DNA from: Streptomyces sp. H39-S7
GTDB lineage: Bacteria; Actinomycetota; Actinomycetes; Streptomycetales; Streptomycetaceae
Length of the DNA stretch: 64,000 nt
NCBI RefSeq assembly: GCF_027158205.1
Contig: NZ_JAPVLU010000012.1
Location: 66,864-130,863, forward strand
Reading direction: 5' to 3'
Shown here: positions 1-64,000 of the stretch, in pieces
How the letters are laid out: every line of letters starts with the position of its first letter
Position numbering within the stretch: position 1 is the first letter of the stretch
The notes under the pieces: generated by a model
What the model saw: only the letters and a program-made list of their open reading frames with translations
What the model was told of the DNA's origin: nothing
Databases searched by the model: none
Translations under genes and position numbers: made by a program

Positions 1-87
1 GACGCGGCACGTCCCGTCAATGCCGTTACGTGCCGCGGCCGGGCATCTCCGGCCCGAACCCGACAGCTCACCTCGCCGGCGTAGGAG
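1..87 (+). promoter_or_regulatory. ydaO-type cyclic-di-AMP riboswitch, 3' part (cut by window edge)
   Basis: Positions 52-82 read GCCCGAACCCGACAGCTCAC followed by CTCGCCGGCGT. This closely follows the conserved 3' end of the ydaO/c-di-AMP riboswitch (GCCCGAAUCCGUCAGCUAAC then CUCGUAAGCGU in B. subtilis, from memory). Upstream, 4-12 (GCGGCACGT) pairs perfectly with 28-36, as a variable peripheral arm would. The 5' half lies outside the window. The element ends on the AGGAG-like ribosome site of the following LysM/M23 peptidase, the gene type this switch usually controls in actinobacteria, where c-di-AMP turns expression off. Control at translation or by early termination both fit. Confidence 0.72.
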
Positions 88-99
88 AGGAACTCCCCC

Positions 100-1047
100 A
101 TGCCCGCAAAGGGAAAGCACCGTATTGCCCGTATGAGCCGGCTCACCAGGATCTGCGTCGCGGCCGGCACCGGTGGCGCCGCTCTCGCGCTGCCGCTGGC
201 CATGTCATCGAACGCGTTCGCCGCCGACACCCACGCCGCCGCGAACGTCGCCCCCGCCGCGACGCACGCCGCACAGCCGGTCGCCAAGGCCGCTCCGGCG
301 AAGAGCGCCGACACCTCCTACAAGGTGGTCGGCGGCGACAGCCTCTCCAAGATCGCCGACGTCCAGCACGTCGACGGTGGCTGGCAGAAGCTGTACTCCG
401 ACAACAAGCAGACCATCGGCGGCGACCCGGACCTGATCTACCCCGGCCAGACGCTGGCCCTCGGCACCAAGGCCGCGCCGAAGCACTCCGCGCCGGCCGC
501 CGAAGCGGCGCCGAAGTCGTCCTCGAAGTCCTCCACCACCGAGACGAAGAAGGCGCCGGCCAAGAAGGCCCCGGCCGAGAAGGCCGAGGCGAAGAGCGAC
601 TCGTCCACGAAGTCCTCGACGGCCTCCTTGGCGAACTCCTCCGGCTACACCCTCCCGGTCGACGGTTCCGGCATCGGCACCCCGTACCACCAGTCGGGCT
701 CCAGCTGGTCCAGCGGCTACCACACCGGCGTGGACTTCGTCGTCTCGACCGGCACCACGGTGAAGGCGATAGCCGCCGGCACCGTCGTGTCCGCGGGCGA
801 CGGCGGCGCCTACGGCAACGAGGTCATCATCCAGCACAGCGACGGCAAGTACTCGCAGTACGCGCACCTGTCCTCGCTGTCCGTCTCGGCCGGCGAGACC
901 GTCACCGAGGGCCAGCAGATCGGCCTGTCCGGCGCGACCGGCAACGTGACCGGCCCGCACCTGCACTTCGAGATCCGCACCGGCCCCGACTACGGCTCGG
1001 ACATCGACCCGGTCGCGTACCTGAGCGAGCACGGCGTCAGCGTCTGA
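100..1047 (+). CDS. Secreted LysM + M23 peptidoglycan endopeptidase
   Basis: A 315-residue exported cell-wall hydrolase. An N-terminal signal peptide (basic start, hydrophobic stretch at about 20-35, AFAA cleavage region near 41) is followed by a LysM peptidoglycan-binding domain at about 73-121. A Lys/Ala/Ser-rich linker (about 125-180) leads to a C-terminal LytM/M23 zinc metallopeptidase domain (about 190-312). Zinc ligands visible are H208 and D212 in HTGVD and the H287-L-H289 pair in GPHLHFE. The predicted role is cutting peptide cross-links during growth, germination or resuscitation. The ATG follows an AGGAGAGGAA ribosome site, and a c-di-AMP riboswitch remnant lies directly upstream, linking expression to osmotic and cell-wall signalling. 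Domain call is firm; the exact bond cut is not shown. Confidence 0.93.
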   Translation: MPAKGKHRIARMSRLTRICVAAGTGGAALALPLAMSSNAFAADTHAAANVAPAATHAAQPVAKAAPAKSADTSYKVVGGDSLSKIADVQHVDGGWQKLYSDNKQTIGGDPDLIYPGQTLALGTKAAPKHSAPAAEAAPKSSSKSSTTETKKAPAKKAPAEKAEAKSDSSTKSSTASLANSSGYTLPVDGSGIGTPYHQSGSSWSSGYHTGVDFVVSTGTTVKAIAAGTVVSAGDGGAYGNEVIIQHSDGKYSQYAHLSSLSVSAGETVTEGQQIGLSGATGNVTGPHLHFEIRTGPDYGSDIDPVAYLSEHGVSV

Positions 1048-1065
1048 TCCGTCGGACCCGACCGA

Positions 1066-1116
1066 CGGAAGTGCCCGCCCCGACCTGAACTGACCAGGTC
1101 CGGGCGGGCACTTCCG
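1066..1116. terminator. Bidirectional hairpin terminator
   Basis: A 15-bp perfect stem (1066-1080 with 1102-1116, CGGAAGTGCCCGCCC and its complement) carries an inner 6-bp stem (1082-1087 with 1095-1100). It lies between the convergent M23 peptidase and cupin genes and can serve both. No U-run is needed in Streptomyces-type terminators. Confidence 0.85.
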
Positions 1117-1145
1117 TGCTTCCGCGCTTCCGTGCTGTCAGGGGT

Positions 1146-1514
1146 TCAGGGCGCCGGCGGCCCGAGCGGCCGGCCCGCGGGGTGGTTGTAGCCGAACACC
1201 CGCGCCCCCGTCTCGGAGCGCGGCTGGTGGCTGGAGCCCTGTTCGAGCAGGACGTAGGTGCCGGGGCCGTGCCGCCGGTCGCCCTCGATGACCTCGCCCT
1301 CGGCCACGTAGTAGCCCTCGCCGACGGTCTCGTGCACATCGACGCCGGGCCATTGCGAGCCGGGTGCGAAGTCCACCACCCAGAAGCTGAGCGGGGCCGG
1401 GCCCGGCAGTTCGCGCAACAGGATGCCGGGGCCGATCTCGGTGGTCGGCACATCATCGACACGGAGGGCCAGCACACGGCCCGGTGCCCGCAGGGCCTGA
1501 TCAGGTGCGTTCAT
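1146..1514 (-). CDS. Small cupin-domain protein
   Basis: A 122-residue single-domain cupin. The barrel signature runs from about residue 60 (VHETVGEGYYVAEGEV) through G-x-Y-V-L-L and the later GSSHQPRSETG and YNHP segments, giving His and Glu residues that could hold a metal. It is the last gene of the leftward run, 39 bp after the LuxR-type regulator, and ends at a strong shared terminator. Small stand-alone cupins are isomerases, dioxygenases or ligand sensors, and the sequence does not say which. Sharing an operon with a 2-oxoglutarate oxygenase-like protein and an exporter suggests handling of a small molecule, which is inference. Confidence 0.75.
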   Translation of the reverse strand: MNAPDQALRAPGRVLALRVDDVPTTEIGPGILLRELPGPAPLSFWVVDFAPGSQWPGVDVHETVGEGYYVAEGEVIEGDRRHGPGTYVLLEQGSSHQPRSETGARVFGYNHPAGRPLGPPAP

Positions 1515-1553
1515 CCGTTCAGCATCTCCCGGCAGGCCCTTCTCCGGGGGCGA

Positions 1554-4283
1554 TCACCCGAAAAGGACGGCGAGTTCGCCGCGCGAGGCGATCCCGAGCT
1601 TCGGGTACGCCTTGTACAGGTGGTAGCCGACGGTGCGCGGGCTGAGGAACAGCCGGGCCGCGATGTCCCGGTTGGACATGCCCTGCGCCGCGAACCGTGC
1701 GATCTGCAGCTCCTGCGGGGTGAGCCCGGCGAGCACCCCGGGCTCGCGGCTCTGCGGGGCCACCTCGCCGGTCGCCCCGAGTTCGCTGCGCGCCCGGTCC
1801 GCCCAGGGGCGGGAGCCCAGCCGCTCGAACACGTCGAGCGCCGCCCGCAGCTGGCCGCGCGCCTCGCTCTTGCGGCGCGCGCGGCGCAGCCACTCGCCGT
1901 ACAGCAGCGCGGTACGGGCGTGCTCCAGCGGCCGGCGGTGCTCGTCGTGGAGCTTCAGCGCGGCCGTGAAGTACGCCTCCGCCTCGGAGTCGGCGGCGAG
2001 CAGCGCCCGGCAGCGCAGCACCAGCGCGTCGGACCAGGACTGGCGGGCGCGGGCGGCCCACCGTTCGAAACGGGCCAACGGCTCGGCGGCGCGCGCGCCG
2101 AGTCCGAGCCGGACGGCCGCCTCGCCGAGGTCGGGGGTGCTGCGGGTGGCGCAGAAGTGGTGCCGCAGCGGCGCGTGCGTGAGCCGCTCCAGCCCGTCGA
2201 GCGCCGACTGCGCCCGGCCGAGGCCCAGATCGAGCATGCCCTGCGCCCAGTACGACCAGGGCGCGCCGGGCGGCATCGCGGCCCCGGCGACGACGGCGAG
2301 CGCGTCGTCCGTGTACTTCCGGCAGCGCTCCTCGTCACCCTCGACGGCCGCCAGATACGCCAGCACGCTGCTGAACTGGCTGGTCCACTGCTGCTGCCCG
2401 GTGTCCCCGGCGATCCGCAGCGCCTCCTCGGCGGTGGCCAGCGCGTCCCGGTGCCGGCCCGCGAACACCTCGGCCTCGGCCATGAAGAAGAGCACCGTCG
2501 GCAGCCGGCCGATGGCGCCGAGGTCGCGGCTCTCGGCGGCGAGCGCGGCGGCCAGTTCGTGCGCCTCGTCGTCCTGCCCGACGGCCAGCCCGGCGCCGCA
2601 CAGCAGCATCAGGTCGCGCGGGTCGCGCGGCCCGGCGGCCCGGGCCGCGGACTCGGCGGCGGTCAGGTCCGGCGGCCCGCCGCCGGTGGGCGGCCCGAGC
2701 GCGGCGGTGACGAAACGGGCCACCGGCGTCACGGGGCTCGTCGCGGGCAGTTCCAGGGCGTCCAGCCGGGCCACCGTGTCCGCGACGTCCTGTTCGCCGA
2801 GGTACCAGGCCGTGTGCGCGGCCTGCATGAGCATCCGCGCGGCGCGCTCGGGGTCGGCGGCGGCCGCGTGTCCGGCGCCGTCGGTCAGCAGCCGGTGCGC
2901 GGTGGGGAACGAGCCGCTGAGGAAGTCCGACAGGGCCCGGACGTGGTGGAGCCGGGCCGTCAGCGCGGGATCACCGGTCCGGCGCGCGGCCTGTTCGGCG
3001 AAGTCGCGGGCCCGGTCGAGCTCACCGGCCTCGGAGGCGGCCTCGGCCGCCAGGGCGAGCCGCCGGGTTCCGGCCCCGGGGTCGGTGCTGAGACGGGCGG
3101 CCCGTTCGAAGGCGACGGACGCGGCCGCGTAGCCGCTGCGTTCCCTGGCCCGTCCGGCGGTGTCCTCCAGCGCGGTGGCCGTCGCCTCGTCGGGGCCGGG
3201 CGCGGCGGCCGCGAGGTGCCAGGCCCTGCGGTCCGCGTCCTGCGGGGCGTCCAGGATCCCGGCCAGTGCCCGGTGCGCGGTGAGCCGGTCGGCCAGCGGA
3301 GCGCGCTGGTAGACCGCGGCGCGGACCAGCGGATGGCGGAAGCGCAGCCGGTCGTCGTCCAGCCGGATCAGGCCGCCCTCCTGCGCGGGCGGCAGGTCCG
3401 CCGCTCCGGCGCCCAGCGCCTCCGCCGCCCGCAGGACGGCCCGCAGATCGCCGGTGTGGTCGGCGGCGGCGACGAGCAGCAGCAGTTGGGTGGCGGCCGG
3501 CAGATGGCTGACGCGGCCGTGGAACGCCATGTGCAGGCGGCTGGTGAGCGGCAGCGCGCCCGGCCGGAAGCGGCCATCGGGGCGCTCCGCCTGGAAGGCG
3601 ACCGGCAGTTCCAGCAGCGCCAGCGGGTTGCCCTGGGCCTCGGTGAGGACGCGGTGGCGGACGGTGGGGGAGAGCTCGGCGCCGTGCACCGCGAGCAGGG
3701 CCGCCGCCGACACCGGGGTCAGCCCGCGCAACCGCAGTTCGGGAAGGCCGGGCGCGGGGAACGTGCCCTCGCCGTCGCGGGCCGCGAAGACCAGGGCGAT
3801 GCCCTCGGCGTCCAGCCGCCGGGCGGCGAACATCAGCGCGTCGGTGGACACCCGGTCCAGCCACTGCGCGTCGTCCACGACGCACAGCAGCGGCCCGTCG
3901 CCCGCATGGGCGGAGAGCAGGGACAGCACGGCGAGCCCGACGAACATCGGGTCGGGTGCCGCGGCGACGGTCATCCCGAACGCGGCCTCCAGCGCCAGGC
4001 GTTGGGGCTCGGGCAGCGCGCCCAGCGAACCCATCGCGGGGCGCAGCAGCAACTGCAGCCCGGCGAAAGGCAGTTCGGCCTCGAACTCGGTGCCGGAGCC
4101 ACGTACGACGGTCATCGCGCCGGCTGTGTCCGCTGTGGCCGCTGCGTCCACAGTGTCGTCGAGCAGCGCCGTCTTCCCGATGCCCGCCTCACCGCGCAGC
4201 ACCAGCACTCCGCTGCGGCCCGCCCTGGCGCCGGACAGCAGCTCCCCGATCGCCGACCGCTCCTCGGTACGCCCGTGCAACAT
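1554..4283 (-). CDS. Large LuxR-family (LAL) ATPase transcription regulator
   Basis: A 909-residue regulator. The ATG at 4283 was chosen because it starts the conserved MLHGRTEERSAI region; the frame continues upstream only as an antiparallel shadow of the oxygenase gene. An N-terminal AAA/NTPase module has a Walker A (GEAGIGKTAL, residues 31-40) and a Walker B (LLCVVDDAQWLDR). A long Ala/Arg-rich helical-repeat middle follows. The C-terminal LuxR helix-turn-helix (LTPQELQIARFAAQGMSNRD, then SPRTVGYHLYKAYPKLGI) ends almost at the C-terminus. LAL proteins are ATP-dependent activators, often pathway-specific in streptomycetes. It sits 10 bp after the PhyH-like gene in an operon with TetR and an MFS pump, so it is probably expressed only when TetR releases. 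Target genes are unknown. Confidence 0.9.
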   Translation of the reverse strand: MLHGRTEERSAIGELLSGARAGRSGVLVLRGEAGIGKTALLDDTVDAAATADTAGAMTVVRGSGTEFEAELPFAGLQLLLRPAMGSLGALPEPQRLALEAAFGMTVAAAPDPMFVGLAVLSLLSAHAGDGPLLCVVDDAQWLDRVSTDALMFAARRLDAEGIALVFAARDGEGTFPAPGLPELRLRGLTPVSAAALLAVHGAELSPTVRHRVLTEAQGNPLALLELPVAFQAERPDGRFRPGALPLTSRLHMAFHGRVSHLPAATQLLLLVAAADHTGDLRAVLRAAEALGAGAADLPPAQEGGLIRLDDDRLRFRHPLVRAAVYQRAPLADRLTAHRALAGILDAPQDADRRAWHLAAAAPGPDEATATALEDTAGRARERSGYAAASVAFERAARLSTDPGAGTRRLALAAEAASEAGELDRARDFAEQAARRTGDPALTARLHHVRALSDFLSGSFPTAHRLLTDGAGHAAAADPERAARMLMQAAHTAWYLGEQDVADTVARLDALELPATSPVTPVARFVTAALGPPTGGGPPDLTAAESAARAAGPRDPRDLMLLCGAGLAVGQDDEAHELAAALAAESRDLGAIGRLPTVLFFMAEAEVFAGRHRDALATAEEALRIAGDTGQQQWTSQFSSVLAYLAAVEGDEERCRKYTDDALAVVAGAAMPPGAPWSYWAQGMLDLGLGRAQSALDGLERLTHAPLRHHFCATRSTPDLGEAAVRLGLGARAAEPLARFERWAARARQSWSDALVLRCRALLAADSEAEAYFTAALKLHDEHRRPLEHARTALLYGEWLRRARRKSEARGQLRAALDVFERLGSRPWADRARSELGATGEVAPQSREPGVLAGLTPQELQIARFAAQGMSNRDIAARLFLSPRTVGYHLYKAYPKLGIASRGELAVLFG

Positions 4284-4293
4284 GCCCCGAACG

Positions 4294-5091
4294 CTACCCA
4301 ACGGACCGGCCGCCGCCCCCGCCGCGGGGGCCTTCCAGGCCCCGGCGGATCGCGGTCTCCACGGGGCAGTAGGCGCCGTCGGACCGCTCCAGTTCGTAGT
4401 GGACCGCCGGATACAGCGGGGGCTGCGCCATGAACCGGGGGCGGCTGCCGTGGTGCGGCTGGGCGGCGTGCACCAGGAAGGGATGGCACAGATAGACGTC
4501 CCCGGGGCTGCCGGTGGCGAGCGCCACCGGCCGGTGCGCACTCGCCTCGTCGATCCGGGCGGCGATCTCCAGGATCGACGCCCCCTCCTCGCCGAACGGC
4601 CGCAGGACCGGAGGCACGTCCAGGTGCGAGCCGACCCGGATCCGGGTCGGCGCGTCCGCGGGGCCGGTCTCGGTGAAGAGGAAGAGCATCAGCAGCGCCC
4701 GGCCCGCGGAGCGGAGGTTGGCGAACGGCCACTTCGCGCCCTCGGGAAAGTAGCTGCCCTCGATGTGCCAGCCGGCGTCGTCGGGTTCGTCCGGGTGCGG
4801 GAAGCGGAGCGGGAAGGAGCCCAGCGAGGGCCGCGGCACCCAGCGGCCGGGGCCGACGAGATGATCGAACGCGTCGTGCAGCACCGGGGTGTTGGCGGCC
4901 TCGACGAAGGGCGCGTCCGGCATGTCGGACACCCAGTGCACCGGTTCTGTCCACGAGTCCGGGTCGTCGGGGTCGGTGCCGGTCTCCGCCCAGAGCAGTT
5001 CCGCGCAGGCCCGCACGGTCTCCTCGGAGAAGGCCCGTTCGATCCTGATGAAGCCGTTGTCGAGGAACTGCTCGATCGTCGTAGGGTCCAC
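4294..5091 (-). CDS. Phytanoyl-CoA dioxygenase (PhyH)-like 2-oxoglutarate/Fe(II) oxygenase
   Basis: A 265-residue PhyH-type cupin-fold protein. The start is GTG at 5091 (VDPTTIEQFLDNGF), preceded by GTGAGGAT and 16 bp after the TetR stop. The usual iron-binding triad H-x-D...H appears here as H109-I-E111 (GWHIEGSYF) and H208 (PFLVHAAQ), with R217/R219 in the SRPRF segment suited to bind 2-oxoglutarate. Glu in place of Asp is tolerated in some 2OG oxygenases but is lost in halogenases, so a hydroxylase is more likely than a halogenase. The substrate is unknown. Its place between a TetR and a LAL regulator with an exporter suggests tailoring or detoxifying a small molecule. Confidence 0.82.
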   Translation of the reverse strand: MDPTTIEQFLDNGFIRIERAFSEETVRACAELLWAETGTDPDDPDSWTEPVHWVSDMPDAPFVEAANTPVLHDAFDHLVGPGRWVPRPSLGSFPLRFPHPDEPDDAGWHIEGSYFPEGAKWPFANLRSAGRALLMLFLFTETGPADAPTRIRVGSHLDVPPVLRPFGEEGASILEIAARIDEASAHRPVALATGSPGDVYLCHPFLVHAAQPHHGSRPRFMAQPPLYPAVHYELERSDGAYCPVETAIRRGLEGPRGGGGGRSVG

Positions 5092-5107
5092 CCGGCCATC
5101 CTCACCG

Positions 5108-5722
5108 CTACCCGGCGGCGGGGGCCAACGGGTTTCCGGTCGGAGTGATGAGCTCCTGCAGCGCGGGAGCACACCGCTCGACGAGGGCGGGAACCGTCAT
5201 CGCGCGGACCGCCTCGCCGCGCGCGATCCCGTAGACGGCGCCGAGGCCGAGCAGCATGCCCACGGCGAGTTCGGCGCGCAGCCCGGCCTCGGGACCGGTC
5301 AGCCGGCGGGTGAGGCCGGCGATGACCTGTTCGCGGAAGTTGGCGCGCAGGAGGTCGCCCTGCCCCTCGGCGGAGTGCAGCGGTGCGAAGACGATCCGCA
5401 GGATGGGATCGATGCCGCGCTCGTTCTGGCTGGTGAGGACCTGGGTGACCATGTGCCGGCCGAGCTCGCCCAGCGGGGCGTCCAGCAGTGCTGCCGCGTC
5501 GGACTCGAAGGAGATGACGCGGGCGAAGAGCTTCTCCTTGTTGCCGAAGTACTTGACGATCAGCGGCGCGCTCACCCCGGCCCGTTCCGCGATGGCCTTG
5601 AGGGTGATGTCGCCGTAGGAGCGTCGGCCCAGCATGGTGCGGGCGGCGCGCAGGATCGCGGCCTTGGAGGCGTCGGCGTCACGGCGCCGGCTGTCGGGAG
5701 CGGCTGTCGTCATGGCACTCAT
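5108..5722 (-). CDS. TetR-family repressor
   Basis: A 204-residue TetR. The DNA-binding domain is at about 20-65 (AILRAARTMLG, then IAERAGVSAPLIVKYFGNKE), followed by an all-helical ligand-binding half. Its ATG overlaps the stop of the upstream MFS gene by 4 bp (ATGA), so exporter and repressor are translationally coupled. Two copies of a 16-bp palindrome (GTGAATNNTNNTTCAC type) sit in the operon promoter upstream of the exporter, and this TetR is the obvious candidate to bind them. That predicts autorepression of the whole five-gene operon, lifted by a ligand the pump exports. Confidence 0.93.
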   Translation of the reverse strand: MSAMTTAAPDSRRRDADASKAAILRAARTMLGRRSYGDITLKAIAERAGVSAPLIVKYFGNKEKLFARVISFESDAAALLDAPLGELGRHMVTQVLTSQNERGIDPILRIVFAPLHSAEGQGDLLRANFREQVIAGLTRRLTGPEAGLRAELAVGMLLGLGAVYGIARGEAVRAMTVPALVERCAPALQELITPTGNPLAPAAG

Positions 5723-7158
5723 GCTCCCTCCAGCGCGGGGTCCGCGGCCGTTTCAGCGCGCGGCGCGGGCCGCTCCGGTGTGCCGCGCCGGCCGCCGGGT
5801 ATCGACACCGCCGCGAGGAAGGCGAGGATCGCGACCCCGCCCGCCAGGGTGAAGGCGATCAGATAGCCGTGCAGCGTGGGGATCTCCATGCCGCCGACCG
5901 GCGCGGTGTGGTGGATCAGGATCGCCGCGACCGCGGCGCTGCAGGTGGCCTGGCCGACGGTGCGCATGAGGACGTTCACCCCGCTGGCGGACGCGGTCTG
6001 CCCGGCCGGGACGGCCCGCAGGATCAGCGTCGGGAGGGCGGAGTAGGCCAGCGTGGTCCCCGACGCGACGACCGAGGCGCCGACGATGATCGCCCACAGT
6101 TGCCGGCTGTCCGCGATGCGCAGCACATAGCCGAGGGTCAGCAGCACGGCGCCCGCGGCGAGGGTGAACTTCGGGCCGCGGGCCGCCGATATCCGGGCCG
6201 AGACGGGGGACAGCAGCAGCATGATGATGCCGCTGGGCAGCAGGCACAGCCCGCTCGCCACGATGGACAGCCCCAGCCCGTAGCCGGTCTCCTCGGGCGC
6301 CTGCACCAGTTGCGCCGTGACCAGGGAGTTGGCGTAGAAGGCGAAGCCGGCGAGAAGCGCCGCCAGGTGCGGCAGCGCGACGCGCGGGCTGGCGGCCAGC
6401 CGCAGGTCCACCAGCGGGCTGGTGGCGCGCAGTTGCTGCCACCGCCACCCGGTGAGGATCACGACGGCGGCCGCGGCCAGGCTCAGCACGGCCGGGCTGG
6501 TCCATCCCCACTGGCCGCCCTGGGAGACCGCCAGCAGCAGGCAGACCAGTCCGGCCGCCAGTCCGGCGGCGCCGGTGAAGTCGAAGCGGCCGGGGGAGCG
6601 GACGGGCGACTCGCGCACGACCCACCAGGCCAGCCCGAGGCCGAGCGCGCCCAGGGCGGTGGTGGCCCAGAACATGACGTGCCAGTCGGCGTACTGCACG
6701 ATCAGGGCGGCCAGCGGCAGCCCGAAGGCGGCGCCGATGCCGACGGTGGAGCTCATCATCGCCACGGCGGAGCCGGTCCTGGACGGGGGCAGTTCGTCGC
6801 GCAGGATGCTGATGGACAGCGGGACGACGGCGGCGGCCGCGCCCTGGAGGGCACGGGCGGCGATCAGCAGCCGGATGTCGGAGGTCAGGGAGCACAGCAG
6901 GGACCCGAAGGTCATCAGCCCGAGTGCGATCAGCAGCACGCGGCGTTTGCCGTACATGTCGCCGGCCCGGCCCAGCACGGGGGTGAGGACGGCTCCGGCC
7001 AGCAGGGTCGCGGTGACCATCCAGGAGACGCCGGCGGGCGAGGCTCCGGTCAGGCGCGGCAGATCGGGGAGGAGCGGCACCACGACGGTCTGCATGATCG
7101 CCATGAGGATTCCGCCGAATGCCAGGACGGGGACCATGAGCCGTTTCCGGATGTCCAC
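5719..7158 (-). CDS. MFS drug exporter, DHA2-type (14 TM)
   Basis: A 479-residue membrane transporter starting at GTG 7158 (VDIRKRLMVPVLAF), which has TTTTGGAG 8 nt upstream; the ATG at 7137 is the alternative. Hydrophobic segments run through the whole protein and suggest 14 helices. The A-type motif appears as GRAGDMYGKRR in the first cytoplasmic loop. The family uses the proton gradient to expel drugs or secondary metabolites. The gene is first in the operon and the promoter/operator block ends 30 bp upstream, so pump synthesis is the main output of the TetR switch. Substrate unknown. An upstream in-frame extension was rejected as low-complexity Arg-rich shadow of the rho paralogue. Confidence 0.92.
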   Translation of the reverse strand: MDIRKRLMVPVLAFGGILMAIMQTVVVPLLPDLPRLTGASPAGVSWMVTATLLAGAVLTPVLGRAGDMYGKRRVLLIALGLMTFGSLLCSLTSDIRLLIAARALQGAAAAVVPLSISILRDELPPSRTGSAVAMMSSTVGIGAAFGLPLAALIVQYADWHVMFWATTALGALGLGLAWWVVRESPVRSPGRFDFTGAAGLAAGLVCLLLAVSQGGQWGWTSPAVLSLAAAAVVILTGWRWQQLRATSPLVDLRLAASPRVALPHLAALLAGFAFYANSLVTAQLVQAPEETGYGLGLSIVASGLCLLPSGIIMLLLSPVSARISAARGPKFTLAAGAVLLTLGYVLRIADSRQLWAIIVGASVVASGTTLAYSALPTLILRAVPAGQTASASGVNVLMRTVGQATCSAAVAAILIHHTAPVGGMEIPTLHGYLIAFTLAGGVAILAFLAAVSIPGGRRGTPERPAPRAETAADPALEGA

Positions 7159-7186
7159 GGAGTGTGCTCCAAAAGCCGTGAAGGGA

Positions 7187-7228
7187 GGTGAATAGTCGTT
7201 CACCAGATTAGGTGAATGATTATTCACT
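7187..7228. promoter_or_regulatory. Twin TetR-type operators
   Basis: Two near-identical palindromes lie 24 bp apart: 7188-7203 (GTGAATAGTCGTTCAC) and 7212-7227 (GTGAATGATTATTCAC). The arms are GTGAA/TTCAC in one and GTGAAT/ATTCAC in the other. One fills the spacer of the predicted promoter and the other covers the start site. They are AT-rich against the background and lie just upstream of the exporter-TetR operon. The spacing of 24 bp would let two dimers bind side by side. Binding by the adjacent TetR is inference. Confidence 0.85.
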
Positions 7229-7233
7229 GCCAA
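7205..7233 (-). promoter_or_regulatory. Promoter of the exporter-TetR operon
   Basis: On the minus strand TTGGCA (7233-7228) is separated by exactly 17 nt from TAATCT (7210-7205), a good HrdB-type promoter. The 17-nt spacer contains the whole upstream operator palindrome. The expected start near 7198 falls inside the downstream operator, so repressor binding would block both polymerase entry and escape. Confidence 0.8.
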
Positions 7234-7262
7234 GCGACTTTCGGTCGAGAACGGCCGGAGGC

Positions 7263-8408
7263 TCAGGCGCCGGGGACCGTGCGGTGGATCTGCTGGAGGA
7301 ACGTGGCGTTGTCGGGCGACTGCCGCATCCGGTCGAGCAGGACTTCGAGGGTCTGCTGGGTGTCCCTGGACTGCAGGGCCCGGCGCAGGCCGCGCACGGC
7401 CGCCAGTTCGGCGGCGGGCAGCAGCAGCTCCTCGCGCCGGGTGCCGGATGGGGTCACGTCGATGGCCGGAAAGATGCGCTTCTCGGCGAGCGAGCGGTCC
7501 AGCCGCAGTTCCATGTTGCCGGTGCCCTTCAACTCCTCGAAGAAGTAGTCGTCGGCACGGGAACCGGTGTCGACGAGGGCGGTCGCGAGGATGGTCAGAG
7601 AACCGCCCTCCTCGGCGCAGCGCGCGGCGCCGAAGAGCCGCTTGGGCGCCTGCACCGCGGCGGAGTCGACGCCGCCGCTCAGGGTGCGGCCGTTGCCGGG
7701 CGCCACGTTGTTGTGGGCGCGGCACAGCCGGGTGATGGAGTCGAGGAGTATCACCACGTCCTGGCCGAGCTCGACGAGGCGCTTGGCGCGCTCGACGGCC
7801 AGTTCGGCGAGGGCGATGTGCTCCTTGGCCGGGCGGTCGAACGTCGAGGCGAGCACCTCGCCGCGCACCGAGCGGCGCATGTCGGTGACCTCCTCGGGGC
7901 GTTCGTCCAGGAGGACGACCATGAGGTGGACATCGGGGTGGTTGACGGCGACGGCGTTGGCCAGGCTCTGCAGGAGCAGGGTCTTGCCGGTCTTGGGCGG
8001 AGCCACGATGAGTCCGCGCTGGCCCTTGCCGACCGGCGCGACGAGGTCGACGAGCCGGGTGGTGAGGGCGCCGGGCGAGGTCTCCAGCCGCAGTCGTGCC
8101 CGCGGGTGGACGGGGGTGAGGTCACCGAAGTGCGGGCGGACGCCCGGAGCGCCGGCCTCGCGGCCGTTGATCCGCTCGACACCGCCGAGGGCACGCGGCC
8201 GCTCGGTGGTGCCTTCGACGAGGTCGCCCTTGCGCAGGCCGTACTTGCGGATCTGAGCCGCTGTCACCTGCGGGTCGTCGGGCTTCGGGTGGTAGCCGCC
8301 GGTGCGCAGGAAGCCCTGGCCGCCGACGATGTCGAGGACGCCGGTGACCGGCGTGGGGACGGTGGAGCGGGTGGTTCTGACAGGGGGGTGTTCGAGTGTG
8401 GTGGTCAT
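7263..8408 (-). CDS. Compact Rho transcription-termination factor paralogue
   Basis: A 381-residue Rho family protein; the ATG at 8408 (MTTTLEHPP) has AAAGGA 7 nt upstream. It has a short cold-shock-like RNA-binding domain (about 22-75: [17 protein letters not shown], then [11 protein letters not shown]) and a full RecA-type motor. The motor has P-loop [22 protein letters not shown], Walker [13 protein letters not shown], and [19 protein letters not shown] for the RNA loops. The N-terminal helix bundle and the long Asp/Arg/Gly-rich insertion of the housekeeping actinobacterial Rho (usually 600 residues or more) are absent. It is therefore probably a second Rho, with the main rho elsewhere. 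It lies directly upstream of the exporter operon without a clear terminator between. It could be a Rho-inhibitor-tolerant copy or a specialised terminator; both are inference. The 273 bp between it and the carboxypeptidase hold no gene that I can support. Confidence 0.88.
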
Positions 8409-8681
8409 GCTGGGTCCTTTCACGGACATACCAGATAAGGTCCCGGCGGGGGCTTGGAGCAAGGGGCGGACGTGTCACGCACCACTGGCTTGCCGACCCG
8501 CGAGGGGAGGAAGGGGATTCACTGCCGGGCGGCCGGTCCCGAAGGACGGAATTACGCCACGGTGAGAGGTGGAACAAGCACCGGCGCCGAAAGCGGCGTA
8601 CTCAAGTGCTGTTCGCACTGTAGCACGCCGCTTCGTGTGGTCGGGGAAATCCGGTGGAAAGGCCGTCGGGGAGATCGGGGC

Positions 8682-9911
8682 TCACAGGCCTTCCGGACGT
8701 GGTGAGCTCGAGCGGAGGTTGCGGCGGCGGGCGAAGGCGATGCCGGCGGCCGTCGCCAGGACGCCCGCCGCGCCCGACCAGACCCAGTTGCCCCCCGAGG
8801 TGGAGTGCGCGGCGGTCGCCGCCGTCCCCAGTGCCTCCGGCGCGGAGTCCGGCTGCCGGCGCGGCGCCGAGGCGGGCACGGCGCGGTTGCCGGCGTTCAG
8901 CGTGCCGACGGAGCCGTTCACCCCGGCGGCCTCGAAACCCCACTCCAGCAGGGCGCCGGCCTCCTTGTACACGGCCATGGGGGCGCCGGACCGCGGGTTC
9001 ATCACCGTGACGATCAGGGTGCGGTCGCCCTGCTGGGCGGCGGCGATCAGCGTGTTGCCCGCATTGGTGGTGTAGCCGTTCTTCACCCCGATGAGCCCCG
9101 GGTACCTCCCCACGCCGTCGGCCCCGGTCAGCAGGCGGTTGGTGTTCTGGATCTGGTACGGCGGCACCTCCCGGCCCTTGGAGTCCCTGCCGCCGGGGAA
9201 CAGCGCGGTGGCGGTGGAGGTGAAGCCGGTGAAGTACGGGGTGGCGAGCCCGGCGCGGGCGAAGAGCGCCAGGTCGTAGGCGGACGAGACCTGGCCGGGC
9301 GCGTCGTACCCGTCGGGTGAGACCACCTGGGTGTCGTCGGCGCCGAGCATCTCCGCCTTCGCCTGCATCTGCGAGACCGTCTGCTCCACCGAACCGTTCA
9401 TCCGGGCGAGCACATGGACCGCGTCGTTGCCCGAGCTGAGGAACACCCCGCGCCACAGGTCGGCCACCGTGTACGGCTGGCCCGCCTGCACGCCGACCTT
9501 GCTGCTGCCCGCCCCGACACCGGACAGCTCCTCCTCGGTCACGGTGTGGACGGTCTCCTGCGCGAAGCGGGGCAGGACGGTGACGGCGAAAAGCGTCTTG
9601 AGGGTGCTGGCCGGCGGCAGCGGGCGGTGCGCGTTCTTGGCCGCGAGCACCTGACCCGTACGCGCGTCGGCGACGAGCCAGGACAGCGCCGACAGGCCCG
9701 CGGGCAGATCGGGCGAGCCGGACTTCGGCAGGACGAGCACTCCCGGCCGCCCCAGCGCCGCGCCGCCGACGGCGGTGCGGCCGGGCGCGTTGGCCGCGTC
9801 CCCGTCGGCGAACGCCGTGGCGCCCGCGCAGCTCACGGTCAGGCAGACGGCGGTGAGCACCGCCGCACGGGACCAGGGGGACGGGGTGCGGCCCGGGCCG
9901 AAAACAGTCAT
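8682..9911 (-). CDS. D-alanyl-D-alanine carboxypeptidase (S11, PBP5/DacA type)
   Basis: A 409-residue exported penicillin-binding protein. A signal sequence (about 12-36) is followed by the serine peptidase domain with active-site S102-T-L-K105, S160-G-N162 and K277-N-G279. The third box is usually KTG; the KNG form found here is a mild deviation. The C-terminal tail (from about 360) has a Pro/Ser-rich linker, one hydrophobic helix (WSGAAGVLATAAGIAF) and an Arg-rich end, which would anchor it to the membrane. It trims the terminal D-Ala of peptidoglycan stem peptides. Start MTVFGPG at 9911 was preferred because the signal peptide begins there; an ATG 51 bp upstream is in frame. Neither has a good ribosome site. 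Confidence 0.9.
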   Translation of the reverse strand: MTVFGPGRTPSPWSRAAVLTAVCLTVSCAGATAFADGDAANAPGRTAVGGAALGRPGVLVLPKSGSPDLPAGLSALSWLVADARTGQVLAAKNAHRPLPPASTLKTLFAVTVLPRFAQETVHTVTEEELSGVGAGSSKVGVQAGQPYTVADLWRGVFLSSGNDAVHVLARMNGSVEQTVSQMQAKAEMLGADDTQVVSPDGYDAPGQVSSAYDLALFARAGLATPYFTGFTSTATALFPGGRDSKGREVPPYQIQNTNRLLTGADGVGRYPGLIGVKNGYTTNAGNTLIAAAQQGDRTLIVTVMNPRSGAPMAVYKEAGALLEWGFEAAGVNGSVGTLNAGNRAVPASAPRRQPDSAPEALGTAATAAHSTSGGNWVWSGAAGVLATAAGIAFARRRNLRSSSPRPEGL

Positions 9912-10001
9912 GGGATCACGGTAGGAACCCTTCCGCCCGTTCTGCGCGGTGACCTGCTCCATACGGTGGAGCGGGACGCCGGACGGAGGACCCCGTGCGG
10001 G

Positions 10002-10964
10002 TTACGCGCCCTCAGAAACCTGTGCCGGCGGCGGATCCGACCGGGGGCCGGCGACCGAGCGCGCGCTGCGCCCCTTGGCCAGTTCGGCGTTGAAATGCGC
10101 GCCGATGAGCAGCGCGATGTGGGACACCCACAGCCAGACCAGGAAGACGACGGTCCCGGCCAGCGAGCCGTACAGCCGGTTGTAGGTCCCGAAGACGGAG
10201 ACGTAGAGGGCGAACCCCACCGACGAGAGCAGCCACAGCACGACGGCCAGCGCGCCGCCCGCCGCCATCGCGCGCACGGGGCGGAACCTGGCCGGTCCCG
10301 AGCGGAACAGGATCAGGACCAGAACTGTCGCCAGGCACAGCAGCAGCGGCCACTTCAGCGCGTTCCAGCTGGTCACCGCCGCCTCGTCCATACCCAGCAC
10401 CTGCCCGGCACGCCGGGCCAGCTGACCCGTCACCATCAAGGTGACCGCGCTGGACACGAGGAGGGTGAGCAGTACGAGTGCGGTGATGACGATGCGGGGC
10501 GCTGTCCGCCACGCGGGGCGGTGGTCGCTCACGCCGTACATCGAGTGCAGCGCCCGCCGGAAGACGGCGAGGTAGCTGGTGGCGGACCACATCGCCCCCA
10601 CCGTGCCGCTGACGGCCAGGAACCAGGCCGCCGAGTGCTCCTGGGACATGTCCTTCATGGTGCTCGCGACGAGCTGTCGCGACTCGGCCGGTACCACGGC
10701 CGTGACCTGCGCGATCAGATCGGCGGTCGACGAGCTTCCGGCCAGGCCGATCACCGAGACGGTCACCAGCAGGGTGGGGAACAGGGCGAGCATGGAGTAG
10801 TACGTGAGGGCCGCGGCCCGCTCGGAGGCGTCCTGGTCCCACGCCGCGACGAGCGCGCCGCGCAGCGCTGTCAGGATCCGCCGCCGGCGCCCGGCCGTGG
10901 CGGCCTGCGCCGCGGGCTCGCGGCCGGTGGGCCCCAGGGCCAGTACGGCCTGCTCGTCGATCAT
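10002..10964 (-). CDS. YihY/BrkB-family inner-membrane protein
   Basis: A 320-residue polytopic membrane protein. After a cytoplasmic N-terminus (about 1-40) come the family hallmark AAALTYYSMLALFPTLL (about 50-65) and several hydrophobic segments. Near the end, GTYNRLYGSLAGTVVFLVWLW and HIALLIGAHFNAEL are typical of the C-terminal core. Six helices are likely. Family members were once called RNase BN or BrkB; transport or membrane-integrity roles are suspected but not settled. ATG at 10964 has GAGGAG 5 nt upstream. A sigma-B-like promoter lies 100 bp upstream, and the divergent neighbours also have a stress-gene look. Confidence 0.88.
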   Translation of the reverse strand: MIDEQAVLALGPTGREPAAQAATAGRRRRILTALRGALVAAWDQDASERAAALTYYSMLALFPTLLVTVSVIGLAGSSSTADLIAQVTAVVPAESRQLVASTMKDMSQEHSAAWFLAVSGTVGAMWSATSYLAVFRRALHSMYGVSDHRPAWRTAPRIVITALVLLTLLVSSAVTLMVTGQLARRAGQVLGMDEAAVTSWNALKWPLLLCLATVLVLILFRSGPARFRPVRAMAAGGALAVVLWLLSSVGFALYVSVFGTYNRLYGSLAGTVVFLVWLWVSHIALLIGAHFNAELAKGRSARSVAGPRSDPPPAQVSEGA

Positions 10965-11062
10965 TCCGGCTCCTCGGTGGAACGTGCGCGGTGGAACCGT
11001 GTCCGCCGGGACGGTGCCCGGCGAACGGTACGGAGTCGGCGAGGCGCCGATCTGTCGGTCTG

Positions 11063-11087
11063 ATACCCGGGAATGGCCGGTCCAGCC
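11063..11087 (-). promoter_or_regulatory. Candidate sigma-B-type promoter for the BrkB gene
   Basis: Minus strand GGCT (11087-11084), 15 nt, then GGGTAT (11068-11063) fits the Streptomyces stress sigma consensus G-N-N-T, 14-16 nt, G-G-G-T-A-T/C. It faces the BrkB gene about 100 bp away. The motif is short, so chance matches occur in this GC-rich DNA. Confidence 0.5.
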
Positions 11088-11192
11088 GGACTTCGGATCC
11101 CACCGTGCGCGCCGGACCCCCCGGGATTCGGGCGGTTGAAGCGCGCAAGGCGGGCAAGACGCAGGGATGACCGAACAGTTGTAGCCATCGTT

Positions 11193-11220
11193 CGAACCGC
11201 CGGAGTGCTCCGGAGGTTCG
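11193..11220. repeat. 28-bp inverted repeat in the leader of the small membrane protein
   Basis: CGAACC (11193-11198), one mismatch, then CCGGAG, a TG centre, CTCCGG and GGTTCG form a hairpin of two 6-bp perfect blocks. It ends 14 bp before the AAAGGAA ribosome site of the gene at 11247. It could be an operator or an RNA hairpin shielding the ribosome site. Confidence 0.6.
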
Positions 11221-11246
11221 GAAGAAGCTTGGGAAAGGAAGTCCGG

Positions 11247-11432
11247 ATGCTCGCCATCGCCGCGGCTGTCGTCTTTGCGGTCGCCTTCATCATCAACGCG
11301 ACCGAAACCTCGACCGACATCGTATTCGCACCCGGCAGCCTGCAGCTCGTGGGGCTCGTCCTGGTCGCCCTCCACCTGGCGGGACTCGGCTCCGGCTGGT
11401 CCGTCCCCGCCCGCCGCCGGGGCCGCCGCTGA
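11247..11432 (+). CDS. Small membrane protein (61 aa), unknown
   Basis: A 61-residue protein starting MLAIAAAVVFAVAF with AAAGGAAG 5 nt upstream of the ATG. Two hydrophobic segments (about 2-18 and 32-50) are joined by a short polar loop, and the C-terminus is Arg-rich (PARRRGRR), so both ends are probably cytoplasmic. I recall similar tiny proteins being widespread in Streptomyces without an assigned role. It is flanked by sigma-B-like promoters and by a DUF1232 protein, which suggests a stress or envelope role. No function can be assigned from the sequence. Confidence 0.72.
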   Translation: MLAIAAAVVFAVAFIINATETSTDIVFAPGSLQLVGLVLVALHLAGLGSGWSVPARRRGRR

Positions 11433-11462
11433 CCGCGGACAGAAGTTCGACGAACCGCTGAG

Positions 11463-11488
11463 GCGGTCCCGGCCGGCGCAGCGGGTAT
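11463..11488 (+). promoter_or_regulatory. Possible sigma-B-type -10 element (GGGTAT)
   Basis: GGGTAT at 11483-11488 lies 52 bp before the DUF1232 start. The -35 region (GCGGT, 11463-11467) matches G-N-N-T only loosely. It is listed because the same hexamer faces the BrkB gene on the other strand. Confidence 0.35.
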
Positions 11489-11539
11489 CAGACATCACAC
11501 CGCGCGCCCGCCGGGACAGCGCGTCGACTGGAGGACCGG

Positions 11540-11893
11540 ATGAGCGATACCACCTTGCTGTGGACCCTGGCCGCACTGGCCGTCGTGGTCATGCTGGTCA
11601 TCGCCGTACGGCTGGCCGTGCGGCTGGTCCGGGTGCGGCGGCTGCTGGTGGCCGCCCATGTGCCGCTGACCGGGAAGGCGATGTTCTGGGGCGCGATCGC
11701 CTATCTCGTCTGCCCGGTGGACCTGTTGCCCGACCCGATTCTCGTCGACGACATCGGTGTGCTGTGGCTGGCCGTGCGCGCCCTGGAGAGCGCGGCCCGC
11801 CGGGCGGGCATCGGGGTCGGCGACGCGGAAGCGGACCGCCCGCAGACGCCCGGCACGCATGGAACACCGCCGCTGGGGCAGAGGGCGAAGTGA
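11540..11893 (+). CDS. DUF1232 (YkvA-like) membrane protein
   Basis: A 117-residue protein with an N-terminal membrane helix (about 6-28). The DUF1232 core is at about 45-80, seen as AIAYLVCPVDLLPD followed by DDIGVLWLAVRAL, matching the family pattern Y-x-x-x-P-x-D-x-x-P-D. The tail after residue 95 is polar and Pro/Gly-rich. The function of the family is unknown; a role at the membrane during stress is often guessed. It lies between a small membrane protein and an RsbW-like ATPase on the same strand, 39 bp before the latter, so the two are probably co-transcribed. Confidence 0.83.
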   Translation: MSDTTLLWTLAALAVVVMLVIAVRLAVRLVRVRRLLVAAHVPLTGKAMFWGAIAYLVCPVDLLPDPILVDDIGVLWLAVRALESAARRAGIGVGDAEADRPQTPGTHGTPPLGQRAK

Positions 11894-11932
11894 ACGAGCA
11901 GTGACCGCCGAGGCAGAAGGGGCATACCCGAC

Positions 11933-12370
11933 ATGCTGGACGTCCTCACCACAGTGACGGAGCCTCTGCGGAAGTCGATCCGTTACTCGGGCAGAGGCGG
12001 CACCATCGCCGCCGCCCGCGACGCGGCCGCTCTGTTTCTCGACAACCTCACCGCGGACCGCGCCGCCCCCGTACCGGAGGAGCGCGCGCAGGAGGTCCTG
12101 CTGGTCGTGAGCGAGCTGGTGACCAACGCGGGACGCTACGCCCCGGGGCCCTACGAGCTGGAGCTGACCTACTGCGGCGGCGCCGTCGAGGTGACCGTCC
12201 GGGACTCCAGCGCCGAGTTGCCCCGGCGGTTCGAGCCCGACCCCGCGCGGATCGGCGGCCACGGGATGGAGATCGTGGACCGGCTGTGCCGGAAGGTCAC
12301 CGCCGAGCGTGTCGACGGCGGCAAGCGCGTCACCGCCCTCCTGGACGTGGAACGGCGTGACGTGAAGTGA
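11933..12370 (+). CDS. RsbW-like GHKL ATP-binding regulator
   Basis: A 145-residue single-domain HATPase. The N-box reads VVSELVTNAGRYA (about 58-70), the G1 region is VTVRDSS and the G2 region IGGHGMEIVDRLC (about 108-120). There is no kinase dimerisation domain, so this is an anti-sigma or serine-kinase type protein as in the many small streptomycete RsbW/SpoIIAB-like regulators. Such proteins bind ATP and a sigma factor or phosphorylate an anti-anti-sigma partner. No partner gene is adjacent. The sigma-B-like promoter motifs nearby make a link to general stress control attractive but unproven. Confidence 0.88.
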   Translation: MLDVLTTVTEPLRKSIRYSGRGGTIAAARDAAALFLDNLTADRAAPVPEERAQEVLLVVSELVTNAGRYAPGPYELELTYCGGAVEVTVRDSSAELPRRFEPDPARIGGHGMEIVDRLCRKVTAERVDGGKRVTALLDVERRDVK

Positions 12371-12398
12371 CCCGGAGCGGCCGCCCACCTGACGCGGG

Positions 12399-12431
12399 CG
12401 GGCCCGGCCGGCGAGATGCCGACCGGGCCCG
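12399..12431. terminator. Hairpin terminator between convergent genes
   Basis: CGGGCCCGGCCGG (12399-12411) pairs with CCGACCGGGCCCG (12419-12431) with one G-T pair and a 7-nt loop. It lies between the stops of the ATPase (12370) and the glucanase (12449) and can serve both strands. Confidence 0.8.
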
Positions 12432-12448
12432 TCACGCGTTGTGGGAGG

Positions 12449-15331
12449 TCAGGAGGCGTACACCTCGAATTCGGAGAGCTGGCCCGCGGGCCACCCCGTG
12501 TTCGCCGTGAACGTCAGCCGCAGGTAGCGGGTGGTGGTTCCGGCGGGCAGCGTGATGGACGCGCTGTTGCCGCTCGCCGGGTTGAAGGTGTAGCCCGCGG
12601 AGCCCTTCAGGGTGCTCCACGAGGAGTTGTCGGCGCTGCCGAGCACGCTCAGGGTCTGCGTGCGGGTGGCCCAGGCCGACGGCGGCGGGAGCTTGAGCAC
12701 GATCCGGCCGGCCGCGGTCGCCGCGCCCAGGTCGACGGTCACCGACTGCGGGAAGGCGCTGCTCGCACTCTCCCAGTAGCTGGCGGAGTTGCCGTCGTTG
12801 GCGTTGCGGGCCACATAGACGTCACTGGTGCTGGTCGCGCTGATGTTCTTGCCCGCGGCCAGGTTGGTGTTGGCCGGCGGGGTGGTCGGGGGAGTGGTGG
12901 GCGGGGTCGTCGGCGGCGTCGTACCGGTGTGGCGGACCTCCAGCTCGGAGAGCTGGGCGGCCGGCCAGCCGGTGTTGGCCGAGACGGTCACCCGGACGTA
13001 GCGCACGTTCGCGGCGGTGAAGCCCGCCGTGACGGTGTTCCCGGAGCCCTGGTCGAAGGCGTACGCCTTCGGTGCGGCCAGCTGGCTGAAGTCCGTTCCG
13101 TTGGCGGAGCCGAGTACCGCGATGCTCTGCGAGCGCGACTCCCAGCCCGGCGGCAGTTTGAACGTCACGCTGTCGACGCCGGTGGCCGCGCAGAGGTCGA
13201 CGGTCAGCGACTGCGGGAAGGAGCTGTTGTTGCTCTCCCAGTAGCTGCCCGCGTTGCCGTCGACGGCGTTGCCCGCGCTGTAGCCGGCGTTGGCGCTGGT
13301 GGCGGTGACGGGCTTGCCCTGGGCGAGGTTGCCGGTGCCGGGGACACAGGCCGGCGGGGTGGTCGGGGGAGTGGTCGGCGGCGTCGTGGGCGGGGTGGTC
13401 GGCGGGTTCGAGGGGTCCGACGGGATGCCGCCGTTGGTCCAGATCGGTGCGGGCCAGTTGCCGGTGCAGGTGGAACCGGTGTTCCAGCCGGAGTTCCCGC
13501 CGCCGTCGACGATCACGAAGCTCGTGCCGACGCAGTTGTGGATGGGGGTGGCGGCCTGGGCGATGTGCTTGGCCGTGACGTTGGTGAACTTCATGTTGGC
13601 CTGCACCTGGGCCTGGATGGCGTAGGTGCCGGCTCCGTCGATGTTGACGTTGGTGAAGTTGACCCCGGTGACGCCGCCCTCGATCGTCTGGATGGCCTCG
13701 TAGGAGCTGTCCAGGATGTCGGTGTCGGTGATGTTGATGACCGCGCCGGTGATGGCCTCGTTCAGCCCGTCGAACCAGATCGCGCCGACTCCGAAGTTCC
13801 AGTTGAAGTCGCTGTTGCCGGTCCTGATCAGGGTGTTGCGGGCCGCGGTGATGGTGCCCGCGACGGCGGTGCCGTTGCCCGAGGTGACCCCGGGGTAGCG
13901 GTTGGCGATGTGCAGGCCGCCGCCGTTGGAGATGGTGTCCGCCATCACGTTGTCGGAGATCGTGAAGTTCTTGCCGCCGTACGTGACGATGTTGTTCGCC
14001 AGGATCGGCAGGATCACCGTGTTGTGGGTGAAGGAGTCGCCGACGTTCGCGACCCGCTCCGGCCAGGATGCCAGCCCGTCGTCACCGAGGTTGCGCAGGA
14101 AGGTGTTGGTGACGGTCGAGTTGGTCACCCCGGTGTGGAAGTTCACGCCGTCCGCGGTCTGGTCCAGGATGCGGCTGTTCTTGATGGTGAAGTTGTCCAT
14201 CGGGCCGTCCATCCAGGCACCGACCTTGGTGTGCTGGATCCACAGGTTGTCGACCACGGAGTTGGACATCGCGCCGCCGAGGGCGTTGACCTGGTCGTCG
14301 TCCGAGCGCTCGCGGATGTCGCCGATGATGGCGAAGTCCTTGAGGGTGACGTTGCGGCTCGGCCCGTTGGCCTCGTGCGGCCGCACCCCGCCGGTGTAGC
14401 CGCCACCGGGGACGTACTTGCCGTAGATGCCCGCGGCGCGGTTGCGGTTCACCGGGTCGCGCCCGCCGAGCACGCTGTACCAGGGTCCCGCGCCGGCCAG
14501 GGTGACCCCGTCGACGACGACATGGTCGAAGAGGGTGAAGTTGCCCTGCGGGATGTAGACGGTCTTGCCCTGCGCCTGGCCGGCGTTGACCGCGGCCTGG
14601 AACTTGGCCGTGGAGTCGGCGGCGCCGGTCGGGTCCGCGCCGAAGTCGGCGACCACGTCGAGCGCGCCGGCCGGCTTGGCTATCGGGGCCGCGACCTGCT
14701 CGAAGTCGGCCAGGTCGATGGTGAAGGTGGGGGAGGCGGCGGTCGAGGCCACCTGTAGCCGGATCTTCGTCCCGGCCGGCAGCGTCGAGCCGAGCAGGGT
14801 CCGGGTCTCGTCGTAGAAGTGGTGCGGGTTGGTGTCGCCGGGGTTGTTGTTGAACGGGTAGCCGCCGTAATACCAGCTGTACTTGGAGGTCACCGGCACG
14901 CTCTTCAGCGTGGAGCCGTTGACCTGCAGGTCGATGGACGCGTCACGTCCGGTGCCGTTCGACGTGTCCGGCAGGCTGTAGCGGAACGACATGGCGTTCG
15001 CCGGGGCGGTCAGCGTGAACTCGACGTACTGCCCGGCCGCGTTCAGCGTGACGGCCTGCCGGCCCTGCGCCTCGGACGGCAGCTTGCCGTAGAGCCGGTC
15101 CGGCCCGATCACCGTGCCGTTGGTGGCCGCGTACTCCGCCTCCTGCTCCTTGAACGGCACGACCGCGCCGCGGTTCGGAACGTTCAGGGGGGACAGTGCG
15201 GGGACGCCCGCCGCGTGCGCGGCGGGCGCGGTGGCGAGGCCCACCCCGGTCAGCGCGGCGGCCGCGCTGACGACGAGGGAGACGATCGCGGTGGTACTGC
15301 GCCGGAGGCGGGGACTTGGGGGTGCATGCAT
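12449..15331 (-). CDS. Secreted GH87-type alpha-1,3-glucanase with two discoidin domains
   Basis: A 960-residue exported enzyme. Signal peptide 1-41 (ends AAHAAG); a CBM35-like beta-sandwich at about 50-215; a right-handed beta-helix catalytic domain at about 225-650. Two F5/8-type (discoidin) domains at about 680-805 and 832-960 are each preceded by a (TTPP)n linker. The helix contains DGVNF (D394) and GDDGLASW (D417, D418), the acidic trio expected in GH87 mutanase/mycodextranase. The conserved text LWIQHTKVG and LPILANNIV also matches that family as I remember it. It would digest alpha-1,3-glucan such as fungal cell-wall glucan. The start could also be the GTG one codon earlier; AAGGA lies 9-12 nt upstream. 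A CGCAATATTGCG palindrome lies 139 bp upstream. Confidence 0.82.
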   Translation of the reverse strand: MHAPPSPRLRRSTTAIVSLVVSAAAALTGVGLATAPAAHAAGVPALSPLNVPNRGAVVPFKEQEAEYAATNGTVIGPDRLYGKLPSEAQGRQAVTLNAAGQYVEFTLTAPANAMSFRYSLPDTSNGTGRDASIDLQVNGSTLKSVPVTSKYSWYYGGYPFNNNPGDTNPHHFYDETRTLLGSTLPAGTKIRLQVASTAASPTFTIDLADFEQVAAPIAKPAGALDVVADFGADPTGAADSTAKFQAAVNAGQAQGKTVYIPQGNFTLFDHVVVDGVTLAGAGPWYSVLGGRDPVNRNRAAGIYGKYVPGGGYTGGVRPHEANGPSRNVTLKDFAIIGDIRERSDDDQVNALGGAMSNSVVDNLWIQHTKVGAWMDGPMDNFTIKNSRILDQTADGVNFHTGVTNSTVTNTFLRNLGDDGLASWPERVANVGDSFTHNTVILPILANNIVTYGGKNFTISDNVMADTISNGGGLHIANRYPGVTSGNGTAVAGTITAARNTLIRTGNSDFNWNFGVGAIWFDGLNEAITGAVINITDTDILDSSYEAIQTIEGGVTGVNFTNVNIDGAGTYAIQAQVQANMKFTNVTAKHIAQAATPIHNCVGTSFVIVDGGGNSGWNTGSTCTGNWPAPIWTNGGIPSDPSNPPTTPPTTPPTTPPTTPPACVPGTGNLAQGKPVTATSANAGYSAGNAVDGNAGSYWESNNSSFPQSLTVDLCAATGVDSVTFKLPPGWESRSQSIAVLGSANGTDFSQLAAPKAYAFDQGSGNTVTAGFTAANVRYVRVTVSANTGWPAAQLSELEVRHTGTTPPTTPPTTPPTTPPANTNLAAGKNISATSTSDVYVARNANDGNSASYWESASSAFPQSVTVDLGAATAAGRIVLKLPPPSAWATRTQTLSVLGSADNSSWSTLKGSAGYTFNPASGNSASITLPAGTTTRYLRLTFTANTGWPAGQLSEFEVYAS
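12876..12925 (-). repeat. Thr-Pro linker repeat (TTPP)n, copy 1
   Basis: A short tandem 12-bp-type repeat encoding TTPP units links the two discoidin domains. A similar run at about 13352-13406 links the catalytic domain to the first discoidin domain. These are coding linkers, but such repeats can recombine and change domain number. Confidence 0.75.
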
Positions 15332-15469
15332 CACAGAGGCACGTCCTTGCAGGTCGAAGGTGGGGGGCGAGCGGCGCACGTTGCGGTCGCGCTGCGGGCG
15401 TGTGTCGTGGGGGTTTCGGCCGGGCGTGGGAGAGACTACGAGCACCCCTGCAGCAAGTCCATAAGTCTG

Positions 15470-15481
15470 CGCAATATTGCG
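15470..15481. promoter_or_regulatory. Candidate operator upstream of the glucanase
   Basis: CGCAATATTGCG is a perfect 12-bp palindrome in a locally AT-rich stretch, 139 bp upstream of the glucanase start. The centre resembles LacI-family sugar-repressor sites. The 241 bp between the glucanase and the next gene hold no coding region. Confidence 0.4.
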
Positions 15482-15572
15482 ACGATCAGATGCAAAGACG
15501 AGCTTGAGTCAGGGCACAAAGGGGCGTTGATGCCTGAGGCAAGGGAGAAGAGGGGTAACGGCCGGCGCTGCT

Positions 15573-16538
15573 CTACCGCGTGACGAAGACTTCGATCCCG
15601 TCGAGCATGCGGCGCAGCCCGAACTCGAAGATCGTGTCGAGATCGATCTCCAGGTCGTGCCGTCCGGCGAGGGAGGAGTACATGGGGAACCTGCCGGACG
15701 CCACGATGGCGCTCAGCGCCTCCTCGTTGGCGTCCAGGTACTGCGTGCTGGTGATGCCGGTGGAGTGCTCGGCCTCCGCCTCGGCCTCCAGGTTCACCGC
15801 GGTGCCCCGGGCGTAGTTCACCATCGTGACCGCGACGTGGATCATGTCGGTCGGGTCGAGGTGGTCCAGTGTGCGCATGGACCATTCGACGATCGCCATC
15901 GCGTTGGGCACCAGCGGCGGCCTGGTCATCGACATCACCTGCGCCAGCCACGGGTGGCGGCGGTACATCTCCCACTGCAGCCGGGTGCCCTGCTCCAGCC
16001 GCTCCCGCCAGTCGGACGGCCCCGGCTCGGGCAGCTCCCCCCGGCCGGCGGCCTCGTCGGCCATCAGCACCACGAGTTCGTCCTTGCCCGGCACGTGGCG
16101 GTAGAGCGCCATCGCGGCCACGCCGAGTTCGGCGGCGACCCGGCGCATGGACACCGCCGACAGCCCCTCCCCGTCGGCGATCCCGAGTGCGGCGAGCACG
16201 ATCCGCTCGCGGGTCAGTTCCGGTGCCGGCTCGCCGAGTGGCGGACGGGCCGGGCGTGCCTGCCGTGCGGGCCCGGCGGTCCTGCCGCCGGAACCGGTGC
16301 CGGTGCGGGGTTGCGCGACCACGGTGCCGATGCCGGGCAGTACCTGCACCAGGCCCTGCTGACGGAGGGCGGTGAGGGCCTTGGTGGCGGTCGCCATCGC
16401 GACGCCGAACTCCCGGGTGATCCCCCGGGTCGAGGGCACCCGGTCGCCCGCGGCCAGTTCGCCCGCCGCGATACGGCGCCGGATCTCGTTGACGATCCGG
16501 ACGTAGGGCGGTTCCGCGGAGGCGGCGGACCGGGTCAC
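15573..16538 (-). CDS. GntR-TetR fusion repressor
   Basis: A 321-residue regulator with two DNA-binding domains. Residues about 10-75 form a GntR winged helix (YVRIVNEIRRRIAAGELAAGD, then PSTRGITREFGV and GLVQVLPGIGTVV). After an Ala/Pro/Arg linker, about 108-155 form a TetR-type helix-turn-helix (RIVLAALGIADGEGLSAVSM, then VAAELGVAAMALYRHVPGKDEL). The rest is a TetR_C-like ligand domain. This fused layout is known in actinobacteria. It is divergent from an MFS exporter and two ACTAGTGC-containing palindromes lie between them, so it probably represses the exporter and itself in response to an exported compound. Confidence 0.9.
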   Translation of the reverse strand: MTRSAASAEPPYVRIVNEIRRRIAAGELAAGDRVPSTRGITREFGVAMATATKALTALRQQGLVQVLPGIGTVVAQPRTGTGSGGRTAGPARQARPARPPLGEPAPELTRERIVLAALGIADGEGLSAVSMRRVAAELGVAAMALYRHVPGKDELVVLMADEAAGRGELPEPGPSDWRERLEQGTRLQWEMYRRHPWLAQVMSMTRPPLVPNAMAIVEWSMRTLDHLDPTDMIHVAVTMVNYARGTAVNLEAEAEAEHSTGITSTQYLDANEEALSAIVASGRFPMYSSLAGRHDLEIDLDTIFEFGLRRMLDGIEVFVTR

Positions 16539-16557
16539 GGATGTCTCCCTCGTCGTC

Positions 16558-16571
16558 GTGTACTAGTGCAC
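16558..16571. promoter_or_regulatory. Candidate operator 1 of the GntR-TetR regulator
   Basis: GTGTACTAGTGCAC is palindromic at 12 of 14 positions and lies 20 bp upstream of the regulator start. A related site, GTGAACTAGTGCGG, lies at 16637-16650. Sharing ACTAGTGC in a 214-bp divergent region is unlikely by chance. Confidence 0.65.
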
Positions 16572-16636
16572 CGGCGGATCCCGAGGCTAGCAGGGATGTT
16601 CACCGGGAGGTTCCGGAGACCGGCCGCCCTAGGGCA

Positions 16637-16650
16637 GTGAACTAGTGCGG
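16637..16650. promoter_or_regulatory. Candidate operator 2 of the GntR-TetR regulator
   Basis: GTGAACTAGTGCGG repeats the left arm and core of operator 1, 79 bp away on the exporter side. The right arm is weaker. Two sites could support looping or cooperative binding. Confidence 0.55.
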
Positions 16651-16695
16651 ACTCCTGCCGAATCCCTGCCGCATAGGGGTTGCTGTGCCGCGCAA

Positions 16696-16724
16696 TTCGG
16701 CGTGTACGGTGTTCTCATTACAGT
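16696..16724 (+). promoter_or_regulatory. Promoter of the second MFS exporter
   Basis: TTCGGC (16696-16701), 17 nt, TACAGT (16719-16724), 29 bp before the exporter start. Two copies of GTGTAC (16702-16707 and 16723-16728), 21 bp apart, flank the spacer; the same hexamer begins operator 1. Confidence 0.6.
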
Positions 16725-16752
16725 GTACGCATCGAACGGGGAGGCACATCCG

Positions 16753-18420
16753 ATGCCAGAATCGCTGCCGGAGACGACCCTTTCCGACCCGGGCGGCGGA
16801 CCCCGGGCCGGCCGCCGTGAATGGATCGGCTTCGGCGTCCTGATCCTGCCGCTGCTCCTGGTCTCGATGGACGTCTCGGCGCTGTACTTCGCCGTTCCGT
16901 TCATCAGCCGTGAGCTGCAGCCGTCCGGCACCCAACAACTGTGGATCTTCGACATCTACGGCTTCGTCCTGGCCGGGCTGCTCATCACGATGGGTTCGCT
17001 CGGCGACCGGATCGGCCGCCGCAAGCTGCTGCTCATGGGCGCCGGCGCGTTCGGCGCGGCGTCCCTGCTCGCCGCGTACGCGCCCAGCGCGGAGGCGCTC
17101 ATCGCGGCCCGCGCCCTGCTCGGCATCGGCGGCGCGACCCTGATGCCCTCGACCCTGGCGCTCATCCGCAACCTGTTCCAGGACGCGAAGCAGCGCGCCA
17201 TGGCCGTCGGCATCTGGTCCGGGGCCATGGCGGGCGGCATCGCCATCGGACCGGTGCTCAGCGGCATGCTGCTGGAGCACTTCTGGTGGGGCTCGGTCTT
17301 CCTGATCAACATCCCGGCGATGGTCCTGCTGCTGATCCTGGCGCCACTTCTGCTGCCGGAGTTCAAGCACCCGCGCCCCGGCCGCTTCGACCTGCTGAGC
17401 GCGGTGCTGTCGATGGGCACCCTGCTACCGGTGATCTACGGCATCAAGGAGCTGGCCAGGGACGGTTACGCGCTCGTGCCGGTGCTGGCCGTCGTGGCGG
17501 GCCTGCTGCTCGGCTACGTCTTCGTCCGCCGTCAGCGCCGCGGGCCCGATCCGCTGATCGACCTGACGCTCTTCCGCAAGCGCGCCTTCAGCGGTTCCCT
17601 CGCGGTGAACGTCCTCGCCATGTTCGCCACCGTGGGCTTCGCCATCTTCCTGACCAGCCACCTGCAGTCGGTGCTCGGCATGAGTCCGCTGCGGGCCGCC
17701 CTGTGGGCGCTGGTGCCGTCCTTCGTGGTCGGCGTCACCGCCCCGCTGGCACCCGGGCTCGCCGGGCGCGGCATCAACCGGGCCTCCATCATGTGCGGCG
17801 GGTTCCTGCTGGCCGCCGCCGGGTTCTGCGCCCTGACCCTGGTGGGGGCGGACTCCCCGCTGTGGTGGCTGCTGGTGGCGTCGAGCGGCTACGCCGCCGG
17901 GCTCGTCATGGTGATGGCACTGGTCACCGAGATGGTGATCGGGGTCGCGCCGCCCGAGCGGGCGGGCGCCGCCTCGGCACTGCTGGAGTCGGCCACCGAA
18001 CTCGGCGGCGCGCTCGGCATGGCGGTGCTGGGCAGCATCGGCAACGCCGTCTACCGGCGGGACGTCACGGACGCCCTGCCCGCGGGGCTGTCGCCCGACG
18101 ACCTGCACGCCGTCCGCGAGACCCTGGGCAGCGCCCAGGCGGTGGCCGCGCGCCTGCCCGGCCGGGCAGGCGACGCCGTGCTGCACGCGGCGCGCGACGC
18201 GTTCGTCGGCGGGCTGCACGCGGCCGCCGTCGGCGCCGCGGTGGTGTGCGCCGCGGCGGCCGCCCTCGCGCTGTACGCGCTGCGGGACGTGCCGGCGGCA
18301 CCGCCCACCGGCGCGGCGGAACCGGCCCCGCCGGTGGGCGGGCAGCGTCAGCCGCGCGGGTACACCGATGACAGCACGGAGGGCAGCGCGTACCAGTCGG
18401 CGGTCACCAGACTGCCGTGA
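16753..18420 (+). CDS. MFS drug exporter, DHA2-type (14 TM)
   Basis: A 555-residue transporter. ATG 16753 (MPESLPETT) follows GGGGAGG; the frame upstream is not conserved-looking. About 14 hydrophobic helices; the loop motif is GSLGDRIGRRKLLL (about 80-93), and SMDVSALYFAVPFISREL in helix 1 is typical of the quaternary-ammonium and paraquat exporter branch. The last 24 codons (after AEPAPPVGG) overlap the 3' end of the convergent phospholipase gene and look like read-through tail. It is divergent from a GntR-TetR fusion with shared operators. It is probably a proton-driven efflux pump; substrate unknown. Confidence 0.92.
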   Translation: MPESLPETTLSDPGGGPRAGRREWIGFGVLILPLLLVSMDVSALYFAVPFISRELQPSGTQQLWIFDIYGFVLAGLLITMGSLGDRIGRRKLLLMGAGAFGAASLLAAYAPSAEALIAARALLGIGGATLMPSTLALIRNLFQDAKQRAMAVGIWSGAMAGGIAIGPVLSGMLLEHFWWGSVFLINIPAMVLLLILAPLLLPEFKHPRPGRFDLLSAVLSMGTLLPVIYGIKELARDGYALVPVLAVVAGLLLGYVFVRRQRRGPDPLIDLTLFRKRAFSGSLAVNVLAMFATVGFAIFLTSHLQSVLGMSPLRAALWALVPSFVVGVTAPLAPGLAGRGINRASIMCGGFLLAAAGFCALTLVGADSPLWWLLVASSGYAAGLVMVMALVTEMVIGVAPPERAGAASALLESATELGGALGMAVLGSIGNAVYRRDVTDALPAGLSPDDLHAVRETLGSAQAVAARLPGRAGDAVLHAARDAFVGGLHAAAVGAAVVCAAAAALALYALRDVPAAPPTGAAEPAPPVGGQRQPRGYTDDSTEGSAYQSAVTRLP

Positions 18421-19397
18421 CGCGCGGCGGCCTGCGCGGCCTTGGCCCGCGCCTCGGCCTCCGTCGGATGCGTGCCGTCGATGGCGGGCGCGACCTTGTT
18501 CACGTCCGTCATCACCACGATGTAGTGCCGGCTGTCGTACCAGGCGGTGTCGATCCCGCCGTCCACGTAGGCGGCCGCGTCACCGTCGAAGAACACGAAC
18601 CACGGCCGGAGCGTCGCGTCCGGGTACCGGGAGGTCCGGGGGTCGGCCGCCGCCGCGCCGTGCACGGCGGGGAAGGCGGCCGCCTGCGGCAGCGTTCCGG
18701 CGGCGGCGAGGTTGCGCAGCCGGGTCGCGTACTCCTTGTCGGTCCACAGGCTGTCGAAGGGGTTGCTCTCCTCCACGGTGCCGGGGATCAGCTCGACGAG
18801 GAACTTGCCCGCCAGCGCCGCCCGCGTCGGCCAGGCGTTCGCGAGCGCCGCCGCGTCGAGGGTGCCGCGGCCGCCCACCAGGTCCGCCGGGCGGTACAGG
18901 GCGCTGCCGAGCTTGTTGCCCACCAGGGCGTCGAACTCGTCGGGGCCCAGGCCGCCCTTGTCGTTGAAGCCGTCCTTCATCTCCACCTTGAGCAGCACGG
19001 GGGCGTGCCCGGGGTGCGCGTCGCTCCACGCCTTGATGTCGGCGAGGCAGCCTTCGAAGGTCTGGTTGACCGGCTTGACGCGCAACTGGGAGGCGTCGGC
19101 GGCGTTCTCGCAGTTGTTGTTGTTGCCGAAGGGGTTGTCGTGCGCGACACGGAACTTCGAGCCGCCCAGCCCGTTGGTCCAGACGTCCAGTTCCAGCAGC
19201 GCGGCGCCGGAGTCCAGCGCGTCGGCGAAATAGGGGTACTTGGCCTTGTCGTACGCGTTGTGCACCCCCACGCCGGTGCTCCCGGAGTAGGGGAGGGCGT
19301 CGGTGCCCGCCGCCTGCGATCCGGTCGGGACGAGAAGGGTCAGTGCCGCCGCCGCGGCGAGCGCCGCCGCTGCCGATGTGCGTCCGAACATGCGCAT
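18348..19397 (-). CDS. Secreted Ca2+-dependent phosphoinositide phospholipase C (PI-PLC-C1 type)
   Basis: A 349-residue exported enzyme; ATG 19397 has GGGAGG 7 nt upstream. Signal peptide about 1-30 (ends SQAAG). The PI-PLC core has H46 (GVGVHNAYD), E69 and D71 (LLELDVW), then H86-D87 (FRVAHDNPF) with an NNNN segment. Two catalytic His and acidic metal ligands are arranged as in the Streptomyces antibioticus enzyme, from memory. It would cleave phosphatidylinositol to a cyclic inositol phosphate and diacylglycerol outside the cell. Cys residues at about 97 and 117 may pair. Its 3' end overlaps the convergent MFS gene by 73 bp. Confidence 0.85.
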   Translation of the reverse strand: MRMFGRTSAAAALAAAAALTLLVPTGSQAAGTDALPYSGSTGVGVHNAYDKAKYPYFADALDSGAALLELDVWTNGLGGSKFRVAHDNPFGNNNNCENAADASQLRVKPVNQTFEGCLADIKAWSDAHPGHAPVLLKVEMKDGFNDKGGLGPDEFDALVGNKLGSALYRPADLVGGRGTLDAAALANAWPTRAALAGKFLVELIPGTVEESNPFDSLWTDKEYATRLRNLAAAGTLPQAAAFPAVHGAAAADPRTSRYPDATLRPWFVFFDGDAAAYVDGGIDTAWYDSRHYIVVMTDVNKVAPAIDGTHPTEAEARAKAAQAAARHGSLVTADWYALPSVLSSVYPRG

Positions 19398-19514
19398 GAG
19401 CCGCCTCCCAGAGAGAGCAAGTGGGAAGCAGGTTAAGGGTGTTGCACTACCGCAGGGTGATCGCGGGACGACGGGACGTGAACTACTTGGTGCCGTCGGA
19501 CAACGCGGACGCCG

Positions 19515-20378
19515 CTAACCCGCGATGTCCACGATGAAGTTGTCAGAAATGTGCGCACCCGGCCGGCCCCCGGTCTCGGTGAGCGCCTTCCGCAGCACCG
19601 CCAACCGGTCGACGCCCAACTGCAGCGGCGGCTCGTCGGGCTGGTACGTGGTGCCGCGCGGGTACGCCTCGCCGGGGGTGGTGGTCATCTCGATGTGGCA
19701 TCCCAGGACGTGGGTCACCGGGCGGGTGGCGCAGAAGTCGAGCAGCCGGTCGACGGTGGCGGTGAACGCGGCGGCGTCCCGGACGTAGAGCATGCCCGGG
19801 TAGAAGGAGTCGCCGGTCAGCAGCAGACCGGTGGCCCGGTCGTAGAGGACCACGGCCGCCTCCTGGTGGCCGGGGCCCGGGATCACGTCCAGGATCCGCC
19901 CGCCGCCGAGGTCCAGCTCGGCCCGGGTGTCCGGCCAGCCCGTCAGGCCGAAGAAGTCGATCACGTCCGTCAGGCCGGGACCCACCACGGTGGTGTCCGG
20001 GCGGCCGGCGAACTGGCCGTCGGCCGCGATGTGGTCGCCGTGCCCGTGGGTGTGGGCGACCAGCAGCTCGTAGCCCGGCCGGGGGCGGCGTACGAGCCGG
20101 TCCGCGATCGCCGCGTCGACCGTGCGGCGCAGCGGGAAGTACCGCTCGTCCGCGGTGGCTCCGGTGTCCAGCAGCAGGGCCCGGTCAGCGCCGAGGAAGA
20201 GGAACACGAACGGCGCCTCGAAGTGCACCGACATGTTCTGCCGGAGGATCAGCGTGTTCTCGTCGTACGCGTGCACCTGGATCTCCGGTGCGGGGTCGTG
20301 CTTCGCCGACGGCCACCCGGCGTGCCACCGGACGTCGAGGTCTCCCGGCCCGGTCGGCGGCCCGCTGAACTCGTTCAT
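19515..20378 (-). CDS. MBL-fold metallohydrolase
   Basis: A 287-residue metallo-beta-lactamase-fold protein. The zinc motif is H109-T-H111-G-H113-G-D115-H116, followed by a later GPGHQEAAVVLYD (His) and GDSFYPGM (Asp) and VLGCHIEM (His), giving two metal sites. There is no signal peptide, so it acts in the cytoplasm. The family includes lactonases, glyoxalase-II-like thioesterases and phosphodiesterases; no specific substrate is visible. It starts 10 bp after the LLM oxidoreductase stop and is surely co-transcribed with it, suggesting paired steps of a small catabolic or detoxifying route. Confidence 0.88.
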   Translation of the reverse strand: MNEFSGPPTGPGDLDVRWHAGWPSAKHDPAPEIQVHAYDENTLILRQNMSVHFEAPFVFLFLGADRALLLDTGATADERYFPLRRTVDAAIADRLVRRPRPGYELLVAHTHGHGDHIAADGQFAGRPDTTVVGPGLTDVIDFFGLTGWPDTRAELDLGGGRILDVIPGPGHQEAAVVLYDRATGLLLTGDSFYPGMLYVRDAAAFTATVDRLLDFCATRPVTHVLGCHIEMTTTPGEAYPRGTTYQPDEPPLQLGVDRLAVLRKALTETGGRPGAHISDNFIVDIAG

Positions 20379-20388
20379 GGGGGCGACG

Positions 20389-21414
20389 CTACAGGGCGCC
20401 CGCCGGTGCGCCGATGCCCGCGGCGGCGGCCAGCCGGCTGAAGGAGTCGAGCAGTTCCGCCCGGTCGAAGGTGCTGGTGGTCACCATGACCTCGTCGGCG
20501 CCGGTACGGCCCACGAGGGCGCCGAGCGCCGCGGCCACCTCGTCCCCGGTGCCGTGGATCTGTCCCTCCAGCGCCGCGTCGAAGTAGGCGCGCTCCCGCC
20601 CCGACATCTCCAGCGACTCCACCTCCGCCGTCGGCAGGAGCGGCGGGAAGGCCCCGTGGGTGCGGGAGTACGCGCTCGACCAGGCCTCGGACAGCAGCAG
20701 CCGGCGCGCACCGCCCGGCGTCGCGGCGGCCGCGGCGCCGGCGGAGACCACGACGTACGGCTCCGCCGACCAGGCCGAGGCCCGGAAACCGTCGCGGTAC
20801 CGCTCGATGGCGCGCAGCATCGGGTCCTCGCCGCGGACGGCTCCGATCACCAGCGGCAGCCCCAGCGCCGCCGCGTGGTCGGCCCCCGAGCCGGTGGCCA
20901 GCACGAACGCGGGCGGGCGCAGGCCCTCGGCGGGCCAGGCGTGCACCTCGGGGTGCGCCCGCTGGTCACCGGTGAACCAGCCGAGCAGCTCCGTCAGCTG
21001 CGCGCCGAAGTCCTCGGCCGCCTCCTTGTCACGGCCCAGCGCCCGCCGGATGCCGTCGGTGAACCCGACCGACCGGCCCAGACCCATGTCGACCCGGCCG
21101 GGGAAGAGCGCCTCCAGGACCCCGAACTGCTCCGCCACCACCAGCGGCCGGTGATTGGGCAGCATCACCCCGCCCGTGCCGACCCGGATCCGCGAGGTGG
21201 CGGCAGCGACGGCGGCCGCCAGCACGGTGGGCGCCGACCCGGCCACTCCGGGCACGCTGTGGTGCTCCGAGACCCAGAAGCGGCGGTAGCCGAGCGTCTC
21301 GGCCTGCCGGGCGAAGCGGACCGTGTCCCGCAGTGCCTGGGCGTGGCTCTGGCCCTGGCGGGTGCGCGACCGGTCCAGGATGGACAGCGGGATCCCTCGG
21401 AGTGCTGATGTCAC
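20389..21414 (-). CDS. LLM-class flavin-dependent oxidoreductase (MsnO8-like)
   Basis: A 341-residue bacterial-luciferase-like monooxygenase. It opens with ALRGIPLSILDRSRTRQG, typical of the MsnO8 subgroup, and continues with RFWVSEHHSVPGVAGSAP, RIRVGTGGVMLPNHRPLVVAEQF and FPGRVDMGLGRSVG, which line the flavin pocket. It uses F420 or FMN supplied by a reductase; which one is not evident. GTG 21414 (VTSALRG) was chosen because the family fold starts there; GTG 21438 is an in-frame alternative. First gene of a two-gene operon with the MBL hydrolase, divergent from an aldehyde dehydrogenase. Confidence 0.87.
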   Translation of the reverse strand: MTSALRGIPLSILDRSRTRQGQSHAQALRDTVRFARQAETLGYRRFWVSEHHSVPGVAGSAPTVLAAAVAAATSRIRVGTGGVMLPNHRPLVVAEQFGVLEALFPGRVDMGLGRSVGFTDGIRRALGRDKEAAEDFGAQLTELLGWFTGDQRAHPEVHAWPAEGLRPPAFVLATGSGADHAAALGLPLVIGAVRGEDPMLRAIERYRDGFRASAWSAEPYVVVSAGAAAAATPGGARRLLLSEAWSSAYSRTHGAFPPLLPTAEVESLEMSGRERAYFDAALEGQIHGTGDEVAAALGALVGRTGADEVMVTTSTFDRAELLDSFSRLAAAAGIGAPAGAL

Positions 21415-21563
21415 CTTCGCTTCAACACTGTGGATCACTGGGGATTCCCGGCCCGATCGCGCCGTCCGGACACCCGGGTGGCGTTCCGCGGGTGTCCGAA
21501 TGCGGGTTCCTCCGCGAAAATGGGGCAAACGATCAGGACAGCCGAGCCCCAGGAGGCATTGCC

Positions 21564-22961
21564 GTGCCGATCGCGACCGTGAACCCGGCGACGGGCGAGA
21601 CGCTCAGGACGTTCGAGGCCCTCGATGCCGCCGGGATCGAGGAGAAGCTCGCCCGCGCCGACGCGACCTTCCGTGAGTACCGCACCACCCCCTTCAGCGA
21701 GCGCGCCGACCTGATGCGCCGGGCGGCCGCGCTCCTGGAGGAGGAGGGCGAGGACATCGCCCGCACCATGACCGCCGAGATGGGCAAGACTCTCGTCGCC
21801 GCCCGCGCGGAGGCCGCGAAGTGCGCCAAGGCCATGCGCTGGTACGCGGAGCGCGCCGAGGGCCTGCTGGCCGACGAGCACCCGGAGCAGGCCGACGTCG
21901 AGGACTCCGGGGGCGCCCGCGCCTTCGTGCGCTACCGGCCGCTGGGCGTGGTGCTGGCCGTCATGCCGTGGAACTTCCCGCTCTGGCAGGTGGTCCGGTT
22001 CGCCGCGCCCGCCCTGATGGCGGGCAACACCGGCCTGCTGAAGCATGCCTCGAACGTTCCGCAGACCGCGCTCTACCTGGGCGATCTGTTCCACCGCGCG
22101 GGATTCCCCGAAGGGTGCTTCCAGACGTTGCTGGTCGGCTCCGGCGCCATCGAGGACATCCTGCGCGACGACCGGATCGTGGCGGCGACGCTGACCGGCA
22201 GCGAGCCGGCAGGGCGCTCGGTCGCCGCGATCGCCGGCGACGTCGTCAAGCACACGGTTCTCGAACTCGGCGGCAGCGACCCGTACGTGGTCATGCCGTC
22301 CGCCGACATCGCGCGGGCGGCGAGGACCGCGGTCACCGCCCGGGTGCAGAACAACGGGCAGTCCTGCATCGCGGCCAAGCGCTTCATCGTGCACGCCGAC
22401 GTGTACGACGAGTTCGCCGCGCTCTTCACCGAGGCGATGGCGGCCCTGCGGGTCGGCGACCCGATGGACGAGTCCACCGACGTCGGGCCGCTCGCCACCG
22501 AGCAGGGCAGGGCCGACCTGGAGGAACTCGTCACCGACGCCGAGAAGCTCGGCGCGACGGCGCTGTGCGGCGGACAGCGCCCCGCGTCGCGGCAGGCGGG
22601 CTGGTTCTACGAGCCGACGGTGCTGGCGGGCATCACCGGGCGGATGCGGATCCACCACGAGGAGGCGTTCGGGCCGGTGGCCACCCTCTACAAGGCCGCG
22701 GACCTCGACGAGGCGGTGCGGCTCGCCAACGACTCGCCCTTCGGCCTCAGCTCCAATGTCTGGACCCGGGACGAAGCCGAACAGGAGCGCTTCGTACGCG
22801 ATGTGGAGGCGGGCGGCGTCTTCTTCAACGGCATGACCGCCTCCCACCCGGCCATGCCGTTCGGCGGGGTGAAGCGCTCCGGCTACGGGCGCGAGCTGTC
22901 CGGGCACGGCATCCGCGAGTTCTGCAACACCACCACGGTCTGGCACAGCGCCGCCTCCTGA
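21564..22961 (+). CDS. gabD: NADP-dependent succinate-semialdehyde dehydrogenase-type enzyme
   Basis: A 465-residue aldehyde dehydrogenase. GTG 21564 has AGGAGG 7 nt upstream. Key residues: N137 in VMPWNFPLWQ, E234 in VLELGGSDPYVV and the catalytic C268 in QNNGQSCIAAKRF. The VNPATGE opening and short length match the GabD2-type branch that oxidises succinate semialdehyde to succinate with NADP, the last step of GABA breakdown. Related aldehydes are possible, so the gene symbol is a best guess. It is monocistronic, with a strong terminator 20 bp after the stop, and divergent from the LLM oxidoreductase. Confidence 0.85.
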   Translation: MPIATVNPATGETLRTFEALDAAGIEEKLARADATFREYRTTPFSERADLMRRAAALLEEEGEDIARTMTAEMGKTLVAARAEAAKCAKAMRWYAERAEGLLADEHPEQADVEDSGGARAFVRYRPLGVVLAVMPWNFPLWQVVRFAAPALMAGNTGLLKHASNVPQTALYLGDLFHRAGFPEGCFQTLLVGSGAIEDILRDDRIVAATLTGSEPAGRSVAAIAGDVVKHTVLELGGSDPYVVMPSADIARAARTAVTARVQNNGQSCIAAKRFIVHADVYDEFAALFTEAMAALRVGDPMDESTDVGPLATEQGRADLEELVTDAEKLGATALCGGQRPASRQAGWFYEPTVLAGITGRMRIHHEEAFGPVATLYKAADLDEAVRLANDSPFGLSSNVWTRDEAEQERFVRDVEAGGVFFNGMTASHPAMPFGGVKRSGYGRELSGHGIREFCNTTTVWHSAAS

Positions 22962-22980
22962 CCGTATGCCGGTCCGTCCG

Positions 22981-23015
22981 TGACCCCCGGTGCCACTGTG
23001 GCGCCGGGGGTCACC
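22981..23015 (+). terminator. Hairpin terminator after the aldehyde dehydrogenase
   Basis: GTGACCCCCGGTGCC (22981-22995) pairs with GGCGCCGGGGGTCAC (23001-23015) with one G-T pair and a 5-nt loop. Confidence 0.87.
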
Positions 23016-23140
23016 GCTGCGCGGGTGCGGTCAGGACACCAGGGGCGGTGTCGGGACGCGGGAGGGTCGGGTGTAGGGTCCGCGTCTCGTACATGCGCGG
23101 CTGAACGGGGCTGCCGCAAAGCGTTGTTCATGGAGGATTC

Positions 23141-23788
23141 ATGCAGATGAAGCACCGCGGCCGGGTTCGTACCGGTGCAATAGCCGTTGCCGCTTTCGCG
23201 GCACTTGCCGGAACGGGCGTTCTCGCCACTCCGGCATCGGCGCACACGCCGGTCTGGACGGTCACCTGCGACAAGGTCACCGTTGACCTGACGCAGTACA
23301 ACAGCCGGGTCGAGAACACCGTCACGATCACCGTGGACGACAAGGACCTGCTGGCCACCACCAGCTTCAAGGCCAAGTTCCACAAGGTGCTGGACCTGCC
23401 GAAGCACGGCAAGGACGTGAAGGTGCACCTCGTCGTCAAGGCGGGCGACACCAGCGGCAAGCACAACTTCGACAAGGACGAGACCAAGACGGTCGCGCCC
23501 TGCCCGGGTGACGAGGACAAGCCGCCCACCACGACGCCGACCACTCCGGCGACCACGACGCCGACCACGACTCCGGGTACGCCGACCACCCCGGCCACCA
23601 CGCCTTCGGCCTCGCCGACGTCGAGCGCCCCGGTCGTCTCGCCGAGCCAGTCCACCCCGCCGGCCAACCTGGCCGAGACCGGTGGCTCCAGCTCCACGCC
23701 GATCATCGGCGGCATCGCCGCGGCCGTCGTGGCCGCCGGTGCGGGTCTGATCCTCATGAACCGCAAGCGCCGCTCGTCGCACAGCTGA
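23141..23788 (+). CDS. LAETG-anchored surface protein
   Basis: A 215-residue cell-wall protein. Signal peptide about 1-34 (ends ASAHT); a compact beta-rich domain at about 35-125 with two Cys (TVTCDKV and VAPCPGD) that can pair; a Thr/Pro/Ser linker at 128-175. L177-A-E-T-G181 is followed by a hydrophobic helix and a basic tail (NRKRRSSHS). This is a complete sortase signal of the LAXTG type used by class E sortases in streptomycetes, so the protein would be linked to peptidoglycan. Binding partner unknown. ATG 23141 has GGAGG 4 nt away; ATG 23147 (spacing 10) is also possible. A strong terminator follows. Confidence 0.9.
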   Translation: MQMKHRGRVRTGAIAVAAFAALAGTGVLATPASAHTPVWTVTCDKVTVDLTQYNSRVENTVTITVDDKDLLATTSFKAKFHKVLDLPKHGKDVKVHLVVKAGDTSGKHNFDKDETKTVAPCPGDEDKPPTTTPTTPATTTPTTTPGTPTTPATTPSASPTSSAPVVSPSQSTPPANLAETGGSSSTPIIGGIAAAVVAAGAGLILMNRKRRSSHS

Positions 23789-23831
23789 TCCACCGGATCG
23801 CACCGCAAACGGAATCCCCGTAGCGCGTCGG

Positions 23832-23870
23832 AGGGCCCGTATCCCTGGAACGTTCAGGGGTACGGGCCCT
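23832..23870. terminator. Bidirectional hairpin terminator
   Basis: AGGGCCCGTATCCCTG (23832-23847) pairs with CAGGGGTACGGGCCCT (23855-23870), one G-T pair and a 7-nt loop. It lies between the convergent LAETG gene and the NTF2-like gene. Confidence 0.9.
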
Positions 23871-23887
23871 TCTCGTGAACCGCTGCC

Positions 23888-24346
23888 TCAGTCCTTCGGC
23901 CGGCCGGGCGCGCTCGGCGCGAAGTGCATGTACGACTTCTCCTGGACGCGTTCGGCGATCCGCCAGGCGCCCGAGACCCGGACGAAAACGTCGATGTACC
24001 ACATACCGCAGTGCAGCACCCCGCCGTCCGCCGCGCCCTGTTCGCCGGGCAGGACCAGCGGGTTGTGGCACATGGTGCGGCCGGTCGCGGTGTCGCCGTC
24101 GAGCCGGATCGAGGCGTTGCCCAGAAGATGCTGGTAAGCGGGGAACCGTCCCATCACGGAGCCGAGGAACTCCTTGACCTCCGGGAGGGTGCCGCGCGGG
24201 CCGCCGGTCGCCGTGTAGTCGATGACGGCGCCCGCGGCGAACACCTCGTCGAGCAGGTCCCATTGCCGGGTGTCGACGGCGTGGCAGTAGTCGACCATCA
24301 GGTCCTGTATCTCCAGCCGGTCGGAGATTTCGGTGAGCGTCAGCAT
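23888..24346 (-). CDS. NTF2-like (SnoaL-type) small protein
   Basis: A 152-residue protein with the cone-shaped NTF2-like fold seen as IQDLMVDYCHAVDTRQWDLL (about 13-32), FAAGAVIDYTATGG, then HLLGNASIRLDGDTATGRT and CGMWYIDVFVRVSGAWRIAERV. ATG 24346 has GGGAG 4-5 nt upstream. The family holds polyketide cyclases, ketosteroid isomerases, dehydratases and stress proteins, so the reaction cannot be named. The YCHAVD and RTMCHN segments put Asp/His near the pocket, as in SnoaL_4-type enzymes. It stands alone, divergent from the hydrolase-ABC fusion gene. Confidence 0.82.
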   Translation of the reverse strand: MLTLTEISDRLEIQDLMVDYCHAVDTRQWDLLDEVFAAGAVIDYTATGGPRGTLPEVKEFLGSVMGRFPAYQHLLGNASIRLDGDTATGRTMCHNPLVLPGEQGAADGGVLHCGMWYIDVFVRVSGAWRIAERVQEKSYMHFAPSAPGRPKD

Positions 24347-24533
24347 GCGGCTCCCGGTACTTCGCGGCCCCCGAGGGGCCGTTGGGCGGTCGGAACCGCC
24401 ATGGATCGCACGGGCCGCGAGAGAAGTCAAGGGCGGTGGCCGTGCGATGCCCTCGGGCCCGCTGTCTGTGAATACGCGGGGAATCCGGCGGCCCGTTCGA
24501 GGACGGCCACCGGGGCGACCGTAGGATCGGTTC

Positions 24534-27176
24534 ATGGATCTTCGACTGCCGCGGCGCAAGCGGTTGCTCACCGGCGCGGTGGTGCTCGCCCTGCTCGCCG
24601 GCGCCGGGACCTGGGCGGTGGCGTCGTCGGCCGCCTCGTCCGGCGCCGCCGCCGTGCACCAGCAGGAGGCGATGCTCCCCGGGCAGGGAGAGCGGCTCGA
24701 CACGTCGTTCTTCACCGCCGGCGGGACGCAGCGCCGGCCCGCCGTGCTGCTCGGACACGGCTTCGGCGGCAGCAAGGACGACGTGCGCGAGCAGGCCGAG
24801 GACCTGGCGCGGCACGGCTACGCCGTGCTCACCTGGTCGGCCCGCGGCTTCGGGAAGTCCACCGGCACCATCGGCCTGAACGCCTCGGACGGCGAGGTCG
24901 CCGACGTCAGCCGGCTCGTCGACTGGCTCGCCCAACGGCCCGAGGTGCGGCTCGACGCGGCGGGCGACCCCCGCGTCGGAGTCTCCGGGGCGTCGTACGG
25001 CGGCGCGGTCTCGCTGCTCGCCGCCGGGTACGACCGGCGGATCGACGCCATCGCCCCGGAGATCACCTACTGGAACCTCGCCGACTCGCTCTTCCCGGGC
25101 GACGTCTACAAGAAGCTCTGGGCCGGGATCTTCTTCTCCAGCGGCGCGCGGACCGGCGACGCGGCCTGCGGGCGCTTCACCCCGGCCGTCTGCGCGATGT
25201 ACCAGCGGGTCGCCGTCGCCGGGAAGCCCGACGCCGAAGCCCGCGCCATGCTGGACAAGCTCAGCCCCTCCGCCGTCGCCGACCGCATCAAGGTGCCGAC
25301 CCTGATCGTCCAGGGCCAGAGCGACTCGCTCTTCCCGCTCGGCCAGGCCGACGCCATGGCGAAGGCGATCGCGGCCAACGGCGCGCCCGTCGCCGTCGAC
25401 TGGATCTCCGGGGGCCACGACGGCGGCGACCTGGAGACCGGCCGGGTACAGGGCCGCGTCACCGCCTGGTTCGACCACTACCTCAAGGGCGACACCTCGG
25501 CCGGCACCGGCCCGGCCTTCCGGGTGACCCGCACCGGCGGGGTGAACTCCACCGACGGCCGCGCCGTGTTGCGCGGCGCGAGCGCGGACCGCTACCCGGG
25601 ACTGACCGGCACCTCGTCCCGCAGGGTCCCGCTCGCCGGCGGCGAGCAGACCGTCACCAACCCCGCGGGCGGCAGTCCGCCGGCCATCTCCTCGCTCCCG
25701 GGCATCGGCGGCCTCTCCCAGCTGTCCAGCCTCGGCGCCGGCGTCTCGCTGGACTTCCCCGGCCAGTCGGCGCGCTTCGACTCAGGTCCGCTCGGCTCCG
25801 GGATCCGCGTCACCGGCTCGCCCACCGTCAGCGTGCGCGTCAGGGCCTCCACGGACGACGCCGTGCTCTTCGCCAAGCTCTACGACGTCTCCGCGGACGG
25901 CCGCCAGTCGCTGCCCGCACAACTCGTCACCCCGGTACGCGTCGACGGCGCGGCCGGCGGGAAGACCGTGGAGCTGAGGCTGCCCGCCATCGACCACCAG
26001 TTCGCGGCCGGCCACCGGTTGCGGCTGGTCCTGGCCACCACCGACCTGGCCTACGCGTCACCGGCCCCGGCCGCCACGTACACCGTCTCGCTCGCCGCTC
26101 CCGCGCTGACGCTGCCGACCGACCCCGGGGTCGCCACCGCGGCCGCCGGACTGCCGTGGTGGACCTGGGGCATGCCGCTCGGCGCGGCCGTCGTCGCCGC
26201 GCTGCTGCTGCTCATCGGCCGCCGCCGGGTGCGGACGCCGGCCCCCGACCCGGCGCTGTCCGGGGTACCGCTGCAGATCACCGACCTGAGCAAGAAGTAC
26301 GCCAAGTCCGCCGACCGGTACGCCGTCCGCGACCTGACGTTCCGGGTCGAACGCGGCCAGGTGCTCGGCCTGCTCGGCCCCAACGGCGCGGGCAAGACCA
26401 CCACCCTGCGGATGCTGATGGGGCTGATCCAGCCCGACGGCGGCGAGGTCCGGGTCTTCGGCGAGGCCATCAGGCCCGGTGCGCCGGTGCTCTCCCGCGT
26501 CGGCTCGTTCGTCGAGGGCGCGGGCTTCCTGCCGCACCTGTCGGGGCGCGCCAACCTCGACCTGTACTGGCAGGCGACCGGACGGCCCGCGCAGGACGCG
26601 CACTTCGACGAGGCCCTGGAGATCGCCGGCCTCGGCGACGCGCTGCGCCGGGCGGTCCGCACCTACTCGCAGGGCATGCGCCAGCGGCTCGCCATCGCGC
26701 AGGCGATGCTCGGCATGCCGGACCTGCTGATCCTGGACGAGCCGACCAACGGCCTCGACCCGCCGCAGATCCGCGAGATGCGCGAGGTCCTCATCCGGTA
26801 CGCGGCCGAGGGCCGGACCGTGATCGTCTCCAGCCATCTGCTCGCCGAGGTCGAGCAGAGCTGTACCCACCTCGTCGTGATGGACCGCGGACGGCTGATC
26901 ACCGCCGGCCCGGTCGGCCAGATCACCGGTTCCGCCGACACCCTGCTCGTCGGCGTGGAGGGCGAACTGCCGGAAGGCGTCCTGGAGAAGGTCGCCGAGC
27001 TGCCCGGCCTGTCGGGAGCGGTCCGCGGTGACGACGGCCTGCTCATCGCGCTGGACGGTATGACCGTGCCGCAACTCCTCGTCGAACTCGTCCGGCTGGA
27101 CGTCCCGGTCACCCGGGTCGGACCGCAGCGCCGCCTGGAGGACGCCTTCCTCACCCTCATCGGAGGCAACGCATGA
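24534..27176 (+). CDS. Fusion: exported X-Pro peptidase-type hydrolase + membrane helix + ABC ATPase
   Basis: An 880-residue composite protein in one unbroken frame. Residues 8-30 form a signal or anchor helix. About 50-310 is an S15/CocE-type alpha/beta hydrolase with nucleophile S154 (GVSGASYGGA), D264 (VQGQSDSLFP) and H295 (SGGHDGG). About 330-535 is the S15 C-terminal jelly-roll. About 540-562 is a second membrane helix, then about 575-800 a cytoplasmic ABC ATPase: Walker A LLGPNGAGKTTTL near 613-625, signature YSQGMRQRLA, Walker B LLILDEPTNGLD and switch HLLAEV. The hydrolase would face outside and the ATPase inside. Its stop overlaps the permease start (ATGA), so a complete exporter is encoded. 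TAGGAT 6 nt before ATG could be a leaderless -10 or supply AGGA as a ribosome site. Confidence 0.9.
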   Translation: MDLRLPRRKRLLTGAVVLALLAGAGTWAVASSAASSGAAAVHQQEAMLPGQGERLDTSFFTAGGTQRRPAVLLGHGFGGSKDDVREQAEDLARHGYAVLTWSARGFGKSTGTIGLNASDGEVADVSRLVDWLAQRPEVRLDAAGDPRVGVSGASYGGAVSLLAAGYDRRIDAIAPEITYWNLADSLFPGDVYKKLWAGIFFSSGARTGDAACGRFTPAVCAMYQRVAVAGKPDAEARAMLDKLSPSAVADRIKVPTLIVQGQSDSLFPLGQADAMAKAIAANGAPVAVDWISGGHDGGDLETGRVQGRVTAWFDHYLKGDTSAGTGPAFRVTRTGGVNSTDGRAVLRGASADRYPGLTGTSSRRVPLAGGEQTVTNPAGGSPPAISSLPGIGGLSQLSSLGAGVSLDFPGQSARFDSGPLGSGIRVTGSPTVSVRVRASTDDAVLFAKLYDVSADGRQSLPAQLVTPVRVDGAAGGKTVELRLPAIDHQFAAGHRLRLVLATTDLAYASPAPAATYTVSLAAPALTLPTDPGVATAAAGLPWWTWGMPLGAAVVAALLLLIGRRRVRTPAPDPALSGVPLQITDLSKKYAKSADRYAVRDLTFRVERGQVLGLLGPNGAGKTTTLRMLMGLIQPDGGEVRVFGEAIRPGAPVLSRVGSFVEGAGFLPHLSGRANLDLYWQATGRPAQDAHFDEALEIAGLGDALRRAVRTYSQGMRQRLAIAQAMLGMPDLLILDEPTNGLDPPQIREMREVLIRYAAEGRTVIVSSHLLAEVEQSCTHLVVMDRGRLITAGPVGQITGSADTLLVGVEGELPEGVLEKVAELPGLSGAVRGDDGLLIALDGMTVPQLLVELVRLDVPVTRVGPQRRLEDAFLTLIGGNA

Positions 27177-28060
27177 GCGCCACCGCCCCGGCACCTTCCC
27201 CGGCCCCCGCCACCTCCACGGCCCCGGGCTACCACCCGCGCCGGACCCTGCCGCTGCGGGTGGAGGCCATGCGGCAGTTGCGGCGGCGGCGCACCCTCGT
27301 CGTCGGGGCCGTGCTGGCCGCACTGCCCTTCATCCTCATCGCGGCCTTCGCCATCGGCGGCGAGCCCGACGGCAGCGACAACCGCAACGGGCCCTCGCTC
27401 ATCGACACCGCGACCTCCTCCGGCGCCAACTTCGCCGCCACCTGCCTCTTCGTCTCGGCGGGCTTCCTGCTGGTGGTGCCGGTGGCGCTGTTCTGCGGCG
27501 ACACCATCGCCTCGGAGGCCAGCTGGTCCTCGCTGCGCTACCTGCTGGCCGCGCCGGTGCCCCGCACGCGGCTGCTGACCAGCAAGTTCCTGGTGGCGCT
27601 CGGCTTCAGCGCGGCGGCGATGCTCCTGCTGCCCGTCGTCGCGCTCGCGGCGGGCACCGTCGCCTACGGCTGGGGCGATCTGCAGATCCCCACCGGCGGG
27701 TCGCTGCCGTCCAGTACCGCGCTGGCGCGGCTGGGCATCGTCGTCGCGTTCATCTTCGTCAGCCAACTGGTCACCGCGGCGCTCGCCTTCTGGCTCTCGA
27801 CGATCACCGACGCGCCGCTCGGAGCGGTCGGAGGGGCCGTCGGGCTCACCATCGTCGGCAACGTCCTGGACGCCGTCACCGCCCTGGGATCCTGGCGCGA
27901 CCTGCTTCCCGCGCACTGGCAGTACTCCTGGGCCGACGCCCTCCAGCCGCACCTCGAGTGGTCCGGCATGATCCAGGGCGCGGCGGTCTCCGTCTCCTAC
28001 GCCCTGGTGCTGACCGCCCTCGCCTTCCGCGGGTTCCGGACGAAGGACGTCGTCTCCTGA
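27173..28060 (+). CDS. ABC-2 type transporter permease
   Basis: A 295-residue membrane protein with a cytoplasmic Pro/Ala N-terminus and six hydrophobic segments (about 43-65, 92-115, 135-160, 183-205, 212-230, 263-283). Segments such as FCGDTIASEASWSSLRYLL and PRTRLLTSKFLVAL match the ABC-2 permease pattern (E-x-x-x-G-T/S-R-Y-L-L). It overlaps the fusion ATPase gene by 4 bp and is the channel partner of that ATPase, the pair forming an exporter with an attached extracellular hydrolase. Substrate unknown; peptides or an antibiotic-like compound are possible. Confidence 0.88.
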   Translation: MSATAPAPSPAPATSTAPGYHPRRTLPLRVEAMRQLRRRRTLVVGAVLAALPFILIAAFAIGGEPDGSDNRNGPSLIDTATSSGANFAATCLFVSAGFLLVVPVALFCGDTIASEASWSSLRYLLAAPVPRTRLLTSKFLVALGFSAAAMLLLPVVALAAGTVAYGWGDLQIPTGGSLPSSTALARLGIVVAFIFVSQLVTAALAFWLSTITDAPLGAVGGAVGLTIVGNVLDAVTALGSWRDLLPAHWQYSWADALQPHLEWSGMIQGAAVSVSYALVLTALAFRGFRTKDVVS

Positions 28061-28142
28061 GCCCGGGGACGCCGGGAACCGGAAGGGCCTGCCAGGCGTT
28101 CTTCCTGACAAGCGCGGCAGGTGCCGCGGACGGAGGCGGAAG

Positions 28143-28328
28143 ATGTCCAATCGTGCGAAACTCGCCGTCGGCGGCGTGGGCATAGGGATCGTCCTGATGA
28201 TTCTGGGCGTCCCCTTCTGGCTCGCACTGCTGGTGATCATCGGTGTGCCGGTGGCCGCGTACCTGACACTCGATCCTTCCCAGCGGCGTCGCCTCAAGAG
28301 GATCTCCCGCCGGCAAATAGGCCGCTGA
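28143..28328 (+). CDS. Small membrane protein (61 aa), unknown
   Basis: A 61-residue protein; ATG 28143 has GGAGG 6 nt upstream. One long hydrophobic region (about 9-45: VGGVGIGIVLMILGVPFW, then LALLVIIGVPVAAYLTL) can form two short helices. A basic tail follows (RRRLKRISRRQIGR). It lies 82 bp after the ABC permease and may belong to that transcript. No function can be read from it. Confidence 0.68.
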   Translation: MSNRAKLAVGGVGIGIVLMILGVPFWLALLVIIGVPVAAYLTLDPSQRRRLKRISRRQIGR

Positions 28329-28391
28329 CCTGCTACCCGCCGAGAGTAGGGTGATCGTGGAATCATCCACCGGCCGAGGGGGCAACAGGAC

Positions 28392-28934
28392 ATGGGCGGG
28401 ACGGTCACGGCGGTCAGCCGCAGCTCGGAGCACCACTTCACCAAGGCGAACGAGGACAGCGTCAGGCTGCTCGCCGGTCTCGGTGTCGAAGGCGACGCCC
28501 ACCTGGGAGTGACGGTCCAGCACCGTTCCCGCGTCGCCCAGGACCCGACGCAGCCCAACCTGCGCCAGGTCCACCTCATCCACGCGGAGCTCTTCGACGA
28601 GCTGCGGGCGGCCGGCTACGACGTCACCCCCGGTGACCTGGGCGAGAACGTCACCACCCGAGACGTGGACCTGCTCGGCCTGCCGGTCGGTGCCCGCGTG
28701 CGGCTCGGCGCGGAGGCGGTCGTCGAGATCACCGGCCTGCGCAATCCCTGCCTGCAGATCGACCGCTTCCGATCCGGCCTGCTCAAGGAGGTCGTCTCGC
28801 GTGACGCGGCCGGCAAACTGATCCGCAGGGCCGGGATCATGGGCGTCGTGCTGTCCGAGGGCGAGGTGCGCCCCGGCGACCCGATCGAGGTCGAACTGCC
28901 CGAGGGCCCGCACCGGCCGCTGGAGCGTGTCTGA
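28392..28934 (+). CDS. MOSC-domain protein
   Basis: A 180-residue single MOSC domain. Core features: GVEGDAHLG (about 31-39), RQVHLIHAELFDEL, PGDLGENVTTRDVDLL (about 80-95) and the conserved Cys C120 in RNPCLQID. MOSC domains bind a molybdenum or sulfur-carrying cofactor; stand-alone ones act in molybdopterin metabolism or detoxify N-hydroxylated bases (YiiM type). The reaction here is not determined. The following NADAR gene starts 1 bp after its stop, so the two are translated as a unit. Confidence 0.9.
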   Translation: MGGTVTAVSRSSEHHFTKANEDSVRLLAGLGVEGDAHLGVTVQHRSRVAQDPTQPNLRQVHLIHAELFDELRAAGYDVTPGDLGENVTTRDVDLLGLPVGARVRLGAEAVVEITGLRNPCLQIDRFRSGLLKEVVSRDAAGKLIRRAGIMGVVLSEGEVRPGDPIEVELPEGPHRPLERV

Positions 28935-28935
28935 C

Positions 28936-29547
28936 ATGGGTTCCGCCGAAACGGGCGCGGCGGCCACGACAGCCGCGGACGCCCGGTCCGTCGAGGACCT
29001 GATCGAGAACGCCCGGCGTGGCCGGCGGGTGAAGTACCTCCCCTTCTGGGGCCACCGGCCCCAGCACGACGGCAGGGTCGGCGCCGGCTGCCTCAGTCAG
29101 TGGTGGCCGTCGCCCTTCACGGTGGACGGCGTCGGGTACGCCACCGCGGAGCACTGGATGATGGCCGGCAAGGCCCGCCTCTTCGGCGACGCGGAGGCGG
29201 AGCGCGCCGCCGTGGCGGCCGTCCACCCCAAGGACGCCAAGTCGGTGGGGCGCACGGTGCGCGGCTTCGACGAGGAGACGTGGCGGCGGGAGCGCTTCGA
29301 GCTCGTCGTCGAGGGCAGCGTGGCCAAGTTCGGGCAGCACCCCGAGCTGTGCGCCTACCTGCTCGGCACGAGCGGTCGCGTGCTCGTCGAGGCCAGCCCG
29401 CTCGACCGGGTCTGGGGCATCGGCCTGGCCGCGGACGACGAGCGGGCCGGGGACCCGGCCCGCTGGCGCGGGCTCAACCTGCTCGGCTTCGCCCTCATGG
29501 AGGCCCGCGCCCGGCTCGCGGCAGATCCGGCGGGCGAGGGAACCTGA
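28936..29547 (+). CDS. NADAR (YbiA/DUF1768) family protein
   Basis: A 203-residue protein. NADAR motifs: FWGH (37-40), SQWWPSPFTVDG (54-65), TAEHWMMAGKARLFGD (70-85), AKSVGRTVRGFD, then DRVWGIGL near the end. NADAR domains bind or cleave ADP-ribose-type and riboflavin-precursor N-glycosides; the E. coli member YbiA clears unstable riboflavin intermediates, and others reverse ADP-ribosylation. ATG 28936 has GGAG 10 nt upstream; a GTG at 28927 overlaps the MOSC stop but has poor spacing. Pairing with MOSC hints at removal of damaged metabolites, which is inference. Confidence 0.87.
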   Translation: MGSAETGAAATTAADARSVEDLIENARRGRRVKYLPFWGHRPQHDGRVGAGCLSQWWPSPFTVDGVGYATAEHWMMAGKARLFGDAEAERAAVAAVHPKDAKSVGRTVRGFDEETWRRERFELVVEGSVAKFGQHPELCAYLLGTSGRVLVEASPLDRVWGIGLAADDERAGDPARWRGLNLLGFALMEARARLAADPAGEGT

Positions 29548-29550
29548 CGG

Positions 29551-30840
29551 TCAGGAACCGGTGACGGCGGCGCGGTCGGCATCGGGGCCGGTCTCGCCGC
29601 CGGCGCCGGCAGCGGCGGGATCGAGCCGGCCGCCCTCCGACCGTTCGGCCGCGATGCGTACGTAGTCCTCGATGGCGGCGTCGAGGCCCACATCGTGCTG
29701 TGCCCGCTCGGACAGGAACCAGCGGTGCTCCAGCAGCTCGTGGAAGACCTGGGCCGTGTCGAGGGAGGCCCGCAGCTCCTGGGGGACCGCCCGGACGGTC
29801 GGACGGAACACGTCGCGGACCCAGCGGTGCGCGAGGACCTCGGGACGGGCACCGAGCGGGTCGCCGGGCGCGTAGTCGTCCTGCGAGGCCATCCACGTCT
29901 CCAGGTCGTTCAGGAGACTGCGCGCCTGGTTCTCCTCGGCGTCCATCCCGGTCAGCCGCAGCAACTGCCGCTGGTGGTGGCCCGCGTCGACGACCTTGGG
30001 GAGGAACGTGACCGCGTCGCCGTCCGGCGACTTCTGGATCTGCATCTCCGCCACGTCGAAGCCGAGGTCGTTCAGCCGCCGGATGCGCCGGTCGATGTAG
30101 TGCCGCTTGCCGACCGGATAGACCGACTCCCGGGTGAGCTCGTGCCACAGCTCCTCGTACCGGTCCGCGATCGCGTGGCCGAACAGGACCGGGTCGACCG
30201 ACGGGTGCAGCGAGCCGCCCGCCTCCAGGTCCATCAGCTCGCCCGATATGTTCACGCGGGCGACCTCGATGTCGTACTCGCGCTGCCCGCGCGTCAGCTT
30301 CGGCTGGATCTGCCCGGTCTCGGCGTCCACCAGATAGGCGGCGTACGCTCCCGCGTCCCGCCGGAAGAGCGTGTTGGACAGGCTGCAGTCACCCCAGGCG
30401 AACCCCGTCAGATGCAGCCGGACCAGCAGGACGGCGAGGGCGTCGAGGAGCCTGCTGACGGTGCCCGGCCGCATCGTCGTCTCGAACATCGACCGGTAGG
30501 GCAGCGAGCCGTTGAGGTGCCGCGTGATCAGTACCGGCTCCAGCGGCTCCCCGTCCGCTCCGGTGCGGCCGGTCACCACCGCGACCGGGTCGACGGCGGG
30601 GATCGCCATCCGGTCGAGATCACGCAGCAGCCCGTACTCGCGCACGGCCGCCCACTCGCCCACCTCCTTCACCGCGACGACCTCGTCGCCGGCGCGGGCG
30701 AACCGCACCACGTGGCGCGAGATACCGCGCGGCAGGGCGACCAGGAATTCGTCGGGCCACTCCTCCAGCGGTATCCCCCAGGGCAGGTCGAGGAGGGCCG
30801 CCGGGTGTTCGGGCGCGGTCGCGGTGATCTGCAGCTCCAT
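29551..30840 (-). CDS. DUF4032 protein with kinase-like N-terminal half
   Basis: A 429-residue cytoplasmic protein. The first half reads like a WaaP/Kdo-type protein kinase fold: K58 in VVAVKEV, E68 in AAVREYG, a catalytic-loop segment WGDCSLSNTLF (D151, N156) and a DFG-like VDAETG (D172). The second half (about 210-400) with RRIRRLNDLGFDVAEMQI and ARSLLNDLETWMAS matches the DUF4032 region. Substrate and role are unknown; all key kinase residues seem present, so it may be active. ATG 30840 has no clear ribosome site and the transcript may be leaderless. Its 3' end nearly touches the NADAR gene on the other strand. Confidence 0.83.
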   Translation of the reverse strand: MELQITATAPEHPAALLDLPWGIPLEEWPDEFLVALPRGISRHVVRFARAGDEVVAVKEVGEWAAVREYGLLRDLDRMAIPAVDPVAVVTGRTGADGEPLEPVLITRHLNGSLPYRSMFETTMRPGTVSRLLDALAVLLVRLHLTGFAWGDCSLSNTLFRRDAGAYAAYLVDAETGQIQPKLTRGQREYDIEVARVNISGELMDLEAGGSLHPSVDPVLFGHAIADRYEELWHELTRESVYPVGKRHYIDRRIRRLNDLGFDVAEMQIQKSPDGDAVTFLPKVVDAGHHQRQLLRLTGMDAEENQARSLLNDLETWMASQDDYAPGDPLGARPEVLAHRWVRDVFRPTVRAVPQELRASLDTAQVFHELLEHRWFLSERAQHDVGLDAAIEDYVRIAAERSEGGRLDPAAAGAGGETGPDADRAAVTGS

Positions 30841-31003
30841 GACGGACAAGTGTGCGGCAGCCGTGGCACGCCAGGACAGGCGGGTCGGGAAACTCTCGAG
30901 GGGTGGACGCCGTTGAGTGATCATGCGGTGGTGCGGGCCGCGGGGATGCGGTCCGCGGTGGTAGCGGCGGTGGTCGCGGCGGTGGAGAAGGAGCGTGTGA
31001 CAC

Positions 31004-32386
31004 ATGGCCGAACGACTGGTCGTCATCGGCGGGGACGCGACGGGGATGTCGGCCGCCTCGCAGGCCCGCCGGCGGCGGGGCCCGGACGACCTGGAGATCA
31101 TCGCCTTCGAGCGCGGTCACCACACGTCCTACTCGGCCTGCGGCATCCCGTACTGGGTCGGTGGCGAGGTCGACGGCGCGGATGCGCTGGTCGCGCGGAC
31201 CGCCGCCGAGCACCGCGAGCGTGGCATCGACCTGCGGCTCGGCACCGAGGCCGTCGAGATCGACCTCGACCGGCGGCGGGTGCGCACCCGGGAGGTGGCG
31301 GGAGGTGGCGAGTCCTGGACCGGGTTCGACCAGCTGGTGATCGCCACCGGCGCCGTCCCCACCCGCCCGGAGATCCCCGGGATCGACGCGGACGGGGTGC
31401 ACGGCGTGCAGACCCTGGACGACGGCGAGGCCGTGCTGCGCACCCTGGAACGCGGCGGCGCCCGCCGTGCCGTGGTCGTCGGCGGCGGTTACATCGGCGT
31501 CGAGATGGCCGAGGCCATGATCCGCCGAGGCCTGGAGGTCACCCTCGTCGACCGCGGTGAGCAGCCGATGTCCACCCTCGACCCCGACATGGGCCGGCTG
31601 GTGCGCGACGCGATGGTGGGGATGGGCATCGTGGTGGTGACCGGCGCGGAGGCGCGCGAGGTGCTCACCGGGGACGACGGAAGGGTGCGGGCCGTCGCGA
31701 CCGCGGACGCCGAGTACTCGGCCGACGTGGTGGTGCTCGGGCTGGGCGTCCAGCCCGACACCGCGCTCGCCCGGGACGCGGGACTCACCGTCGGGGAGCA
31801 CGGCGGGCTGCTCACGGACCTGGCGATGCGGGTGCGCGGAGCGGAGGGGGTCTGGGCCGGCGGTGACTGCGTCGAGGTGTTCAACCTCGTCTCCGGCACC
31901 CACCAGCACATCGCGCTGGGCACGCACGCCAACAAGCACGGGCGGATCATCGGCATCAACATCGGCGGCGGCTACGCCACCTTCCCCGGCGTCGTCGGCA
32001 CCGCCGTCAGCAAGGTCTGCGACGTCGAGATCGCCCGCACGGGTCTGAAGGAGTCGCAGGCGCGGGCCGCGGGGCTGCGTTTCGTCACCGCCGTCATCGA
32101 GTCCAGCAGCCGGGCCGGCTACTACCCGGGAGCCGCGACCATGACGGTCAAGATGCTCGCGGAACTGCGCACGGGGCGGCTGCTCGGTCTGCAGATCGTC
32201 GGACGGGAAGGCGCGGCCAAGCGCGTCGACATCGGCGCCGTCGCCCTCACCGCGGGCATGACGGTCGACGCGATGACGGCGCTCGACCTCGGCTACGCGC
32301 CGCCCTTCTCCCCGGTCTGGGACCCGGTGCTGGTCGCCGCGCGCAAGGCCGCCGACAAGGTGGAGGCCGAACGGCAGGGCCACTGA
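31004..32386 (+). CDS. CoA-disulfide reductase / NADH oxidase-like flavoprotein
   Basis: A 460-residue two-dinucleotide-fold flavoprotein. The FAD site is VVIGGDATGMSAA (6-18), the single redox cysteine is C46 in SYSACGIPYWVGG, the NAD(P)H site is AVVVGGGYIGVEMAEA (about 158-173) and the second FAD segment VWAGGDCVEV. The C-terminal dimer domain includes YYPGAATMTVKML. One active-site Cys rather than a CxxC pair places it with CoA-disulfide reductases, Nox and polysulfide reductases. It would keep low-molecular-weight thiols reduced or reduce oxygen or persulfide. ATG 31004 follows AAGGAG. A weak terminator hairpin is found after the stop. Confidence 0.88.
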   Translation: MAERLVVIGGDATGMSAASQARRRRGPDDLEIIAFERGHHTSYSACGIPYWVGGEVDGADALVARTAAEHRERGIDLRLGTEAVEIDLDRRRVRTREVAGGGESWTGFDQLVIATGAVPTRPEIPGIDADGVHGVQTLDDGEAVLRTLERGGARRAVVVGGGYIGVEMAEAMIRRGLEVTLVDRGEQPMSTLDPDMGRLVRDAMVGMGIVVVTGAEAREVLTGDDGRVRAVATADAEYSADVVVLGLGVQPDTALARDAGLTVGEHGGLLTDLAMRVRGAEGVWAGGDCVEVFNLVSGTHQHIALGTHANKHGRIIGINIGGGYATFPGVVGTAVSKVCDVEIARTGLKESQARAAGLRFVTAVIESSSRAGYYPGAATMTVKMLAELRTGRLLGLQIVGREGAAKRVDIGAVALTAGMTVDAMTALDLGYAPPFSPVWDPVLVAARKAADKVEAERQGH

Positions 32387-32394
32387 CACACCGT

Positions 32395-32423
32395 GCCGGC
32401 CCGGGTGGACGGTGGGGGCCGGC
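32395..32423. terminator. Possible hairpin terminator
   Basis: GCCGGCCC (32395-32402) pairs with GGGCCGGC (32416-32423) over a 13-nt loop, between the convergent flavoprotein and unknown genes. Confidence 0.55.
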
Positions 32424-32438
32424 TCCGCGCGCGTGCGC

Positions 32439-33323
32439 TCAGTCGACCCGGGCGGCCAGTGCGCCAAGTGCTTCCAGCAGGGCCGGCAGCGCCGGGCCGC
32501 GCCGGACCGGGTGGACCTCGCCCGGCTCGTCGTCGAGCAGCACGAACGCCATGTCGTCGGTCCGCGCCACCAGGCTCCAGCCGGGCCCGTCCGCGCGTAC
32601 CGCCCCATGGGCCGACCGCACGCGCCCGGGGGGCGGCGGTGAGCTGAGGTACGCCTCCGCGCTCTCCAGCGCCCGGCGCACGCCCGCATGCCCCACGACG
32701 ACGGGCTCGGGCGCCTCGTCCGCAGCGGTTTCGACGACAGCGGGGCCGTCCCCCTCGGACGCTTCCCCCTCGGGTGTCGCGTCGTCCTCGGGCACCGAGG
32801 CGGCGTCGGAGATGTCGGCGCCGTCGGCGCCGTCCGTGAGCTGTTCGCGCCAGGTCCACCACCGCAGGGCGATCTCGTCCGCGCCCAACCGTCGCTGCGC
32901 CCCGCCCCAGGTCTCCAGGTCGGGCGGCGCCAGCGGCGGCCGGCCACCCTCCTCCTCCGACGGATCGTGCGGATCGGGCACGCCCGGCGCGCAGACCGCC
33001 ACCGGCAGCGGCCAGCCCGGCAGGGCCGCGGCCACATAGCGCTCGTCCGGCGAGAGGTCGTACTCCAGCCCGCAGTCCCAGGCCGCCAGCGCGCACGCGA
33101 CCAGGGCCGTGTCGGTGATCGCGACGGTCCACCGGGCGCCCCCGCCGTCCTGTCCGAAGAGCAGACCGTAACCGTCCCTGGCCGGCTCCAGGCCGAGCAC
33201 CTCGCAGGCCTGCGGGTAGTCGTCGGCGAGCACGCTCGGGAACTGCGCCGGCGTGAGCATCGCCGCCGTGAGCACGAACAACGCGTCGTCGTCCGCCTGC
33301 GTGTAGTCGTCCGTCTCGGTCAC
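32439..33323 (-). CDS. Unknown acidic protein (294 aa)
   Basis: I do not recognise this gene. The GTG at 33323 (VTETDDYTQADDD) has GGAGGAG 4 nt upstream, so the start is well supported. The N-terminal half (about 1-100) is a globular domain with AMLTPAQFPSVLADDYPQAC and WTVAITDTALVACALAAWDC. The middle (about 115-225) is very acidic and Pro/Glu/Ala rich, likely unstructured. The C-terminal part (about 230-294) has VGHAGVRRALESAEAYLSSP and ends ALGALAARVD. No transmembrane segment or signal peptide. It is divergent from a zinc-ribbon protein gene. Confidence 0.75.
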   Translation of the reverse strand: MTETDDYTQADDDALFVLTAAMLTPAQFPSVLADDYPQACEVLGLEPARDGYGLLFGQDGGGARWTVAITDTALVACALAAWDCGLEYDLSPDERYVAAALPGWPLPVAVCAPGVPDPHDPSEEEGGRPPLAPPDLETWGGAQRRLGADEIALRWWTWREQLTDGADGADISDAASVPEDDATPEGEASEGDGPAVVETAADEAPEPVVVGHAGVRRALESAEAYLSSPPPPGRVRSAHGAVRADGPGWSLVARTDDMAFVLLDDEPGEVHPVRRGPALPALLEALGALAARVD

Positions 33324-33447
33324 GGGGCTCCTCCCTCTCTTCGGTCCGCGCACCTTAACCAGCGGGTAACGTCCACGTCGATAGCGGGGCCCGCCCGGAG
33401 GAAAAACCGCTCGGAACGGGGGCGGGCCGACCCCTACCCTGCGGGGT

Positions 33448-33819
33448 ATGGGTGTCCACCGCACGCACTACGTCTGCCTTCCGTGCCGCGCCTCCTACAA
33501 GCAGGGGTACTGGCCGGACCACGTCCGGCGCTGTCCGCGCTGCGCGGCCGAGCTGATCCACGCGGGCTCCGCGTTCGCGGCGCCCCGCCGGAGGGACGCC
33601 CGGGCCTGGCGGGTGCTCACCGTGCTCCTCACGGCAGGCGTCGGCTTCCACAAGTCCTGCTGCGGCGGTCCCGGCTTCCGCCCGCGCACTCCGCGTGAGG
33701 TGCGCGAGCGCCTGGCACACGCGGCCGCCACCGGCGAGCCCGTCGTACGCGCTCTGTCCCGGTATGACCTCTCCTTCGCCGACCGCCGTCCCGGCAAGCC
33801 GGGTTCCCGCCCGCTGTAG
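33448..33819 (+). CDS. Zinc-ribbon protein, unknown (123 aa)
   Basis: A 123-residue protein. The N-terminus has a four-Cys zinc ribbon: C10-x2-C13 in HYVCLPCRAS and C29-x2-C32 in RRCPRCAAE. A basic segment (AAPRRRDARAW) and GVGFHKSCCGGPGFRPRTPREV follow. Proteins of this look are often labelled deoxyxylulose-phosphate synthase in databases, but nothing here resembles that large enzyme and I reject the label. It could bind nucleic acid or another protein. TACCCT lies 8 nt before the ATG and no ribosome site is visible, so a leaderless mRNA is likely. Confidence 0.78.
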   Translation: MGVHRTHYVCLPCRASYKQGYWPDHVRRCPRCAAELIHAGSAFAAPRRRDARAWRVLTVLLTAGVGFHKSCCGGPGFRPRTPREVRERLAHAAATGEPVVRALSRYDLSFADRRPGKPGSRPL

Positions 33820-33872
33820 CGGAGATAACCCAGGGGAGAGCGCGAACCCGGCGACGGTGAGAGGTGATCGAC

Positions 33873-34178
33873 ATGCCCGGCCTGCTGCACAGGATCGGAG
33901 ACGTGTTCAGACTGCCGGTGCGAACCCCCGACCCGGCGGGCCCCGGGGACCGGGCCCCGCTGGAGCACAATCTGTTCGACGCGGCGGCCACCTACGTGGT
34001 GGCGTGCATCGCCGACGACCAGGACCGTATCGACGAGGCGGCGGGCCGGGTCGCCCCCGACGCCCTGATGTTCGGTGTCAACGAGCTCGCGCAGCGCGCG
34101 GTGCTGACGCTGGCCCGTGAACACGGCACCGAACCGGAGGCCATGGCACGCGCGTTGCTCGGTCTGCCCGCGGCGTAG
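33873..34178 (+). CDS. Unknown small protein (101 aa)
   Basis: A 101-residue protein I cannot assign. ATG 33873 has GAGAGG 8 nt upstream; a GTG three codons earlier is less well placed. It appears helical: NLFDAAATYVVACIADDQDR, RVAPDALMFGVNELAQRAVL and TEPEAMARALLGLP. No membrane segment or known motif is seen. It ends 12 bp from the stop of the convergent PadR gene. Confidence 0.65.
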   Translation: MPGLLHRIGDVFRLPVRTPDPAGPGDRAPLEHNLFDAAATYVVACIADDQDRIDEAAGRVAPDALMFGVNELAQRAVLTLAREHGTEPEAMARALLGLPAA

Positions 34179-34190
34179 GGGTGTTCCGCG

Positions 34191-34730
34191 CTATGCCGGG
34201 TCCGGGTCGTCGCCGAGGTCCCGCAACGTGTCGCGCAGCCAGTCGAGTTCGGCGTGGCTGGTGGCGCGGGCGATGGTGAGGACGCCCCTGCGGTAGGGGT
34301 CGTCGAGCTCCTCGGCGCGCAGCGGGCGGTCGCCGTCGTAGAAGAAGCTGGCGGGCTGTTCCAGGAAGGCGAGCCGGCGACGGAGCACCGCGGCCTCCTG
34401 GCGGGCGTCGCCGAGGTGGCGCAGGAACGCGAGGAGGGTGAACCAGCGGTTCTCGTCGCTCAGATCGAGATCCGCGGGTTCGGCCAGCCGCCGCCGCAGC
34501 TCGGTGCGCCCCTCGGCGGTGAGGGTGAGGTCGTGGCGGGGGGCGGCGACCGCGCCGGGTTGCGTCTCGCGGCGCAGCCAGCCCGCCTTCTCCAGCCGCT
34601 TGATGGCGGGGTACAGGGTGCTCTCGGCGACGGGTTTGACGTGGCCGGTGAGGGCGCTGATGCGTTTGCGCAGCTCATAGCCGTGCAGTGAGGCGTCGTA
34701 CAGAAAACCGAGGATCGCGAGCTCCAGCAT
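34191..34730 (-). CDS. PadR-family regulator
   Basis: A 179-residue PadR protein. The winged helix starts immediately: MLELAILGFLYDASLHGYEL (1-20), then HVKPVAESTLYPAIKRLEKAGWL and the wing AAPRHDLTLTAEGRTEL. A C-terminal helical dimer domain (about 95-179) follows, making this the long AphA-like type. ATG 34730 has GGGAG 9 nt upstream. It is divergent from an alpha/beta hydrolase gene, and a perfect 24-bp palindrome sits between them, so it probably represses both its own gene and the hydrolase. Confidence 0.92.
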   Translation of the reverse strand: MLELAILGFLYDASLHGYELRKRISALTGHVKPVAESTLYPAIKRLEKAGWLRRETQPGAVAAPRHDLTLTAEGRTELRRRLAEPADLDLSDENRWFTLLAFLRHLGDARQEAAVLRRRLAFLEQPASFFYDGDRPLRAEELDDPYRRGVLTIARATSHAELDWLRDTLRDLGDDPDPA

Positions 34731-34778
34731 GGGGGCATTCTCCCGCATCGCCATACGCGACGCTGTACATCGCTATCG

Positions 34779-34802
34779 CTATACATCGGTACCGATGTAT
34801 AG
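34779..34802. promoter_or_regulatory. Perfect 24-bp palindrome, likely PadR operator
   Basis: The half-site CTATACATCGGT (34779-34790) is followed by its exact complement (34791-34802). It carries a TATAGT -10-like box on the plus strand (34798-34803) and a TATAGC box on the minus strand, so binding would shut both divergent promoters. A further GTACATCGCTAT half-site lies at 34765-34776. Confidence 0.82.
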
Positions 34803-34850
34803 TTCCCGTCGTCCGGTGAAACGCGTTGTCCGACGATGGGGAGACAGGTC

Positions 34851-35666
34851 ATGCGGCAGACGGAATTCGGGCCGGCGGCCCCGGGGGCGGCCGGCCCGGC
34901 GCGGGGGCGGCGGCCGTTCATCCGCTGGACGGAGGCGGCCGGCACCGGCCCGGCGCGGGTGTACCTGCACGGGCTCGGCTCGGCCTCCGGGCCCTACTTC
35001 GCGCACGTCGCGGCGGATCCGGCGCTGGCCGGCCGGCGTTCGCTCTTCGTGGACCTGCCCGGCTTCGGGATCAGCGACCGGCCCGCGGACTTCGGTTACT
35101 CGCTGGAGGAGCACGCCGACGCGGTCGCCGCGGCCCTGGACGCGGCCGGCGTGCGCGGCGCCGAGGTCGTGGGGCACAGCATGGGCGGCGCGGTCGCGAT
35201 CGTCCTGGCGCACCGCCGCCCGGACCTGGTGGCCGGGCTGGTGCTCGTCGAGGCCAACCTCGACCCGAATCCGCCGGTCGGGGCCGGCAGCAGTGGCATC
35301 GCGGCCTACGAGGAGCGGGAGTTCGTGGAGGGCGGCGGTTTCGCCGCCGTGCTGGAGCGGGTCGGCCCGCTGTGGGGGGCCACGATGCGGCTCGCCGACC
35401 CGGTGGCGCTGTACCGCAGCGCCGGCCGGCTGGCGCGGGGCAGCGAGCCCACGATGCGGACGATGCTGCTGGCCATGGACATTCCCCGCACCTTCCTGGT
35501 GGGGGAGTTGAGCACGGACGTCGTCGGCCGGGCGGAACTGGTGGCGGCGGGTGTCGGGGTCGAGACGGTGCCGGGCGCCGGCCACAACATCATGTTCGAC
35601 AACCCCGGGGCGTTCGCCGCCCTGGTTGCGGCCGCCGGTCCGGTCAGGGCCGACTCTCCCGCGTAG
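34851..35666 (+). CDS. Alpha/beta-fold hydrolase
   Basis: A 271-residue cytoplasmic alpha/beta hydrolase. The oxyanion region is VYLHGLGSASGPYF (about 36-49), the nucleophile elbow VVGHSMGGAVAIV (Ser near 110), a lid of mixed helices, then VGELSTD and the final catalytic His in VPGAGHNIMFD. ATG 34851 has GGGGAG 7-8 nt upstream. The family hydrolyses esters, lactones, epoxides or C-C bonds, and the sequence does not decide which. It is controlled with PadR through the shared palindrome. Its end overlaps the convergent methyltransferase by 23 bp. Confidence 0.9.
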   Translation: MRQTEFGPAAPGAAGPARGRRPFIRWTEAAGTGPARVYLHGLGSASGPYFAHVAADPALAGRRSLFVDLPGFGISDRPADFGYSLEEHADAVAAALDAAGVRGAEVVGHSMGGAVAIVLAHRRPDLVAGLVLVEANLDPNPPVGAGSSGIAAYEEREFVEGGGFAAVLERVGPLWGATMRLADPVALYRSAGRLARGSEPTMRTMLLAMDIPRTFLVGELSTDVVGRAELVAAGVGVETVPGAGHNIMFDNPGAFAALVAAAGPVRADSPA

Positions 35667-36249
35667 CGACGGCCAGATACCGGTGCTCGGAATCGTCGTA
35701 CACCGTCAGCTCCCAGCCCGTCCCGGTGAGCAGCGGGGCCAGGTTGGGCTCGGCGCGGACGTCGTCCTCGCGCAGCGCGTGCCCGCGCCGCGCGGCGAGC
35801 GCGGCGCGGCCGATCGGGTGGAAGAGCGCGAGCCGTCCGCCGGGCCGGGTGACACGGGCGAACTCGCGCAGCCCGGCCGCGGCGTCCGGCAGGTGGTGCA
35901 CGAGTCCGGCGGCGAAGACGGCGTCCAGGCAGGCGTCGCGCAGGGGGAGACGGGCGCTGTCCGCCTCGATGAGCGAACCGGCGCGGTGGCGACCGAGCGC
36001 GGTGGCCTCGTGCAGCATCTCCGGCGTCAGATCGATACCGATGACGGTGCCCGCCGGGCCGACGGCGTCCCGCAACCGGGGCAGCGCGCGGCCGGTGCCG
36101 CAGCCCGCGTCGAGCGCCGACCGGCCGGGCCGCAGGCCCAGTTCCGCGACGGCCGCCGCGTAGGCGGGACCGTCGTCGGGGAAGCGCTTCTCCCACCCCA
36201 CGGCCTTGGCGGCGAAGAACTCACGGAGTCGTTCATGTTCGGTCTCCAT
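35644..36249 (-). CDS. SAM-dependent class I methyltransferase
   Basis: A 201-residue methyltransferase. The SAM-binding motif I is ALDAGCGTGRALPRL (about 45-59), an acidic residue follows in VIGIDLTPEML, and motif IV reads LDAVFAAGLVHHLPDAAAGL. The substrate domain is small, as in UbiE/Methyltransf_11-type enzymes that act on small molecules. Substrate unknown. It is divergent from the MHYT-conservon operon, with an inverted repeat TCACGCC-N5-GGCGTGA at 36267-36285 close to its start, and tail-to-tail with the hydrolase. Confidence 0.9.
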   Translation of the reverse strand: METEHERLREFFAAKAVGWEKRFPDDGPAYAAAVAELGLRPGRSALDAGCGTGRALPRLRDAVGPAGTVIGIDLTPEMLHEATALGRHRAGSLIEADSARLPLRDACLDAVFAAGLVHHLPDAAAGLREFARVTRPGGRLALFHPIGRAALAARRGHALREDDVRAEPNLAPLLTGTGWELTVYDDSEHRYLAVATRESRP

Positions 36250-36266
36250 GCGTCATGTTCGCATGA

Positions 36267-36285
36267 TCACGCCGCGCCGGCGTGA
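36267..36285. promoter_or_regulatory. Inverted repeat between methyltransferase and conservon operon
   Basis: TCACGCC (36267-36273) and GGCGTGA (36279-36285) are perfect arms around 5 nt, 17 bp upstream of the methyltransferase start. Direct repeats of ATGCCCCATG follow at about 36292-36312. The 208-bp divergent region holds no gene. Confidence 0.5.
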
Positions 36286-36457
36286 CCATGCATGCCCCAT
36301 GTATGCCCCATGCAATGGCCGAAAGGCGCCACCTGCGCGCATGTTCGAGCGTTGGGCGATCGTTCGGAGCCGAATCTGCGTACGGGGCTGTCAATATCCA
36401 CCGGGTTCCGCAATGCCCAAAGGTCCGCGAACACCAGCGGGCTAGCGTCCCGGAGCC

Positions 36458-37228
36458 ATGGGACACATGGACCAAGCCGGCTTCGGCTGGCTGACCCCGA
36501 CGCTGTCGTACGTGATGGCCTGCGTGGGCTCGACCCTCGGCCTGCGCTGCACCGTGCGCGCGCTCGGCGCGACCGGCCGCTCCCGGCGCAACTGGCTGCT
36601 GACGGCGGCCAGCGCGCTCGGCACCGGCATCTGGACGATGCACTTCGTCGCCATGCTCGGCTTCCGCGTCTCCGGCACCGAGATCCGCTACAACGTGCCG
36701 CTGACCGTCCTGAGCCTGCTGATCGCCGTCGGCGTCGTGGGCGTCGGCGTGTTCCTCGTCGGCTACGGGCAGGGCCGGATCCGCTCCCTGCTGGCGGGGG
36801 GCCTGGCGACCGGCCTGGGCGTCGCCGCCATGCACTACGTGGGGATGGCGGCTCTGCGGCTGCACGGCACCATCGCCTACGACCCGGTGCGCGTCGTGCT
36901 CTCCGTGCTGATCGCGCTGGCCGCCGCCACCGCCGCACTGTGGGCGGCGCTGACGGTCCGTCGGCCGGTCGTGGTGGCCGGGGCGTCGCTGGTGATGGGC
37001 GCGGCGGTGAGCAGCATGCACTACACGGGGATGTTCGCCGTGCGGGTGACGGTCCTTCCGTCGTCCGAGGTGTTGCCGGGCGCGAGCGCCACCGCGTTCC
37101 TCTTCCCCCTGGTCGTCGGTCTGGGGTCGTACCTCTTCCTGACCTCGGCCTTCGTCGCGCTCTCCCCGAGCGCGCGGGAACGCGCCGCCTCCGCGTCCGC
37201 CCAGTCGCTGCGGGAGGGCGCGGCGTGA
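36458..37228 (+). CDS. MHYT-domain membrane sensor
   Basis: A 256-residue integral membrane protein with seven predicted helices. It carries the three signature repeats MHFVAM (61-66), MHYVGM (125-130) and MHYTGM (187-192), each near the outer face; their Met and His residues have been proposed to bind copper and sense oxygen, CO or NO. There is no attached GGDEF/EAL or kinase domain, so its output must go through a partner. Its stop overlaps the GTG start of cvnA by 4 bp (GTGA), so sensor and conservon kinase are made together. That coupling is the best clue to its job. Confidence 0.92.
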   Translation: MGHMDQAGFGWLTPTLSYVMACVGSTLGLRCTVRALGATGRSRRNWLLTAASALGTGIWTMHFVAMLGFRVSGTEIRYNVPLTVLSLLIAVGVVGVGVFLVGYGQGRIRSLLAGGLATGLGVAAMHYVGMAALRLHGTIAYDPVRVVLSVLIALAAATAALWAALTVRRPVVVAGASLVMGAAVSSMHYTGMFAVRVTVLPSSEVLPGASATAFLFPLVVGLGSYLFLTSAFVALSPSARERAASASAQSLREGAA

Positions 37229-39969
37229 GCGCTCCGCGCGGTCGCCGCGCGCATGCCGGTCGGCCCGCCGACGAGCGGATGTCGCCGCTGGCGCTGGCGG
37301 CCTCGGAGTCCTCGGGGTTCTCGGGGTCGTCGGGGTCCTCGGGGTTGTCGAGCACAGGTCACGGCGGCGCGGACGCTGCGGTTGGTCCGGACGCGTCTGC
37401 CGATGCGGACCTCCCCGGCGGGAACGGTGGCCCCCGAGGACCGGGGTCAGGATCGGGATCGGGGTCAGGCTCGCTTTCCTGGTCGCGGTTGGCCCGGAGG
37501 CTCGTGCTGCGGCCGAGGACGGTACGGGCGAAGATCGTCTCCATCCTCATGGTGCCCGTCGTCTCCTTGATGGCGCTGTGGGCCTTCGCCGCCGTCAACG
37601 CCGCCCAGGACGTCTCCGGCCGGCTGCGGACGCAGCAGGTCGAACAGGAGCTCAGCGGTCCCGTCGCCGTCTCCGTCACCGCCCTGCAGGCCGAACGCCG
37701 CGCCGCCGCTCTGTACCTGGCCGCTCCGACCACGGCCCGCGCGGCGCAACTCGACAGCGCCGCCGCCGCCACCGACCGGGCGGCCGGCGCCCTGCGGCAG
37801 GGGAGTACCCACACGATCGCCGACGGCATCGGGCTGCCGCCGGACGTCGCACCCCGCCTGCGGACGTTCCTGGACGGCGTGACCGGGCTGCGCGCGCTGC
37901 GGGCGCGGGTCACGGCCCGCGGCGCCGGCTGGGACGAGACGTACCGCGGCTACTGCGACGCGGTCGAGAACGCCTTCTCCGCCATCGGCGTGCTGACCGC
38001 CGGTTCCGATCCGGTCCTGACCTCCGGCAGCCGCGTCGCCCTGGAGTTCGGCAGGGCGGGCGAGATGCTCGCCCGCGAGGACGCCCTGCTCTCCGTCGCA
38101 CAGCTCACCGGAACCCTGGACGGTCCGCGCTACCGCGACTTCACCGGCGCCGTGCAGACCCGGCGGCTGCTGCTCGCCGCGTCCGCCCACGACCTGGAGG
38201 GTAGGAGTCGCGCGGCCTGGGAGAAACTCGCCGGCTCCGCACCGTACGGCACGGTGCTCGGCGTGGAGGACGGCGTGCTGCGCGCCGATCCCGGCCCGCG
38301 CGCGGCGGCCGCCGCGCCGGCGAGCACCTGGACGGCGGCCTCCGAAGCGGTCATCGGCGGACTGCACGCCATCGACATCCCGGCGGGCGGCTCGGCTGCC
38401 ACCGGTTCGTCCGGCACCGACCCGGTGCTCGGCGGCCTGATGAGCACCTCCGGTGCGGCGGTCCTGCTCGGCCTGCTCGCCGTCGTCGTCTCCCTCATCG
38501 TCTCGGTGCGGATCGGGCGCGCCCTGGTCACCGAACTCGTCGAACTGCGCAACTCCGCGCTGGAACTCGCCCGCCGCAAGCTGCCATCCGCCATGCGCCG
38601 GCTGCGCGCGGGGGAGGAGATCGACCTGGACGCCGAGGCGCCGCAGGGCACCCACGGCGCGGACGAGATCGGCCAGGTCGGCGAGGCGCTGCGCACCGTC
38701 CACCGCGCGGCCCTCACCGCCGCCGTCGAACGCGCCGAGCTGCTGAGCGGCGTCACGGGGGTCTTCGTCAACCTCGCGCGCCGCAGCCAGGTCCTCGTCC
38801 ACCGCCAACTCGCGCTGCTGGACAGCATGGAGCGGCGTACGGAGGACCCCGGCGAGCTGGAGGACCTGTTCCGGCTCGACCACCTCACCACCCGGATGCG
38901 CCGGCACGCCGAGGGCCTGATCATCCTGTCGGGCGCGGCCCCGGGCCGGGCCTGGCGCCGGCCGGTGCTGCTGCAGAACGTGGTGCGCGCCGCGGTCGCC
39001 GAGGTGGAGGACTACGCGCGCGTCGAGGTACGGGGCCTGCCGCAGGCCGCCGTCATCGGCGGCGCGGTCGCCGACCTCACCCACCTGATCGCCGAACTCG
39101 TGGAGAACGCCACCCAGTTCTCGCCACCGCACACCAAGGTGCGGATCAGTGGAGAACAGGTCGGCAACGGCTATGTGCTGGAGGTCGAGGACCGCGGTCT
39201 GGGCATGGGCGGCGGGGTGCTCGACGAGGCCAACCGGCGGATCGCGCGCGCCCAGGCGCTGGACCTGTTCGACAGCGACCGGCTCGGGCTGTTCGTGGTC
39301 AGCAGGCTCTCCGCCCGGCACGACGTCCGGGTCTCGCTGCGCCCGTCCCCGTACGGCGGGACGACGGCCGTGGTGCTGCTGCCCACCGCGCTGATGGAGC
39401 GCTACGTCCCCGACCCGGCTCCGGCCCGCAGGGCCGCCGAGCGCAACCGCGCCCAGCGTGCCCACCGCGAGGACCCGGTGGTCGTCCGGCCGCTCGCGGC
39501 GGCGGGCCGCGCGTCCGCCGCCTCGCCCGCCGGCCCCCCACGTCCGGGCCAGCCAGCCGCTGAGCCACCCGGCGCGGCGGGACCGGGGACGAACGGCACC
39601 GCGGGTCCACCGGCGAACGCCGCGCCGGATCCACGGACGAACGGCACCGCCGGTCCACGGGCGAACGGCGCGGGGGGTCCACGGGCGAGCGGCGCGTCCG
39701 GCCCGGCGGCGAACGCCACCCCGGGCGGCGGCGACGACCTGCCCCGCCGGGTGCGGAAGGCGCACCTCGCCCCGCAACTGCTGGAACGGCCGGCCCCGGA
39801 TCGGAGCAGCCCGCTGCCGGGGAACGGACCGGACGATGAGTCGCAGGACGCGGGCGGGCGTACCCCTGAGCAGATCCGCGCCATCATGACCGCGTACCGC
39901 GGCGGTTGGGCGCGCGGCGGTGGCCGTCCGGCCGGCCGCCCGGCGTCGAACGAGGGAGACCCGGCATGA
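37225..39969 (+). CDS. cvnA: CvnA: conservon sensor histidine-kinase-like protein
   Basis: A 914-residue membrane sensor. GTG 37225 was chosen because it overlaps the MHYT stop (GTGA) and has GGGAGGG 7 nt upstream. A disordered Gly/Ser/Asp N-terminus (20-95) is followed by TM1 (about 103-124), a nitrate-sensor-like helical extracellular domain (130-400) and TM2 (405-428). A cytoplasmic helix and a GHKL ATPase follow, with N-box LIAELVENATQFSPP (near 625) and G-boxes DRGLGMGGG and DRLGLFVVSRL. The tail (from about 750) is Pro/Ala/Gly low complexity with TAGP-NG repeats. In conservons CvnA, B, C and D form a membrane complex likened to eukaryotic G-protein receptors. cvnB follows with an ATGA overlap. 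Confidence 0.93.
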   Translation: MSAPRGRRAHAGRPADERMSPLALAASESSGFSGSSGSSGLSSTGHGGADAAVGPDASADADLPGGNGGPRGPGSGSGSGSGSLSWSRLARRLVLRPRTVRAKIVSILMVPVVSLMALWAFAAVNAAQDVSGRLRTQQVEQELSGPVAVSVTALQAERRAAALYLAAPTTARAAQLDSAAAATDRAAGALRQGSTHTIADGIGLPPDVAPRLRTFLDGVTGLRALRARVTARGAGWDETYRGYCDAVENAFSAIGVLTAGSDPVLTSGSRVALEFGRAGEMLAREDALLSVAQLTGTLDGPRYRDFTGAVQTRRLLLAASAHDLEGRSRAAWEKLAGSAPYGTVLGVEDGVLRADPGPRAAAAAPASTWTAASEAVIGGLHAIDIPAGGSAATGSSGTDPVLGGLMSTSGAAVLLGLLAVVVSLIVSVRIGRALVTELVELRNSALELARRKLPSAMRRLRAGEEIDLDAEAPQGTHGADEIGQVGEALRTVHRAALTAAVERAELLSGVTGVFVNLARRSQVLVHRQLALLDSMERRTEDPGELEDLFRLDHLTTRMRRHAEGLIILSGAAPGRAWRRPVLLQNVVRAAVAEVEDYARVEVRGLPQAAVIGGAVADLTHLIAELVENATQFSPPHTKVRISGEQVGNGYVLEVEDRGLGMGGGVLDEANRRIARAQALDLFDSDRLGLFVVSRLSARHDVRVSLRPSPYGGTTAVVLLPTALMERYVPDPAPARRAAERNRAQRAHREDPVVVRPLAAAGRASAASPAGPPRPGQPAAEPPGAAGPGTNGTAGPPANAAPDPRTNGTAGPRANGAGGPRASGASGPAANATPGGGDDLPRRVRKAHLAPQLLERPAPDRSSPLPGNGPDDESQDAGGRTPEQIRAIMTAYRGGWARGGGRPAGRPASNEGDPA
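37312..37347 (+). repeat. Four 9-bp tandem repeats (TCGGGGTNN)
   Basis: Four consecutive 9-mers starting TCGGGGT encode the SGF/SGS/SGS/SGL stretch near the CvnA N-terminus. It keeps frame and could vary in copy number. A GS-rich GGATCGGG-type run follows near 37443-37467. Confidence 0.7.
39580..39730 (+). repeat. Degenerate coding repeats in the CvnA tail
   Basis: Imperfect repeats of about 30 bp encode NGTAGP, NGAGGP and SGASGP-type units in the disordered C-terminal tail of CvnA. They may serve as a flexible docking arm. Confidence 0.6.
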
Positions 39970-40385
39970 TCGACGCGAACCGGTCCGGCCGGCTGGACTG
40001 GCTGCTGGACGAGCTGACGGACCGGGTGGTCGGGGTGCGGCACGCCGTGGTCCTGTCCAACGACGGCCTGGCGGTGGGCGCCTCACAGGCGCTGAGCCGG
40101 GAGGACGCCGAGCACCTGGCGGCGGTCGCGTCCGGCTTCCACAGCCTCGCCAAGGGCGCCGGCCGGCACTTCGCCGCCGGGGACGTACGGCAGACCATGG
40201 TCGAACTCGACGGCGGGTTCCTCTTCGTGGCTGCCGCAGGCGAGGGGTCCTGCCTGGCGGTCTTCGCGACCACCGCGGCCGATGTCGGGCTGGTCGCCTA
40301 CGAGATGGCCCGGCTCGTCAAACAGGTCGGGGAGCATCTGCGGACGCCCGTCCGGCCGGACTCCGACACCACGGCAGGCGGATGA
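39966..40385 (+). CDS. cvnB: CvnB: roadblock/LC7 protein of the conservon
   Basis: A 139-residue roadblock-fold protein (LDWLLDELTDRVVGVRHAVV, LSNDGLAVGASQALSREDAE, HFAAGDVRQTMVELDGGFLF, AADVGLVAYEMARLVKQVGE). Its ATG overlaps the cvnA stop (ATGA). Roadblock proteins act as partners of small GTPases; in conservons CvnB bridges the sensor kinase and the GTPase CvnD. A close paralogue lies downstream at 41530. Confidence 0.93.
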   Translation: MIDANRSGRLDWLLDELTDRVVGVRHAVVLSNDGLAVGASQALSREDAEHLAAVASGFHSLAKGAGRHFAAGDVRQTMVELDGGFLFVAAAGEGSCLAVFATTAADVGLVAYEMARLVKQVGEHLRTPVRPDSDTTAGG

Positions 40386-40391
40386 GACCGG

Positions 40392-40775
40392 ATGGACGGC
40401 CGCTGGTACGACGACGAGGCGGGCCCGATGGTCCGCCCCTACGCCCTGACCGGCGGCCGCACCCGAGGAGACGGTGGCAGCGCGCATCTCGACCTGATAG
40501 CGCAGGTCGTCGCGGAACCGGGCGCGGAGCCCGGCGCCGCCGGCGACCCGGGTCTGACGCCGGAGCACGGGACGATCCTCGCCCTCTGCAAGGCCGATCC
40601 ACTGTCCGTCGCGGAGATCGCGGCCGACTCCGACCTGCCCGTGGGCGTCGTACGCGTCCTGCTGGGCGACCTGCTGACGCTGGGGTGGGTCCGGGTGCGC
40701 CGGCCGGTGGCACCCGCCGAACTTCCCGGCGAGGACATTCTGCGAGAGGTGATCGATGGACTTCGTGCGCTCTGA
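40392..40775 (+). CDS. cvnC: CvnC: DUF742 protein of the conservon
   Basis: A 127-residue DUF742 protein. Features: MVRPYALTGGRTR (about 13-25), then a winged-helix-like second half LSVAEIAADSDLPVGVVRVL and LLTLGWVRVRRP. DUF742 is found almost only in conservons and its biochemical role is not settled. It starts 6 bp after cvnB and overlaps cvnD by 20 bp, so all four are one transcript. Confidence 0.93.
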   Translation: MDGRWYDDEAGPMVRPYALTGGRTRGDGGSAHLDLIAQVVAEPGAEPGAAGDPGLTPEHGTILALCKADPLSVAEIAADSDLPVGVVRVLLGDLLTLGWVRVRRPVAPAELPGEDILREVIDGLRAL

Positions 40776-41364
40776 GCAACCGGGCCGGCGTGATGAGCCC
40801 GCCCTGGCGTTGAAGATCTTGGTCGCGGGCGGCTTCGGGGTCGGCAAGACCACCATGGTGGGAGCCGTCAGCGAGATCCGGCCACTGCGTACCGAGGAGT
40901 CGCTCAGCGAGGCGGGCAGGGGAGTCGACGACACCGGAGGGGTGGAACGCAAGACCACCACCACGGTCGCCATGGACTTCGGACGGATCACGATCAGGGC
41001 CGGGCTGTCGCTCTACCTCTTCGGCACCCCCGGCCAGGACCGGTTCTGGTTCCTGTGGGACGAGCTGTCCCACGGCGCGCTGGGCGCCGTCGTGCTGGCC
41101 GACACACGCCGGCTGGAGGACTGCTTCCCCGCCGTCGACTTCTTCGAGCACCGCGGCATCCCCTTCGCGATCGGCGTCAACTGTTTCTCCGGCGCGCGCT
41201 CCTACCGGCCCGAGGACGTCTCACGGGCCCTGGACCTGACGGAGGGGACGCCGGTCGTGCTGTGCGACGCCCGGGACCGGGAATCCGGCAAGGACGTGCT
41301 CATCGCCCTGGTCGAGCACGCCCAGCGGATGCACGCGGAGCGGCAGCTGCGACGGGTCGGCTGA
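40756..41364 (+). CDS. cvnD: CvnD: conservon small GTPase
   Basis: A 202-residue Ras/MglA-like ATP/GTP-binding protein. Walker A GGFGVGKTT (25-33, K31), switch region ERKTTTTVAMDFGRI, G3-like FGTPGQDRFWFLWDEL, and NCFSG in the place of the usual NKxD base-recognition box. The NKxD change is typical of CvnD proteins as I recall and may loosen nucleotide choice. It is the G-protein-like output of the conservon. Start lies inside the cvnC end. Confidence 0.93.
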   Translation: MDFVRSEQPGRRDEPALALKILVAGGFGVGKTTMVGAVSEIRPLRTEESLSEAGRGVDDTGGVERKTTTTVAMDFGRITIRAGLSLYLFGTPGQDRFWFLWDELSHGALGAVVLADTRRLEDCFPAVDFFEHRGIPFAIGVNCFSGARSYRPEDVSRALDLTEGTPVVLCDARDRESGKDVLIALVEHAQRMHAERQLRRVG

Positions 41365-41529
41365 CGGGGGCGCCGCCGGGTCCGGCCGCCCCTGGGGGAC
41401 CGGCCCGTCCCCTGGGGGTCCTCGGGGTCCTCGCGCCGGGATCCGATACCGGTCGTGACCCGATGGGGACTTGCCGTAGCGCGCTGTTCAGGACAGTCTC
41501 GTACCGCAGTCGATACGGGGAGGCCGGGA

Positions 41530-41934
41530 ATGACGGTGGGCAATGGACTCGCATGGCTGTTGGACGACCTGACGGAGCGGGTACCGCACGTGCAGCACGC
41601 GCTCGTGCTGTCCAACGACGGCCTGGTGACCGGGGCCAGCGGCAGTCTGGACCGCCCGACGGCCGAGCACCTGGCGGCCGTTTCGTCCGGGTTCCACAGC
41701 CTCGCGAAGGGCGCGGGCCGGCAGTTCGGGGTCGGCGCGGTACGGCAGACGATGGTGGAGTTCGACGAGGGCTACCTCTTTGTGACCGCGGCCGGTGACG
41801 GCAGTTGCCTGTCGGTGCTGAGCGGCATGGAGGCGGACGTCGGTCAGGTCGCCTACGAGATGACGCTGCTGGTGCACCGGGTCGGCGAGCATCTCGGGGT
41901 CGCGCCCCGGCAGCCCGGGACGACCTCTTCCTGA
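41530..41934 (+). CDS. Second roadblock/LC7 protein (CvnB paralogue)
   Basis: A 134-residue roadblock protein very similar to the cvnB product: LAWLLDDLTERVPHVQHALV, LSNDGLVTGASGSLDRPTAE, FGVGAVRQTMVEFDEGYLFV, ADVGQVAYEMTLLVHRVGEH. ATG 41530 has GGGGAGG 6 nt upstream. It lies 165 bp after cvnD, separated by a GGGGAC-N6-GTCCCC hairpin (41395-41412), so it may have its own promoter. No extra kinase or GTPase accompanies it. It may compete with or replace CvnB in the complex. Confidence 0.9.
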   Translation: MTVGNGLAWLLDDLTERVPHVQHALVLSNDGLVTGASGSLDRPTAEHLAAVSSGFHSLAKGAGRQFGVGAVRQTMVEFDEGYLFVTAAGDGSCLSVLSGMEADVGQVAYEMTLLVHRVGEHLGVAPRQPGTTSS

Positions 41935-41991
41935 GGCTCGGTTGCGGTTGCCTTTGTAGTTGTCGTGGTGGCTGTGGTGGCTGCGGCAGGG

Positions 41992-42000
41992 TTATCCACA
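41992..42000 (+). promoter_or_regulatory. DnaA-box match (TTATCCACA)
   Basis: TTATCCACA is a perfect bacterial DnaA box; the usual Streptomyces form is TTGTCCACA. It stands alone, 71 bp before the DUF6397-type gene, with a TAGATT element at 42030-42035 after it. There is no cluster of boxes, so it is not an origin; it could be a DnaA-controlled promoter or chance. Confidence 0.45.
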
Positions 42001-42070
42001 GGCTGGAGGGGAGGGGCACCGGGCTGCGCTAGATTCGTCACTGTCAGTAGTCGAGGCGGTGGGGGTAGTC

Positions 42071-43078
42071 ATGGCGGTACGGGAGTCACTCGCGGTCGGT
42101 GTGGTCGACGCGGCCTGCGTCGAGAAGGAATCGGCCGCATCGGTCGCATCGGTCGGGGAGCCGGGTGAAGCGCTCGGGATGAACCGGGCCAGGGAAGAAC
42201 TGGAACTGGAACCGGGCGAGTTCGAGCTGGCGATCCAGCTCGGAGAGGTCCGTGCCGTTCCGGCCGGGCACGGCCGAAGGCGTGTCCTGCGCGACGAAGT
42301 CGACCGGCTACGGGCGGCCGAGGGCTTCCCGCAGGCACTGCGGGACCGGCTGCGGGTGGTCGGCAGCGTCGATGGGGCGGAGCTCATCGGCATCAGCCGC
42401 GACCGCTTCGTGAAGCTGGCGAAAGGCGGCCTCATCCGGCCGGTCCGCTGGTACGTCAACCGCTACCGGGCCGTCGTCTGGATGTATCCGGCCGACGAGG
42501 TCGGGCAGTACGCCCGTGATCATCCCGAGGTGCTGCAGAGCAGGCTGCCCGTAACGCTGCGTGGCGCCCTGGACGACGGCGCGGACCACCGGGCGCGCAG
42601 CTGGCGGGCCCGCCGCGTTGGGCACCTGGTGCGGGACGCGGCCGACGCCTGGGAGGAGGCGGCGGTCTGGGCGGCGCTGCTCGGCACCGACGGCGCGGCC
42701 GAGGTGGTGCCGGATCTGTACGAAAGGGCCTACTTGCGCAGGTTGCGGGCGGGTCTGCCACCGGGCAGGCCCGGGGAGTTCGCCTCCCGTGAACTGATCG
42801 ATCAGACGATCACCGCGGACCATCCGGACGAGATCGCCCTGGCCCGACTCTCCCTGGCCGAGGCCCTCGACCGCGCCCGCCGGAGCCGCCCGGCACCCCG
42901 CCCGGATCCCGCGGTTGAGCCGGAGCCGCGCTCGGCCCCCGTCGTGGAGCTGGAGCACGAACCGACGCCGCGCGTGGAGCCGGAGTCCGCGTCGCATCCG
43001 CGGCGGGGGTGGCGGCTGCGGCCGCCGGGGGACTGCGCGGGGACCCGCCGCCGCAAGAAGCTGTTCCGGCGTGAGTGA
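42071..43078 (+). CDS. DUF6397-type protein with MerR-like helix-turn-helix
   Basis: A 335-residue protein I place in the DUF6397 group from memory. An acidic N-terminus (1-45) is followed by two MerR/excisionase-like helix-turn-helix units: LGMNRAREELELEPGEFELA, then GHGRRRVLRDEVDRL, and later GISRDRFVKLAKGGLIRPVR. A helical middle covers about 170-260. The tail (280-335) is Pro/Glu/Arg rich and ends RRKKLFRRE. No membrane helix. It probably binds DNA, with unknown targets. ATG 42071 has GGTGGGGG upstream. A possible DnaA box lies in its promoter region. Confidence 0.75.
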   Translation: MAVRESLAVGVVDAACVEKESAASVASVGEPGEALGMNRAREELELEPGEFELAIQLGEVRAVPAGHGRRRVLRDEVDRLRAAEGFPQALRDRLRVVGSVDGAELIGISRDRFVKLAKGGLIRPVRWYVNRYRAVVWMYPADEVGQYARDHPEVLQSRLPVTLRGALDDGADHRARSWRARRVGHLVRDAADAWEEAAVWAALLGTDGAAEVVPDLYERAYLRRLRAGLPPGRPGEFASRELIDQTITADHPDEIALARLSLAEALDRARRSRPAPRPDPAVEPEPRSAPVVELEHEPTPRVEPESASHPRRGWRLRPPGDCAGTRRRKKLFRRE

Positions 43079-43111
43079 ACAGGAGCGGGCGGCCGCCGGG
43101 CGGGGCGGCGG

Positions 43112-43978
43112 TCAGCCGCCGATCTTGCGGAAGAGCCCTTCCTGCATCACGGAGACCAGCAGCCGGCCCGAGCGGTCGTAGATCTGGCCGCGGGCCAGCC
43201 CGCGGGCGCCCGTCGCGATCGGGGACTCCTGCTCGTAGAGGAACCACTCGTCGGTGCGGAACGGGCGGTGGAACCACATGGCGTGGTCCAGCGAGGCCAT
43301 GTCGAAGCCGCGCGGGCCCCACAGCGGTTCGATCGGTACCCGTACCGCGTCGAGCAGCATCATGTCGCTCGCGTAGGTGAGCGCGCAGGTGTGCACCAGC
43401 GGATCGTCACCCAGCGGTCCCACCGCGCGCATCCACACCGCGCTGCGCGGCTCGGCGCCCTCGATCTCCTCGGGCGTCCAGCGCAACCGCTCGACGTAGC
43501 GGATGTCGAACGGCTGGCGGCGGGCCATCCGCTCCAGCGACTCCGGCAGTACCCCCAGGTGTTCGCGCAGCTCGTCGCCCAGCTTCGGCAGGCTCTCGGG
43601 CTCGGGCACCTCCGGCATCGGGATCTGGTGCTCGAAACCCGGTTCCGACTGATGGAAGGAGGCGGTCAGATTGAAGATCGTGCGACCCTGCTGGATCGCC
43701 ACCACCCGCCGGGTGGTGAACGACCGGCCGTCGCGGACCCGTTCGACCTGGTACACGATCGGCACGCCGGGGCGGCCGGGCCGCAGGAAGTACGCGTGCA
43801 GCGAGTGCACCGGCCGCTCGCCGTCCGTGGTGCGGCCGGCCGCGACGAGCGCCTGGCCCGCGACCTGCCCGCCGAACACGCGCTGCAGCCGCTCCTCGGG
43901 GCTGCGGCCGCGGAAGATGTTCTCCTCGATCCGTTCCAGGTCGAGCAGATCCACCAGCCGTTCGGCGGGGTTGGTCAT
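43112..43978 (-). CDS. tesB: Acyl-CoA thioesterase II (TesB)
   Basis: A 288-residue double-hotdog thioesterase. Typical segments: ERLQRVFGGQVAGQALVAAG (about 29-48), VHSLHAYFLRPGRPGVPIVY, RRVVAIQQGRTIFNLTASFH and, in the second hotdog, MASLDHAMWFHRPFRTDEWF with the catalytic Asp, then GQIYDRSGRLLVSVMQEGLF. Length and motifs match E. coli TesB. It hydrolyses medium and long acyl-CoAs to acid and CoA. It begins 25 bp after the helicase stop and is probably co-transcribed with it. Confidence 0.95.
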   Translation of the reverse strand: MTNPAERLVDLLDLERIEENIFRGRSPEERLQRVFGGQVAGQALVAAGRTTDGERPVHSLHAYFLRPGRPGVPIVYQVERVRDGRSFTTRRVVAIQQGRTIFNLTASFHQSEPGFEHQIPMPEVPEPESLPKLGDELREHLGVLPESLERMARRQPFDIRYVERLRWTPEEIEGAEPRSAVWMRAVGPLGDDPLVHTCALTYASDMMLLDAVRVPIEPLWGPRGFDMASLDHAMWFHRPFRTDEWFLYEQESPIATGARGLARGQIYDRSGRLLVSVMQEGLFRKIGG

Positions 43979-44003
43979 CGGAACTCCTTCGTGTCGTGCC
44001 CGG

Positions 44004-46517
44004 TCACATTTCGCCGACGGTCGTCACGCGGATGACCGCCCGGCCCTCTTCGTCGGAGGCTGCCAGATCGACCTCGGCGGAGATACCCCAGCCATGGTCG
44101 CCGTTGGGGTCCGCGAAGGTCTGGCGGACCCGCCAGAGCGAGTGCTCCGGCTGCTCCTCGATCTGCAGCAGCTTCGGGCCGCGGGCGTCCGGGCCGGTGC
44201 CCAGGTCGTCGTACTCGTCCCAGTACGCGTCCATCGCCTCCGCCCACGCGTCGGCGTCCCAGCCGGACTCGGCGTCCAGCTCGGCCAGCGAGTTGTACTT
44301 CTCCAGCGCGGCCAGCTCCACCCTGCGGAACATGGCGTTGCGCACCAGCACCCGGAAGGCGCGGGCATTGGCGGTGACCGGCTTGACCTGGTCGGCCCGC
44401 TCGGCGGCCTGCTCGGCCGTCTCGACCTCGGGGTTGGCGAGCTGCTCCCACTCGTCCAGCAGGCTGGAGTCGACCTGGCGCACCAGTTCGCCGAGCCACG
44501 CGGTCAGGTCCTGGAGGTCCTCGGACTTGAGGTCGTCCGGGACGGTGTGCTCCAGGGCCTTGTACGCGCCGGCGAGGTAGCGCAGCACGATCCCCTCGGT
44601 GCGGGCCAGTTCATAGTGCGAGGTGAACTCGGAGAACGTCATGGCGCGCTCGTACATGTCGCGCACGATCGACTTGGGGGACAGCGGGTGGTCACCGACC
44701 CACGGGTGGCTCTGCCGGTAGACGTTGTAGGCGTGGGAGAGCAGTTCCTCCAGCGGCTTGGGGTAGCTGACGTCCTGCAGCCGCTCCATCCGCTCCTCGT
44801 ACTCGACCCCGTCGGCCTTCATCAGCCCGATCGCCTCGCCGCGCGCCTTGTTCTGCTGCGCGGCCAGGATCTGCCGGGGGTCGTCGAGCGTGGACTCGAC
44901 GACGGAGACCATGTCCAGGGCGTACGACGGCGACTCCTTGTCGAGCAGTTCGAAGGAGGCCAGCGCGAACGTGGACAGCGGCTGATTCAGCGCGAAGTCC
45001 GACTGGAGGTCGACGGTGAGCCGGACGATGCGGCCCTCCGCGTCCGGCTCCGCCAGCCGCTCCACGACGCCGCCCGCCTCGAGGGAACGGAAGATGGCGA
45101 TGGCCCGCCGGATGTGCCGCAGCTGGTTGCGGCGCGACTCGTGGTTGTCCTCCAGCAGGTGCCGCATCGCTTCGAAGGCGTTGCCCGGCCGGGCGATCAC
45201 CGAGAGCAGCATGGTGTGGGTGACCCGGAAACGCGAGGTGAGCGGCTCGGGGTCGGAGGCGATCAGCTTCTCGAAGGTCGCGTCGGACCAGTTGACGAAG
45301 CCCTCGGGGGCCTTCTTCCTGACCACCTTGCGGAGCTTCTTCGGGTCGTCCCCCGCCTTGGCGACGGCCTTCTTGTTCTCGATGACGTGCTCGGGGGCCT
45401 GCGCGACGACGAATCCGGCGGTGTCGAACCCGGCGCGGCCGGCCCGTCCGGCGATCTGGTGGAACTCCCTGGCCCGCAGGGTGCGGACCCGCGTGCCGTC
45501 GTACTTCGTCAGGGCGGTGAAGAGAACGGTCCTGATCGGCACGTTGACACCGACACCGAGCGTGTCCGTACCGCAGATGACCTTCAGCAGACCCGCCTGC
45601 GCGAGCTTCTCCACCAGGCGCCGGTACTTCGGCAGCATGCCGGCGTGGTGCACGCCGATGCCGTGCCGGACGAACCGGGAGAGGTTGCGGCCGAACGTGG
45701 TGGTGAAGCGGAAACTGCCGATCAGCTCGGCGATGGCGTCCTTCTCGGCGCGCGTGCACATGTTGATGCTCATCAGCGCCTGCGCCCGCTCGACGGCCGC
45801 CGCCTGGGTGAAGTGCACGATGTAGACGGGCGACTGCCGGGTCTCCAGCAGCTCCGTCAGCGTTTCCGTCAGCGGCGTCACCACGTACTCGTAGGAGAGC
45901 GGCACCGGCCGGGTCGCCGACCGCACGACGGTCGTCGGGCGTCCCGTGCGGCGGGTGAGGTCCTCCTCGAAGCGGGACATGTCGCCGAGGGTCGCGGACA
46001 TCAGCACGAACTGGGCCTGCGGAAGCTCCAGCAGCGGGATCTGCCAGGCCCAGCCGCGGTCCGGTTCGGCGTAGAAGTGGAACTCGTCCATGACGACCTG
46101 GCCGACGTCGGCGTTCCGGCCGTCCCGCAGCGCTATCGAGGCGAGCACCTCGGCCGTGCAGCAGATGACCGGTGCGTCCGGGTTGACGGAGGCGTCGCCG
46201 GTCAGCATGCCGACGTTCTCGGTGCCGAAGAGCTTGCAGAGGTCGAAGAACTTTTCCGACACCAGGGCCTTGATGGGAGCGGTGTAGAAGGTGACCTGGT
46301 CCTTCGCCAGCGCGGCGAAGTGTGCCCCCGCCGCGACCAGGCTCTTGCCGGAGCCGGTCGGGGTCGACAGGATCACGTTCGCCCCGGAGACGACCTCGAT
46401 CAGCGCTTCCTCCTGGGCGGGGTAGAGCGTGATGCCCTGGCTCTCCGTCCAGGTCGAGAAGGCTTCGTACAGGGCATCGGGGTCGGCCTCGGAAGGCAGC
46501 TGATCAATAAGGGTCAC
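44004..46517 (-). CDS. Ski2-like superfamily 2 helicase with DUF3516 C-terminus
   Basis: An 837-residue DEAD/DEAH-box helicase. GTG 46517 (VTLIDQLPSEADPD) has GGTGG before it. Motif I STPTGSGKSL (K58), motif II MDEFHFY, motif III MSATLGDMS, motif V GTDTLGVGVN and motif VI QIAGRAGRAGFD are all intact. The C-terminal half (about 420-837) is the DUF3516 helical region that distinguishes this actinobacterial group. It is related to RNA-unwinding Ski2/Dob1 enzymes; whether it acts on RNA or DNA is not shown. Its operon partner is tesB, with no obvious functional link. Confidence 0.92.
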   Translation of the reverse strand: MTLIDQLPSEADPDALYEAFSTWTESQGITLYPAQEEALIEVVSGANVILSTPTGSGKSLVAAGAHFAALAKDQVTFYTAPIKALVSEKFFDLCKLFGTENVGMLTGDASVNPDAPVICCTAEVLASIALRDGRNADVGQVVMDEFHFYAEPDRGWAWQIPLLELPQAQFVLMSATLGDMSRFEEDLTRRTGRPTTVVRSATRPVPLSYEYVVTPLTETLTELLETRQSPVYIVHFTQAAAVERAQALMSINMCTRAEKDAIAELIGSFRFTTTFGRNLSRFVRHGIGVHHAGMLPKYRRLVEKLAQAGLLKVICGTDTLGVGVNVPIRTVLFTALTKYDGTRVRTLRAREFHQIAGRAGRAGFDTAGFVVAQAPEHVIENKKAVAKAGDDPKKLRKVVRKKAPEGFVNWSDATFEKLIASDPEPLTSRFRVTHTMLLSVIARPGNAFEAMRHLLEDNHESRRNQLRHIRRAIAIFRSLEAGGVVERLAEPDAEGRIVRLTVDLQSDFALNQPLSTFALASFELLDKESPSYALDMVSVVESTLDDPRQILAAQQNKARGEAIGLMKADGVEYEERMERLQDVSYPKPLEELLSHAYNVYRQSHPWVGDHPLSPKSIVRDMYERAMTFSEFTSHYELARTEGIVLRYLAGAYKALEHTVPDDLKSEDLQDLTAWLGELVRQVDSSLLDEWEQLANPEVETAEQAAERADQVKPVTANARAFRVLVRNAMFRRVELAALEKYNSLAELDAESGWDADAWAEAMDAYWDEYDDLGTGPDARGPKLLQIEEQPEHSLWRVRQTFADPNGDHGWGISAEVDLAASDEEGRAVIRVTTVGEM

Positions 46518-46650
46518 CCCACCATCTTGCCTGGCTTCGGGCCCTGCGGCGGAACCGGCGGAAATACCGAAGATCACCAAAGGTATGGTGTGCCGTCGAC
46601 TGGGCGTCAACTCCGCCTGCGGGCGGGCAGAAAGGGGCGGGGCACCACAC

Positions 46651-47445
46651 ATGATGGGACCGGCACATTCACTTTCCGGAGCGGCGGCATGGCTGGGGGT
46701 GGGAGCGGGCGCGGCCGCGCTCGACCATCCCATGCCATGGCCGACGCTGGTCGTCGGCGCCCTGATCTGCGCCGGAGCCGCTCTCGCTCCGGACCTGGAC
46801 CACAAGGCGGCGACCATATCGCGCGCTTTCGGGCCCATCTCCAGAGCCTTGTGCGAGATCATCGACAAGCTGTCGTACGCGACGTACAAGGCCACCCGTA
46901 TGAAGGGCGACCCGCGCCGGACCGGTGGGCACCGCACGCTGACGCACACCTGGCTGTGGGCGGTCCTGATCGGCGGCGGGTGTTCGGCGGCCGCGCTGTT
47001 CGGCGGGCGCTGGGCGGTGCTCGGCATCCTCTTCGTCCACATGGTGCTGGCCGTCGAAGGGCTGCTGTGGCGCCAGGCCCGGGCCTCCAGCGATGTGCTG
47101 GTCTGGCTGCTCGGGGCGACGGCTGCCTGGATGCTGGCCGATGTCCTGGACGACCCGGGCAACGGCAAGGACTGGCTCTTCACCGAGCCCGGCCAGCACT
47201 ACCTGTGGATCGGGATCCCGATCGTGCTGGGCTCGCTCGTGCACTGCATCGGCGACGCCCTGACCGTGTCCGGCTGCCCGGTGCTGTGGCCCATCCCGAT
47301 CGGCCGCAAGCGCTGGTACCCGATGGGGCCGCCGAAGTTCATGCGGTTCCGGGCCGGCAGCTGGGTCGAGATCAAGGTGCTCACCCCGGCGTTCTTCATC
47401 CTGGGCGGCGTCGGGGCGCTGGGCGCCCTGGGCATCCTGGGCTGA
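46651..47445 (+). CDS. YdjM-type membrane-bound metal-dependent hydrolase family protein
   Basis: A 264-residue membrane protein. ATG 46651 (MMGPAHSLSG) was chosen for family fit. Hallmarks: HSLSGAAAW (about 6-14), APDLDHKAATISR (about 47-59) and GGHRTLTHTW (about 92-101), whose His and Asp residues may form a metal site; then about five helices. The family (YdjM/LexA-regulated type) has no proven enzyme activity. It is divergent from the helicase and convergent with the ABC exporter genes, with a terminator at 47457-47489. Confidence 0.87.
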   Translation: MMGPAHSLSGAAAWLGVGAGAAALDHPMPWPTLVVGALICAGAALAPDLDHKAATISRAFGPISRALCEIIDKLSYATYKATRMKGDPRRTGGHRTLTHTWLWAVLIGGGCSAAALFGGRWAVLGILFVHMVLAVEGLLWRQARASSDVLVWLLGATAAWMLADVLDDPGNGKDWLFTEPGQHYLWIGIPIVLGSLVHCIGDALTVSGCPVLWPIPIGRKRWYPMGPPKFMRFRAGSWVEIKVLTPAFFILGGVGALGALGILG

Positions 47446-47456
47446 CGCCCCCCGTT

Positions 47457-47489
47457 CCGTGCCCGCCGCCGAAAGGGCGGCAGGCACGG
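47457..47489. terminator. Bidirectional hairpin terminator
   Basis: CCGTGCC, one mismatch and GCCGCC (47457-47470) pair with GGCGGC, mismatch and GGCACGG (47476-47489). It lies between the convergent YdjM-type gene and the ABC exporter operon. Confidence 0.8.
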
Positions 47490-47522
47490 CACGCGGGGAC
47501 GGCAAGCCGCGGGCGGCGCGGG

Positions 47523-49304
47523 CTAGCCGTGCCAGGAGCGCCACAGGGCCGCGTACGCCCCGTCCGCCTCGACCAGCTGGTCGTGGCTGCCGAGCTCGCT
47601 GATCCGGCCCTCCTCGACGACCGCGATGACATCCGCGTCGTGCGCGGTGTGCAGCCGGTGCGCGATGGCGATCACGGTCCGGCCCTCCAGCACCCGCGCC
47701 AGCGAGCGCTCCAGATGCCGGGCGGCCCGCGGGTCGAGCAGCGAGGTCGCCTCGTCCAGTACGAGGGTGTGCGGATCGGCGAGCACCAGGCGCGCCAGGG
47801 CGACCTGCTGGGCCTGGGCCGGGGTGAGCGTGGAGCCGCCGGAGCCGACCTCGGTGCCCAGCCCGTCGTCCAGCGCCCGCGCCCAGCCGTCGGCGTCCAC
47901 CGCGACCAGCGCGTCCCACAGCTCGGGATCGTCGGCCCCGGACCGGGCCAGCCGCAGGTTGTCCCGCAGCGAGCCGACGAAGACGTGGTGCTCCTGGTTG
48001 ACCAGCGCCACATGCCGCCGTACCTGCTCGGCCGGCATCCGGGCCAGCTCCGCCCCGCCGAGGGTCACCTCACCGGTACGCGGTGCGTAGATCCCGGCGA
48101 GCAGCCGCCCGAGGGTGGACTTGCCCGCCCCCGAGGGCCCGACCAGCGCCAGCCGGGTGCCCGGCCGCAGCCGCAGCGACACCCCGTGCAGCACGTCGCT
48201 GCCCGCCCGGTAGCCGAAGCGCACCTCGTCTGCGTGCATGTCGCGGCCGTCCGGGACGATCCGCTCGTCCGACCGGTGCTCCTCGACCTCGCGGACCCCG
48301 ACCAGCCGGGCCAGCGAGACCTGGGCCACCTGCAGCTCGTCGTACCAGCGCAGGATCAGGTTGACGGGATCGACGAGCATCTGCGCGTAGAGCGCCCCGG
48401 TGGTCAGTTCGCCGACCGATACCCAGCCGTGCAGCGCGAAGGTCCCGCCGATCATCAGCACCGACGCCAGGATCAGGGTGTGCGTCAGGTTGATCACCGG
48501 GAAGAGCACGCTGCGCAGCCACATCGTGTAGCGCTCCCAGCCGACCCAGGTCCTGATCCGCTCGTCGGACTCCTTGATCCGGCGGGCGCCCAGCCCGTGC
48601 GCCTCGATGGTCCGGCCGGCGTCGACCGACTCGGCGAGCGCGGCGGCGACGGCCGCGTAGCCGGCGGCCTCGGAGCGGTAGCCGGCGGGTGCGCGCCGGA
48701 AGTACCAGCGGCAGCCGACGAGCAGCAGCGGCAGTGCGACCAGTACCGACAGCGCCAGCGGGGGAGAGGTGACGGCGAGCGCGCCGAGCAGCAGCGCGGC
48801 CCACACCACGGCGATGGCCAGTTGCGGCACGGCCTCGCGCATGGCGTTCGAGAGCCGGTCGATGTCGGTGGTGATCCGGGACAGCAGATCGCCGGTGCCG
48901 GCCCGCTCCAGCACACCGGGCGGCAGCCCGACGGACCGGACGAGGAAGTCCTCGCGCAGGTCGGCGAGCATCCGCTCGCCGAGGATCGCACCGCGCAGCC
49001 GCACCAGCCGGACGAATCCGGCCTGTACGGCGAGCGCGGTGAGGAAGAGCCCGACCGTGAGCTCCAGATGCAGCTCCCGGCGTCCGGCCGACAGGTCCTC
49101 GACCAGCTGTCCCAGCAGGTACGGCCCGACCATGGAGGCGACCACGGCGACGGTGTTGACGGCGACGAGCAGGATGAAGGCGCCGCGGTGGCGCCGGGCC
49201 AGCTCGGTCACGTAGGTGCGTACGGTGGCCGGCGAACCGACCGGCAGCGTCGTCGTCTGCTGCGGCGCGTCCGGATCGTGCTCCGGCGGCTTCACGCCGA
49301 TCAT
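47523..49304 (-). CDS. Heterodimeric ABC exporter, subunit with intact Walker A and degenerate signature
   Basis: A 593-residue half-transporter: six-helix membrane domain (about 30-320) then an ATPase domain (about 350-590). Walker A is intact (GPSGAGKSTLG, K395), as are the Walker B Glu (LVLDEATS, E518) and the switch His (IAIAHRLHT, H549). The signature LSGGQ is replaced by L493-T-P-A-Q497. It overlaps the upstream partner gene by 4 bp (ATGA). Pairing its Walker A with the partner's normal LSGGQ gives one complete ATP site; the second site is degenerate on both sides. The pair is probably a multidrug or peptide exporter; substrate unknown. Confidence 0.93.
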   Translation of the reverse strand: MIGVKPPEHDPDAPQQTTTLPVGSPATVRTYVTELARRHRGAFILLVAVNTVAVVASMVGPYLLGQLVEDLSAGRRELHLELTVGLFLTALAVQAGFVRLVRLRGAILGERMLADLREDFLVRSVGLPPGVLERAGTGDLLSRITTDIDRLSNAMREAVPQLAIAVVWAALLLGALAVTSPPLALSVLVALPLLLVGCRWYFRRAPAGYRSEAAGYAAVAAALAESVDAGRTIEAHGLGARRIKESDERIRTWVGWERYTMWLRSVLFPVINLTHTLILASVLMIGGTFALHGWVSVGELTTGALYAQMLVDPVNLILRWYDELQVAQVSLARLVGVREVEEHRSDERIVPDGRDMHADEVRFGYRAGSDVLHGVSLRLRPGTRLALVGPSGAGKSTLGRLLAGIYAPRTGEVTLGGAELARMPAEQVRRHVALVNQEHHVFVGSLRDNLRLARSGADDPELWDALVAVDADGWARALDDGLGTEVGSGGSTLTPAQAQQVALARLVLADPHTLVLDEATSLLDPRAARHLERSLARVLEGRTVIAIAHRLHTAHDADVIAVVEEGRISELGSHDQLVEADGAYAALWRSWHG

Positions 49305-51151
49305 GCGGATTCCTCGATCCTGGTGTTTTCCCCGGCCCCGGCGGGGACCACGGACGGGCCTTCGGCCGAAAGGCCGGTCGTGACAGCGGCGATCACAGCG
49401 GCCGGTTCCTCGGTCTCGCGGGTGACCACCTCGCGGTACCGCTGGTCCGCGCGCAGCAGCTCGTGGTGGGTGCCGGTGGCTGCCACCGATCCGTCGGTGA
49501 TGAAGACCACCAGGTCGCAGTGGTCGAGCAGCAGCGGGCTCGAGGTGAACACCACCGTGGTGCGGTCCGCCCTGATCCCCTTGAGGCCGCGGGCGATCCG
49601 GGCCTCGGTGTGCGAGTCGACGGCCGATGTCGGCTCGTCCAGTACCAGGACCTCCGGGTCCGCGACCAGGGATCTGGCCAGGGCCAGCCGCTGGCGCTGC
49701 CCGCCGGACAGCGAGCGTCCACGCTCGGTGATCCGGGTCTGCATCGGATCACCGGAGTCGTCCACCGAGGCCTGGGCGAGCGCCTGCAGGACGTCCCCGC
49801 ACTGGGCGGCCGCCAGCGCGTCCGTGGCGGAAACGTTGCCGGAGGACGGTACGTCGAGCAGTTCGTGCAGCGTGCCGGAGAGCAGCACGGGGTCCTTGTC
49901 CTGCACCAGCACGGAGGCGCGCGCCGCCGCCAGCGGCAGCTCGTCGAGAGCCGTGCCGCCCAGCAGGACCGAGGACTGGCCGGCCACCCGGTCCGGGCTG
50001 TGCCCGCCGAGCCGGTCGGCGAGCCGCCCGGCCGCGTCCGGGTCCCCGCACACGACCGCGGTCAGCAGTCCGGCGGGAGCGAGCAGCCCGGTCTCCGGGT
50101 CGTACAGGTCACCGGAAGGAGCCGCAGCGGACGCGGGGGCCGGGCCCGGTTCCGCGCTCCGCACCAGCGCCAGCACCCGCGCCGCGCGCTTGGCCGAGGG
50201 GCGCGAGAAGGACCATGCCATCGCAATCTCCTCGAAGTGCCTCAAAGGGAACATCAGGAAGGCGACGGTTCCGTACACGGTGACCAGCTCGCCGACCGAG
50301 ATCCGGCCGTCCAGTGCGAGGACGGCCCCGTACCAGGCCACGCCCACCAGCAGCAGCCCCGGCAGGACCACCTGCAGGGCGCTGATCAGCGCCCACATCC
50401 GGGCACTGTGCACCGCGGCCGTCCGGACCTCCTGCGAGGCCTTGCGGTACCGGTCGAGGAAGAGGTCCTCGCCGCCGATACCGCGCAGCACCCGAAGACC
50501 CGCGACGGTGTCGGACGCCAGCTCCGTGGCCTTGCCCGCCTTCTCCCGCTGCACGTCGGCGCGCTTGGTCGCCGCAGGCAGCAGCGGCAGCACCGCGAGT
50601 GCGAGGACGGGGATGGCGGCGGCCACCATGAGGCCGAGTTCCGGCTGGTAGAAGGCCAGTGCCACCGCGATGCCGATGGTGGCGAGGAAGGCGGACGTGA
50701 AGCGGGCGAACGCCTCCACGAACCAGCCGATCTTCTCGACGTCGCCCGCGCCGACGGTGACGATCTCGCCCGCCGCGACCTGCCGGGTGAGCACCGAGCC
50801 CAGCTCGACGGTCTTACGGCTCAGCAACTGCTGGACGCGGGCGGCGGCGGTGATCCAGTTGGCCACCGCCGTGCGGTGCAGCATGGTGTCGCCGAGCGCG
50901 CTGAGCCCGCCGAGCAGCAGCATCAGCCCGCCCGCCAGCGCCAGCCGGCGGCCCGAATGGTCGACGACCGCCTGTACGGCCAGGCCGACGGCAGCCGGGA
51001 ACAGCGCGACGGACGCCATCAGCAAAGTGCCCCACGCGGCGGCGGTGAGCTGCCCGCGCAGCTGACGTCTCTCCAGCCAGAGCAGGAAGCGGAACCCCGA
51101 TCTGACGTCGGGGACACCGGGGTCCTGAAAGGGGAGTTGGCGAAGCGACAT
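49301..51151 (-). CDS. Heterodimeric ABC exporter, subunit lacking Walker A
   Basis: A 616-residue half-transporter; ATG 51151 has GGGA 5 nt upstream. The membrane domain is at about 25-320 and the ATPase domain at about 350-580. Where the P-loop should be the protein reads CGDPDAAGRL (368-377), with no Lys-Ser/Thr, so it cannot hold ATP in the normal way. The signature is canonical (LSGGQ, 481-485), Walker B keeps VLVLDEPTSAVD, and the switch His is replaced (VVFTSSPLLL). It is first in the operon and overlaps the partner start. This subunit supplies the signature half of the active ATP site. Confidence 0.93.
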   Translation of the reverse strand: MSLRQLPFQDPGVPDVRSGFRFLLWLERRQLRGQLTAAAWGTLLMASVALFPAAVGLAVQAVVDHSGRRLALAGGLMLLLGGLSALGDTMLHRTAVANWITAAARVQQLLSRKTVELGSVLTRQVAAGEIVTVGAGDVEKIGWFVEAFARFTSAFLATIGIAVALAFYQPELGLMVAAAIPVLALAVLPLLPAATKRADVQREKAGKATELASDTVAGLRVLRGIGGEDLFLDRYRKASQEVRTAAVHSARMWALISALQVVLPGLLLVGVAWYGAVLALDGRISVGELVTVYGTVAFLMFPLRHFEEIAMAWSFSRPSAKRAARVLALVRSAEPGPAPASAAAPSGDLYDPETGLLAPAGLLTAVVCGDPDAAGRLADRLGGHSPDRVAGQSSVLLGGTALDELPLAAARASVLVQDKDPVLLSGTLHELLDVPSSGNVSATDALAAAQCGDVLQALAQASVDDSGDPMQTRITERGRSLSGGQRQRLALARSLVADPEVLVLDEPTSAVDSHTEARIARGLKGIRADRTTVVFTSSPLLLDHCDLVVFITDGSVAATGTHHELLRADQRYREVVTRETEEPAAVIAAVTTGLSAEGPSVVPAGAGENTRIEESA

Positions 51152-51202
51152 GACGTCCCGAGAGGTTCTGGAATGGAGTGAGAAGACGTACAAGGTTCGC
51201 GG

Positions 51203-51218
51203 CCCGGCACGTGCCGGG
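51203..51218. promoter_or_regulatory. 16-bp perfect palindrome in a divergent region
   Basis: CCCGGCACGTGCCGGG lies in the 226 bp between the ABC exporter operon and the PNGase-like gene, 51 bp upstream of the exporter start. It could be an operator or a transcript hairpin. No other feature is clear in this region. Confidence 0.45.
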
Positions 51219-51377
51219 TCAACCTGTTACTGCCGCTGCGCCCGGAATAGGGCGGTATTGCGCCAGGGTCGTCCGCCGGGCCGGCGGCGTGCGGACGCGG
51301 TCTGTCGCCCGGCGCGCGACCGGGCCAAGCTGTGCGCTGTCATTCAACGCCATCGCATGACGAGGAGGCACCACCGC

Positions 51378-53021
51378 GTGGGAAGACGGATACTCGCGGC
51401 GCTCGCCGCGGCAGTGGGGTTCGCGCTCTTCGCGGGCCCGGCCGCCGCGGCCACCACCGCACCACCGGCCGAGTTCGGCACCGACTGGCACGACCCCCTG
51501 ACGGCCGCCCCGCCCATCGCCACCCCCGGCGGTCCTTCCTGCACCACGCAGATCGTGTCGGCGCAGTTCCGGGACTTCACGCCGTACACGAGCACGTACA
51601 GCCCGCCGCGCGGCTGCGGTGACCGCTGGAGCAAGGTCGTCCTGCGGCTGGACGGCAAGGTCGCCGGGCGGCAGTACGACCGGCTGGGATATCTGCGGAT
51701 CGGCGGCGTGGAGGTACTGACCACCTCGACGCCCGAGCCGTCTCCCGAGGGGATCACCTGGAAGGTCGAGAAGGACGTCACGCGGTACGCGGCCACGCTG
51801 CGGGGCCGGCAGCCCGTCGAGATGCTCATCGGCAACGTCGTCAACGACACGTACACCGGCGTGATCGACGTCAGGGTCTCGCTGACCTTCTACCCGGCGC
51901 GCGGAGCCGGCGGCGGCGATCCGGCGGGAGCCGCGCCCGACCAGGTGCTCACCCTGGCCGGCTCGCACAGCGAGGGCACGGCGCTCGTCGGTGACCTCAC
52001 CACACCGCGCAACAGCGAGCGGATCGTCGCCGAGGTGTACGCCACCGGGTCGGGCGGCGGCTGCGAGGAGTTCTGGTACCTGGCCGTGCCCGCCGAGGTG
52101 CCGTACTCCTGCCAGGCCGGCGGCCCCTACCGGGAGGTGCAGCTGCGTGTGGACGGTCAACTGGCCGGGATCGCCGCACCGTTCCCGACCGTGTGGACCG
52201 GCGGCTGGTCCAACCCCTTCCTCTGGTACGTGATCCCGGGCCCGCAGGCCTTCGACGTCAAGCCCGTCCAGTACGACCTGACGCCGTACGCCGGCCTGCT
52301 CAACGACGGGAAGGCGCACCGCGTCGAGGTCTCGGTGCTGGGCGTGCCCGAAGGGCAGAGCGGCTGGAACGTGCCGACGAACGTGCTGGTCTGGCAGGAC
52401 AAGCACCGCTCGCAGGTCAAGGGCGCGCTGACCGCGCACCGGGAGGGCGACCCGGCCACCTCGACCTCCTACCGGCCCGGTGACGAACGCGCCCTGGACG
52501 CGACCGGCGGCCACGACCTGACGGTCGCCGGCTATGTCGACACGTCGCACGGCCGCGTCGCCACCACCGTCCGCCGCGCGCTGTCCGCCACCTCCACCCA
52601 CCGGTGGAACGCCGACGAGAGCACCGACGCGCTCACCGCCCGGTGGACCGACGATGCGACAGTGACCACGGCCGGCCGCGGCCCGGCCACCGACACGACG
52701 GTGCGCCGCGCCTACACGATGGACGGCCGTACGTCGGTCGGCGCGGCCGACCGGCTGCGTACCGTGATGTCGCTCGGCGACAGCGCAGACACCGTCGTCG
52801 CCCGCGGTGGCCGGACGCTGAGCCGGTCGCTGGTGGACGACGTCTACCGGGGCGACGCGTCCTTCACCCTCAATGTGCCGCGCGAGCAGCGGCACGCCAC
52901 CGGCACGTCGTCCGAGCGCTACCGAATTCTCGGTCCCGGCGTCCGCTACGACCGCCGGATCGCCACCGCGCAGGGGGCGCTGACGGAGGACCGCACGTTT
53001 GAAAGAGTTTTCAGCAAGTAG
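51378..53021 (+). CDS. Secreted peptide-N4-asparagine amidase A (PNGase A)-like protein
   Basis: A 547-residue exported protein. GTG 51378 was chosen because GAGGAGG lies 9 nt upstream; an ATG 21 bp earlier has no ribosome site. Signal peptide 1-25 (ends AAAATTAP). The rest is two beta-rich modules: about 40-185 (FTPYTSTYSPPRGCGDRWSK, VVLRLDGKVAGRQYDRLGYL) and about 200-370 (CEEFWYLAVPAEVPYSCQAG, PYREVQLRVDGQLAGIAAPF, WNVPTNVLVW), a layout I associate with PNGase A. That enzyme removes N-glycans from glycoproteins or glycopeptides. Two Cys pairs are likely. It precedes a secreted amylase, fitting a set of extracellular degradative enzymes. Confidence 0.8.
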   Translation: MGRRILAALAAAVGFALFAGPAAAATTAPPAEFGTDWHDPLTAAPPIATPGGPSCTTQIVSAQFRDFTPYTSTYSPPRGCGDRWSKVVLRLDGKVAGRQYDRLGYLRIGGVEVLTTSTPEPSPEGITWKVEKDVTRYAATLRGRQPVEMLIGNVVNDTYTGVIDVRVSLTFYPARGAGGGDPAGAAPDQVLTLAGSHSEGTALVGDLTTPRNSERIVAEVYATGSGGGCEEFWYLAVPAEVPYSCQAGGPYREVQLRVDGQLAGIAAPFPTVWTGGWSNPFLWYVIPGPQAFDVKPVQYDLTPYAGLLNDGKAHRVEVSVLGVPEGQSGWNVPTNVLVWQDKHRSQVKGALTAHREGDPATSTSYRPGDERALDATGGHDLTVAGYVDTSHGRVATTVRRALSATSTHRWNADESTDALTARWTDDATVTTAGRGPATDTTVRRAYTMDGRTSVGAADRLRTVMSLGDSADTVVARGGRTLSRSLVDDVYRGDASFTLNVPREQRHATGTSSERYRILGPGVRYDRRIATAQGALTEDRTFERVFSK

Positions 53022-53078
53022 TTGAAATTATTTCTACTGATCTCTTGACGTGCTCACGGCCACGGCGGGAAGCTCCTG

Positions 53079-53107
53079 GCGGAACCCCGTGGGACGCGGG
53101 GTTCCGC
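53079..53107 (+). terminator. Hairpin terminator between the two secreted-enzyme genes
   Basis: GCGGAACCCCG (53079-53089) pairs perfectly with CGGGGTTCCGC (53097-53107) over 7 nt. An unusually AT-rich patch (53001-53049) precedes it, spanning the PNGase-like stop codon. Confidence 0.75.
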
Positions 53108-53180
53108 ACCCCCCACCCGGCGGCTTGGCGCGGGCTGCCTTCGAGGGCACAGCTGTGCCCGTACAACGGAGGAGCCGCTC

Positions 53181-54950
53181 ATGCGATCCCGCACACCCCG
53201 GGCACCCCGAACATCGTGCAGCCCCCGAACACCCCGCGCCCCCCGGACCTTCCGCGGGTCCCGGGCCCTGCACGGCACACTTGCCGCGCTGCTCGCCGTC
53301 ACCGGTCTCACCCTCGCCGTCCAGCAGCCGGCGCAGGCGTCACCGCCGGGCGGCAAGGACGTCACCGCCACCCTCTTCGAGTGGCGTTTCGACTCCGTCG
53401 CCAAGGCCTGTACCGACACGCTCGGTCCGGCCGGCTACGGCTTCGTGGAGGTCTCCCCGGCCCAGGAGCAGATCCAGGGGAGCCAGTGGTGGACCTCGTA
53501 CCAGCCGGTCAGCTACAAGATCGCCGGACGGCTCGGTGACAGCACCGCGTTCAAGCACATGGCGGACACCTGCCACGCCGCGGGTGTCAAGGTGATCGCC
53601 GACGCGGTGATCAACCACATGGCGGCCGGCTCCGGCACCGGGACCGGGGGCACCAACTACTCGAAGTACAACTACCCCGGCTACTACCAGGACCAGGACT
53701 TCCACTCCTGCCGCAGCAACATCACCAACTACGCCGACCGGAGCAACGTCCAGAACTGCGAGCTCGTCGGGCTCTCGGACCTGAACACCGGCAGCGACTA
53801 CGTCCGTTCCACGATCGCCGGCTACCTCAACAACCTGATCGCGCTGGGCGCCGACGGCTTCCGGATCGACGCGGCGAAGCACATCGCGGCGGGCGACCTC
53901 GCCGCCATCAAGTCCAAGCTCAGCAACCCCGGCATCTACTGGGCGCAGGAGGCCATCTACGGTGCGGGGGAGGCGGTGCAGCCGGGCGAGTACACCGGCA
54001 CCGGGGACGTGGACGAGTTCCGCGCCGCCACCGACCTCAAGCGGATCTTCACCAGCGAGAAGCTGTCGTACCTGAGCAACTGGGGCGCCTCCTGGGGCTA
54101 CCTGCCCAGCGCCAGTGCCCGGACCTTCACCGACAACTGGGACACCGAGCGCAACGGCTCGACCCTCAACTACAAGGCGGGCGCCACCTACACCCTCGCC
54201 AACGTCTACCTGCTGGCCTGGCCCTACGGATCGCCGAACGTCTACTCCGGCTACGAGTTCTCGGACAACGACTCCGGCCCGCCCAACAGCGGCACCGTCA
54301 ACGCCTGCTACACCGACGGATGGAAGTGCCAGCACGCCTGGCCGCAGATCACCGGCATGGTCGGCTTCCGCAACGCCGTCTCCGGTACCGCGGTGACCAA
54401 CTGGTGGTCCAACGGCAACAACGCCATCGCGTTCGGCCGCGGCGGCAAGGGCTTCGTCGCGATCAATCACGAGGGCGCCGCGCTCACGCAGACGTACACC
54501 ACCTCCCTGCCGGCGGGCAGCTACTGCGACGTCCAGCACTCCGGCAGCCGCTACACCGTCGGCTCCGACGGCAGGTTCACGGCCACCATCGGCTCCAACG
54601 AAGCGGTGGCGCTCTACGTCGGGGCGAGCTGTGCCGACGGCGGGGGGACCACCCCGGCCTCCGGCGCGTCCTTCGCGGTGAACGCCACCACGACATCCGG
54701 CCAGAACATCTACGTCACCGGCAACAACGCCTCCCTCGGCAACTGGGACACCGGCAAGGCGCTGCTCCTGTCGTCGGCCGCCTACCCGGTGTGGAAGCTC
54801 GACCTCGCGCTGGGCGCGGGCACGTCCTTCGAGTACAAGTACGTACGCAAGGACGCCTCGGGGAACGCGACCTGGGAGACCGGGGCCAACCGCACCGCCA
54901 CGGTGCCCGCGAGCGGAAAGGTGTCACTCAGCGACAACTGGCGCGGGTGA
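53181..54950 (+). CDS. Secreted alpha-amylase (GH13) with CBM20 starch-binding domain
   Basis: A 589-residue exported enzyme; ATG 53181 has GGAGGAG 6 nt upstream. The signal peptide has an unusually long basic n-region with RTPRAPRT twice, then the hydrophobic core and AQASPPGG near 53. The GH13 barrel covers about 58-400 with DAVINH (141-146), nucleophile D230 ([12 protein letters not shown]), acid/base E257 (YWAQEAIY) and D321 (FTDNWDTER). Trp takes the place of His in the common NHD; I recall the same in other Streptomyces amylases. The C-domain is followed by CBM20 (about 484-589, with [15 protein letters not shown]). It cuts starch to malto-oligosaccharides outside the cell. Confidence 0.95.
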
Positions 54951-55024
54951 TGGTGGGCGGGCGGCCCGGAGCAGGGGAGACTGGCACATTCCAGTTCGTG
55001 CTCACAGAGGGGATTTCCTGAGTT

Positions 55025-55471
55025 ATGAAGGGCTTTCGCACGTTCCTGCTGCGTGGCAACGTCGTCGAACTCGCAGTCGGCATCGTGGTCGGTGCGGCGT
55101 TCACCGCGCTGGTCAGCGGCTTCGTCAAAGCGTTCCTGACCCCGATTGTCGGTCTCATGTCGGGTGCTTCGGGCGACTACACGCGCAAGGCGTTCACGGT
55201 CTCGGGAGTGACGTTCCCGTACGGTGCCTTCATCGACGCGGCGATCAGCTTCGTGATCGTCGCCTCGGTGATCTACTTCCTGGTCATCCTGCCGATGAAC
55301 CGGATGCAGGAGCGGTTCTTCCCCAAGGCCGCGGCGGCTCCGATGCGTGAGTGCCCGGAGTGCCTGACGCCGATACCCCAGGCCGCCCGCCGGTGCAGCG
55401 CCTGCACCGCCCAGGTCCAGCAGGCGCCCTCCGAGAACGGCGCCGCGCACCACGTGACGACCTCGCAGTAA
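55025..55471 (+). CDS. mscL: Large-conductance mechanosensitive channel MscL with zinc-ribbon tail
   Basis: A 148-residue MscL. The N-terminal amphipathic helix and TM1 read FRTFLLRGNVVELAVGIVVG (about 4-23), TM2 SFVIVASVIYFLVILPMN (about 75-92). The C-terminal tail carries C110-x2-C113 and C124-x2-C127 (CPECLTPIPQAARRCSAC), a zinc-ribbon-like addition absent from E. coli MscL but seen in actinobacterial forms. It opens under membrane tension to release solutes on osmotic downshock. Ribosome site GAGGGGA is about 11 nt upstream. Confidence 0.95.
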   Translation: MKGFRTFLLRGNVVELAVGIVVGAAFTALVSGFVKAFLTPIVGLMSGASGDYTRKAFTVSGVTFPYGAFIDAAISFVIVASVIYFLVILPMNRMQERFFPKAAAAPMRECPECLTPIPQAARRCSACTAQVQQAPSENGAAHHVTTSQ

Positions 55472-55507
55472 CGTTCGCCACCCGGGTGCCCGGACGAGCC
55501 ACCACGA

Positions 55508-55548
55508 CGCCCCCTCGGGCGCGCTTCAGCAGCGCTGCCGAGGGGGCG
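55508..55548. terminator. Bidirectional hairpin terminator overlapping the MarR stop
   Basis: CGCCCCCTCGG (55508-55518) pairs with CCGAGGGGGCG (55538-55548); the loop holds a smaller stem. It lies between the convergent mscL and MarR genes, and its right arm is inside the MarR coding end. Confidence 0.82.
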
Positions 55549-56026
55549 CCGTCGCGTCCAGGGCGGCGAGCAGCGCGGTCAGCGCCTCGCGCTGCGCGGA
55601 GTCCAGCGGGGCGAGGAGATCCTCGGCGGCGGCCCGGCGGGCCAGCCGCAGGCGGTGCAGTGTCGCGCCGCCCGCCTCCGTCAGCTCGATACGGATCACC
55701 CGGCGGCTGGCCGGGTCGGGGACCCTGCGCACCAGGTCGTGCGCCTCCAGCGCGTCGACCAGCGTGGTCACCGCGCGTGGCACGACATCCAGGCGCTGCG
55801 CCAGGTCCGCCATCCGCGGCGGTTCCTCGCTGTGCGCCACGGTCCGCAGCAGCCGGGACTGGGCCGGGGTGATGCCGAGCGGTTCGAGGTGCCGGCGCTG
55901 GGCGCGGTGGAGCCGCTTGGTCAGCTGGAGCAGCTGGTCGGCGAGGCGGCCGGTGGTCTCGGCGGCGGCGAACTCCGCCGCGGACTCGGCAGCGGGTTCG
56001 GTCGCGGTGGTGGTGCGGGGATCCAT
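55526..56026 (-). CDS. MarR-family repressor
   Basis: A 166-residue MarR protein. After a polar Ala/Glu N-terminus come the winged helix segments LGITPAQSRLLRTVAHSEEP, MADLAQRLDVVPRAVTTLVD and the wing DPASRRVIRIELTEAG, then a long dimer helix. It is divergent from an ABC exporter gene with a large inverted repeat covering both promoters, so it most likely represses itself and the exporter until an inducing compound binds. Confidence 0.93.
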   Translation of the reverse strand: MDPRTTTATEPAAESAAEFAAAETTGRLADQLLQLTKRLHRAQRRHLEPLGITPAQSRLLRTVAHSEEPPRMADLAQRLDVVPRAVTTLVDALEAHDLVRRVPDPASRRVIRIELTEAGGATLHRLRLARRAAAEDLLAPLDSAQREALTALLAALDATAPPRQRC

Positions 56027-56044
56027 GGCCCAAGGATATCAGGA

Positions 56045-56081
56045 TGTAAGTCATTGTGAACATAGGTAACAATGACTTACA
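56045..56081. promoter_or_regulatory. MarR operator over two overlapping divergent promoters
   Basis: TGTAAGTCATTGT (56045-56057) and ACAATGACTTACA (56069-56081) are perfect 13-bp arms separated by 11 bp. Promoters overlap it on both strands: plus TTGTGA (56054-56059), 18 nt, TACACT (56078-56083); minus TTGTTA, 18 nt, TACATC. Each arm contains part of a -35 and a -10, so one bound repressor complex would silence both. Confidence 0.87.
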
Positions 56082-56183
56082 CTCCTAAAGTCGGTCCGGC
56101 CCGGCGGTCCTGTGCGGGTACTGCTCCGACACCGCCGGCCCCGCCGGCGGCCAGAACCCCTCAGCAGCCTCCCAAGGAGCCCT

Positions 56184-58001
56184 TTGCACCCCGACAAGAC
56201 CCGGTGGACGCCACCGCCCAAAGACCCGAACGCACCCACCGACGTACGCCGCATCGTGCGGCTCTTCCGTCCCTACCGCGCCCGGCTCGCCGTCGTGGGC
56301 GTGCTGGTCGCGCTCTCCTCCCTCGTCTCGGTCGCCTCGCCCTTCCTGCTCAAGGCGATCCTGGACACCGCGATCCCGCAGGGCCGCACCGGGCTGCTCA
56401 GCCTGCTCGCCCTCGGCATGATCGCCACCGCCGTCGTCACCAGCGTCTTCGGCGTGCTCCAGACCCTGATATCGACCACTGTCGGCCAGCGCGTCATGCA
56501 CGACCTGCGCACCTCGGTCTACGAGCAGCTGCAGCGCATGTCGCTCGCCTTCTTCACCAGGACCCGCACCGGCGAGGTGCAGTCCCGCATCGCCAACGAC
56601 ATCGGCGGCATGCAGGCGACCGTGACGTCCACCGCGACCTCGCTGGTCTCCAACCTCACCGCCGTCATCGCCTCCGTGGTCGCGATGCTGGCCCTGGACT
56701 GGCGGCTGACGATCGTCTCGCTGCTGCTGCTCCCGGTCTTCGTGTGGATCAGCCGCCGGGTCGGCCGTGAGCGCAAGAAGATCACCACCCAGCGGCAGAA
56801 GCAGATGGCCTCCATGTCGGCCATCGTGACCGAGTCGCTCTCCGTCAGCGGCATCCTGCTCGGCCGCACCATGGGCCGCTCCGACTCGCTGGCCCGCTCC
56901 TTCTCCGAGGAGTCCGAGCGGCTGGTCGACCTCGAGGTGCGCTCCAACATGGCCGGGCGCTGGCGGATGTCCACCATCGGCATCGTCATGGCCGCCATGC
57001 CCGCGCTGCTGTACTGGGCCGCGGGACTGACCATGACCAACGGCGGGCCCGCCCTCTCCATCGGCACCCTCGTCGCCTTCGTGTCGCTCCAGCAGGGCCT
57101 GTTCCGCCCGACCGTCAGCCTGCTGTCGACCGGTGTCCAGGTGCAGACCTCGCTCGCGCTCTTCCAGCGCATCTTCGAATACCTCGACCTGCCCGTCGAC
57201 ATCACCGAACGCGCCGACCCGGTCCGCATGGACCGCGCCCGCGGCGACGTCCGCTTCGAGCACGTCGACTTCTCGTACGACCCCTCCGGCGCCCCCCGCA
57301 CGCTGCACGGCATCGACCTCGCCGTGCCGGCCGGCGGCAGCCTGGCCATCGTCGGGTCGACGGGTTCCGGCAAGAGCACGCTCAGCTACCTGGTGCCCCG
57401 GCTGTACGACGTGACGGGCGGCCGGGTGACGATCGACGGCGCCGACGTCCGCGACCTCGCCTTCGACACGCTGGCCGAAACGGTCGGCGTCGTCGCCCAG
57501 GAGACCTACCTGTTCCACGCCTCGGTAGCCGAGAACCTGCGCTTCGCCAAGCCCGACGCCACCGACGAGGACATCGTCGCCGCGGCGAAGGCCGCCCAGA
57601 TCCACGACCACATCGCCGGCCTCCCCGACGGGTACGACACCCTCGTCGGCGAACGCGGCTACCGCTTCTCCGGTGGCGAGAAGCAGCGGCTGGCCATCGC
57701 GCGCACCATCCTGCGCGACCCGCCGGTCCTCATCCTCGACGAGGCCACCAGCGCGCTCGACACCCGCACGGAACAGGCCGTCCAGGAAGCCATCGACGCG
57801 CTGTCGGCCGGCCGCACCACCATCACCATCGCCCACCGGCTCTCCACCGTCCGCGACGCCGACGAGATCGTGGTCCTCGACGCGGGCCGGATCGTCGAAC
57901 GCGGCAACCACCACGAACTGCTGGCACGCGACGGCCGTTACGCGGCACTGGTCCGCCGCGACGAGCGGATGTCGGCCTCCGAATACGCCAAGTCCGCTTG
58001 A
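56184..58001 (+). CDS. ABC exporter half-transporter (homodimeric type)
   Basis: A 605-residue exporter. TTG 56184 (LHPDKTRWTPP, first residue read as Met) was chosen because AAGGAG lies 4 nt upstream and the family begins there; the upstream frame is Arg/Pro-rich non-conserved. Six-helix membrane domain about 35-320; ATPase with Walker A VGSTGSGKSTLS, Q-loop VVAQETYLF, signature FSGGEKQRLA, Walker B LILDEATSALD and switch IAHRLST, all intact, so a homodimer with two active sites is expected. It is controlled by the divergent MarR through the shared inverted repeat. Likely drug or lipid exporter. Confidence 0.92.
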   Translation: MHPDKTRWTPPPKDPNAPTDVRRIVRLFRPYRARLAVVGVLVALSSLVSVASPFLLKAILDTAIPQGRTGLLSLLALGMIATAVVTSVFGVLQTLISTTVGQRVMHDLRTSVYEQLQRMSLAFFTRTRTGEVQSRIANDIGGMQATVTSTATSLVSNLTAVIASVVAMLALDWRLTIVSLLLLPVFVWISRRVGRERKKITTQRQKQMASMSAIVTESLSVSGILLGRTMGRSDSLARSFSEESERLVDLEVRSNMAGRWRMSTIGIVMAAMPALLYWAAGLTMTNGGPALSIGTLVAFVSLQQGLFRPTVSLLSTGVQVQTSLALFQRIFEYLDLPVDITERADPVRMDRARGDVRFEHVDFSYDPSGAPRTLHGIDLAVPAGGSLAIVGSTGSGKSTLSYLVPRLYDVTGGRVTIDGADVRDLAFDTLAETVGVVAQETYLFHASVAENLRFAKPDATDEDIVAAAKAAQIHDHIAGLPDGYDTLVGERGYRFSGGEKQRLAIARTILRDPPVLILDEATSALDTRTEQAVQEAIDALSAGRTTITIAHRLSTVRDADEIVVLDAGRIVERGNHHELLARDGRYAALVRRDERMSASEYAKSA

Positions 58002-58109
58002 TCGAGGGGGGCTCACCCCGGGAATGACTCACCGGTAAGGTAGCGGCGACCCACGGGTGGCGACGACCGCCCGACACCACCTGTCGCCCATCCACCGGAG
58101 GTACCCGCG

Positions 58110-58496
58110 TTGGCTTCCCACGAGCGCTCCGCCCGACTCCTCGTCGGGCTCCTCGCCGGCGGCGCGGCGGCCCACGTCCTGCTCCCGAAGGCGTTCGACG
58201 CGACGATCCCGCGCGCCCTGCCGGGCACCCCGCGCACCTGGACCTACGGCAGCGCGGTGGTGGAACTCGCGGTGGCCGGCGCCGTCGCGGTGCCCGCCAC
58301 CCGCCGGGTCGGCGCTCTGCTCGCGGCGGGGCTGCTCACCGCCGTCTTCCCGGCCAACGTGAAGATGGCCTACGACTGGCGCCACCGACCCGCGCCGCTG
58401 CGGACCGCGGCCCTGGTGCGGCTGCCGGTCCAGGTTCCGCTGGTGCTGTGGGCGCTGCGGGTCAGCCGTCAGCAGACGCCGCGCCGCCAGGGCTGA
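58110..58496 (+). CDS. DoxX-like small membrane protein
   Basis: A 128-residue protein with about four membrane helices (8-28, 47-65, 67-85, 100-118), in the pattern of DoxX-type proteins: HVLLPKAFDATIPRALPGTP, YGSAVVELAVAGAVAVPATR, NVKMAYDWRHRP. TTG 58110 is used as start because GGAGG lies 8 nt before it and no ATG or GTG fits. Function unknown; DoxX relatives are linked to redox homeostasis. It ends close to the convergent lutC. Confidence 0.75.
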   Translation: MASHERSARLLVGLLAGGAAAHVLLPKAFDATIPRALPGTPRTWTYGSAVVELAVAGAVAVPATRRVGALLAAGLLTAVFPANVKMAYDWRHRPAPLRTAALVRLPVQVPLVLWALRVSRQQTPRRQG

Positions 58497-58532
58497 CCCC
58501 CCGAGCCGCACGCGGTTGGTCCTCCGTCCCCG

Positions 58533-59246
58533 TCACCCGTCGACCAGGATCACTTCCAGCGTCCGCGGGCCGTGCACGCCCTCGACCCGGTCGAGCTCGA
58601 TGTCGCTGGTGGCGGAGGGGCCGGAGATCCAGGTCAGCGGACGGGCGGGGTCGAGGCGTTCCATCGCCTGGGGGATCGAGTCGACGATCTGGCCGGGCGC
58701 CAGGACCACGCAGATGTGGTGGTCCGGCACGAGCGTGATGCGGCGCCGGCCCTGCCCCCCGGAACCGTCCAGCACGATGGTGCCGGTCTCGGCGACGGCC
58801 ACCGCGCAACCGGTCACCACGCTGTCGACCGCGTCGAGTTCACGCGCCGTCAGGGCGAGGGTGTCCGCGACGAGCTCCACCCCGGTGGCGGCGGCGAGCC
58901 AGCCGTCGGGCAGGCCGTCGGGGACGACGGCGGAGCGGGCGCCGCGCTCGGCGAGCAGCGCGGCGATCAGCGCCGGGAGCCCGGCGGCCGGGCACCGGTG
59001 CACCAGCGCGCGGTAGTCCGCGAGGTGGACGGCCAGCAGGTCGGCGGTCTCCTGCGGGGTCCGGGTCCCGTGCACCCGCAGGTAGTCGCGGTCCAGCGGC
59101 ACGCTGCCGGGCAGCTCGTCGCGGGGCACATCGGCCAGCGCGCGGCGGATCCGTCCGAGGACCCGCTCCCGGCTGCTCGCGCCGGCCGGAGGATCGAGGG
59201 CCCCATCGGCTCCATGGGCCGCATGGTCGGGGCTCGGTCGGCTCAT
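58533..59246 (-). CDS. lutC: LutC-type lactate utilisation protein (LUD domain)
   Basis: A 237-residue LUD-domain protein. Segments: SSRERVLGRIRRALADVPRD, GVELVADTLALTARELDAVD, VTGCAVAVAETGTIVLDGSG and LVPDHHICVVLAPGQIVDSI. It is the third subunit of the LutABC L-lactate oxidising complex, which feeds electrons from lactate to the respiratory chain and makes pyruvate. Its ATG overlaps the lutB stop (ATGA), typical of this operon. Confidence 0.92.
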   Translation of the reverse strand: MSRPSPDHAAHGADGALDPPAGASSRERVLGRIRRALADVPRDELPGSVPLDRDYLRVHGTRTPQETADLLAVHLADYRALVHRCPAAGLPALIAALLAERGARSAVVPDGLPDGWLAAATGVELVADTLALTARELDAVDSVVTGCAVAVAETGTIVLDGSGGQGRRRITLVPDHHICVVLAPGQIVDSIPQAMERLDPARPLTWISGPSATSDIELDRVEGVHGPRTLEVILVDG

Positions 59247-60718
59247 GAGGTCTCTCCCTCTCCCCGGGTGCGCTGCCACCAGGCACGGAACGATTCGGCG
59301 GGCACGGCCGGCAGCTCGCGGGTGGCGGACCAGGCACGTCCGGGCCCCGGCAGCCGTGCGGGGTGGAGCCGCCGGGTGCGGGCTGCCAGCCGCTGGCCGG
59401 CGCGGAGCGCGGCCGGGTGGTCGAGCGTCCAGCGGGCGGCGCGCATCGCGGCCCGCTCGGCGGCGTGCCCCTTGGCCGGTTTGATGACGGCCCGGGTGCC
59501 CCGCAGCGTCACCGCCCCGCCCTCGACCACCCGTTCCCGCAGGTGGACCAGGACCTCGGGGATGTCGATCGCGACCGGACAGACCTCGTAGCAGGCGCCG
59601 CACAGCGTCGACGCGTACGGCAGCGAGGCGTCCAGCGCGGAGGCGGTACCGCGCAGTTGCGGGGTGAGGATGGCGCCGATGGGGCCGGGGTAGGCCGAGC
59701 CGTAGGCGTGGCCGCCGGCCCGCTCGTAGACCGGGCAGACGTTCAGGCAGGCGGAGCAGCGGATGCAGCGCAGCGCCTGGCGGCCGACGGTGTCGGCGAG
59801 GGTGTCGGTGCGGCCGTTGTCGAGCAGCACCAGGTGGAACGTCTGCGGTCCGTCGCCCTCCGTGGTGCCGGTCCAGGTCGAGGTGTACGGGTTCATTCGC
59901 TCGGCCGTCGAGGAGCGGGGCAGGGTCTGGAGGTAGATCTCCAGGTCCTGCCAGGTGGGGATGGTCTTCTCGATGCCGACGACCGAGATGAGGGTCTCGG
60001 GCAGGGTCAGGCACATGCGGCCGTTCCCCTCGGACTCCAGGACGACGAGGGTGCCGGTCTCGGCGACCATGAAGTTGGCGCCGGAGATGGCGACCTTGGC
60101 CCGCAGGAACTTCTCCCGCAGGTGCAGCCGGGCCGCGTCGGCGAGGTCGGCGGGCTCGTCGGTCAATCCGTCGGGGGCCGCCCGGCCCCAGTCGCCCATC
60201 CGCTCGGTGAAGATGTCGCGGATCTCGGACCGGTTCTTGTGGATCGCGGGGACCAGGATGTGCGAGGGGAGGTCGTCGCCGAGCTGCACGATCAGTTCGG
60301 CGAGATCCGTCTCGTAGGCGTGGATGCCGGCCTCGGCGAGGGCCTCGTTGAGCCCGATCTCCTGGGTGGCCATCGACTTGACCTTGACGACCTCGGTCTC
60401 GCCGGTGGCGCGGACGAGGTCCGTCACGATCCGGTTGGCCTCCCCGGCGTCGGCCGCCCAGTGGACCACGCCGCCCGCGGCCGTGACCGCAGCCTCCAAC
60501 TGCTCCAGGTAGTGGTCGAGATGGCGCAGGGTGCGGTCCTTGACGGCGGCCCCGGCGGCCCGCAGCTGCGGCCAGTCGTCCAGCTCGGCGACCGCCACGG
60601 CGCGCTTGGCGCGGATGGTGTGCGTCGCGTGCCGCAGGTTGCCGCGCAGTTGGGTGTCCTGGGTGGACTTCTCGGCCGCCTCCGGGAAGGCCGGCATTCC
60701 GAGATAGGTGCCGTTCAT
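59243..60718 (-). CDS. lutB: LutB-type iron-sulfur lactate oxidation subunit
   Basis: A 491-residue protein: N-terminal LUD domain (about 65-300, with AVAISGANFMVAETGTLVVL), then two 4Fe-4S clusters with C-I-R-C-S-A-C-x3-C-P (RCIRCSACLNVCPVYER) and C-G-A-C-x3-C-P (LCGACYEVCPVAIDI). A C-terminal helical region follows. It carries electrons in the LutABC complex. It overlaps both neighbours by 4 bp. Confidence 0.94.
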   Translation of the reverse strand: MNGTYLGMPAFPEAAEKSTQDTQLRGNLRHATHTIRAKRAVAVAELDDWPQLRAAGAAVKDRTLRHLDHYLEQLEAAVTAAGGVVHWAADAGEANRIVTDLVRATGETEVVKVKSMATQEIGLNEALAEAGIHAYETDLAELIVQLGDDLPSHILVPAIHKNRSEIRDIFTERMGDWGRAAPDGLTDEPADLADAARLHLREKFLRAKVAISGANFMVAETGTLVVLESEGNGRMCLTLPETLISVVGIEKTIPTWQDLEIYLQTLPRSSTAERMNPYTSTWTGTTEGDGPQTFHLVLLDNGRTDTLADTVGRQALRCIRCSACLNVCPVYERAGGHAYGSAYPGPIGAILTPQLRGTASALDASLPYASTLCGACYEVCPVAIDIPEVLVHLRERVVEGGAVTLRGTRAVIKPAKGHAAERAAMRAARWTLDHPAALRAGQRLAARTRRLHPARLPGPGRAWSATRELPAVPAESFRAWWQRTRGEGETS

Positions 60719-61485
60719 CGGACCTCTTCCCTCGAATAGGGGTGTTCCTTGGTCGAGGCAAGGATCTCGGCGATGTGCAGGGGCCGGACCGGCGAGCCCT
60801 CCCGGGCCAGCGTGCCGCCGATGTGCATCAGGCACGAGTTGTCGACGGTGCAGACGGTGGAAGCCCCGGTGGCGGCGATGTGCCGGGTCTTGTCCGCGCC
60901 CATGGCGCCGGACACCGCGGGGTTCTTGACGGCGAAGGTGCCGCCGAAGCCGCAGCACTCCTCCGCGCCCTCCAACTCCCGCAGCTCCAGGCCCCCGACC
61001 TTCTCCAGCAGCGCGAGCGGACGCCGCCCGAGCCCCAGCACCCGCAGCCCGTGGCAGGTGGGGTGGTAGGCGACCGAGTGCGGGAAGTACGCCCCGACGT
61101 CGGTCACCCGCAACACGTCCACCAGGAACTCCGTGAGTTCGTACGTCCTGGGCACCACCGACGCGGCCGCTTCCGCGAGAGCGTCGCCGCGCCCCTCCGC
61201 GGCGGCCTTCGCCCCGATCCGCGGATAGTTCTCGCGGACCATCGCCGCGCAGGACCCGGACGGGGTCACGATGTGGTCGTAGCCCTCGAAAGCGGCCGCG
61301 TACCGGTGCACCAGCGGCTCGGTCTCGTGCCGGTAGCCGGTGTTGAACTGGGGCTGCCCGCAGCAGGTCTGCGCCGGCGGAAAGTCGACGTCCACGCCCA
61401 GCCGTTCGAGCAGCGCCACGGTGGCCCGCCCGGTGTCCGGGTAGAGCATGTCGTTCACACAGGTGACGAAGAGGGCTACGCGCAT
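60715..61485 (-). CDS. lutA: LutA-type lactate oxidation subunit (CCG domains)
   Basis: A 256-residue protein with two cysteine-rich CCG domains: AQTCCGQPQFNTGYRHE (about 38-54) and EGAEECCGFGGTFAVKNP (about 175-192), with further PTCHG and VDNSCLMH segments. These CCG motifs bind an iron-sulfur or heterodisulfide-type centre in the GlpC/HdrB-like family. It is the first gene of lutABC; ATG 61485 (MRVALFVTC) fits the family start although the ribosome site is weak. No LutR-like regulator is adjacent. Confidence 0.93.
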   Translation of the reverse strand: MRVALFVTCVNDMLYPDTGRATVALLERLGVDVDFPPAQTCCGQPQFNTGYRHETEPLVHRYAAAFEGYDHIVTPSGSCAAMVRENYPRIGAKAAAEGRGDALAEAAASVVPRTYELTEFLVDVLRVTDVGAYFPHSVAYHPTCHGLRVLGLGRRPLALLEKVGGLELRELEGAEECCGFGGTFAVKNPAVSGAMGADKTRHIAATGASTVCTVDNSCLMHIGGTLAREGSPVRPLHIAEILASTKEHPYSREEVR

Positions 61486-61557
61486 GCGCTCATACTGCCG
61501 CAGCGCGGGATCAGTGGGAAGCAGACATCGGATGTTTTCTGAGGAGTCCTGCTCCAG

Positions 61558-61596
61558 CACCCTCGCCGCGCCCCTGGACCGGGCGCGGCGAGGGTG
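61558..61596 (-). terminator. Strong hairpin terminator
   Basis: CACCCTCGCCGCGCCC (61558-61573) pairs perfectly over 16 bp with 61581-61596, loop 7 nt. It lies 79 bp downstream of the leftward flavoprotein gene and separates it from lutA. Confidence 0.9.
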
Positions 61597-61674
61597 CGGG
61601 GGAGGGCGGGGAGCTCCCGCCGTGAGCGCGAGTTGACCATGCGCGGAAGGTTAGCGCTCCCCGCGGCCGGGCGT

Positions 61675-62799
61675 TCAGCGAGTGAGCGCGGCGGACCGTA
61701 CGGGCGTGGTCTCCTCAGGTCCGCGCGCGAGGAGTTCGCGGATCTCGCGGACCGCGGTGCGCCCCGCCCGGTTGGCGCCGATGGTGCTGGCGGAGGGTCC
61801 GTAACCGATGAGGTGGACGCGGGGGTCCTTCGCGACGCGGGTGGTGCCCTCCAGGCGGATGCCGCCGCCGGGCTCGCGCAGCCGCAGCGGCGCGAGGTGG
61901 TCGAGGGCGGCGCGGAAGCCGGTGGCCCACAGGATGACGTCGGCCCGGAGCTCGCGGCCGTCGCTCCAGGCGACGCCGTGCTCGGTGACGCGGTCGAACG
62001 CCGGCAGCGGGTCGAGGATGCCGCGCGCCCGCGCGGCGCGCACCGCCTCGGTGGCCGCGAGCCCGGTGACGCTGACCACGCTCTGCGGCGGCAGCCCGGC
62101 CCTGACCCGCTCCTCGACCAGCGCGATCGCGGCCCGGCCCCAGTCCTCGTCGAACGGCTGGTCGCGGAAGAGCGGCGGACGGCGGGTGACCCACGTGGTG
62201 TCGGCGACCTCCGCGAGCTCCATCAGCAGCTGTACGGCCGAGGTCCCGCCACCGACGACGATCACCCGGCGGCCGGCGAACTCCGCGGCGCCCCGGTAGC
62301 CGGCGGTGTGCAGCTGGCGGCCGCGGAAGGTCTCCTGGCCGGGGTAGTGCGGGACGAAGGGGCGGTCCCAGGTGCCGGAGGCGTTGATCAGCGCGCGGGC
62401 GGACCGGGCTCCGGCGTCCGTCTCGACGAGCAGCCGCCCGCCGCCCGCCTCACGGACCGCCGACACGTTCACCGGGCGGTGCACGCGCAGGTCGAAGGCG
62501 CGCTCGTACCGGTCGAAGTACTCGGAGACCACCTCGGCGGAGGGGCGGGCCGGGTCGGCGCCCTCCAGCGGGAGGCCGGGCAGGTCATGGACGCCGTGGG
62601 CCTTGGCGTAGGTGAGCGAGGGCCAGCGGAACTGCCACGCGCCGCCGGGGCCGGGGGAGTGGTCCAGGACGGCGAAGCCCTCGTCCGGGCGGAGCCCGGC
62701 GCGGCTGAGGAAGTACGCGCCCGACAGGCCCGCCTGCCCGGCTCCGATGACGGCTACATCGACCTCGTGGCCCTCGTGCGCTCCGCTCAAGTCGTTCAC
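61675..62799 (-). CDS. FAD/NAD(P)-binding monooxygenase-like protein
   Basis: A 374-residue flavoprotein. FAD site VAVIGAGQAGLSGAYFLSRA (about 15-34), the flavin segment GPGGAWQFRWPSL, the NAD(P) site VIVVGGGTSAVQLLMELAEV and the late VILWATGFRAAL and VHLIGYGPSASTIGANR. It resembles flavin-containing monooxygenase and TrkA-type oxidoreductases that oxidise N or S atoms or ketones. Substrate unknown. GTG 62799 is the best start, though the ribosome site is weak. An upstream 7-bp tandem repeat separates it from the GH3-like gene on the same strand. Confidence 0.85.
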   Translation of the reverse strand: MNDLSGAHEGHEVDVAVIGAGQAGLSGAYFLSRAGLRPDEGFAVLDHSPGPGGAWQFRWPSLTYAKAHGVHDLPGLPLEGADPARPSAEVVSEYFDRYERAFDLRVHRPVNVSAVREAGGGRLLVETDAGARSARALINASGTWDRPFVPHYPGQETFRGRQLHTAGYRGAAEFAGRRVIVVGGGTSAVQLLMELAEVADTTWVTRRPPLFRDQPFDEDWGRAAIALVEERVRAGLPPQSVVSVTGLAATEAVRAARARGILDPLPAFDRVTEHGVAWSDGRELRADVILWATGFRAALDHLAPLRLREPGGGIRLEGTTRVAKDPRVHLIGYGPSASTIGANRAGRTAVREIRELLARGPEETTPVRSAALTR

Positions 62800-62835
62800 G
62801 GTTCTACCAACCGCGGGCGGCGCGGAAAGCTTCCC

Positions 62836-62877
62836 CTGGAGGCTGGAGGCTGGAGGCTGGAGACTGGGGCCTGGGGC
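62836..62877. repeat. Six tandem 7-bp repeats (CTGGAGG / CTGGGGC)
   Basis: Three exact CTGGAGG units, one CTGGAGA and two CTGGGGC run without a gap, between the flavoprotein start and the GH3-like stop, ending 1 bp from the stop codon. A non-coding minisatellite of this type may vary in copy number. Confidence 0.85.
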
Positions 62878-62878
62878 A

Positions 62879-63808
62879 TCAGCGCCGGGTGACCGCCGCG
62901 CGCGCCGGGACGGGAGCCGCGGCGGGTGGTGGGGCGGAGACCGCGCCAGCGGGTGGCACGGAGGCGGGGGCCGGCGGGTCCGCCGGCGCCGGCATCCGCG
63001 GCTCCGAGGCCCAGCGCCGCAGGCGGGCCACCCGCTCGGCGGCCTCCTCCAGCCGGCCGGGCGAGAGGTCCCCGTCGGCCACCGCGCGAGCCGCCGCGGT
63101 GTGGATCGCCTCGTGGACCCCCGCACCGCACGCCGGGCCGAGCCGGACCAGGTCGACTCCGGCGATCCAGGCCAGCACGGCCGCGCCCGGCACGCCCCAG
63201 CCGTTGACGATCGACGGCGCGTCGAGGGCGTCGCTGACCACCACCCCGCCGTAGCCGAGGTCTCCGCGCAGCACCCCCGTCACGGCCCGGCCGCTGAGGG
63301 TGGCCGGCAGGCCTTCGCCGCCCGGCGCCGGCGTCCGTCCGGCGGTGATCGCCCGGACGCCGGCGGCGGCCCCCTCGGCGAACGGCCGCAGCGGGCCCCC
63401 GCCGGTGAAGGGGCCGAGGGCCGCGGCGACCCCGTGCGACTGCAGGTCGGTGACGAAGGTCCGGGTCTCGTCGGCGCGCAGCCCTGGCCGGACGCCGAGG
63501 TGCAGGTTGGTTCCCAGCGCCACCAGTTCGGCGGCCGCGGAGCTGCCGCTGCCACCGCTCCCGTAATCGTTTCCGTACCGGCCGCGCGAACCCGGATCCC
63601 CGCCGGGGCGGCCGGTGAGGCCGTCCGGAAGCCGCTCGTGCAGCGCGGCCGTGATCCGGCGGGAGGCGTCGGGTGTTCTCGCGCAGACGACCACTCCCGG
63701 CATTCCCCGGTCGAGCCCGAGGCGTATCCACTCCGGTGGCCGCTCGGTGCGGACGGAGGGGAGCAGGCAGGCGTCGACCAGTGCGGCGATGCGGTGCAGG
63801 GTGTTCAC
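62879..63808 (-). CDS. Eroded GH3 (NagZ-like) protein, probable pseudo-enzyme
   Basis: A 309-residue GH3-family relative; GTG 63808 follows AAAGGGGGA. Recognisable NagZ blocks remain: DACLLPSVR near the start, ELVALGTNLHL, FVTDLQSHGVAAAL, LRPFAEGAAAGVRAITAG, LPATLSGRAVTGVLRGDLGY and GGVVVSDALD with the nucleophile-position D193. Missing are the EEGG region (replaced by a Gly/Ser/Asp loop, about 64-92) and the whole KHFPGHG-x-DSH segment that binds sugar and supplies catalysis; after AAAL the chain jumps to GPFTGGG. So N-acetylglucosaminidase activity is unlikely. A dre-like site lies 60 bp upstream, suggesting GlcNAc control, perhaps as a sensor or binding protein. Confidence 0.8.
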   Translation of the reverse strand: MNTLHRIAALVDACLLPSVRTERPPEWIRLGLDRGMPGVVVCARTPDASRRITAALHERLPDGLTGRPGGDPGSRGRYGNDYGSGGSGSSAAAELVALGTNLHLGVRPGLRADETRTFVTDLQSHGVAAALGPFTGGGPLRPFAEGAAAGVRAITAGRTPAPGGEGLPATLSGRAVTGVLRGDLGYGGVVVSDALDAPSIVNGWGVPGAAVLAWIAGVDLVRLGPACGAGVHEAIHTAAARAVADGDLSPGRLEEAAERVARLRRWASEPRMPAPADPPAPASVPPAGAVSAPPPAAAPVPARAAVTRR

Positions 63809-63865
63809 GTCGGCTGTCCCCCTTTGGCGCGCGGCGGCAGTGGGAGGGTATCCCGAGAGCGGCCT

Positions 63866-63881
63866 AATGGTACAGACCAAT
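63866..63881. promoter_or_regulatory. dre-like DasR box
   Basis: On the minus strand the site reads ATTGGTCTGTACCATT. It matches the DasR-responsive consensus ACTGGTCTAGACCAGT at 12 of 16 positions, including TGGTCT and ACCA. It is 58 bp upstream of the NagZ-like gene, exactly the kind of target DasR controls. DasR releases DNA when glucosamine-6-phosphate accumulates. Confidence 0.7.
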
Positions 63882-63974
63882 CGAGGAGCTGCCCGCCCAC
63901 CGGGAACGGTCTCCCGGTCTTCCGGTGGACGGGCAGCCTTCCGGTCGATGGGCAGCCGCGAACTACGCCGCCGC

Positions 63975-64000
63975 TCAACGCCCCCCGGCGAGCAGCAGCG
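63975..64000 (-). CDS. Possible C-terminal end of a leftward gene (partial)
   Basis: Read leftward the last bases encode LLLAGGR followed by TGA (63977-63975). Too little is visible to identify a product, and this could equally be non-coding. Between it and 63808 only the dre-like site is seen. Confidence 0.25.

Follow-up and report, generated by a model that had tools for sequence, protein, structure and literature searches.

The locus comprises two overlapping genes on the plus strand of the window (the whole 64,000-nucleotide stretch of Streptomyces sp. H39-S7 DNA that was analysed). The first (24534–27176, +) encodes an 880-amino-acid protein that carries a signal or anchor segment, a putative ecto-hydrolase, a transmembrane helix and an ABC ATPase in a single frame. 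The second (27173–28060, +) encodes a 295-amino-acid ABC-2 permease with approximately six hydrophobic segments, assigned by hydropathy and by matches above the Pfam cut-off to ABC2_membrane_4 and ABC2_membrane_2. The fusion gene and the permease gene share the 4 bp ATGA, as the sequence-only reading of this DNA had stated. A simple scan of the locus detected no promoter- or terminator-like sites.

The predicted layout of the fusion protein begins with a hydrophobic segment (residues 11–34; 24564–24635, +), identified by hydropathy and immediately preceded by RRKR, which may be an export signal or an uncleaved anchor. The alpha/beta-hydrolase core that follows (residues ~41–318; 24654–25487, +) was defined by fold matches and by Pfam Peptidase_S15 at residues 67–272, above cut-off, and contains the catalytic residues Ser154 within GASYGG (24993–24995, +), Asp264 (25323–25325, +) and His295 (25416–25418, +). 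A beta-sandwich or jelly-roll domain (residues ~361–530; 25614–26123, +) matched PepX_C above cut-off in two stretches, one of them at 409–458. A second membrane helix (residues 542–563, then RRRVR; 26157–26222, +) was evident as a hydropathy peak both in the window and in most diverse homologues. The C-terminal ABC ATPase domain (residues 577–880; 26262–27173, +), matched by ABC_tran at residues 599–739 above cut-off, has a complete set of motifs: Walker A (615–622), signature (711–715), Walker B (732–742) and H-loop (766–770).

The single uninterrupted frame proposed from the sequence was examined in 135 homologous loci, which together with the window gave an alignment of 136 sequences, a few genes having been fetched twice. 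The fused frame was identical in architecture in all 135 other loci. The proposed S154-D264-H295 triad was invariant (136/136 for each residue), as was Walker A, and the signature, Walker B and H-loop were invariant at nearly all positions. In every one of the 134 loci that extended far enough the permease gene lay on the same strand, and an NTGA overlap was present in 133 of them. A stop codon or frameshift near 26150–26270, which the earlier reading had named as evidence against the fusion, is contradicted by the homologues, and the in-frame start codons of the linker were not accompanied by Shine-Dalgarno-like sequence. In genomes of 45–55% GC the fusion was a clean frame of ~815–840 amino acids, which argues against a spurious frame because long spurious frames are rare at that composition. 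Frameshift, misassembly, accidental read-through and a GC-driven spurious frame were thus ruled out by the homologues, including those of low-GC genomes, and the fusion is, as judged from its relatives, genuine and not an assembly or sequencing artefact.

The taxonomic spread of the S15-plus-ABC architecture, a check suggested by the sequence-only reading, was broad within the phylum. Sampling of 200 Streptomycetaceae turned up the complete protein in 180, and its hydrolase part was matched in 33 of 35 congeners. Among 297 genomes of the class 76 were matched, 26 inside Streptomycetaceae and 50 outside; three of the 50 were matches to a single domain, leaving the fusion in ~47 of 269 genomes elsewhere in the class. 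Further classes of Actinomycetota also had the fusion, as did Tsukamurella and Nonomuraea, and a search of a plasmid collection returned exclusively actinobacterial matches. In a family of 1–2 Mb genomes the distribution was patchy (15/81), and essentiality in streamlined genomes was rejected on this count. By these searches the fusion and its permease are near-core in Streptomycetaceae and accessory elsewhere.

No third gene was generally present beside the pair across the loci compared. The permease was present in all 134 loci that extended to it and no other neighbour was conserved, so the two genes appear to form a self-contained module. A gene for a YfbK-like von Willebrand-A lipoprotein lay close downstream of the permease in ~28 Streptomyces loci, about one third (e.g. 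L141:8676–10274), and was absent from the window; it is a possible extra partner in that Streptomyces subgroup. Inositol-catabolism genes and amino-acid permease genes were found upstream in subsets of loci, and an FAD glycerol-3-phosphate dehydrogenase gene adjoined the fusion operon in two genomes of one genus (L226 and L229), a weak hint of glycerolipid metabolism. Each of these was rejected as a conserved third partner, being confined to subsets. Biosynthetic or resistance genes were not conserved beside the operon, and the gene neighbours yielded no metabolic clue.

The predicted topology placed the hydrolase outside the cell and the ATPase inside, as had been proposed, and is supported by three independent lines of evidence. 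The first helix has Arg/Lys-rich sequence on its N-terminal side and the second helix has it on its C-terminal side. Cys212 and Cys220 (25167–25193, +), the sole cysteines of the ectodomain, are predicted to form a disulfide; each was kept in 133 of 136 sequences, the ectodomain had exactly two cysteines in 132, and the three sequences with none indicate that the two are lost together, a disulfide pattern. Relatives begin with export signals ending in AxA (e.g. ...PMPANA-AE and ...SPSASA-EA), and two have lipobox-like motifs (FAAC in L166, LGAC in L227). The first helix of the window contains a possible cleavage motif, AVA at residues 28–30, and may be either cleaved there or retained as an anchor. 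The second helix must span the membrane because the ATPase needs to be placed inside.

The enzyme had been described as peptidase-like, with X-Pro substrates suggested for assay, and this part of the earlier reading was not borne out. The hydrolase and jelly-roll domains were usable in the AlphaFold model; the ATPase was poorly modelled, mostly below pLDDT 60. The best match by Foldseek and VIA-align was the lipase PaL (8yzn; Foldseek E 2.8e-27; Z 26.0, rmsd 4.5, 430 residues aligned), followed in the Foldseek ranking by cocaine esterase and alpha-amino-acid ester hydrolases. The X-Pro peptidases 1lns and 6nff came far lower, at Foldseek ranks 25 and 27, as distant relations and not the nearest ones, and were absent from the sequence matches at E up to 0.01; sequence and profile searches agreed that lipases and esterases are nearest. 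By contrast, L218, a further S15 protein encoded by this genome, was clearly nearer X-Pro peptidases. Membership of the Peptidase_S15/CocE-NonD superfamily is evident from the core with its triad and the PepX_C jelly-roll, both Pfam families being matched by 20 of 20 diverse homologues; given the esterase and lipase structures nearest to the fused enzyme and the placement of L218, 'S15' serves here as the name of a fold family. All sequences had HGF in the loop before the nucleophile, and almost all had HGFG there, a motif that is usual in lipases and esterases. On these sequence and model comparisons an esterase or lipase is a better guess than a peptidase. Like the fused enzyme, PaL and cocaine esterase (1ju3) have an alpha/beta fold, an SY nucleophile elbow, a Ser-Asp-His triad and a C-terminal jelly-roll, but they are stand-alone enzymes, whereas the fused hydrolase, with its invariant HGF loop, appears membrane-tethered and is carried on an ABC ATPase. 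Related hydrolases also exist unfused.

The nearest solved structures to the ATPase were those of the lipid exporters ABCA3, ABCA4, ABCA7 and ABCA1, with NosF and Rv1218c, a mycobacterial pump, next in order. The nearest NCBIfam model, drrA (TIGR01188), scored 173 bits against a cut-off of 312, below the level for assignment. The predicted structure of the permease gave a weak match to the mycobacterial Rv1217c-Rv1218c pump and nothing significant in the search. Pairing with an ABC-2 permease, in an overlapping operon in 133 of 134 loci, identifies the system as an ABC-2 (type V) exporter. DrrAB, Rv1217c-Rv1218c and ABCA-type exporters share the ATPase subfamily and an ABC-2 permease in two-gene operons; unlike the fusion, their ATPase chains bear no extracellular enzyme. 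Matches to PADLOC defence models were rejected as generic ATPase similarity. In both the ATPase and the permease trees all fusions fell in one strongly supported clade together with three unfused pairs, L200, L201 and L202, the nearest unfused relatives (~50% ATPase identity); row L205, labelled unfused, is in fact a fusion truncated where its contig stops. The flanking sequence examined of L200–L202 contained no S15 gene, and these pairs may be ancestral intermediates or may have lost the hydrolase secondarily. Unfused paralogous pairs fell outside the fusion clade. One of these, L208 of the same genome (C62:125301–127161; 49% and 33% identity for ATPase and permease), grouped with similar unfused pairs from other Streptomycetaceae.

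The reading to which we give an even chance is that of an ecto-esterase tied covalently to an ABC-2 transporter, cutting amphipathic esters delivered at the outer face. The complex would resemble a DrrAB- or ABCA-like ABC-2 transporter, probably of two fusion chains and two permeases, each ATPase subunit bearing an extracellular serine esterase or lipase on a transmembrane tether. As ATP drives the movement of the permease, an amphipathic substrate of ester or amide type, whether a lipid, an acylated metabolite or an antibiotic, would be flipped or lifted into the outer leaflet and cut there by the tethered hydrolase, and the fusion would hold the enzyme at the exit in 1:1 stoichiometry. Sequence comparisons show the features on which this model draws: the single chain, the intact triad and ATPase motifs, the obligate permease, the export signals of relatives and the cysteine pair. 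Both activities appear co-selected because the fusion and the catalytic and ATPase residues are kept from Streptomyces to other classes. A preference for lipids is suggested by the distant similarity of the nucleotide-binding domain and of the hydrolase. Counting against the model, the three close ATPase/permease relatives without a hydrolase imply that the transporter can work without it. The more specific claim, that a one-chain, ATP-coupled surface esterase, its hydrolase driven or fed by the attached ABC motor, acts on one particular lipid of the envelope, or on one particular metabolite that is exported, and represents an undescribed class of enzyme-transporter, is held more tentatively.

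The closest functional precedent is YbbAP-TesA of E. coli, described in 2025. There the periplasmic esterase TesA is the binding partner of an ABC transporter, whose proposed role is to pull out hydrophobic molecules so that they can be hydrolysed (PMC12646458). On the present reading the fusion would be a covalent counterpart built on an ABC-2 transporter, and both systems would combine an ABC transporter with an extracytoplasmic serine esterase and substrate delivery from the membrane. YbbAP-TesA, however, has a type VII permease (FtsX/MacB-type) and a separate GDSL enzyme, whereas the permease here matched only ABC-2 families and the enzyme is an alpha/beta hydrolase on the ATPase chain; the permease and enzyme families being unrelated, the likeness is one of function and not of membership. 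By this analogy the system would fit the fetching of lipid-like substrates for the enzyme at least as well as the cutting of cargo at the exit, which the sequence-only reading had put forward. PCAT (C39) transporters likewise have a protease or hydrolase domain in one chain with an ABC ATPase, but theirs is a cytoplasmic cysteine peptidase on a full TMD-NBD chain, in contrast to a predicted extracellular serine hydrolase with one or two helices per chain; the fusion had no C39 match and just two hydrophobic segments. Myxococcus Q1D520 (TC 3.A.1.145.1), in which an M1 aminopeptidase and an ABC-2 permease form one protein (PMC3924187), also joins part of an ABC-2 transporter to a hydrolase, but the enzyme is of a different family and sits on a 13-TM permease, not on the ATPase. 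In the largely open-access literature searched, no account was found of an ABC ATPase that carries an S15/CocE-type hydrolase in the same chain. The fusion thus appears undescribed, in keeping with the earlier view of it as an under-described system.

Among other explanations, xenobiotic or antibiotic defence is the foremost, though an unlikely one: the pump would expel a toxic ester or amide and the tethered hydrolase would inactivate it at the surface and block re-entry, or would activate an exported prodrug. The DrrA-like ATPase family, the resemblance that both ATPase and permease bear to the Rv1217c-Rv1218c efflux pump, a superfamily that includes cocaine esterase and the beta-lactam acylating amino-acid ester hydrolases, and soil actinomycetes as hosts are all consistent with such a role, whereas near-core status in Streptomycetaceae, presence even in small 1.3-Mb genomes and the lack of conserved biosynthetic or resistance genes alongside argue against it. 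Mechanotransmission, in which ATP hydrolysis would open or position the ecto-hydrolase without any cargo in the manner of FtsEX, with envelope material as the target, is improbable. Extracytoplasmic enzymes driven by ABC systems have precedents (PMC11491553), and the nucleotide-binding domain here is linked physically to the enzyme through a single membrane helix; those known cases, however, have type VII permeases (FtsX/MacB-like), not ABC-2.

Slightly less probable again is a passenger role for the hydrolase, in which a surface esterase would use a convenient membrane protein as its anchor and be uncoupled from transport. Such a role would suit the three near relatives without a hydrolase and the unfused hydrolases, but >15 families retain the fusion together with the catalytic residues of both domains, and no locus was found in which the fused hydrolase had lost its triad. 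Trimming of an exported peptide by the enzyme as an X-Pro dipeptidyl peptidase, finally, is very improbable: the Pfam names S15 and PepX_C, both above cut-off, speak for it, and the structural ranking, the sequence matches and the position of L218 speak against it.

The system has a single chain spanning the membrane, with the enzyme outside and the presumed motor inside, in ~90% of the Streptomycetaceae sampled and, with a scattered distribution, elsewhere in the phylum, and the control of an extracellular enzyme by ATP becomes testable by point mutants in one protein. Were the reading true, it would extend to Gram-positive bacteria the idea, taken from YbbAP-TesA, of an ABC transporter that feeds an esterase and, the parts being unrelated, would suggest convergent evolution. 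It would also assign a function to a gene that in Tsukamurella is now annotated only as 'alpha/beta fold hydrolase'.

Three further genes lie near the pair in the window. At 23141–23788 (+) is encoded a 215-amino-acid secreted protein without a Pfam match, whose C-terminus (LAETG, a hydrophobic helix and RKRR) resembles that of an LAxTG-type sortase substrate. A 61-amino-acid predicted membrane protein (28143–28328, +) is encoded ~80 bp 3' of the permease gene and is followed by a MOSC-domain protein at 28392–28934.
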